A DNA stretch of 30,590 nucleotides from a virus: the IMG/VR virus record IMGVR_UViG_3300006810_000237, positions 1 through 30,590 of that record; one strand, written 5' to 3'. The notes under the pieces were generated by a model. That model saw nothing but the letters and a program-made list of their open reading frames with translations. It did no database searches and was not told the DNA's origin. Positions 1-30,590 of this stretch are shown here, piece after piece (the first letter of the stretch is position 1; every line of letters starts with the position of its first letter). Made by a program: the position numbers and the translations under genes.

Positions 1-1
1 T

Positions 2-598
2 ATTAATATGGATGTTACAGGTGCAATAAAAACATGGATATCTGGAAGTGGTAATGTGTCTGTAGATAATAATGGATTTTTAATTAAGTTTTCTGAGGCA
101 GATGAAGCTGATGGAACTAAGACCGGTATTATTAAATTCTTTAGTAGAGAAACACATACTATATATGTCCCTAGATTAACGATGTACTGGGATAACAGCA
201 CTTTTACAACAGGATCATTAACGTCGGTTAACTTAGAGTCATACTTGACTTACAGCAAGACTAAACCGTCATATAAAGATACTGAGATTACTAAAGTTAG
301 AATATATGCTCGAGATAAATTTCCACAAAAGTCTCCTTCAAATTTATTTCCACTTAAAACAGTAAAATATTTACCAACTACTACATATTATGCAATACGA
401 GATGCTGCTACAGATGAGTACATAATTCCGTTTGATAATATTTATAATAAAGTAAGTTGCGATAGCACAAGTAATTTTATACATGTAGATATGAATAGTT
501 TTATGCCGGAACGGTATTACCGCATAGAATTAAAAATTGAAGATGGGGTTATGGAAGAGTATATTGACGACGAAATTTATTTTAAAGTAGTTCGCTAA
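2..598 (+). CDS. C-terminal part of a large tail/virion structural protein (5' end outside window)
   Basis: The frame is open to the left edge of the window: two codons precede the first ATG at position 8, with no stop and no visible ribosome site. I therefore read this as the end of a longer gene, although a start at 8 (196 aa) cannot be excluded. The visible part is rich in beta-forming residues, Thr, Ser and Tyr, with short motifs such as RDKFP, KYLPTTTYY and MNSFMPERYYRIELK. These recall C-terminal regions of long tail proteins in uncultured marine T4-like phages, a recollection rather than a search result. The stop overlaps the next start (TAATG), so the two are probably translationally coupled. 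No enzymatic motif is visible. A structural role is inferred from its neighbours. Confidence 0.6.
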   Translation: MNMDVTGAIKTWISGSGNVSVDNNGFLIKFSEADEADGTKTGIIKFFSRETHTIYVPRLTMYWDNSTFTTGSLTSVNLESYLTYSKTKPSYKDTEITKVRIYARDKFPQKSPSNLFPLKTVKYLPTTTYYAIRDAATDEYIIPFDNIYNKVSCDSTSNFIHVDMNSFMPERYYRIELKIEDGVMEEYIDDEIYFKVVR

Positions 599-1254
599 TG
601 AAAAGTTTAAAAGCAAAACAGTTAGATCCAGTATCGTTACAGCAAACATCTAAGTATATTAAAGATGGATTAACTGTTGTTTCTAATAATACTGATATTA
701 TTCCTAGAGACGAAAATGGAAACATTATAGTTCAGTCCGGGTCTTATATGGTTATCGAAACCAATTCTTTTAATTTTGATTCTAAACCAATGTTAGACAT
801 ATTGGATACCCGTTTTAATTATTTTAGTTTTCCAGTTCAAATTACAATCAATCCGGTTGACATTGATGTTAATTTTGATGTTGATTTTAATATACCACCG
901 ATCGACTTATCACCTACAGCACCGGATGCACCTACGGCACCGGATGCACCACCGCCTCCGGAGCAGACATTTGATCGATATAACGACATAGTTCCGACAG
1001 ACTTGATACGCCGTAATATACAAACATTGTTCGACCGAGACCCAGCAGTATTACAAACTAATAAAGTAGAACGCTTATTTAACAATTTAGATCAGGCTTT
1101 AGAAGAAGCAGAGGACGAATTACCAGGCACGCGTGGCAACTGGATATTTTGGTTTAAGCAAGTATCTTCTGGTAATCGAACACAAGATTTGACTTATGTA
1201 TTAGATGCAACAATTGACAATTTAGTTGCTGGTGGAGGTGGAGTTATAGAATAA
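598..1254 (+). CDS. Virion-associated protein with proline-rich hinge
   Basis: A 218-aa protein of unknown function. The N-terminal half is polar. Around residues 95-122 there is a Pro/Ala/Asp hinge with a short repeated unit (APDAPT / APDAPP) encoded by a near-identical DNA repeat at about 918-950. The C-terminal half is probably helical and acidic, and ends in a Gly-rich tail. The start ATG shares a base with the preceding stop, and the next gene begins three bases after this stop, so it lies inside one tail-gene transcription unit. The hinge suggests a flexible connector in the tail or baseplate, which is an inference from composition and position. No family was recognised. Confidence 0.65.
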   Translation: MKSLKAKQLDPVSLQQTSKYIKDGLTVVSNNTDIIPRDENGNIIVQSGSYMVIETNSFNFDSKPMLDILDTRFNYFSFPVQITINPVDIDVNFDVDFNIPPIDLSPTAPDAPTAPDAPPPPEQTFDRYNDIVPTDLIRRNIQTLFDRDPAVLQTNKVERLFNNLDQALEEAEDELPGTRGNWIFWFKQVSSGNRTQDLTYVLDATIDNLVAGGGGVIE

Positions 1255-1257
1255 TAT

Positions 1258-4200
1258 ATGTTAACGCAGTATAAAAATATAGAACAAATATTATTAGCAA
1301 AGAAACCTATTTCTGCACAACGTATTGATACTGCACAGTTGCAAAATATTAATAGTAAGCTTGTAGACCCAGTTTATTTTGATAATAATATTGTTAATAA
1401 ATCAACAGTAGAGTTTCATTTATATTCAGGTGATGTTTGGATAAGTGGACAACATAAAAGTCAATCATTACCAAATACGCCAGTATATTTTAATTCATAT
1501 AGCAACACCGAAAAACGTTTTGATTCGCAACCATATGTTTTAGATATTTATCAAGAATTACAAGATTTAAAAATAACAAATGGTAATTACAAAATAGCTG
1601 TTAACTTTTTTGAAAATTTAATAGGTGGATATGATCAGCAACATTTACGAATTGATGAAATATCTCCCGATCGTACGGAAATACGACTTAAAGCAATTGA
1701 TGTTAATGATTCTAATTTTGTAAACCAAATTGCAAATTATATAGAAACTGTTAATCAAACGTCTCCAATTGGTTATTTTCAAACATACCTATTAAATTTT
1801 AGCAGAAATCAATGTGTACAATTTGTTAATAGTGTAGTAATTGGCGAATATCTATATGTCAAATTATATGAACCATTACCTGAATTAATTGAAACAAATT
1901 TTAGATGTTGGGTAGTTAAAGAATTAAAACCAACTTATATTGACAATATTATTATTCAATCAATTGTTGAAGCTCAAACATTTAATGTTTTAAGTGGTCC
2001 TAATTGGCAAGCAAATTATTCATATGATACGTCTACTGAAACTGGTTTACAAAATTGGAATGACTTATTAGGATCATCAACATCAACATCACAACAAATT
2101 ATTGATAGTTTCTTTTCTGGTAGTTTGTCTGGCATGAAGTTGAATATTGATTATTCTGACTTTAATAATTTTATATTTTATAGTTCAGCAACAGAGCGTT
2201 TAGATAATTTTAAATATAAATTACAATTAATTGAGTATTATACTTCACAAAGTTTAATATTAACTGGGATATCAGGCAGTAATGCTACAACGAATGCACA
2301 AGATTTTGCAAATTTAAAATCATCACTAATTGGAGGTTTTGATAATTTTGAGCATTACTTGTACTTTGAATCTTCATCTAATTTAACTACTTATGACATT
2401 CCAGTAATTAATGCAAATGTTGCAGTTGTTACCGGTAGTTATATACAACCAATACCAAAATCTAATTCTACTGTACCATATACTCAATATTCAGTAACGT
2501 CGAGTCAATTTGAAACATGGTATGATGGAGTATATGCATCTGCTTCATTGTATGACAATTTAAATGATAATTCATTATTAAGAACAGTTCCTGATCATAT
2601 TCAATTACAATCTGATAGTGTTGATTTAACTACATTTGTTAATATGCTTGGTCATCATTATGATATATTATATACATATATTAATCATATGACTAAAATA
2701 AATAAACGTGAAGAAAATCCTAAACTAGGAATGTCTGACGATTTATTATATTCAGTTGCTAAACAATTTGGATGGAATTTAACCAATGGTCAACAAGGTC
2801 AAAAACTTTGGGAATACACATTAGGGGTATCAGAAACAGGTACACCAATTACCGGTTCTAATTCAGTAGGCGACCCATCAGTTTCCGGGCAGAAGTCAAC
2901 ATCGACCATATGGAGGCGAATTGTAAATAATTTACCATTATTATTAAAGTCTAAAGGAACTAAACGAAGTATACAAGCATTATTGTCATGCTATGGTATT
3001 CCACAATCATTGATGACTATTAATGAATACGGCGGTCCTAGATTAGACAGAGCACCATTATATGAAAAGTTAAATTTTGATTATGCATTAGACTTAATTA
3101 CAAATACAGCTGGTACGGTAACAGTTAATTATAATCAACCAATTGAAGCAGTAGAACTTAGATTCCGTACTGATAATGTAATAACTAATCCGTTATTACC
3201 TAGTACCATGAATTTATTTACTATAGGAAGTAATACGGTAACATTAGATTATACTTCTGGGACAATGGGTACTATACAAATTAATGGTAATAGCTCTGCG
3301 GATATTGAATTATTTGATGGGGAATGGTTAAGCACAGTATTGCGTAAAGATGGATCTAATTTAGAAGTTATAGCTAAAAAATCTAAATATGGAAAAATTG
3401 TAGCTGCAGTAAGTGCATCAGATGCGTCTTCTTTTGCCAGTACTGGAACATTAACGTTAGGTGGTACTACGGGTGGTAGTCGATTATTAGGACAACTTCA
3501 AGAATTGAGACTATGGACTTCTAGTTTGCAAGACTCACCATTTAATAATCATGTAAAAGCTCCAGGAGCATATGATGGAAATGTAGATGCATATGATGAA
3601 TTAGTTTTCAGAGTTCCATTAACACAAAAAATTAATCATGCTACAACTAGTAGTTTAACTGGAGTGGAACCTAATAATTCTGGAATATCTGCTTCTTTTG
3701 CAAGTTGGACTAATAATACTCCGTATGACTCAATTGAAGAAACATATTATTATGACGGTATATCATTAGGTGCTGGAACATATGACGATAATAAGATTCG
3801 TTTAGAAGATAATGAATTAATTGGAAGTTTAGATGTTAAAACAAGAGCTGAACGTAGTCAATTTGATAAAGCTCCATTGGATAGTGCTAAGTTGGGAGTA
3901 TATTTTTCTCCACAAACAATGATTGATGAAGATATTATTGCACAATTAGGATTTAAATCATTAGATGATTATATAGGAGATCCTGGCAGTGTAAATGCAA
4001 AATCATATCCAGCATTAATACAAGAAGCAGAAACATATTGGAAAAAGTATAGTCAACGAAATGATATTAATGGATATATTAAAATATTTACATTATTTGA
4101 TTTATCATTCTTTAAACAGTTAGATCAATTATTACCAGCTCGTGTAAATAAATTAACAGGACTACTAGTTCAACCAAATATATTGGAACGTAGTAAAGAT

Positions 4201-4797
4201 ACTATATTACCAAAAGTTGAACGTGTTAATAGCACATATAATACAACTATAACAGATACACAAGTAACTGCGTCTGCTCATTATGAAAACTATGATGCAA
4301 TTATATCTGATGATATATATACATTAACTGCAATCGACGATGATCAGTTACAAGGATATTTAACATCTTCAGTAGCGTCTAAATATGGTGGTACAACATA
4401 TGTGTACGAAAATTTAATTAGATCGGGAAGTACTTATATAACTTCATCTACTCCATATTGGAGAAGTAGAGCAGAACAACCAGTAATATTATCATCTAGT
4501 TTATCTGAAATCAAACAAATAACAAATCAACTAGGAACTGTATATGGTGTATATTCATATGGCAGTGGGATATATGGAAGTGGGTCTACCTTAAGGTTTG
4601 CTCAAGTTCAAGATTATTTACCAATTGGGATTGATAATCAAAAATATAATGGATCTAAATTAACTAGTCCGGATTTTAATATTGCATCAATACAGACAAT
4701 AGATGGCGGACCAGTTGTTGAATCTAGACAAGCAAACGGTAATCAGTTAATATATACAAATCAACCAGGAACTCAAGGTAGTTTTATATTAACGTAA
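1258..4797 (+). CDS. Large baseplate/tail structural protein with LamG-like domain
   Basis: At 1179 aa this is the longest tail gene in the window. Residues about 1-200 are beta-rich and include a NFFENLIGGY...IDEISPDRTEIRL stretch typical of tail proteins of marine T4-like phages. Residues about 455-595 contain the LLKSKGTKRSIQALLSCYGIP segment, which resembles the KSKGT...L..yGIP motif of baseplate proteins related to the P2 gpI tail-protein group. Residues about 607-755 look like a laminin-G/concanavalin jelly roll (a strand ending IQINGN, a central GEWLSTVLRKDG, and a closing GQLQELRLWTSS), a fold often used for sugar binding. The C-terminal third is Ser/Thr/Tyr-rich. No strong ribosome site precedes it, only a GGAG 12 bases upstream. 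The most likely role is a baseplate-anchored fibre or wedge component. The baseplate assignment is by motif memory only. Confidence 0.75.
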   Translation: MLTQYKNIEQILLAKKPISAQRIDTAQLQNINSKLVDPVYFDNNIVNKSTVEFHLYSGDVWISGQHKSQSLPNTPVYFNSYSNTEKRFDSQPYVLDIYQELQDLKITNGNYKIAVNFFENLIGGYDQQHLRIDEISPDRTEIRLKAIDVNDSNFVNQIANYIETVNQTSPIGYFQTYLLNFSRNQCVQFVNSVVIGEYLYVKLYEPLPELIETNFRCWVVKELKPTYIDNIIIQSIVEAQTFNVLSGPNWQANYSYDTSTETGLQNWNDLLGSSTSTSQQIIDSFFSGSLSGMKLNIDYSDFNNFIFYSSATERLDNFKYKLQLIEYYTSQSLILTGISGSNATTNAQDFANLKSSLIGGFDNFEHYLYFESSSNLTTYDIPVINANVAVVTGSYIQPIPKSNSTVPYTQYSVTSSQFETWYDGVYASASLYDNLNDNSLLRTVPDHIQLQSDSVDLTTFVNMLGHHYDILYTYINHMTKINKREENPKLGMSDDLLYSVAKQFGWNLTNGQQGQKLWEYTLGVSETGTPITGSNSVGDPSVSGQKSTSTIWRRIVNNLPLLLKSKGTKRSIQALLSCYGIPQSLMTINEYGGPRLDRAPLYEKLNFDYALDLITNTAGTVTVNYNQPIEAVELRFRTDNVITNPLLPSTMNLFTIGSNTVTLDYTSGTMGTIQINGNSSADIELFDGEWLSTVLRKDGSNLEVIAKKSKYGKIVAAVSASDASSFASTGTLTLGGTTGGSRLLGQLQELRLWTSSLQDSPFNNHVKAPGAYDGNVDAYDELVFRVPLTQKINHATTSSLTGVEPNNSGISASFASWTNNTPYDSIEETYYYDGISLGAGTYDDNKIRLEDNELIGSLDVKTRAERSQFDKAPLDSAKLGVYFSPQTMIDEDIIAQLGFKSLDDYIGDPGSVNAKSYPALIQEAETYWKKYSQRNDINGYIKIFTLFDLSFFKQLDQLLPARVNKLTGLLVQPNILERSKDTILPKVERVNSTYNTTITDTQVTASAHYENYDAIISDDIYTLTAIDDDQLQGYLTSSVASKYGGTTYVYENLIRSGSTYITSSTPYWRSRAEQPVILSSSLSEIKQITNQLGTVYGVYSYGSGIYGSGSTLRFAQVQDYLPIGIDNQKYNGSKLTSPDFNIASIQTIDGGPVVESRQANGNQLIYTNQPGTQGSFILT

Positions 4798-4812
4798 AAT
4801 TTAACTGAAATA

Positions 4813-4820
4813 TATTTATA
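4813..4820 (+). promoter_or_regulatory. Candidate late promoter box (TATTTATA)
   Basis: TATTTATA followed by TTAAATAAAA sits in the 44-base gap after the 1179-aa gene, 21 bases before the next start. It belongs to a set of about ten similar sites found in intergenic gaps across the window. Confidence 0.5.
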
Positions 4821-4841
4821 TTAAATAAAAGGTAAATTAAT

Positions 4842-5507
4842 ATGGGATATTTAAATAATAGTAGTGTAACTGTCGATGCAATCCTTACATTAAAAGGACG
4901 TGAGTTGTTAGCAAAGGGAGGTAATGCATTTAATATTACTCAATTTGCAGTTGGTGATGATGAAATTGATTACTCACTATGGAATCCAGATCATCCGCTG
5001 GGAACAAATTATTATGGCACGATTATAGAGAATATGCCAATTACAGAAGCAATACCAGACGAAACTCAGGCATTGAAGTATAAATTAGTATCATTGCCAA
5101 AGACAACGGTAAATATACCAATTATTTCAGTTGGAAATTCTTCTATTATATTACCAGGCCCCGGTACCAGTAATATAATTGCTCCAAATACTGCTAATTT
5201 AGTTGGAGGAAATTCTAACTTAGGATATACAGCAATATTATCAGATTCTAGTATAGCAGATCTAACAGTAACTAGAGAATTACAATCTTCTACGTTACCT
5301 ACCATTCCACGATTTATTGGTGATAATGAAGACGCACAAAGTATTGCGGTTTCTGGATTTGAATTTAGAATATCTGCTAAAACATTATTAGTTGAATCTA
5401 AAACAGCAACTATAACAATTATTGGTAATGAAACTGGTGGTGCTACTACTATTAACTTAACAGTAAACAAAGCATCTACTGCTACTATCTCAAATGCGAC
5501 TTCTTAA
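4842..5507 (+). CDS. Virion structural protein, unknown function
   Basis: A 221-aa protein preceded by a candidate late promoter and an AAAAGG ribosome site nine bases upstream. The N-terminus (VDAILTLKGRELLAKG, then FNITQFAVGDDEIDYSLWNP) is a recognisable conserved block in tail-region proteins of marine T4-like phages, from memory. The C-terminal half, about residues 140-215, alternates hydrophobic and Thr/Asn residues and looks like an immunoglobulin-like or other beta-sandwich domain. No catalytic motif was seen. Lying between the large baseplate protein and two paralogous fibre-like proteins, it is probably a tail or neck component. The precise role is unknown. Confidence 0.7.
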   Translation: MGYLNNSSVTVDAILTLKGRELLAKGGNAFNITQFAVGDDEIDYSLWNPDHPLGTNYYGTIIENMPITEAIPDETQALKYKLVSLPKTTVNIPIISVGNSSIILPGPGTSNIIAPNTANLVGGNSNLGYTAILSDSSIADLTVTRELQSSTLPTIPRFIGDNEDAQSIAVSGFEFRISAKTLLVESKTATITIIGNETGGATTINLTVNKASTATISNATS

Positions 5508-5518
5508 AATAGGAAAAC

Positions 5519-6805
5519 ATGAAAACAATTAAACAATTAAAACAACAGCCAAAGTTAGGAATAGTACCTGTCGGTAGAGCCGCGGCACCTGTCGGTAGAG
5601 GTATAGCTACTCCGGTAGCACAACCAGTAAATATTGATGCCAATCAAGTAAATCAGCAAGTACAACAATTGGCTCAACAATTGGCTGCTGAAATGGTTGC
5701 AGAGCAAAAACAAATTTCACTTCTATCTGCATCGGGTAGAACATTTACTAAATTTGATATGAATGCTGATGTTGTAGAAGGTCAAACAGAAACGGTAACT
5801 GCAGGGTTGTGGAGTGGTAATGTAGCAAGTTTAACTACTTATTTTACATCATCAACACAAACAGAATCACAACGTAGATATTATGTTGATATATTAGACG
5901 GAAATCCAAGTTTAGATGGTTCTGCAGTTCAGTTTGCTGCGGCATATGGTAATGCATTAGGAAGTGGGTCGAATTCACAAGGTCAACTTAATGATTCTCC
6001 ATCTAAAGCAATTTATTCGCAATACCGTCAACTTTTATTAAATCCGACTGATTCTAGATTTACCACTGCTGGTTCTGGAAGTACTGATTCTATATATGTT
6101 CTTAATTTTAAACGTAATCGATTGAAAGAACGTTTAGATGCTGGTAATTTTGAATTACCGTTGCGATATATGTCAGCTTCATTAGATTCTAATGCAACTG
6201 GTAGTAATGTAGCAGTTAGTAGTAGTGTAGTTGTTTCTTTGATTGATGATTCGAGTATTGCTAATGCAACGGTTGGAGATTCAGGACGTGTTTATAATAT
6301 TGTATCAGGATCGATTGATGGCGGAGTTTATAATTCTACTAGCCCAATTTATTATGGATTAGTTTATCCTGACTTTGGTACATTGATATTAGACGGTAAA
6401 ATGTTAGATCAACAATTAAATTATCAGACTAACACCGGATCTAGTTCGGAAGGAAATAATCATTTCCGTTTATTCCATTCAGTATCAGGATCTTCTTTAA
6501 TAACAAATCCAGCAACTAGTGATCCATATGGATTCTTAGCAAGAAATTCTGAAAAAGTAACTAGTACACATTATTTTGTAAGAATAAAAAATGCAGATTA
6601 TAATTTCTCAAATAATCCGTCATATATAACTGGTAGTGATGGTCAAATTGCTCAGAGCACATTTATTGGTGATCCAAAAACGTATATTACAACCGTTGGA
6701 TTATATAATGACGCTCAAGAATTATTAGCAGTGTCTAAATTATCTAAGCCATTATTGAAATCATTCCAGAGTGAAGCATTGATTAGAGTAAAATTAGATT
6801 TTTAA
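5519..6805 (+). CDS. Virion structural protein sharing a C-terminal domain with the next gene
   Basis: A 428-aa protein with a TAGGAAAAC ribosome site close to the ATG. Residues 1-65 are Gln/Ala/Pro-rich and likely extended or coiled, with a repeated PVGR. The rest is beta-rich with many Ser/Gly/Asn residues, as in tail fibres. The last 45 or so residues (YITTVGLYNDAQELLAVSKL..P....F...ALIRVKLDF) closely match the end of the 523-aa neighbour (YITSIGLYNAEGQLLAIGKL..P.......FLIRIDLD), so the two share a terminal module. That module may be an oligomerisation or attachment domain, which is an inference. No enzymatic motif was found. Confidence 0.7.
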   Translation: MKTIKQLKQQPKLGIVPVGRAAAPVGRGIATPVAQPVNIDANQVNQQVQQLAQQLAAEMVAEQKQISLLSASGRTFTKFDMNADVVEGQTETVTAGLWSGNVASLTTYFTSSTQTESQRRYYVDILDGNPSLDGSAVQFAAAYGNALGSGSNSQGQLNDSPSKAIYSQYRQLLLNPTDSRFTTAGSGSTDSIYVLNFKRNRLKERLDAGNFELPLRYMSASLDSNATGSNVAVSSSVVVSLIDDSSIANATVGDSGRVYNIVSGSIDGGVYNSTSPIYYGLVYPDFGTLILDGKMLDQQLNYQTNTGSSSEGNNHFRLFHSVSGSSLITNPATSDPYGFLARNSEKVTSTHYFVRIKNADYNFSNNPSYITGSDGQIAQSTFIGDPKTYITTVGLYNDAQELLAVSKLSKPLLKSFQSEALIRVKLDF

Positions 6806-6825
6806 TATTTCAATACGTATTTTAG

Positions 6826-6860
6826 CCTCGTTATATTTATATTAAATGTAACGAGGTTTT
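6826..6860 (+). terminator. Hairpin with T-tract; loop carries the promoter-like box
   Basis: CCTCGTTA (6826-6833) pairs perfectly with TAACGAGG (6849-6856) around a 15-base loop, followed by TTTT. This is the shape of an intrinsic terminator after the 428-aa gene. The loop begins with TATTTATA, the same box found ahead of other genes, so the site may combine termination with re-initiation. Confidence 0.55.
6834..6841 (+). promoter_or_regulatory. Candidate late promoter box (TATTTATA)
   Basis: The box lies exactly at the start of the hairpin loop at 6834-6848 and is followed by TTAAATG. It is 25 bases ahead of the ATG of the LamG protein. Confidence 0.45.
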
Positions 6861-6866
6861 ACTATT

Positions 6867-8438
6867 ATGTCGGAAACGCAAATAAACAATGAAGATATAT
6901 CTGAGGGATTGTACCCAACCGTATTTAAAAAAATAGATTCAACAGATATTCAGATTAATCCATTTCAAGCACATAAAACATTTACTGTTTATAGTGGAAG
7001 TGCTACTAGTAGTATGTTACCACTACAAGGAGTTTATATCGATCCAACATATTTACCAGCATTGGAAACGACGTTGGTATATAATGACGCATCAAATATT
7101 GACGGCAGTTTACAAAGTGTTACTTATTTCTCAGTTAATCATTTATTTTATAAGAATAAAAATCAACCGTATTATAATTTTGGTCAAACCAATTTAAATT
7201 TAACTAAAAAATTCTTATATGAAACTGCTAGTATATTTTCATTTCCACAACTTAAAATAGGCGAAGGTATAAAATTAGCATCATTTGAATTAACAGTGCC
7301 AAATACGGCATCATTTACTTCAGATCGATATGGTAATATAAATGATAGCACATTTGACACCGCATCAATTATCGACCAATTGAAACTGTATGAGGGGTTC
7401 AATGAATATTTTGATACTACACGTATTAATTATGAGTCTAGCGGAATAACATATGTTGATGGAGTTGTTGCATCTAATGGTGATACATTGCCAATGGGAT
7501 TAGCTGCAAAGTTTAATGGTGATGGATATATAGAAACTGATCTTGCTGGAGAATATGATAGAGATTCAGACTATGCAATTTCCATGTTCATTAGTGGATC
7601 TAATACCGGTGCCGACAATCAATTAATAATTACAAAAGCGACTAGCTCTATAACTCCACAATATCCATTTAGAATTGAATTAAGTGGAAGCAATCAAATT
7701 GAATTTAGCGCACAAGGATCTCCAATATTCAGATCAATGATAACTAGTTCAGCAGATGTCTCATCGTCATGGACTCATGTTGTTTGTCAGAAAACAGGTA
7801 GTTCAATTCAAATGTATGTCGATGGTACACTTCATGCGTCAGAAACAAATTCATTGTTTAATAATAGTAATCATCCACTTAGTGCTAGTTCTAGAATTGA
7901 TAATTTAGAAAATCTAAGTATTGGTGGTTATGGTGTTGCTGATTCTAATTTGCAAGGACAATTAGATGAAATTCGAATATACAATAAAGCATTAACAGCA
8001 ACAGAGGTTGGGTATTTAGCAGATCGAACAGAAGGCGGTACATTTTCACAAACACCAGTAGTTGGTAATATTTTTGAAAAACAAGGTTTAGGAGTAATAT
8101 CCACAATAGATTATCGATATCAAAACATATTAAATTATCCGTTTACTGCTTCATATAAAAGCACAGTAACAATTCATGAATTAGGCGTAACTGCAAAATT
8201 AGATCAAGGTGATTTTAATATGTCTACCAATGTTACGTTAACTAAAGATGATAATCAAACATATCGAGGATTTGTTTCTGGTAGTGATTTTTCTCCGTAT
8301 ATAACAAGTATTGGATTATATAATGCAGAAGGACAATTATTAGCAATTGGTAAATTAGCACAACCAATTAAAAAAAGAAATGACGTTGATGTTAATTTCT
8401 TGATACGAATTGATTTAGACAAGAACATAATAAAATGA
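6867..8438 (+). CDS. LamG-domain tail fibre/virion protein
   Basis: A 523-aa protein. Residues about 210-388 form a clear laminin-G-like (concanavalin A-like) jelly roll: LAAKFNGDGYIET near the start, SSWTHVVCQKTGSSIQMYVDG in the middle (the W-x-HV...I..YVDG pattern), and GQLDEIRIYNKALTATEV at the end. This fold commonly binds glycans, which suggests host-surface recognition. The N-terminal 200 residues are beta-rich and unassigned. The C-terminal 45 residues (YITSIGLYN...LLAIGKL) match those of the preceding 428-aa protein. The stop (TGA) overlaps the start of the kinase-like gene by four bases. The structural assignment is firm. The receptor-binding role is an inference. Confidence 0.8.
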   Translation: MSETQINNEDISEGLYPTVFKKIDSTDIQINPFQAHKTFTVYSGSATSSMLPLQGVYIDPTYLPALETTLVYNDASNIDGSLQSVTYFSVNHLFYKNKNQPYYNFGQTNLNLTKKFLYETASIFSFPQLKIGEGIKLASFELTVPNTASFTSDRYGNINDSTFDTASIIDQLKLYEGFNEYFDTTRINYESSGITYVDGVVASNGDTLPMGLAAKFNGDGYIETDLAGEYDRDSDYAISMFISGSNTGADNQLIITKATSSITPQYPFRIELSGSNQIEFSAQGSPIFRSMITSSADVSSSWTHVVCQKTGSSIQMYVDGTLHASETNSLFNNSNHPLSASSRIDNLENLSIGGYGVADSNLQGQLDEIRIYNKALTATEVGYLADRTEGGTFSQTPVVGNIFEKQGLGVISTIDYRYQNILNYPFTASYKSTVTIHELGVTAKLDQGDFNMSTNVTLTKDDNQTYRGFVSGSDFSPYITSIGLYNAEGQLLAIGKLAQPIKKRNDVDVNFLIRIDLDKNIIK

Positions 8439-8980
8439 TACGATTAAAAAACATATTATTAGAATTAAAAGATGAAGATTTGCAAAGATTATTAAGTAAA
8501 ATTAATAACAATGAATATCGATTTTTTGATCAAGGAGATAATGGCCGAGTCTATGAAATTGACGGTGAAGACAAACTTTTTAAAATAACTAATGAATCTG
8601 ATGAGTTTGATGTTGCTACGGTTATTGTGGGACGTGCTAGTGAATTTAGCACATTTATACCAATATACTATGTTGATGATGTTAAACAATTATACATAAT
8701 GTCTAAAGCAAGCTCATTAAATAATAATGATGTAAATAATATTGACTTGTTCATGAATTCATATAAAGAGTATGCTCGTGAAATAGGAGGCGAAGCTTCG
8801 GTGTTTGATTATATTAATGCAGACGGAGCACGAGACGTAGACCCTGAATTAATATCCTTTTTACGAGCATTACAACGAGATATTAATAAAATGGGTATAA
8901 TGGACCTAGATTTAGATTTAGACTTTAAAACCGATAATATAATGCGTTGGCAGGGTCGTTTAGTTTTAATAGACTGGTAA
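8435..8980 (+). CDS. Miniature protein-kinase-like protein with prohead-targeting-like leader
   Basis: This 181-aa protein shows kinase-fold landmarks in order. There is a glycine-rich loop (FDQGDNGRVYEI, G34 and G37), a lysine in LFKIT (K50, VAIK-like), a hinge-like LYIMSK near 86-91, a catalytic-loop equivalent DLDFKTDNIM (D163, K165, N168, aligned to HRDLKPEN) and a metal-binding LVLIDW (D180, DFG/IDW-like). The protein stops immediately after W181, so the usual helical C-lobe beyond the DFG site is absent. The first residues, MIRLKNILLE, end in an (L/I)xE site and resemble a T4-type capsid-targeting peptide. It starts inside the last codons of the LamG gene (ATGA overlap). Kinase membership is by motif only, and activity is unknown. 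It could be a phosphotransferase, a pseudokinase, or an internal head protein delivered into the host. Confidence 0.55.
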   Translation: MIRLKNILLELKDEDLQRLLSKINNNEYRFFDQGDNGRVYEIDGEDKLFKITNESDEFDVATVIVGRASEFSTFIPIYYVDDVKQLYIMSKASSLNNNDVNNIDLFMNSYKEYAREIGGEASVFDYINADGARDVDPELISFLRALQRDINKMGIMDLDLDLDFKTDNIMRWQGRLVLIDW

Positions 8981-8994
8981 ATTATACAAAAACA

Positions 8995-9002
8995 TATTTA
9001 TA
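8995..9002 (+). promoter_or_regulatory. Candidate late promoter box (TATTTATA)
   Basis: TATTTATATAAAATGG lies in the 40-base gap after the kinase-like gene, 18 bases ahead of the next ATG. Confidence 0.5.
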
Positions 9003-9020
9003 TAAAATGGATAATAATAA

Positions 9021-10661
9021 ATGAAACGATTCGAAAAAATAGTATTAGAACAAGCAAGAAAAAGTAAACCCGGAACTATTGGTCAAACGGTATCAACTGA
9101 TGCTGTTAATCAGAAAGCTAAACAATTAAAAGCAATTTCATTTTTACTTTATTATGTTTTTGGTAAAAAAGAATCTCCAATTGATAAACAAAAAGTTGCA
9201 TCGGTATTACCTAGAATATCAATATATGGTGATAATTCGATATATTCTAGAGGTGAATATTTTTATGTTATTGGAGAAGATTACAAAGAAAAAGAAGGAA
9301 CTAATAAAGCTGTAATGTATTTCCCGATATATATAATACGACAAACCGAATCGGACATTGAAATTTTAAATAAGTTTAGAATTGGGGGAACGGATAAAGC
9401 TCCTATTATAGATATTAATGATTTTCAAAATATTCAAGATGCCGTTGAAAAGAAAAAAGCAGAAGCAGAAGCTAAAGAAAAAGCAGATGCTGAAGCAAAA
9501 GCGAAGGCAGATGCTGAAGCAAAAGCGAAGGCAGATGCTGAAGCTAAGAAACAGGTGTCAGCAATTCGATCAGCATTAGCCAATTCTGAGAATATTGATG
9601 TTAGCCAGGTAGGTACAGACAAACCAAAAGGAACTCAGGAGCAGAAAGCATTTCAAGAATTACTATATCAGGTTGGGCTAAAATTAGCACCAGCTTCGAA
9701 TCCCGAATTTGCAAATTTTGCAAAACTGAGACTTTTTAGAACTTCCGGCAAATATGAGTTTGGAGGAGTTTTCGGCCCCAAAACAAAGAAACTGTTGTGG
9801 AGATTAAATTTACTTGACGATTGGAACAAAGGCAGGAAAAAACTAGTACTTAATTCATTACGAGGCGAATTGTTGTTATCATTAAACGCAAAATCTATTA
9901 CAAATGAATCGACAAATTATTTTAAAGGAACCGGCATGAATATAAAACTTAAAGATTTATTACAAGAACATTTACTTAAAGAACAAGTTATGACTAGGTC
10001 GGCCGACGAAACGTATCCGGGAAATGATAGCAGCACATCTTCTACGGAGAAAACGACTACGACTTCTACGGAGAAAACGACTCCAACTTCTACGGAGAAA
10101 ACGACTCCGACTTCTACGACTGACTCGCCGGAAGATATAGATAACTTATATACGCAATCTGTTGCAGAGACTGAAGATATATTATTAAAATTTATTAACT
10201 ATGTCAATGATCATAGTCAGTTTGCTGGGTATAAAGCTTTTGATGATGATGAAGCAGCTGCATTGAAAGATTTAGTGAAACCATGGGTTCAATCGAATAT
10301 ACAACCAAAAGTAATAAATTATTATAATAAATATATAGAGCCATATATGGATATGTATAATGTTCCTAATGACGCATTAAATGTTGAATATGATTGGGAA
10401 TATGTTGGAACAAATGATTCGGTAACAAACATCTCAAATGAGAAGTTCCGGAAAATAATTCAGAATGGTTTAATTCTTAAAGCAAACTCGTCTAATACTG
10501 CTTTAAATCACCCAACTACATCCGCTGCATATTATAATTATGCAGGAGATGAAAGTTCATATACTATACCATGTATGTTTTATTATAATTACGCGCGATC
10601 GGTACATTATTGGAATTTAGCTGGAGGTAGAGCAGTATTTAATGTAGATACTGATTTTTAA
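9021..10661 (+). CDS. Repeat-rich virion-associated protein, possibly two fused genes
   Basis: A 546-aa protein of unknown function. Residues 1-10 (MKRFEKIVLE) resemble the leader of the kinase-like protein. Residues about 148-178 are an Ala/Lys/Glu/Asp helix built from KADAEAKA repeats. Residues about 235-265 contain KYEFGGVFGPKTKKLLWRLN, faintly like a peptidoglycan-binding FGPxT repeat. At residue 306 a second leader-like segment begins (MNIKLKDLLQE), followed by three TSTEKTTP repeats (about 340-365) and an acidic, Tyr-rich C-terminal half. The protein therefore looks like two leader-bearing proteins in one frame (see the nested start at 9936). A candidate late promoter precedes it. The function is not recognised. 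Tail or internal-head location is inferred from context. Confidence 0.6.
   Translation: MKRFEKIVLEQARKSKPGTIGQTVSTDAVNQKAKQLKAISFLLYYVFGKKESPIDKQKVASVLPRISIYGDNSIYSRGEYFYVIGEDYKEKEGTNKAVMYFPIYIIRQTESDIEILNKFRIGGTDKAPIIDINDFQNIQDAVEKKKAEAEAKEKADAEAKAKADAEAKAKADAEAKKQVSAIRSALANSENIDVSQVGTDKPKGTQEQKAFQELLYQVGLKLAPASNPEFANFAKLRLFRTSGKYEFGGVFGPKTKKLLWRLNLLDDWNKGRKKLVLNSLRGELLLSLNAKSITNESTNYFKGTGMNIKLKDLLQEHLLKEQVMTRSADETYPGNDSSTSSTEKTTTTSTEKTTPTSTEKTTPTSTTDSPEDIDNLYTQSVAETEDILLKFINYVNDHSQFAGYKAFDDDEAAALKDLVKPWVQSNIQPKVINYYNKYIEPYMDMYNVPNDALNVEYDWEYVGTNDSVTNISNEKFRKIIQNGLILKANSSNTALNHPTTSAAYYNYAGDESSYTIPCMFYYNYARSVHYWNLAGGRAVFNVDTDF
9477..9548 (+). repeat. Tandem 24-base coding repeat (ADAEAKAK)
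   Basis: The unit GCAGATGCTGAAGCAAAAGC + GAAG recurs almost without change about three times, encoding a charged Ala-rich helix. The DNA identity points to recent slippage expansion rather than only amino-acid constraint. Confidence 0.75.
9936..10661 (+). CDS. Possible nested gene: internal start with ribosome site and its own leader
   Basis: Inside the 546-aa frame, ATG at 9936 is preceded by AAGGA (9925-9929) at six bases, one of the better ribosome sites in the window. Translation from here would give a 241-aa protein beginning MNIKLKDLLQEHLLKEQ, which has the same leader pattern (MxxLKxLLxE) and (L/I)xE sites as several neighbours that start at true N-termini. This suggests a second product from the same frame, or a former gene junction lost by fusion. 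It lies entirely within the longer CDS and is offered as an alternative product, not a replacement. Confidence 0.4.
   Translation: MNIKLKDLLQEHLLKEQVMTRSADETYPGNDSSTSSTEKTTTTSTEKTTPTSTEKTTPTSTTDSPEDIDNLYTQSVAETEDILLKFINYVNDHSQFAGYKAFDDDEAAALKDLVKPWVQSNIQPKVINYYNKYIEPYMDMYNVPNDALNVEYDWEYVGTNDSVTNISNEKFRKIIQNGLILKANSSNTALNHPTTSAAYYNYAGDESSYTIPCMFYYNYARSVHYWNLAGGRAVFNVDTDF
10036..10121 (+). repeat. Tandem 24-base coding repeat (TSTEKTTP)
   Basis: ACTTCTACGGAGAAAACGAC followed by TACG, TCCA or TCCG repeats about three times, giving a Thr/Ser/Glu/Lys linker. The unit has higher GC than its surroundings, which is unusual in this AT-rich genome. Confidence 0.7.
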
Positions 10662-10664
10662 AAC

Positions 10665-10772
10665 ATGATGGTTATGACACAATTAAAAAATATAATGGCG
10701 TTTTGGGGATTTTCAATAATATTCCCAATACTATCAATTTATATATTGTTAACAACACGTTTTAAAAAATAA
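10665..10772 (+). CDS. Tiny single-pass membrane protein
   Basis: A 35-aa reading frame starting three bases after the previous stop: MMVMTQLKN, then a hydrophobic stretch of about 17-19 residues (roughly positions 11-29, with aromatic residues at its start and LSIYILL at its end), then TTRFKK. Lys/Arg residues after the helix suggest the C-terminus faces the cytoplasm. There is no good ribosome site, but coupling to the upstream gene is possible. Small TM proteins in phages can be holins, lysis regulators or superinfection factors. Nothing here discriminates between these, and it could also be chance. Confidence 0.4.
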   Translation: MMVMTQLKNIMAFWGFSIIFPILSIYILLTTRFKK

Positions 10773-10787
10773 TAGAAAACAAGTTAC

Positions 10788-11270
10788 ATGAAACGAAATC
10801 ATTGGCATACTGCTGGAAGTAAAAAACGACAAGCAGCTTATAAATACGGTTATAAATCAGGATTAGAATTAACTGTAGCAGAACAAATAAAATCTAATGC
10901 ATATGAAGTTTGTTATGAAACTAAAACGCTTCATTATACGGTACCTGAATCAAAACATAAATATACTCCAGATTTTGTGTTTACTAAAAAGAACGGTGAA
11001 TTAATGTACATTGAAACAAAAGGTCGATGGACTGCAGTTGATCGCAAAAAAATGAAACATGTATTAAAGTCAAATCCAGATATTGATATAAGAATGGTGT
11101 TTCAAAATCCTAATCAAAAGATATCAAAAGCCAGTAAAACAACATATGAAGCATATGCAATCAAGCTAGGTATTCCTAATGTAGCAAAAAAAGAAATACC
11201 AGTAGAATGGATGCAAGAATGCTTGAAACCAGGTGAAGAAGCACAAGATCCGAAACGTTTTTTCAAATAA
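10788..11270 (+). CDS. T7-type endonuclease I (Holliday-junction resolvase)
   Basis: A 160-aa protein matching the phage T7 gp3 / endonuclease I family, which cleaves branched DNA during replication and packaging. The catalytic PD-(D/E)xK-like site is visible: GYKSGLE with the first Glu (residue 27), YTPDF with the metal-binding Asp, and IETKG with the second Glu and the Lys, matching T7 E20, D55, E65 and K67. The family-typical FQNPNQKISKASKTTY block and a late EIPVEW motif are also present. The length is close to the T7 protein (149 aa). It starts a replication/recombination island and is followed by primase and Mre11-Rad50. T4 uses gp49 for this job, so a T7-type resolvase in a T4-like gene set is a functional substitution. 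The leader AAAACAAGTTACATG resembles that of the bS21 gene. Confidence 0.9.
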   Translation: MKRNHWHTAGSKKRQAAYKYGYKSGLELTVAEQIKSNAYEVCYETKTLHYTVPESKHKYTPDFVFTKKNGELMYIETKGRWTAVDRKKMKHVLKSNPDIDIRMVFQNPNQKISKASKTTYEAYAIKLGIPNVAKKEIPVEWMQECLKPGEEAQDPKRFFK

Positions 11271-11353
11271 GGTTTGATTTGTGAAAAAAAAATAATATAT
11301 TCATTAAAATGATGTTAATTATTTAAAATGATTGATTCAGTCTTGGATCGATC

Positions 11354-11385
11354 GTTAGACCAGAAATGGAGTGTATGTGTCTAAC
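11354..11385 (+). other. Inverted repeat in the gap before the primase
   Basis: GTTAGAC (11354-11360) and GTCTAAC (11379-11385) can form a 7-bp stem with an 18-base loop. No T-tract follows, so it is not a typical terminator. The 186-base gap 11271-11456 is otherwise very AT-rich (TATATAATATATATAATAAT near 11395-11416) and probably holds the promoter for the primase and nuclease genes. No TATTTATA box is visible in it, consistent with a different timing class. Confidence 0.4.
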
Positions 11386-11456
11386 CAATATTAATATATA
11401 ATATATATAATAATAATTAATTGGATATATTACAGTAATTTTCTATTATATATTAT

Positions 11457-12023
11457 ATGCAAAATCTCAAGTTATTACAATTACTAGAATCAGTACTAGG
11501 AAAAGGTAAATCAACATCAGGTAATAACGTTGCATTCTTCTCTCCATTTACTTCACATTATAAACCTAAATTAGAAATAGACATCAACACAACGAGTGAC
11601 GGTCAAAATGCTTGGCATTGTTGGATATCTGATAAAAAGGGAAGAAGTATCAATAGTTTATTCAAACAAATGAACTTGGGTAAACAATATTTCGAACAAT
11701 TATCTAAAATAATACAATCAGCAAAATACAAGAATTTTGATACAGAAGAGAAAGTTGTTGAGGTAATTGCATTACCAGAAGATTATAGACCATTATGGAA
11801 ACCAAAGAAAACTCCAGATTTTAGAAATGCGATGTCATATCTTAAAAAACGAGGAGTAACAATATTTGATATATTAAAATATAGAATTGGATATTGTGAA
11901 TCTGGAGAATATAGTGGCAAAATTATTATTCCTAGTTATGACTGTACAGGTCAATTAAATTATTTTGTAAGTAGAGCTTATTATAAAGCAGATAAATACA
12001 AACATAAAAATCCTAAAATATAA
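11457..12023 (+). CDS. DNA primase, N-terminal part (reading frame broken at 12021)
   Basis: The first 188 codons of a DnaG/T4 gp61-type primase. The N-terminal segment FFSPFTSHYKPKLEI...WHCWISDKKGRSINSLF aligns with the zinc-binding domain of phage primases (xCPFCxHhKPKL...WhCWvCxkkG), but three of the four usual Cys/His ligands appear as Ser or Thr. Residues 125-180 (SYLKKRGVTIFDILKYRIGYC...GKIIIPSYDCTGQLNYFVSRAYY) match the start of the catalytic core. The frame stops at TAA 12021-12023 right after NPKI. The expected continuation, KDIIGF...EGSFDAI, follows at once in another frame. The gene is therefore frameshifted, either truly (decay or programmed shift) or through a sequence error. There is no ribosome site before the ATG. 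Confidence 0.75.
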   Translation: MQNLKLLQLLESVLGKGKSTSGNNVAFFSPFTSHYKPKLEIDINTTSDGQNAWHCWISDKKGRSINSLFKQMNLGKQYFEQLSKIIQSAKYKNFDTEEKVVEVIALPEDYRPLWKPKKTPDFRNAMSYLKKRGVTIFDILKYRIGYCESGEYSGKIIIPSYDCTGQLNYFVSRAYYKADKYKHKNPKI

Positions 12024-12400
12024 AAGACATTATTGGATTTGATTTAACTATTAATTGGGAAGAGCCAATTATATTATGTGAAGGATCGTTTGATGCAATT
12101 GCAATCAAAAGAAATGCAATACCATTATTTGGTAAAATAATTCAACCAAATTTGCAAAAGAAAATTATTGAAAAGCGGGTTAAAGACATTTACATATGTT
12201 TAGATGAAGACGCAATTCGAAATGCATTATCAATCGCAGAAAAATTTATGGGCGAAGGATTAAATGTATACTTTATAGAACTGAAAGAACAAGATGCATC
12301 GGATTTAGGATTCCATCGCATCACTGAAATTATTGAAAATACCGGAGTCATGACATTTGAAAAACTAATGCAACTCCAAATGGGATTATTATGGAAATAA
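12020..12400 (+). CDS. DNA primase, C-terminal Toprim part (shifted frame)
   Basis: This frame continues the primase after the break. It reads IKDIIGFDLTINWEEPIILC, then EGSFDAIAIKRNA, where EG..DAI is the Toprim catalytic Glu motif. Further on comes DIYICLDEDA, the Toprim DxD metal site, and then EGLNVYFIELKEQDASDLG, with the usual closing acidic segment. No ATG, GTG or TTG precedes the Toprim motif in this frame after the stop at 12014-12016 (the first TTG is 12152, past the catalytic Glu), so independent translation of an intact Toprim domain is unlikely. With a -1 shift at 12020 the joined product would be about 314 aa, near T4 gp61 (342 aa). It overlaps the next gene by ten bases. Confidence 0.75.
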   Translation: MKDIIGFDLTINWEEPIILCEGSFDAIAIKRNAIPLFGKIIQPNLQKKIIEKRVKDIYICLDEDAIRNALSIAEKFMGEGLNVYFIELKEQDASDLGFHRITEIIENTGVMTFEKLMQLQMGLLWK

Positions 12401-15400
12401 CAAAAATACCAAGTAAAATACAGAATGCTGATAAAATTTATCATATTTCTGATGTTCATATTCGTACGTTAAAAAGGCATCGGGAATATAGACACGTTTT
12501 TGAAAACATGTTTAATCACATCAATCAAACTAAAACACAAAATAGTATTGCAGTGGTTACTGGGGACATTGTGCATAGCAAATTAGATATGTCGCCTGAA
12601 TTGATACGAATGCTTACTGACTTTTTTCGTGGATTTAATATTCCTACAATTGTAATTTTAGGTAACCATGACATGAACTTAAACAATCTATATCGTGAAG
12701 ATGCATTGTCTCCGGTATTAGATATGATAAAAAATGATAATATTGTTTTTATTAAAGATAATGGTGTATTTGATTTTGCTGGCATAACATGTAATCATAT
12801 GGCAGTAGATGTAGAACCAGCACAATATGTTAATGGTAATGACATTGAAACTGACAACATAAAGATTGCATTACATCATGGTGCAGTTCATAATGCAAAA
12901 ACTGACATTGGTTATGAAATATCAAATGAACATGTAACTACTGAATTATTTAATGGTCATGATATGACATTGTTAGGCGATATACATAAGCCAGCTCAAT
13001 TCTTAACAGACACTATTGCATATCCTGGATCATTGATACAACAAAATCATGGAGAAGCATTAGATCATGGAATATTAATTTGGGACGTTAAAACTCAAAA
13101 GGCTGATTTTGTAGAAATACATAATGACTATGGATATGTTACCATAGAAACCGATGGACCTAATATAATTAAGTCGCCACATCGTATGCCCAATAAACCT
13201 CGTATCAGAATCAAGTTTAACGAAACTAGTGCGGCTGATATGAAAAAACTTGTTACGACAATACGTAAAAAATATAATGTACAAGACATAACAATACAAA
13301 GAACCATTGCAGCAAAACACGAAACAAATGCAAATTCAATTACAATTGGCAATGTCCGAGATGTTGAGTATCAAAATACATTATTAACTGATTTTATTAA
13401 CGTTAAGTTCCCAACAGCTACTCCAGACGAATTAGACGCAATACGACATATTAACAGATCCATTAATTCAAAATTACCTGCCGTAGAATCTGTAAGGCAT
13501 ATAACATGGCATCCGGTTTCATTTGAATTCGAAAATATGTTTTCATATGGAAAAGGTAATCGAATTGATTTTAATAAAATGAGTGATGTCTGTGGTTTAT
13601 TTGCATCAAATACTAGTGGTAAATCATCTTTATTAGACGCAATAACATATACTATATTTGATAAATGTAGTAAAACTAGTAAAGCACATGAAGTATTGAA
13701 TAATAAACAAAGTTCGTTTAAAGGTACTTTTAAATTTAAAATGAATGATGTGTTATATACTATTGAACGTGTTGGTAATAAAAAGAAAGATAATCATGTT
13801 AAAGTAGATGTTAATTTTTATACCGAAACTGAAAACTTAAATGGTGATGAACGTAGTGATACTAATAAAAGTATTCGCCGTTATCTGGGAACATATAATG
13901 ATTTTATATTAACTGCATTTTCTTTGCAAGCAGATAATAATAACTTTATAGAAAAATCACAACGAGAAAGAAAAGATCTATTATCACAGTTTTTAGATAT
14001 AACAGTATTTGAACAATTATATCATTTAGCTACTGATGAAATTAAAGAAACGGCTGGTAGATTAAAAGCATTCAAGAAAACAGATTTTGCTGAAACTATT
14101 ACATCAGCTGACATTGTTATTAAAGATAATAGCAAACTAATAAAAGATACAAATAAAAAAGAATCAACAAATCAGGATTTAAGAAATAAACTACAAGAAG
14201 ATATATTGCAATTAATAGAAACTAAACAACCTACTAGTTATGAAGGCGATGATATTAGTATATTACAAGAAACAGAAACTGATTTAATAGATAAAATAGA
14301 AACATTACAAACAACAATTGACGAAACTGAACAAATAATAACAAAATATCAAGACAAAATTGATAAAATATCTGAAACAGTTAAAACACAAAATTATAAT
14401 GTACAAGACTTAAAAGATAAAGTTCAGCAATTAACAGACACTGAATTCCAATTGGATAATTTACAGGATGATCTGAAAAAACAACAAAGGATTGTAAATG
14501 ATAAGCAAACAAAAATTGAACATCTCGAAACACACGAATATGATCCAGATTGTAAATACTGTGTCTCTAACGTTTTTGTGCAAGACGCAATACAAGCAAA
14601 GAACGAGATTAATCAAGATAGAGAAATATTAAATAATATTCAGAATAATATTGATGCAAAAAATACAATAATAGACAAGTTAACTGTAGCTAAAACTGAT
14701 CTTACAAATTATAATAATTCGATTGATAATATTAAGTTATATAAAAATAAAATAGAACTACATGAACTACAACTTCAAATTCATGAAAATGATCTTCAAA
14801 CAAAAGAATCAGAATTAGAAAATAACATAGAACGACAAGAGCTATTTAAACGTAATGAGTCTGCTATACAACATAATATTGAAATAGATAATAAAATTAC
14901 TACATGTAAGTCCGAAATTGACAATGTAACAAAAAAGATTAAAAAATTACAAGATCAGATAAAAACGAATCATGGAGAAATTGAGGTAGCTAAAACAAAA
15001 AGAAAAACTGCATTAGAACAATTAGAAATATACCGACAATTAGAAATTGAATATAAAGCATATGAATACTATTTGAAATCTGTAAAACGTGATGGTATTC
15101 CATATGACTTAATATCCAAAGCAATACCAAAAATTGAAACTGAAATAAATAATGTTTTAAATCAAGTAGTTGATTTTAATATGGTTATGAATACTGATGG
15201 TAAAAATATTAACGGATATATTATATATGATGAAGATAACTATTGGCCATTAGAATTAACGAGTGGTATGGAGCGATTTATATCTAGTTTAGCAATTAGA
15301 ATTGCACTTATCAATGTGTCTGCATTACCTAGACCTAATTTTATTGCAATCGACGAAGGTTGGGGAAGTTTAGATGCCGAGCATATTGCATCAGTTGCAA

Positions 15401-15534
15401 ATCTATTTGATTATTTTAGAACTAAATTTGATTTTTCAATTATTATATCACACGTTGATACTATGCGTGATATGGTAGACAACCTAATTGAAGTAAACAA
15501 AACTGACGGATATAGCCAGATTCTACACATTTGA
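12391..15534 (+). CDS. Single-chain Mre11-Rad50 (gp47-gp46) recombination nuclease
   Basis: A 1047-aa fusion of the two subunits that T4 and cells make as separate proteins. Residues 15-310 form the Mre11/SbcD/gp47 phosphoesterase, with DVH (21-23), GD (58-59), GNHD (91-94), HHG (162-164) and GDIHKP (196-201). Residues 370-1047 form Rad50/SbcC/gp46: FENMFSYGKGNRIDF, Walker A ASNTSGKS (405-412, with Ala for the first Gly), long coiled coils (about 570-715 and 735-895), a zinc hook CKYC (721-724), the ABC signature LTSGMERF (956-963), Walker B with D-loop IAIDEGWGSLD (985-995) and H-loop H1021. Residues 311-369 link the halves. The complex resects DNA ends for recombination-dependent replication and host DNA breakdown. 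All catalytic motifs look intact. The start is inside the primase end (ATGGAAATAA). Confidence 0.93.
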   Translation: MEITKIPSKIQNADKIYHISDVHIRTLKRHREYRHVFENMFNHINQTKTQNSIAVVTGDIVHSKLDMSPELIRMLTDFFRGFNIPTIVILGNHDMNLNNLYREDALSPVLDMIKNDNIVFIKDNGVFDFAGITCNHMAVDVEPAQYVNGNDIETDNIKIALHHGAVHNAKTDIGYEISNEHVTTELFNGHDMTLLGDIHKPAQFLTDTIAYPGSLIQQNHGEALDHGILIWDVKTQKADFVEIHNDYGYVTIETDGPNIIKSPHRMPNKPRIRIKFNETSAADMKKLVTTIRKKYNVQDITIQRTIAAKHETNANSITIGNVRDVEYQNTLLTDFINVKFPTATPDELDAIRHINRSINSKLPAVESVRHITWHPVSFEFENMFSYGKGNRIDFNKMSDVCGLFASNTSGKSSLLDAITYTIFDKCSKTSKAHEVLNNKQSSFKGTFKFKMNDVLYTIERVGNKKKDNHVKVDVNFYTETENLNGDERSDTNKSIRRYLGTYNDFILTAFSLQADNNNFIEKSQRERKDLLSQFLDITVFEQLYHLATDEIKETAGRLKAFKKTDFAETITSADIVIKDNSKLIKDTNKKESTNQDLRNKLQEDILQLIETKQPTSYEGDDISILQETETDLIDKIETLQTTIDETEQIITKYQDKIDKISETVKTQNYNVQDLKDKVQQLTDTEFQLDNLQDDLKKQQRIVNDKQTKIEHLETHEYDPDCKYCVSNVFVQDAIQAKNEINQDREILNNIQNNIDAKNTIIDKLTVAKTDLTNYNNSIDNIKLYKNKIELHELQLQIHENDLQTKESELENNIERQELFKRNESAIQHNIEIDNKITTCKSEIDNVTKKIKKLQDQIKTNHGEIEVAKTKRKTALEQLEIYRQLEIEYKAYEYYLKSVKRDGIPYDLISKAIPKIETEINNVLNQVVDFNMVMNTDGKNINGYIIYDEDNYWPLELTSGMERFISSLAIRIALINVSALPRPNFIAIDEGWGSLDAEHIASVANLFDYFRTKFDFSIIISHVDTMRDMVDNLIEVNKTDGYSQILHI

Positions 15535-15542
15535 TATTTATA
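15535..15542 (+). promoter_or_regulatory. Candidate late promoter box (TATTTATA)
   Basis: TATTTATATATAAAGTG begins just after the stop of the Mre11-Rad50 gene and is 19 bases ahead of the next ATG. It separates the replication island from the following virion gene. Confidence 0.5.
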
Positions 15543-15561
15543 TATAAAGTGTAAATTATCA

Positions 15562-18270
15562 ATGGAACGTAAAGAAGCTGTATATCAAGGTTTAGAATTT
15601 ATACCGGTTTTGTATGAAGATAAATCATTAACATCTCCAGAATACTTTCAAATATCAGAATTTCCAACTAGATTAACTGCTGGTAAAAATTTATTTAAAT
15701 TACGAGGCCATCCAACTAATTTAAGAACCGGTGGTTCATTAGGGTTTGAAGTTTTAGATTATAACGGTGATCCTATATATTCTGAAGTTGTTGATTATAT
15801 TGATGAAGATAAGAGTCGTGTTATTGCAATTTATATTTATGAAGATACCTCTCCTGGTGATTGTACCATTACATTAGTAGCTGATGCTGCCACCATAGAA
15901 AATAATCCAACACCACCGGATTGGCAAAACAAAGTCAATGTTAGATGGTCACGTACCGTACCAGTTAATCCGATGGTTGCTAATGTTTCTGAAATTATAT
16001 TTGACCGATTACCAACAGTTATCGTTAAAGAGCAAATTGGAGTGCAGTTGGATAGACAATATGCAACAACACAATTTCCAACATATAATACCGGACAAGT
16101 AAAATTCTTTTCACTGAATAATCAACCAGCAATAGAATTAATTGGCGGAGAATTAGAGTCTGATATGCAAAATGGAACACTTACAGTTTCAACACCAACA
16201 AATCCAACCCCTACACCAGCGTATCCGATTAGTACAACGGCATATACATCAACAATAAAAAAGATATTAACTCCGACTACAGCATTGTTAGATCAAGAAT
16301 ATACAGTGTATAGTAGCCAAAGTATTTTTCCGCATACATATAATTCATTTGATGCATCTGCATATTCTATATCATATGAAGCAACTCCAACATATGTTGA
16401 AACTGAAAATTCACAATCCTTTGCATATATTCAAATAGAAGGTTTAGAACCAGCAACTGGTGACATTAGTCGCATAAAAATATATACTAATAATAAAGGA
16501 ACTGTAGGAACATGGGATCTTATTAATGATGTTGAATTAGAAGAAACAGAAATATTTGTGCCTAGCACATCATCTCTATTACCAGACGTTAGTATAGGAA
16601 CATTTGTAACACAGAGCACGATTGACACATATTGGGAAGGTCATTCATATCAAGGCAATATAGAAAGCACCGCTCCAACATTAACATGGACAACAGCATC
16701 ATTGGGTAGAGCCGTATTAATAGATAGTGCTACTGATATAACAGCAAATAACAGTGTTTTAACATTTCAAACACAAAATGCATATAATGGAGTATTTATT
16801 GCAACTAGTTCATATAAGGTAACATTTGATGCATTAGGAACACGTAGTGGTGTTAGCAATAACAATGATCCGGTTATTAGTGTTTATATGTCCGGTAGTG
16901 CATTTGATTTTGATACGACAGATTTATTTAATCAGGAATTACCAGTAACATTGGGTAAACGAATTGGAGAACTACGAGTAACTGCAGATTCACAAAGATT
17001 TGATGATGTTGTGTTTAATTTTGAAACTGATAATGCTGGCCACGGTGCATTAATATTTGTAGTAGAATCTGGCCAATGGCAAATATCGGATGTAAAAACA
17101 ACAACAGATAATGATGTTGGTTATACTCCTAATTATACTAGAATCAAAACATTTGTAGAAACAACACATAAAATAGACAATCAGATATCATTTAAGGTAG
17201 AATATTATAATGTTGATGGTGTTGCAAGTAATCATGTAACATATGTGTATGACAAAGATTGGGAAGGTGGTAATAGATATGTTGATGGTGATTTTTCAAT
17301 GCTTACTGGATCTTTATATGTGGCAAATTCACTCAATAGTGGAGTAGCAATAACAGGTGATACTAGTACTGGATTTATTAGATCATTGGGATATCAAGGA
17401 TTTGATTCTGGATTTCCTGGATTTTTGCTTTGGAGCGGTAGTGCTCTTGCTGGCCAAACTTCGAAGGGCAGTCCATATAGTGGAGTAGGTTTAGAGTTAT
17501 ATGCAAATACTTCTAGTTATTTTCGATATTCAACTTCAGACTCAGAAATAGATGTTCGCACCGATAAATTCTTTTTTGGAAATCCTAGCTCATCATTTAT
17601 AAGTGGTAGTGATGGATTATTAGAAATATCGTCTAGTAACTTTGTATTACAAGCAAACGGAGATGTGACTGCATCATCATTTGTTGCACAAATTGGTGAT
17701 ATTGTATTATTTGATACTAATAATGAATATGTAGATGGATTTAATATAGGACGTGTAATATATCATGATAGAGATGAATTCACACATACTGGTGATATAG
17801 GAACATCCGGAGGTACGCCAGTTACTGCGTCGATATTTGAAACATTTATATTGCCTGGTGAAACAAATATACAACTTTCTGCAATGGTATTTTATGATCA
17901 TAATGGCACTGGTACTAAAAGTTTACAATTTGCGTCATATATACAATCAGCCAGTTACACATCGTCAATATCAGATGGATCTGGTACAAATTATGACTCA
18001 TGGAGTTCTCCGGATCTTTTGAAAACATCAAATGCTTTAACGGGAATAGCTTCTGGTACAGAAGCATCATCTGGTATAACATTAGAAATAGTCGAAGGTA
18101 GTGCGTTAAGTGATTATCAAGGACATTATGTTAGAATATACATATTAGCACAAATAGGAGGCACAGGATTTGGTACTTCCACCGTTAAAGCTAAAAATTT
18201 TGTGTATAGGAGTAGTCGTTTAGTAGGAGGTGCAATATCAGCTCCAGCATTCCCGGTAGCTCCTGCATAG
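15562..18270 (+). CDS. Tail fibre-like virion protein
   Basis: A 902-aa protein, Ser/Thr/Asp-rich and almost entirely beta-predicted. Residues 1-120 (GLEFIPVLYEDKSLTSPEYFQIS..., LFKLRGHPTNLRTGGSLGFEVLDYNGDPIYSE) form a compact N-terminal domain seen in tail proteins of marine T4-like phages, from memory. A Pro/Thr-rich linker lies near 215-225. Residues about 670-700 (PSSSFISGSDGLLEISSSNF) match the slender-shaft style of phage fibres (ISGS.G.LEISSSNF). The last 180 residues are Ser/Gly-rich and may form a tip domain. It ends in TAG, with an in-frame TAA two codons later. A candidate late promoter precedes it, and no Shine-Dalgarno is obvious. Host adsorption is the likely job, inferred from composition and length. 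Confidence 0.7.
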   Translation: MERKEAVYQGLEFIPVLYEDKSLTSPEYFQISEFPTRLTAGKNLFKLRGHPTNLRTGGSLGFEVLDYNGDPIYSEVVDYIDEDKSRVIAIYIYEDTSPGDCTITLVADAATIENNPTPPDWQNKVNVRWSRTVPVNPMVANVSEIIFDRLPTVIVKEQIGVQLDRQYATTQFPTYNTGQVKFFSLNNQPAIELIGGELESDMQNGTLTVSTPTNPTPTPAYPISTTAYTSTIKKILTPTTALLDQEYTVYSSQSIFPHTYNSFDASAYSISYEATPTYVETENSQSFAYIQIEGLEPATGDISRIKIYTNNKGTVGTWDLINDVELEETEIFVPSTSSLLPDVSIGTFVTQSTIDTYWEGHSYQGNIESTAPTLTWTTASLGRAVLIDSATDITANNSVLTFQTQNAYNGVFIATSSYKVTFDALGTRSGVSNNNDPVISVYMSGSAFDFDTTDLFNQELPVTLGKRIGELRVTADSQRFDDVVFNFETDNAGHGALIFVVESGQWQISDVKTTTDNDVGYTPNYTRIKTFVETTHKIDNQISFKVEYYNVDGVASNHVTYVYDKDWEGGNRYVDGDFSMLTGSLYVANSLNSGVAITGDTSTGFIRSLGYQGFDSGFPGFLLWSGSALAGQTSKGSPYSGVGLELYANTSSYFRYSTSDSEIDVRTDKFFFGNPSSSFISGSDGLLEISSSNFVLQANGDVTASSFVAQIGDIVLFDTNNEYVDGFNIGRVIYHDRDEFTHTGDIGTSGGTPVTASIFETFILPGETNIQLSAMVFYDHNGTGTKSLQFASYIQSASYTSSISDGSGTNYDSWSSPDLLKTSNALTGIASGTEASSGITLEIVEGSALSDYQGHYVRIYILAQIGGTGFGTSTVKAKNFVYRSSRLVGGAISAPAFPVAPA

Positions 18271-18285
18271 AATTAAACTAACAAA

Positions 18286-18293
18286 TATTTATA
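18286..18293 (+). promoter_or_regulatory. Candidate late promoter box (TATTTATA), unusually close to the start codon
   Basis: TATTTATATAAGATG places the box only four bases before the ATG at 18298. If the box is a -10 element, transcription would begin at or inside the start codon, implying a leaderless message. Confidence 0.4.
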
Positions 18294-18297
18294 TAAG

Positions 18298-20364
18298 ATG
18301 AATAAAACTATAGTACTTTTTCCAGGCGGGTTCAAACCACTAACCGGAGCCCATTTAGCATTAGCAAATCGATATGCTCAATCTTCTAATGTAGAACGAG
18401 TAATAATGTTGATTGGACCAAAAGAACGAGACAGTGTTAGTAGAAAAGATACTGCTGAAATCTTCAATCTAATTAATAGTAATCCAAAAATTGTAATGCA
18501 ACCCACTGATTACAATTCTCCAATTATGGCTGCATATGAATACTTATTTGCATTACCAGAAACGGACAACGGAACATATGCAATGGCTGCATCTAAAAAA
18601 GGCGATGATTATGCTCGCACCATGAGTTTTGGAAGCAACGTGGAAAAATACAAAACAGTTGGAGATAAAGGCGGTAGAAAAATGCCTGCAGGCATCAAAG
18701 TTAATCCACTCGAAATTGATGTAGATCCATTAGCATACGCAGACGGAACACCTATTTCTGCTAGCACAGTAAGAAAAGCAATTGCAGAAAAAGATTATGA
18801 AACATTTGCAGCATCATATCCAGGTACTAAAGAAGCAATCGTTAAAAATATTTGGCAAATGTTAACTGGAGTACAAGAATCAGTATTTAGTAAGACTTGG
18901 TGGAGACAACAATTATCTGAAGATATAGATGAAGTGATTGAAGGATATCAAACTCCTAAAATGGCTAAAGCTCATGACAAAAAAATAAAGAAATTAAAAA
19001 AGTTTCTGGATAAGAGTAGAGGAAAAGAATTTGTTTATGACTTTAATAATTTTAGTAAAACGGTATTTGGTGCTCCTATAAAAGAATCTTTAATAACTGA
19101 AGGTGGTGCTGGAGGTCATATGAATCATCCATATGATGCTTATGGTTTAACTTTCAATGATATGAAAGAAATTGTTTCTAGAGCATTAGAAGGACGTTTA
19201 GACATAGAACAAGAAGTAACAGAAAAGACTGATGGTCAGAATATTCAAGTAACATGGAAAAATGGAGAACCTGGATTTGCTCGTGGGGTGAAAACAATTA
19301 GAAACCCAATGACAACATCAGAAATTATTGCTAGCTTCGAAGAAAAATATCAGAAAATAGTTGATGAAAGTGGTGTAGATGCCGCAGAAGGATATAAATC
19401 GGTAGTAGAAGCATATACCGAAACAGCTGCAGACTTAACAAGTGCTTTAAGTAAATTATCACCACGCACATTGCAGTCTATATTTAAAAACGGCCGGGTT
19501 TTTGCTAACATGGAAATTATTTACCCAGCTACTAAAAATATTATTGCATATGAAACTGCAGTATTACAATTTCATAATTTAGTAGAATATGATGAATCAG
19601 GAAAAGTTGTGCAGACAGACTTAACTGGTGGTACTACATTACAAAAAGTAATTCAAGATGCAAATGCACATTTACAAAAGACATTTTCATTTATACCTCC
19701 TAATAAAATGAAGCTAGGACAAATTGAAGATTTCGAAGATAAACAAAATGCATTCTTTGCTGAAATTGATAGTTTACGAAATCAATTCGGACTAAAAGAA
19801 ACAGATACCGTTTCTGAATATCATAAAGCATGGTGGAAAAATATAATACAAGAAAAGGCAGATCAACTAGGATATGATATAACCGATGAAATAATAGAGT
19901 TATTAACATACCGATGGGCATTTGGAGATAAATCTACTAGTATTACTAAAATTAAAAAATTGGTTGACAACGATCAATTTGCTGAGTGGGTTTCTGCATT
20001 TGATAAAAAAGATTTTAAATTATATCGTAAACAAAATATACAACCATTTGAATCTATATTTTTGAGACTTGGAGCTGTTGTATTAAAAAACATTAAAAAC
20101 TATCTTGCAGCAAATCCAAATGCAGCAGTTCAAGATATAAAACGAAGTATAGCAAACTTAACTAAACAATTACAAACATCAGATAATATTGAAACTATTA
20201 ACAAATTAGAAACTGAGCTTAAGAAAATAGAACAAATTGGAGGCTTCGATACTATAGTTCCAATTGAAGGCATAGTATTCACATACGGAGGTAACACGTA
20301 TAAACTAACAGGCTCATTTGCTCCAGTTAATCAGATACTAGGAGTGTTAAAATACGCAAGGTAA
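18298..20364 (+). CDS. Fused nucleotidyltransferase and KxDG ligase-like protein
   Basis: A 688-aa two-domain protein. Residues 1-190 are a HIGH-superfamily nucleotidyltransferase (the cytidylyltransferase/NMN adenylyltransferase fold), with FPGGFKPLTGAH (8-19) in place of GxFxPxHxGH and ISASTVRKAI (153-162), the ISxTxxR motif. Residues about 270-688 carry covalent nucleotidyltransferase (RNA/DNA ligase, capping enzyme) motifs: EKTDG (309-313, motif I lysine K310), FARG, FANMEII (402-408, motif III with E406), EGIV (657-660, motif IV) and YKLTG (668-672, motif V lysine K669). GGAGGHMNHPYD (269-280) opens the second domain. Related fused proteins, usually annotated cytidylyltransferase, occur in marine T4-like phages, from memory. 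Substrate and purpose (NAD metabolism, RNA repair or other) are unknown. SLITE (264-268) between the domains looks like a prohead-protease site. Confidence 0.8.
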   Translation: MNKTIVLFPGGFKPLTGAHLALANRYAQSSNVERVIMLIGPKERDSVSRKDTAEIFNLINSNPKIVMQPTDYNSPIMAAYEYLFALPETDNGTYAMAASKKGDDYARTMSFGSNVEKYKTVGDKGGRKMPAGIKVNPLEIDVDPLAYADGTPISASTVRKAIAEKDYETFAASYPGTKEAIVKNIWQMLTGVQESVFSKTWWRQQLSEDIDEVIEGYQTPKMAKAHDKKIKKLKKFLDKSRGKEFVYDFNNFSKTVFGAPIKESLITEGGAGGHMNHPYDAYGLTFNDMKEIVSRALEGRLDIEQEVTEKTDGQNIQVTWKNGEPGFARGVKTIRNPMTTSEIIASFEEKYQKIVDESGVDAAEGYKSVVEAYTETAADLTSALSKLSPRTLQSIFKNGRVFANMEIIYPATKNIIAYETAVLQFHNLVEYDESGKVVQTDLTGGTTLQKVIQDANAHLQKTFSFIPPNKMKLGQIEDFEDKQNAFFAEIDSLRNQFGLKETDTVSEYHKAWWKNIIQEKADQLGYDITDEIIELLTYRWAFGDKSTSITKIKKLVDNDQFAEWVSAFDKKDFKLYRKQNIQPFESIFLRLGAVVLKNIKNYLAANPNAAVQDIKRSIANLTKQLQTSDNIETINKLETELKKIEQIGGFDTIVPIEGIVFTYGGNTYKLTGSFAPVNQILGVLKYAR

Positions 20365-20372
20365 TATTTATA
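20365..20372 (+). promoter_or_regulatory. Candidate late promoter box (TATTTATA)
   Basis: TATTTATATTAAATAAACGG follows the stop codon directly and lies 20 bases ahead of the next ATG. It matches the site at 4813 over more than 16 bases. Confidence 0.5.
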
Positions 20373-20392
20373 TTAAATAAACGGATAACACA

Positions 20393-21400
20393 ATGGCAGA
20401 AAAACATAAAACAAAGTATAAATCACCAAAAGATTTAGAAAAATCAACAAAACCAAATACTCGTAAAGATATTAAAGATTATACCGGTGAGGAAGCTCAT
20501 GGCATGGTTCCTAACTTATCAAAAGGAGTACAGCCATTAGTAGTAAGAAAATATGCTACTGATGTTTTAGATGACGTTGAAAATATGGTTCCTAAAATTG
20601 TAGACCACATTTATAAAAAAGTTGAAGAAGGAGAATATTCTCCAGAACATGCTCGAAAAGTATTTGAAAAAATGCAATTAGCAGGAACTGAAGAATATAT
20701 TAAAAAATTAGAACGAATCGATCATGTAGCTATTACTAACTCATTAGTAAAACCAGAAAATGAAGAAACTCTTAAAGAGTCAATATCAAAATTATCTGAA
20801 GAGCAAAAAGAGCAAGTAATTAGAAAATATGTTAGAAATAAAATTGCTAAAATATTAAGAGAAAATTATGTATTCGAACAGGAAGACGAAACAGATATAG
20901 ATACACCAGAGCCGGCAGAGGCAGACGTTGATACTCCAGATACAGAGGCAGACGTTGATACTCCAGATACAGAGGCAGACGTAGATGTACCAGAAACAGA
21001 AGTAGAAGCAGATGCAGAAGCAGCAATTGACTCTGATATATCATCACCAGCACCAACATCATTTTCGGGAGGCGGTGGTTCTAGTTCACCTAGTCCATCA
21101 CCATCACCAACCCCAACATCAACTGATACTGCTGAAACTACATCTGATACATCATCCACTGAAACATTTAATAAAATGAAAGCATCAATTGATGCATTTG
21201 TAGCCGATATAAAATCAAAATTAGTAAACGCTACTCCAATCGAAGTTGCACCAGACGTTGTACAACCAATTAAAGATTTAATGAAAGGTATGACTGCAAA
21301 AAAGTCTAAAGAATTTAAAAAAGCAATCGCAACAGCAATGAGAAATGCGGATATTAAATTACCATCTCCATCTCCATCAGACGATTATACTGAAAATTAA
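20393..21400 (+). CDS. Acidic repeat protein of unknown function, head-region
   Basis: A 335-aa protein preceded by a candidate late promoter and ACGGATAA. Residues 1-165 are charged and helical (for example DVLDDVENMVPKIVDHIYKK and the SISKLSEEQKEQVIRKYVRNKIAKILRE stretch). Residues 166-215 are a very acidic segment with TEADVDTPD repeats, encoded by a perfect 27-base tandem duplication. Then come a Gly/Ser/Pro linker (SFSGGGG..., SPSPSPTPTST) and a helical C-terminal domain of about 80 residues. The modular layout, helix - acid linker - helix, suggests a scaffold, internal head or connector role. No family was recognised, and the LRE at the end of the helical part fits the (L/I)xE cleavage pattern. 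Confidence 0.65.
   Translation: MAEKHKTKYKSPKDLEKSTKPNTRKDIKDYTGEEAHGMVPNLSKGVQPLVVRKYATDVLDDVENMVPKIVDHIYKKVEEGEYSPEHARKVFEKMQLAGTEEYIKKLERIDHVAITNSLVKPENEETLKESISKLSEEQKEQVIRKYVRNKIAKILRENYVFEQEDETDIDTPEPAEADVDTPDTEADVDTPDTEADVDVPETEVEADAEAAIDSDISSPAPTSFSGGGGSSSPSPSPSPTPTSTDTAETTSDTSSTETFNKMKASIDAFVADIKSKLVNATPIEVAPDVVQPIKDLMKGMTAKKSKEFKKAIATAMRNADIKLPSPSPSDDYTEN
20916..20991 (+). repeat. Tandem 27-base coding repeat (TEADVDTPD)
   Basis: Two identical copies of CAGAGGCAGACGTTGATACT + CCAGATA (20916-20942 and 20943-20969), plus a diverged third copy. The perfect match points to recent duplication. Confidence 0.8.
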
Positions 21401-21412
21401 ACATAAAAGGTT

Positions 21413-22066
21413 ATGGCAAAAACAAACAAGTTACAAAACATCAAAGCCGTTCAACAAATGATTGACGGTACTCACAAATTCCAAACAAAAAAAACTGTTG
21501 GATTTAGTGATGCTGAGGCAACGAAAAAAAGAAATGAACATCATGAAATTGGAGATATCTGGGAAGATGTTGATGCTAATGGTAATATTACCATAGTAGA
21601 ACAATTTGATGGATTCAGAACAAGAAAACCAAAAAATTCAGAAGTACTTAGTGAAGTTCGAGAAGAATTAAGATCATATGCTAAATGTCCAAAAGAGACA
21701 TGTACTTGTGATCCTAACTATTATCTTAATCAAAAAATGAGAGCAATCTACGGAATGTGTTTTGACTGTGTTATTGATATGGAGCATGAACTTAAGAAAA
21801 CGGGTAAATTTGAAGAATATGCTAATAAAAAAATAGAAGCTAATGCATTAGCATGGTTAAAGAAAGCAGAACAAGATGTTGATATGTTAAGAGAGGCATA
21901 TACTAAAGCATCTAAACTAGTTATTAACAGTGAAGGAGAAACTGAAACATGGGCTGCACAAATGACACCAGAAGAATTCGAAGAAAAAATCACAAAAGGA
22001 TTTGAGTCATATAAAATAGACTTTTTAAATAAATTAAAAAAAACAGTTACAGGAGAAACAAAATGA
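21413..22066 (+). CDS. Conserved cysteine-cluster protein upstream of terminase
   Basis: A 217-aa soluble protein with an AAAAGG ribosome site close to the ATG. Residues 92-119 hold a likely zinc site: CPKETCTC (C92, C97, C99), then GMCFDC (C116, C119). Flanking sequence is charged and helical, with a C-terminal helix bundle rich in Glu and Lys. I recall similar proteins in T4-like cyanophages and marine phages near the terminase, without a function. Its place directly before the terminase operon makes a small-terminase-like (gp16) or packaging-accessory role conceivable, but there is no motif evidence for that. The stop overlaps the next start (ATGA). Confidence 0.7.
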   Translation: MAKTNKLQNIKAVQQMIDGTHKFQTKKTVGFSDAEATKKRNEHHEIGDIWEDVDANGNITIVEQFDGFRTRKPKNSEVLSEVREELRSYAKCPKETCTCDPNYYLNQKMRAIYGMCFDCVIDMEHELKKTGKFEEYANKKIEANALAWLKKAEQDVDMLREAYTKASKLVINSEGETETWAAQMTPEEFEEKITKGFESYKIDFLNKLKKTVTGETK

Positions 22067-22404
22067 AAATTTGGAACACTATTAAATCATATGGTAAATG
22101 GATCATTGGTGGAATTATAGGATTATTAGCTCTAATTGCAGCAATTGGAAAATTACGTAATCGAAAAACAGTAGAAAAAATACAAGAAAAGATTGACGAT
22201 AATACAAAAAAAATTGAACGTGTTAAAGGTAAAGAAGATCAAGTTAAAACACAAAAACGACAAGTAAAAAAAGAATTGACAGAATTAAAAGAAACTGTTA
22301 AAAACACAAAAGCTACTAAAACAGCAAAACGTCGTCCTGGTCGTCCAAAGAAAACCACAGCACAAGCAAAACATAATATTGTTTCAAAAACTAAGAGAAA
22401 ATGA
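22063..22404 (+). CDS. Membrane-anchored coiled-coil protein with AT-hook
   Basis: A 113-aa protein with an AGGAG ribosome site seven bases before the ATG. Residues 12-29 (KWIIGGIIGLLALIAAIG) are one transmembrane helix, followed by LRNRK, which implies the rest is cytoplasmic. Residues 35-82 form a charged coiled coil. Residues 90-97 (RRPGRPKK) are a textbook AT-hook, a minor-groove binder of AT-rich DNA, inside a very basic tail. The topology would hold DNA at the inner membrane, which is an inference. The gene overlaps both neighbours by four bases. Alternatives include a spanin/lysis component with an incidental GRP motif, or the basic tail binding RNA. No homologue was recognised. Confidence 0.65.
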   Translation: MKIWNTIKSYGKWIIGGIIGLLALIAAIGKLRNRKTVEKIQEKIDDNTKKIERVKGKEDQVKTQKRQVKKELTELKETVKNTKATKTAKRRPGRPKKTTAQAKHNIVSKTKRK

Positions 22405-22784
22405 TGAAACAATTAATACTGATACTATTATTTCCAATAGTTGGGTTCGGTCAAACAGTAGTTGACACGTGTTTTACAGAACAACAAATACATGATATAT
22501 CAGAAACTTTAGATGATTTATATTATAAAGATTCAGTTAATAATCAACTAATAAATCAACAAACAGCTGTTATAGATAAACAAGATGAACTAATTAAATT
22601 AGATTCATTACAATTGGTATATAAACAGCAACAAATTGATTTATTAGAAACTAACATAAATTTATATATCGAACAACAAAAAAAGTTACAGCCTAAATGG
22701 TATAATAATAAAGTTGTTTGGTTCGGCGCCGGCATTCTCACAACAATACTAACTGGCAAATTTATTGTAGGAGTAATTCAATAA
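22401..22784 (+). CDS. Secreted coiled-coil protein with C-terminal membrane anchor
   Basis: A 127-aa protein. Residues 1-18 (MMKQLILILLFPIVGFGQ) look like a signal peptide with a ..FGQ end, common in Bacteroidota. Residues 30-95 are a Gln/Leu/Asp-rich coiled coil, probably periplasmic. Residues 105-125 (VVWFGAGILTTILTGKFIVGV) are a second membrane segment. No lipobox was seen. Together with the preceding TM protein this could be a two-component envelope or lysis (spanin-like) system, but no enzymatic or lipoprotein signature confirms it. The start overlaps the previous stop (ATGATGA), and the stop overlaps the terminase start (TAATG). Confidence 0.65.
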   Translation: MMKQLILILLFPIVGFGQTVVDTCFTEQQIHDISETLDDLYYKDSVNNQLINQQTAVIDKQDELIKLDSLQLVYKQQQIDLLETNINLYIEQQKKLQPKWYNNKVVWFGAGILTTILTGKFIVGVIQ

Positions 22785-24364
22785 TGTCACAGCCTAACAT
22801 AAAACAAATAATACAGCAACAATATCAAATGTGTGCTGCAGATCCAGTATTTTTTATGCGGCAATATTGTTATATACAACATCCTAAACGCGGAAAAATT
22901 AAATTTAATTTATATCCGTTTCAGGAAGATTCATTAACCAATTTACAAAACAATAGATACAGTGTTATTCTAAAATCTAGGCAGTTAGGTATATCAACTC
23001 TATCTGCTGGATTTGCACTATGGAGCATGTTATTTCAAGAAGACTTCAACGTGTTAGTTATTGCAACTACACAAGAAGTAGCAAAAAATCTTGTAACTAA
23101 AGTTAGGGTAATGCATGACAATTTACCTAGTTGGCTAAAAGGAACTATTGAAGCTGACAATAAATTATCGTTAAAATTTAAAAACGGATCACAAATAAAA
23201 GCAGTTTCTTCTGCGACAACGGGCGCACGTTCAGAAGCGTTATCACTATTAATAATAGATGAAGCTGCGTTTATTCGAAATATTGAAGAAATATGGATAG
23301 CATCTCAAGCAACACTATCAACTGGTGGTGGGGCTATTGTATTATCTACTCCTAATGGTATAGGTAACTGGTTTCATAAAACATGGGTTGATGGAGAAAC
23401 AAATCCACAAACAGAATGGAACAATATAAAGTTACATTGGACGGTACATCCAGATCGTGATCAAGAATGGAGAGATAGACAAACACAATTATTAGGAGAA
23501 CGTGGAGCAGCTCAAGAGTGTGATTGTGATTTTGTTAGTTCAGGACACACTGTAATTGATGGTAATATATTAGCCGAATATGAATCTACATGCACTGATC
23601 CTATAGAAAAGCGAGGACATGATCATGGTTATTGGGTTTGGGAATATCCTGACTACTCAAAAAATTATATGGTAATTGCAGATGTCGCTCGTGGTGATAG
23701 TGCTGACTGGTCCACGTTTCATGTAATTGAAGTAGAAACAATAACTCAAGTAGCTGAATATAAAGGTAAATTGCCTCCAAAAGATTTTGGAAACATGTTA
23801 GTTACAGTTGCTACCGAATGGAATAACGCATTACTGGCAATTGAAAATGCTAATATAGGTTGGGCTGCAATTCAACCAGCACTAGATAGAAATTACGAAA
23901 ATTTATTTTATACATATAAAGATGATGGTTATGTCGATGTAGATGTCCAACTACAAAAAGGATATGATATGAAAGACAAATCAAAAATGGTACCTGGTGT
24001 ATCTACTACTAGTAGAACACGGCCATTAATGATATCAGCATTAGAAATGTATATGCGAGAAAAAACTCCAATAATACGGAGTAAGCGGCTCATACAAGAA
24101 CTATTTGTCTTTCATTGGTTAAATGGGAAAGCTCAAGCACAGAGCGGTTATAATGATGATTTAACTATGGCATTTTGTATCGGGTTATGGTTGCGTGACA
24201 CATCATTAAAATTACGACAACAAGGAATTGATCTAAACAAGCGAGCATTATCACAATTTCAAAAAACAGATAGTGTTATTTATACAGGTAAAAATAAACC
24301 TAGAGACTCCGGTTGGGATTGGAATAATGGTAAATCTGACGAAGGATTAACTTGGTTATTGTAA
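22784..24364 (+). CDS. terL: Terminase large subunit (gp17-type packaging motor)
   Basis: A 526-aa protein. It cuts concatemeric DNA and pumps it into the prohead through the portal. The ATPase domain has an atypical Walker A, KSRQLGIST (64-72), with the lysine ahead of the loop as in many phage terminases. It also has Walker B LLIIDE (155-160) and the coupling motif STPNG (188-192). The nuclease domain has IADVARGDSADWS (D300), LAIENANIG (E353) and NDDLTMAF near the C-terminus. I chose the ATG at 22784 over an in-frame start at 22718, because the earlier one would overlap the preceding gene by 67 bases and adds an atypical Arg/His/Asn-rich leader, whereas TAATG coupling is usual here. No small terminase subunit is recognisable, so it may be the cysteine-cluster protein or lie elsewhere. 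Confidence 0.95.
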   Translation: MSQPNIKQIIQQQYQMCAADPVFFMRQYCYIQHPKRGKIKFNLYPFQEDSLTNLQNNRYSVILKSRQLGISTLSAGFALWSMLFQEDFNVLVIATTQEVAKNLVTKVRVMHDNLPSWLKGTIEADNKLSLKFKNGSQIKAVSSATTGARSEALSLLIIDEAAFIRNIEEIWIASQATLSTGGGAIVLSTPNGIGNWFHKTWVDGETNPQTEWNNIKLHWTVHPDRDQEWRDRQTQLLGERGAAQECDCDFVSSGHTVIDGNILAEYESTCTDPIEKRGHDHGYWVWEYPDYSKNYMVIADVARGDSADWSTFHVIEVETITQVAEYKGKLPPKDFGNMLVTVATEWNNALLAIENANIGWAAIQPALDRNYENLFYTYKDDGYVDVDVQLQKGYDMKDKSKMVPGVSTTSRTRPLMISALEMYMREKTPIIRSKRLIQELFVFHWLNGKAQAQSGYNDDLTMAFCIGLWLRDTSLKLRQQGIDLNKRALSQFQKTDSVIYTGKNKPRDSGWDWNNGKSDEGLTWLL

Positions 24365-24390
24365 AAATTGCTTGGATCTTAAAGTACTTA

Positions 24391-24398
24391 TATTTATA
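24391..24398 (+). promoter_or_regulatory. Candidate late promoter box (TATTTATA)
   Basis: CTTATATTTATAATAAAAG sits in the 51-base gap between terminase and portal, 17 bases ahead of the portal ATG. Confidence 0.5.
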
Positions 24399-24415
24399 AT
24401 AAAAGAAAATACCAT

Positions 24416-26017
24416 ATGGCTTCTTTAAGAAAACGGTTAAGAAATCTATTCAGTACAAATATAATTGTAAAGAATGTTGGAAACAACAAACTACGTGTAC
24501 TTGATACTAATAGATTACAATCAGACGGAAATTTAGCAAAGAGTAAAATTTCTGATAGGTATACAAGATTACATGGTGCTAATCGACATAAGATTGGCGG
24601 AATGAATGGTGGATATGATTCTAATTATTATATGCATCAAAATCGTATGCAGTTATATACTGATTACGAAATGATGGACAAAGATCCAATTATCCATTCA
24701 GCATTAGACATATATTCAGATGAGTCTACATTAGAAGATCAATTTGGTGATATATTAACTATTAAAACTAATGATAGTAAAATACAAAAAATACTTTATA
24801 ATCTATTCTATGATATATTGAATATCGATTTCAATATGTGGTCATGGATTCGTAACGTAACAAAGTATGGCGATTTCTTTTTAAAATTGGATATTGCTGA
24901 TGAGTTAGGAGTAATTAATGCTAGACCACTTTCTAGTTATGAGATTGAACGATATGAAGAATATAATAGTGATACTGGCGAATATGAAATAAAATTTAAA
25001 CACTTATCAACTCACGAAGAGTGGTATGATGTTTTTGAGATCGCTCACTTTAGATTATTATCTGATTCGAATTTCTTACCATATGGTCGTTCAATGCTAG
25101 AAGGAGCAAGACAAGAATTCCAGAAATTAACAATGTTAGAAGATGCAATGCTTATTCACAGAATAATGCGAGCCCCGGAAAAACGTATTTTTAAAGTTGA
25201 CATTGGAAATATTCCTCCAAATGAAGTAGACACATTTATGCAACAAATCATCGATAAGATGAAAAAAATACCACATGTAGATCAAAATACCGGAAATTAT
25301 AATCTTAAGTTTAATCTTAATAATATGCTTGAAGATTATTTTTTACCAGTACGTGGAGGACAGTCGTCAACACAAATAGATACATTACCAGGTATGACTT
25401 GGACTGGTACTGAAGATATCGAATATGTAAAAAATAAAATGATGGCTGCTTTAAAAATACCTAAACCATTCTTAGGTTATGGTGAAGGGGTTGAAGGAAA
25501 AACTACATTAGCGTCGATGGATATTCGATTTGCTAGAACAATTGAACGAATTCAAAAAATTATAACATCTGAACTTTATAAAATTGCAATCGTACATTTA
25601 GCATCACAAGGATATGAAGGTGAAGACTTAATTAATTTTGACTTAGCATTAACATCTCCGTCTATTATATATGATCAGCAAAAAGTTGCATTAATGAATG
25701 AAAAAATACAACTTGCTAATACAATGAAAGATAGTAAATTAGTATCAGATAAATACATATATGAATACATATTTAACATGTCCGAAGAACAATGGTTACA
25801 AGAAAGAACCAATGTTATTGAAGATTTAAAATTACGTTTCCGTCAAAATCAAATTGAACAAGAAGGCAATGATCCAACTATAACAGGTACATCATATGGA
25901 ACACCACACGACTTAGCGTCAATGCATATGAGCTCCGACGATGTTGAGGAAAAAAATAAAGGCGGACGACCTAAAGAAGGAATTAAATCAGGCCAACACG
26001 CCAATGAATTTGGATAG
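24416..26017 (+). CDS. Portal protein (gp20-type), ending at an amber codon
   Basis: A 533-aa portal vertex protein, the dodecameric ring through which DNA enters and leaves the head. Family-typical blocks are MDKDPIIHSALDIYSDESTL (about 82-101), the WIRNVTKYGDFFLKLD region (about 144-159), DAMLIHRIMRAPEKRIFKVDIGNI (about 242-265), GMTWTGTEDIEYVKNKMMAALKIPKPFLGY (about 326-355) and TTLASMDIRFARTIERIQ (about 363-380). The length is close to T4 gp20 (524 aa). The C-terminus has GGRPKEGIKSGQHANEFG, with a weak AT-hook-like GGRPK, then TAG. The same frame stays open for 75 more codons (see next feature). A candidate late promoter precedes the gene. No gp18/gp19 tail genes lie between terminase and portal, unlike T4. 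Confidence 0.95.
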   Translation: MASLRKRLRNLFSTNIIVKNVGNNKLRVLDTNRLQSDGNLAKSKISDRYTRLHGANRHKIGGMNGGYDSNYYMHQNRMQLYTDYEMMDKDPIIHSALDIYSDESTLEDQFGDILTIKTNDSKIQKILYNLFYDILNIDFNMWSWIRNVTKYGDFFLKLDIADELGVINARPLSSYEIERYEEYNSDTGEYEIKFKHLSTHEEWYDVFEIAHFRLLSDSNFLPYGRSMLEGARQEFQKLTMLEDAMLIHRIMRAPEKRIFKVDIGNIPPNEVDTFMQQIIDKMKKIPHVDQNTGNYNLKFNLNNMLEDYFLPVRGGQSSTQIDTLPGMTWTGTEDIEYVKNKMMAALKIPKPFLGYGEGVEGKTTLASMDIRFARTIERIQKIITSELYKIAIVHLASQGYEGEDLINFDLALTSPSIIYDQQKVALMNEKIQLANTMKDSKLVSDKYIYEYIFNMSEEQWLQERTNVIEDLKLRFRQNQIEQEGNDPTITGTSYGTPHDLASMHMSSDDVEEKNKGGRPKEGIKSGQHANEFG

Positions 26018-26245
26018 GATCCGACCGGCAAGAAAACGTTGGATCAGGCATTTAATATAAAAAATCAAACAAATACATTTCAGCCAGATGTACGTCAACG
26101 AAAACTATCAATGACATCTGAACAAAAGAATGTTTTAAATTATTTTAAGAATCAAAAAAGACAAAAAATTATAACAGAAACACTGAACCCTGAAACAAAA
26201 GACACAGATTCGGGAACAATGTTAGATGAAAACAATATTTTATAA
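26018..26245 (+). CDS. In-frame extension of the portal after TAG, or small separate gene
   Basis: After the portal TAG the frame runs 75 codons to TAA: DPTGKKTLDQAFNIKNQTN..., ending SGTMLDENNIL. It is charged and helical, like structural-protein tails. Separate translation would need TTG at 26039 (68 aa, weak AAGAAA upstream) or ATG at 26111 (44 aa, no ribosome site), and neither is convincing. The NEFG-TAG-DPTGKK join reads like one continuous sequence. The options are amber readthrough giving a longer portal, a nonsense mutation of a formerly longer portal, or a weakly initiated small gene. In T4 the small genes 67 and 68 sit at this place, so an independent head gene is not excluded. Confidence 0.45.
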   Translation, partial: DPTGKKTLDQAFNIKNQTNTFQPDVRQRKLSMTSEQKNVLNYFKNQKRQKIITETLNPETKDTDSGTMLDENNIL

Positions 26246-26254
26246 ATTTGTCTA

Positions 26255-26270
26255 TATTTATTAATAAATA
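26255..26270 (+). promoter_or_regulatory. Palindromic late-promoter-like site TATTTATTAATAAATA
   Basis: A perfect 16-base palindrome. It carries the TATTTAT core on both strands, 17 bases before the next ATG. ACTGG-CA-CCAGT (26276-26287) then abuts the start codon, so the leader could be structured or protein-bound. Confidence 0.45.
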
Positions 26271-26287
26271 AAACTACTGGCACCAGT

Positions 26288-27136
26288 ATGAAAAAATTAA
26301 AACATTCGAAATATAAAAACACCGGCATCTTGTTTGAGATGCTTGTAAGGAAACTTACATCAGAAACAATGTCATCTGATAAAACAGTAACAATTGATAT
26401 TATTAAAAAATATTTCGGTAAAAATACAGAACTATCAAAAGAACTTAATTTATATAATTCACTAATTAAAGAACAACATAAATCTGAAGCAAGAGCATTA
26501 GAATTTATGCGAACTATTAGAGAATCATATAGCCGACTCAACCAGAGTGCATTAAAAAGACAACGATATAATCTAGTTAAAGAAATATCTGAAAATTTTA
26601 TATTTGAGCGTGTTTCTAAAATACATATTAATAATTACAAAGCATTAGCATCAATATACATGTTGTTTGAATATAAAGATTCTGATAATCCTAAAAAATT
26701 AATGGAATGTAAAAATGCTGTATTAGAGCACACATTAATAGAACGAAAATCAAAAACACAAAAAGATATTGTTATTGAAGAATTCTCTAAACAAGAAAAA
26801 GATATACGTCTATTAACATATAAGTTAATGATTGATAAATTTAACGAAAAATATTCAGGATTGTCAGAATCTCAGAAACAATTGTTAAATAAATATATTA
26901 CTAATGTTAATGATACTGAAGCATTAAAAGAATATATATCCGAAGTAATACCATCATTAAAAAATAAATTAGCAGAACATTCTAAACACATAACAGACAA
27001 AGTAACACAAATTAAGGTCAAACGACTCTCAGAGATGCTTTGTAATGTTGAAACTATGAAACGGTTAAACGAGTCCCATATTGTATCATTAATGCGTTAT
27101 ATGGACTTAATTGACGAATTAAATAGGATACAATAA
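26288..27136 (+). CDS. Conserved helical head-region protein, unknown function
   Basis: A 282-aa, highly basic, all-helical protein starting MKKLKHSKYKNTGILFEMLVRKLTSETM. This opening recalls a conserved family found between portal and prohead protease in marine T4-like phages, from memory. There is no catalytic motif, TM segment or signal peptide. Its position between portal and protease matches the T4 head-core genes 67/68, so a role in prohead assembly or as a core component is plausible but unproven. The last base of its stop is the first base of the next ATG (TAATG). No strong ribosome site is present. Confidence 0.7.
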   Translation: MKKLKHSKYKNTGILFEMLVRKLTSETMSSDKTVTIDIIKKYFGKNTELSKELNLYNSLIKEQHKSEARALEFMRTIRESYSRLNQSALKRQRYNLVKEISENFIFERVSKIHINNYKALASIYMLFEYKDSDNPKKLMECKNAVLEHTLIERKSKTQKDIVIEEFSKQEKDIRLLTYKLMIDKFNEKYSGLSESQKQLLNKYITNVNDTEALKEYISEVIPSLKNKLAEHSKHITDKVTQIKVKRLSEMLCNVETMKRLNESHIVSLMRYMDLIDELNRIQ

Positions 27137-27762
27137 TGAAATCATTTTTAAAACAAATAGAAGAAAGCTTTCAGTCATTAGAAGAAAAAGAAAAAAGATG
27201 GCAAGACAATGATGGTGATGGAAAATGGTATGAGCCTGGCGTTGATGTGAAAGCAGAATCAAAAGGTAAATATGATGATGGTGATGGTAAAGATGAAAAA
27301 TGCGATCACGTACCGTGCAATGAAGATATTTCAATTTGTGAAATTTGTGGAGAATCATTAATTAACGAAGAAGAAATAGATGAAGCATCTACTTCTGCAG
27401 GAGCTGGGGCATATATGCCGCCTAAAGCATTTGGTAAAGCTGATGATGACACTGTTGAAGCGTTAGGATATAAAAGAGTCCAGGAAGCAATGGATAATAA
27501 ATATGAGCGTCTTATCGAAGGCTATAAAACATTTGCATTGAGTGATCCTAAAATGAGTCCTGCTAAAAAAGTAAATGCATCTATTAAAAATGTAGCTAAA
27601 CAATTGAAAGAAATTGAAGAAACTATTAAATATACTAGTCGATTAAAAACAGAATCAGGAATATCACATTCTGGATTTGGTCCTAGTACTAGCAAGGCAT
27701 TAGTAAAAATATCAGAGCGATTAATTAAAATATCAGAGCGAGTTAGATCATTAGGAGAATAA
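27136..27762 (+). CDS. Head-region protein with EF-hand-like loops and zinc-ribbon-like cysteines
   Basis: A 208-aa protein with an AGGA ribosome site. Residues 1-10 (MKSFLKQIEE) form a leader with IEE, matching (L/I)xE. Residues 24-30 (DNDGDGK) and 47-53 (DDGDGKD) look like calcium-binding loops. Residues 56-71 (CDHVPCNEDISICEIC) give a CxxxxC...CxxC cluster that could bind zinc. The Gly/Ala-rich segment TSAGAGAYMPPKAFG (86-100) precedes a helical C-terminal half that ends in two near-identical KISER blocks encoded by a short DNA repeat (27706-27740). Likely an internal or core head protein processed by the next gene's protease, which is an inference. No family was recognised. Confidence 0.65.
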   Translation: MKSFLKQIEESFQSLEEKEKRWQDNDGDGKWYEPGVDVKAESKGKYDDGDGKDEKCDHVPCNEDISICEICGESLINEEEIDEASTSAGAGAYMPPKAFGKADDDTVEALGYKRVQEAMDNKYERLIEGYKTFALSDPKMSPAKKVNASIKNVAKQLKEIEETIKYTSRLKTESGISHSGFGPSTSKALVKISERLIKISERVRSLGE

Positions 27763-27763
27763 A

Positions 27764-28384
27764 ATGTCAAAATTAATATTACAAGACTTCATGCAATTTA
27801 AACCAGTTGGTTCACTTAATGAATCAAACGGAGCAAAATACGGCATACCAGGAGGATTCGTAGTACAAGGCGTTTTACAGAGAGCTGGTGCTAAAAATCA
27901 AAACGGCAGAGTATATCCTAAAAATATTTTAATGCGAGAATGTCAACGATATCAACGTGAGTATATAGATCAGAATAGAGCATTAGGTGAACTAGATCAT
28001 CCAGAATCTAGCGTTGTGAATTTAAATAATGTATCTCATAATGTTTTAAAAATATGGTGGGATGGTGATGATCTTAAAGGAACCGTTCAAGTATTAGATA
28101 CGCCATCTGGTAAAATATTAAAGTCATTATTTAAAGAAGGCATCACATTAGGTATTTCTAGTAGAGGATTAGGTAGTGTAAAAGAACTTAGAAATGAAGG
28201 CGTAGTAGAAGTGCAGGATGACTTTGAATTGATTTGTTGGGACTTTGTCTCAAATCCATCTACCCATGGAGCATTTATGGGAGTAATGAAAGAATCAGTT
28301 GAGAAAGGTATAACTAATAAATATAAAACGGTTAATGACATAATCACATCAATATTATGTGAAGATGGTAAATGTAGGATATAA
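27764..28384 (+). CDS. Prohead maturation protease (gp21-type)
   Basis: A 206-aa serine protease of the T4 gp21 / herpesvirus-assemblin-like group. It degrades the scaffold and trims capsid proteins before packaging. Typical blocks are VVQGVLQRAGAKNQNGRVYP (34-52), GELDHPE (75-81, likely catalytic H79), LKGTVQVLDTPSGK (104-117) and GITLGISSRGLGSV (126-139, likely catalytic Ser at 132 or 133), then FELICWDFVSNPSTHGAFM. The length fits T4 gp21 (212 aa). The N-terminal segment ends in SLNE (17-20), a plausible self-cleavage site of the (L/I)xE type. An AGGAG ribosome site lies six bases ahead. It is followed directly by a small gene. Confidence 0.93.
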   Translation: MSKLILQDFMQFKPVGSLNESNGAKYGIPGGFVVQGVLQRAGAKNQNGRVYPKNILMRECQRYQREYIDQNRALGELDHPESSVVNLNNVSHNVLKIWWDGDDLKGTVQVLDTPSGKILKSLFKEGITLGISSRGLGSVKELRNEGVVEVQDDFELICWDFVSNPSTHGAFMGVMKESVEKGITNKYKTVNDIITSILCEDGKCRI

Positions 28385-28385
28385 A

Positions 28386-28790
28386 ATGAAATTTAAAAAT
28401 AAAAATTTAACAGCGTTGCGTGATCTATTAAATGAAGACAAACAAACAGTGTTTAGTGAAGGACCTGCACCATTAACTAATGAACAAAAACGGCAATTTG
28501 CAGAAGCAGTAAAAACATTTTCGCAGATGGGTGAGTCCGTATATAGCAATGGTAAATTAAAAGAGATTGTAGAACGTATCTCTAGTATAGTTGAAACTGC
28601 TTCACAACTTGTTACTGAAAAAGAAGATTTAGTTGACAAAGTATCTGCTAGTAGACACATGAAAGAAGTATCTGGAGCACTTAAGGCATTTCAATCATCT
28701 GCAAATGAAGTAATGATTCACGAACGTAGAATGGAAGCTGCATTTGAAGATATAGCTCAAGGTATTCAGAAATATTTTGAAGTAGGATAA
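28386..28790 (+). CDS. Small helical head-region protein with (L/I)xE leader
   Basis: A 134-aa protein. I chose ATG 28386 over an in-frame start at 28359, because 28386 begins just after the protease stop and has AGGA at a good distance, whereas 28359 would overlap the protease by 26 bases. The N-terminus KFKNKNLTALRDLLNE (2-17) ends in LNE, like other leaders in this window. The remainder is one long helical region rich in Glu, Ser and Ala (for example EIVERISSIVETASQLVTEKEDLVDKV), ending GIQKYFEVG. Placed between protease and scaffold, it may be a head-core or internal protein. Unknown family. Confidence 0.7.
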   Translation: MKFKNKNLTALRDLLNEDKQTVFSEGPAPLTNEQKRQFAEAVKTFSQMGESVYSNGKLKEIVERISSIVETASQLVTEKEDLVDKVSASRHMKEVSGALKAFQSSANEVMIHERRMEAAFEDIAQGIQKYFEVG

Positions 28791-28808
28791 TTTGGAGATT
28801 TAACTAAT

Positions 28809-28816
28809 TATTTATA
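28809..28816 (+). promoter_or_regulatory. Candidate late promoter box (TATTTATA)
   Basis: ATTATTTATATAATATAAGAG lies in the 38-base gap ahead of the next gene, 18 bases before the ATG at 28835. Confidence 0.45.
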
Positions 28817-28834
28817 TAATATAAGAGAATGATA

Positions 28835-29311
28835 ATGAGTAAGTTTAAAAACATATATAAAGAGTTTTTTGGTTTAAAAGAACAAGCAGTAAAATTTACA
28901 GCCGATGATGCAGAAAATGCTGAAAAGGTAGCATCTGCAGTATCTGATATAGCTGATGATTTAAAAACGTTAAATGCAAATAATAATCCTTTATTAGACG
29001 AAGCTCAACTAGTAAACAACTTAACAGACTATGCAGGACATGTTATATATCAATTACGTGATCCACAAGAAGCTAACGCAGTTGCAAAGGACATACAACG
29101 TTGGACCACCAAAAAAGGCTTTACTATTATATCACATGAAAAGTCAAAATCTGGTCGCACTGGATATTTTTATTTTAGATTAGGAGAAGATCCAGGAACA
29201 GAATCACAAAAGATTCAAGGCTACTTTGCTCAATTACCAGAACTTTTAAAGTTTGCGTTTAAAGCACCTAAGAGTAAAGAGTCTAAAAAAATGAAACAAA
29301 GAAAATTTTAA
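28835..29311 (+). CDS. Head-region protein, unknown function
   Basis: A 158-aa protein from ATG 28835. An ATG two codons earlier (28829, MIM...) is possible. I prefer the later one because AAGAGA is better spaced and it gives MSKFKNIYKEFFGLKE, the same leader pattern seen nearby, ending in LKE (14-16). Residues 20-75 are acidic and helical. Residues 80-140 (DPQEANAVAKDIQRW..., SKSGRTGYFYFRLGE) look like a small alpha/beta domain. The end is strongly basic (APKSKESKKMKQRKF), possibly for nucleic-acid contact. No family was recognised. Its location favours an internal head protein. Confidence 0.65.
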   Translation: MSKFKNIYKEFFGLKEQAVKFTADDAENAEKVASAVSDIADDLKTLNANNNPLLDEAQLVNNLTDYAGHVIYQLRDPQEANAVAKDIQRWTTKKGFTIISHEKSKSGRTGYFYFRLGEDPGTESQKIQGYFAQLPELLKFAFKAPKSKESKKMKQRKF

Positions 29312-29321
29312 AACAAGTTAT

Positions 29322-29570
29322 ATGAGTAGAAACCAAAAGTACCACAACAGTATAGTACCAGGAAACGCAAATGCAGTTGCCGTAACCGGAAAATCAGATC
29401 ATGATCTGTCATTTGCTTTAAAGAATTTTAAACGCAAAGTAAAGAATTCTGGAATATTAGAACATATTAAAGAAAATCGCACATTTACTAAACCTAGTGT
29501 AAAACACCGAACAAAACTAATTAAAGCAAAGTATATCCAGAAAATTAAAGATATGCATCGAGACGATTAA
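29322..29570 (+). CDS. rpsU: Ribosomal protein bS21 homologue
   Basis: An 82-aa protein. After an extra 26-residue N-terminal segment, residues 29-75 follow bS21: LSFALKNFKRKVKNSGILEHI aligns with the family's VALRRFKRxxxKAGVLxEx, and FTKPSVKHRTKLIKAKYIQK aligns with the C-terminal basic region. KPSV..R....KA.YIQ is closer to Bacteroidota bS21 than to the E. coli form (YEKPTTERKR), by memory. bS21 sits at the 30S platform next to the anti-Shine-Dalgarno region and affects start-site choice. Phage copies are known in pelagiphages and uncultured phages and are thought to exchange with host S21. Here it lies between head genes, with the leader AAAACAAGTTATATG and no Shine-Dalgarno. An intrinsic terminator follows. 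Confidence 0.85.
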   Translation: MSRNQKYHNSIVPGNANAVAVTGKSDHDLSFALKNFKRKVKNSGILEHIKENRTFTKPSVKHRTKLIKAKYIQKIKDMHRDD

Positions 29571-29591
29571 TCATATTATATTATATATTAT

Positions 29592-29622
29592 AAGGTCCTA
29601 GCAGAAATGTTAGGACTTTTTT
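29592..29622 (+). terminator. Intrinsic terminator after bS21
   Basis: AAGGTCCTA (29592-29600) pairs with TAGGACTTT (29611-29619) around a 10-base loop, with one G-U pair, followed by a run of T. It ends the upstream head block and separates it from the scaffold gene. The remaining gap to 29750 holds a promoter-like box and a structured leader. Confidence 0.7.
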
Positions 29623-29643
29623 ACTGTTTTTTAAGTAGACTTA

Positions 29644-29651
29644 TATTTATT
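29644..29651 (+). promoter_or_regulatory. Candidate promoter box for the scaffold gene (TATTTATT)
   Basis: CTTATATTTATTAAGG lies after the terminator, about 99 bases before the scaffold ATG, a much longer leader than elsewhere in the window. Confidence 0.45.
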
Positions 29652-29653
29652 AA

Positions 29654-29724
29654 GGAAATACGCTATCTCTATATAGTGTCTATAAAAAACAAATTCTATT
29701 AAGATTTCAAATAATCTTATTTCC
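29654..29724 (+). promoter_or_regulatory. Structured 5' leader of the scaffold gene
   Basis: GGAAATA (29654-29660) can pair with TATTTCC (29718-29724), enclosing CTATATAG (29669-29676). A local hairpin AAGATT-TCAAAT-AATCTT (29701-29718) is a partly competing alternative. It lies between the promoter-like box and a strong AAGGAG (29739-29744). It could stabilise or regulate an abundant message. Confidence 0.35.
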
Positions 29725-29750
29725 AAAAAACAAATTTAAGGAGAAAACAA

Positions 29751-30590
29751 ATGGCAAAATCAGATTTGCTAAAAGAAGCGATTGCTGACGCAAAGGCGGT
29801 TAAAGAAACTGCATTAGCTAATGCGAAGATTGCTCTTCAAGAAGCGTTTCAACCTAGAATCAAAAGCATGCTCGAAAACGAACTAATGAATGAATTAGAA
29901 GATGAAGACATGGTAGATGGCGAAGAGGTAGAAATGGGTATGGATGACATGGATATGGATTCAGACATGGCTGACGAAACTCCAGATATGGTTGGTGTTG
30001 CTGTCGATTTAGACAATGACGGTGATTATGATCTAGAGGGTGAAATTGGTATGGATGATGAAGATGATATGTTACCAGCTGAAACTGACGACATGGAACC
30101 AGAAATGGACATGGAACCAGAAATGGATATGTCAGATGATGACATGGCTGACGACGACATGGATCTTGAAGAAATCATTAGAGAACTAGAAGAAGATTTA
30201 AATTCAGATGCAGCAGCTGCAGGTATCGACGAAAAAGACGTTGAAGCAGGTATGTACGAAGGTATGTATGAAGAAGAAGACGTTGAAGAAGGTATGTATG
30301 AATCTAATAATTCAATTGACGAACTCATTGAAGCAATCTTAGCAGAAGAAGAAGATGAAGTAATGGGCGAAAAGGCTGATTACAAAAAAGACGAGTCTAA
30401 AGATGACAAAATGAAAAAAGAGCTTGATGAAGCTTATAAAACAGTAGAACATCTTAAGTCCGTTATCAATGAAGTTAATCTTTTAAATGCAAAACTTCTT
30501 TACACAAACAAATTGTTCCGAAATTTTGAGTTGAGCGAATCACAAAAAATGAAAGTGATCGAAAACTTTGACAGAGCAGCTAATACAAGA
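29751..30590 (+). CDS. Prohead core scaffold protein (gp22-type), 3' end outside window
   Basis: 280 codons are visible and the frame is open at the window edge. The start is firm, with AAGGAG seven bases upstream (29739-29744), the strongest ribosome site in the window, fitting a very abundant protein. Residues 1-35 (AKSDLLKEAIADAKAVKETALANAKIALQEAF) form the N-terminal helix. Residues about 45-210 are an extremely acidic, Met/Asp/Glu-rich region with repeats (DMEPEMDMEPEMDM, EGMYEGMYEEEDVEEGMYE). Residues about 215-280 contain HLKSVINEVNLLNAKLLYTNK, the scaffold signature of T4-like gp22 proteins (LNAKLLYTNK). It forms the core around which the capsid assembles and is degraded by the gp21-type protease. 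LLKE near the N-terminus and several (L/I)xE sites suit that protease. The capsid gene (gp23-type) would be expected next. Confidence 0.9.
   Translation, partial: MAKSDLLKEAIADAKAVKETALANAKIALQEAFQPRIKSMLENELMNELEDEDMVDGEEVEMGMDDMDMDSDMADETPDMVGVAVDLDNDGDYDLEGEIGMDDEDDMLPAETDDMEPEMDMEPEMDMSDDDMADDDMDLEEIIRELEEDLNSDAAAAGIDEKDVEAGMYEGMYEEEDVEEGMYESNNSIDELIEAILAEEEDEVMGEKADYKKDESKDDKMKKELDEAYKTVEHLKSVINEVNLLNAKLLYTNKLFRNFELSESQKMKVIENFDRAANTR

Follow-up and report, generated by a model that had tools for sequence, protein, structure and literature searches.

A single open reading frame joins Mre11 and Rad50 domains

Cellular Mre11 and Rad50, bacterial SbcD and SbcC, and gp47 and gp46 of phage T4 are each made as two separate chains. 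The locus described here raises the question of whether one viral gene encodes both partners as a single polypeptide and, if it does, whether the arrangement is genuine and whether it is new. The window, by which we mean the whole 30,590-base virus contig that was analysed, contains a frame of 1047 codons on the plus strand at 12391-15534 that is open throughout, with zero internal stops. An earlier note had read this frame as a fusion of Mre11 and Rad50, and the domain search that it proposed bears this out. The 1047-aa protein matches the Pfam families Metallophos (residues 15-201) and AAA_23 (residues 380-610), both above the curated cut-off, and its PHROGs matches are phrog_100 (SbcD, residues 2-341) and phrog_77 (SbcC, residues 310-1044). 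The frame is thus a fused Mre11(SbcD/gp47)-Rad50(SbcC/gp46) gene. It resembles the two-chain systems in its domains, its motifs and its domain order (gene 47 precedes gene 46 in T4), and it differs from them in being one frame. We modeled the whole chain with AlphaFold2 using an alignment of 35 relatives (mean pLDDT 82.7, pTM 0.46), and Foldseek matched the resulting fusion model to the Rad50/SbcC structures 7zr1, 7yzp and 3av0. With a whole-chain pTM of 0.46, the packing of the domains is not readable from this model. A model of the N-terminal 372 residues has a pLDDT of 86.9 and a pTM of 0.76.

A single frame of this kind could be an assembly or sequencing artefact in which genes 47 and 46 were joined through a lost stop or an indel, and the interrupted frame of the primase-like gene just upstream indicates that errors in the contig are possible. 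However, the near-identical independent contigs L002 and L003 differ from the window at 10-15 bases across the gene and at 1 base each in 13300-13520, the interval in which the earlier note had asked for a check, and the frame is intact there in both. The gene length of 3141 bases is common to L002-L006 and L053, and the same uninterrupted frame is found in 114 distinct full-length relatives with identities down to 28%, nearly all of which share one connector length (see below). The fusion is also carried by the complete genome of an isolated phage, Mel-JY01. We therefore reject a frameshift artefact as vanishingly improbable. The exceptions to the single intact frame are L028 and L060/L163 (one contig), which are frameshifted or interrupted copies, and L082, L161 and L201, which are split at one site. 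Compared with relatives of ~60-92% identity, dN/dS over junction residues 310-372 is 0.02-0.19, which is the range of the catalytic domains; higher values occur only in the coils. Purifying selection runs through the Mre11-Rad50 junction.

The nuclease half has every Mre11 motif, with a substitution in motif V

The Mre11-type nuclease domain spans residues 14-245 (12430-13125, plus strand), as indicated by the Pfam match, by motif conservation among 43 representatives of the family and by fold. Its motifs are D21xH23, GD59IVH62, GNHD (91-94), H163 and GD197IH199, and motifs I-V are thus all present in a domain that passes the Pfam cut-off. Invariant among the 43 representatives are G58, D59, H62, GNHD 91-94, H163, G196, D197 and H199, while D21, H23 and the hook cysteine Cys721 are each altered or absent in one or two. 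The earlier statement that all phosphoesterase motifs are present is correct in that every position is there, but motif V (12976-12987, plus strand) reads GDIH in all 43, with Asp where GHxH has its first His. A capping domain follows at residues 246-305 (13126-13305, plus strand), placed by its AlphaFold secondary structure and by its position in the domain order of Mre11 set out in PMC13402864, and a Rad50-binding helix-loop-helix lies beyond it. The N-terminal model matches the Mre11/SbcD structures 3qg5, 3tho and 7dog with Foldseek E-values of about 1e-12 to 1e-13.

The junction is a folded Mre11 segment followed by an 11-residue connector

The earlier note had described a link of roughly 60 residues between the two domains. 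This region does join them, but most of it is predicted to be the folded C-terminal part of Mre11. The capping domain gives way to a variable stretch at residues 306-318 (13306-13344, plus strand) that is predicted to be disordered (pLDDT < 50 at 307-317 or 308-320; entropy 2.72 bits), and this stretch of ~13 residues is the counterpart of the flexible linker that precedes the Rad50-binding domain. The helix-loop-helix itself (helices 325-339 and 345-360; 13363-13470, plus strand) was placed from the AlphaFold model and from fold matches since a profile comparison with a single T4 gp47 sequence gave a probability of 9.8, too weak to position it. The top Foldseek matches of the N-terminal model are Thermotoga Mre11 chains taken from Mre11:Rad50 complexes, 3qg5 and 3tho. 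The first Rad50 strand of the model begins at residue 372, which leaves residues 361-371 (13471-13503, plus strand) as the true inter-subunit connector. Given the AlphaFold layout and these Mre11 matches, the modeled link is an ordinary Mre11 C-terminal part plus 11 residues. The connector is 11 residues long in 112 of 114 distinct relatives. In the Thermotoga complex, the separate chains are ~28 A apart at this point, from which Yoshida et al. (2011, PMC3175470) predicted that a connector of 9-12 residues would be needed. The window protein, with Mre11 first, one polypeptide and a connector within that range, has the features of the fusion class that they described.

The Rad50 half is a complete ABC ATPase with a zinc hook

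The N-terminal half of the Rad50 ATPase (13504-13995, plus strand), which contains Walker A (13603-13626) and Q-loop residue Q513, was identified by Pfam, conservation and fold match. It is followed by a predicted ascending coiled coil (14002-14532, plus strand; AlphaFold helices 538-714), the CxxC zinc hook CKYC at residues 721-724 (14551-14562, plus strand) and a predicted descending coiled coil (14572-15084, plus strand; AlphaFold helices 728-898). The C-terminal half of the ATPase (15097-15531, plus strand; conservation, alignment and fold match) carries the TSGME signature (15259-15273), Walker B (15340-15357), the D-loop and the H-loop. The protein therefore has both the bipartite ABC ATPase and the antiparallel coiled coil with zinc hook of Rad50/SbcC, as the earlier note had proposed. 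The hook cysteines are conserved in 42 (C721) and 43 (C724) of the 43 representatives, and N407, GKS 410-412, Q513, SGME 958-961, D988, E989, D995, S1020 and H1021 are invariant. Walker A reads ASNTSGKS (residues 405-412), and the Ala to which the earlier note drew attention is indeed there. It is not remarkable, however, since it is a family trait (42 of 43) and this position is Lys in the separate Rad50s of Bacillus and Listeria phages. The ABC signature, by contrast with the usual SGGE, is SGME (15262-15273), in which Met for the second Gly is invariant in the window family. SGME also occurs in some jumbo-phage fusions (pT24 and LR756501).

The fused class is known and is widespread in T4-type phages

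Fusions of Mre11 and Rad50 were described by Yoshida, Claverie and Ogata in 2011 in Mimivirus (R555) and Bacillus phage 0305phi8-36, as well as in C. kluyveri plasmids, a Deferribacter megaplasmid, other Firmicutes and six eukaryotes (PMC3175470). From the GOS and BIOME metagenomes, these authors argued that aquatic viruses, probably phages, are rich in R555-like fusions; GOS scaffolds with the fusion had phage primases and T7 gp3-type endonucleases as neighbours, and the phage branch was confirmed for only a few long metagenomic sequences (PMC3175470). To judge from the published description, the window protein shares with R555 the order of Mre11 and Rad50 in one chain, the helix-loop-helix and the short connector, and its GDxxH (GDIVH) and GDxH (GDIH) substitutions correspond to the His ending motif II and the Asp for His206 in R555 (PMC3175470). 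It differs in length (1047 versus 1351 aa) and in belonging to a T4-type phage and not a giant virus. Like the aquatic scaffolds, the window has a primase and a T7 gp3-like endonuclease next to the fusion. Thus, the fusion type is already known, and the window gene belongs to the fused class of R555 and aquatic viral metagenomes. What this analysis adds is the phage branch seen at full length, with a near-constant connector and a conserved helix pair at the junction.

Fusions of this kind are common both in aquatic phages and among giant viruses, and the phage branch is large. Scanning IMG/VR with the 1047-aa protein gave 144 relatives, of which the best 80 were kept, and a scan with the family alignment raised the number of matching stretches to at least 578. 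Isolated phages with the fusion are Mel-JY01, pT24, PTm1 and PAU. All 12 fused-gene records that were checked for a T4-type portal gene have one, as does the window, and on this sequence evidence we read the window as T4-type phage DNA. The earlier view that these proteins are always separate chains does not survive the 2011 report, and the novelty, which the earlier note said would be removed if many known T4-like phages had the same fusion, falls with the number of relatives found here. A megablast search of the gene flank against phages gave no match.

Among these isolates, the closest is Microcystis phage Mel-JY01, whose protein WWT39521 has the same fusion but is divergent in sequence (41% identical, with 99% of the length aligned). 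A primase-like gene and an endonuclease also lie just upstream of it; that endonuclease is annotated as GIY-YIG. Across the complete genome of Mel-JY01, SbcD matches once and SbcC gives a single strong match, in each case within the fused ORF. WWT39521 is annotated as an "AAA domain containing protein", with no mention of the nuclease half. The jumbo phages pT24, PTm1, PTm5 and PAU (annotated "metallo-phosphoesterase", PHROG 35725) and the 735-kb phage LR756501 likewise have the nuclease and the Rad50 ATPase in one frame, but their fusions are longer (1200-1320 aa) and only ~23-25% identical where matched. PAU keeps GHIH where the window family has GDIH, and T4 has GHFH and SEGE in place of GDIH and SGME. 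Reading TAG as Gln proved unneeded for LR756501, as its ORF is open under table 11.

The best viral fold matches are the fusions of Tupanvirus (E=1.5e-74), Harvfovirus, Yasminevirus, Catovirus, Megavirus and other Mimiviridae-type viruses, followed by those of phages pT24 and PTm1. A tree was built from 17 fused proteins and from seven separate pairs of phages or E. coli. All of the fused sequences in it, those of the jumbo phages and LR756501 included, form one clade with the window family on one side of a 100/100 branch. Given that the branches of this tree are long and that the fusions in the broad 2011 survey fell into more than one group (PMC3175470), these sequences allow a single origin of the fusion within phages rather than demonstrate it. 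Plasmid sequences gave partial matches only and no fused match. In cellular genomes, the fusion was matched over its full or nearly full length three times, each time on a short MAG contig (L178, L179 and L180, labelled Nitrosopelagicus, Chloroflexi and a bacterium); these are probably phage contigs binned with their hosts.

Some relatives have the gene in two parts

In three distant lineages, L161 (2-4025), L082 (2947-7172) and L201 (3313-6547), the fused gene is represented by two ORFs. Their identities are 60-78%, 36% and 26-33%, respectively, and the split point is the same in all three, after motif V (GDIHK) and before PGS.IQQN, within the nuclease domain. An endonuclease-like ORF lies between the halves in L161 and L082 (phrog_559 and phrog_9084, HNH/homing; phrog_1271, HNH), while L201 has no ORF there. 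The N-terminal halves in L161 and L082 end in similar short tails, EYLKNGW and KYLNSGW. In L048 and L148, the same loop carries an in-frame insertion. Rfam gave no group I intron at the gathering score in the LR756508 insert and no intron in L082; splicing of the split copies is possible. Phage genes split by homing endonucleases can still work, as for nrdA of Aeh1 (PMC2988022). We consider it an evenly balanced proposition that Mre11 and Rad50 were fused in a large lineage of T4-type phages, which then retained a near-fixed 11-residue connector, and that some descendants later re-split the gene between motif V and the next strand, twice beside homing-endonuclease-like ORFs. If this were true, the boundary between the Mre11 and Rad50 chains would be movable without loss of function, and cis docking and chain topology would be directly testable.

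Proposed function

The product of the gene is very likely a T4-type phage nuclease-ATPase in which Mre11 and Rad50 (SbcD and SbcC, or gp47 and gp46 of T4) make up a single chain, and which acts in end resection as a covalently linked M2R2 complex. By analogy with the T4 and cellular complexes, two identical fused chains would form the usual M2R2 head, in which each helix-loop-helix, joined through the 11-residue connector to the strand that opens the Rad50 head of the same chain, would dock on the base of the coil. ATP would bring the Rad50 heads together over the nuclease, and its hydrolysis would part them so that the Mre11 site could cut DNA ends; the zinc hook and the coils would serve to bridge DNA or to tether it. 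During infection, the fusion may act in the resection that recombination-dependent replication and repair require, alongside a primase and a T7-type endonuclease I that would resolve branches. As one intact chain, it gives 1:1 expression of the two partners by construction, as the earlier note had pointed out, and it probably also favors docking of the helix-loop-helix in cis. A natural single-chain complex of ~1050 aa could suit structural work, as well as tests of Mre11 docking on its own Rad50. Since the window is a 30.6-kb fragment, a separate second copy of Mre11/Rad50 elsewhere in the genome is possible.

The Asp for His in motif V and the Met for Gly in the signature could alter activity. 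Asp is a usual metal ligand. Both substitutions are invariant in the family, and they might mark a fused homolog repurposed for a structural or regulatory role without resection activity; roles other than that of the canonical complex have been suggested for fused cellular copies (PMC3175470). We consider such repurposing quite unlikely. All of the other metal-ligand and ATPase positions are conserved, which a non-catalytic role would leave unexplained. Furthermore, the fused version is the only one reported for Mimivirus and for the Bacillus phage (PMC3175470), and the one credible SbcD/SbcC set of Mel-JY01 is the fused ORF. An active single-chain nuclease-ATPase accordingly remains our preferred reading.

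Neighbouring genes and minor observations

The endonuclease upstream of the fusion is a phage endonuclease I of the T7 gp3 family (10788-11270, plus strand; PF05367, E=2.5e-34). Between the two lies the primase-like gene (11457-12400, plus strand), the last bases of which, about ten, overlap the start of the fusion; given this overlap, the expression of the two genes is probably coupled. The primase-like gene is interrupted in the window, where its C-terminal part runs on in another frame; the close contigs L004 and L005 have intact copies of the gene. A structural-protein ORF at 6867-8438 has a Laminin_G_3/concanavalin-like lectin domain (PF13385, E=1.1e-17), which makes it a candidate host-binding protein. 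In the 484-kb phage LR756508.1, matches to the T4-type portal fall in three separate pieces of one 1387-aa open frame (146009-149425), as if this portal gene carried inteins.
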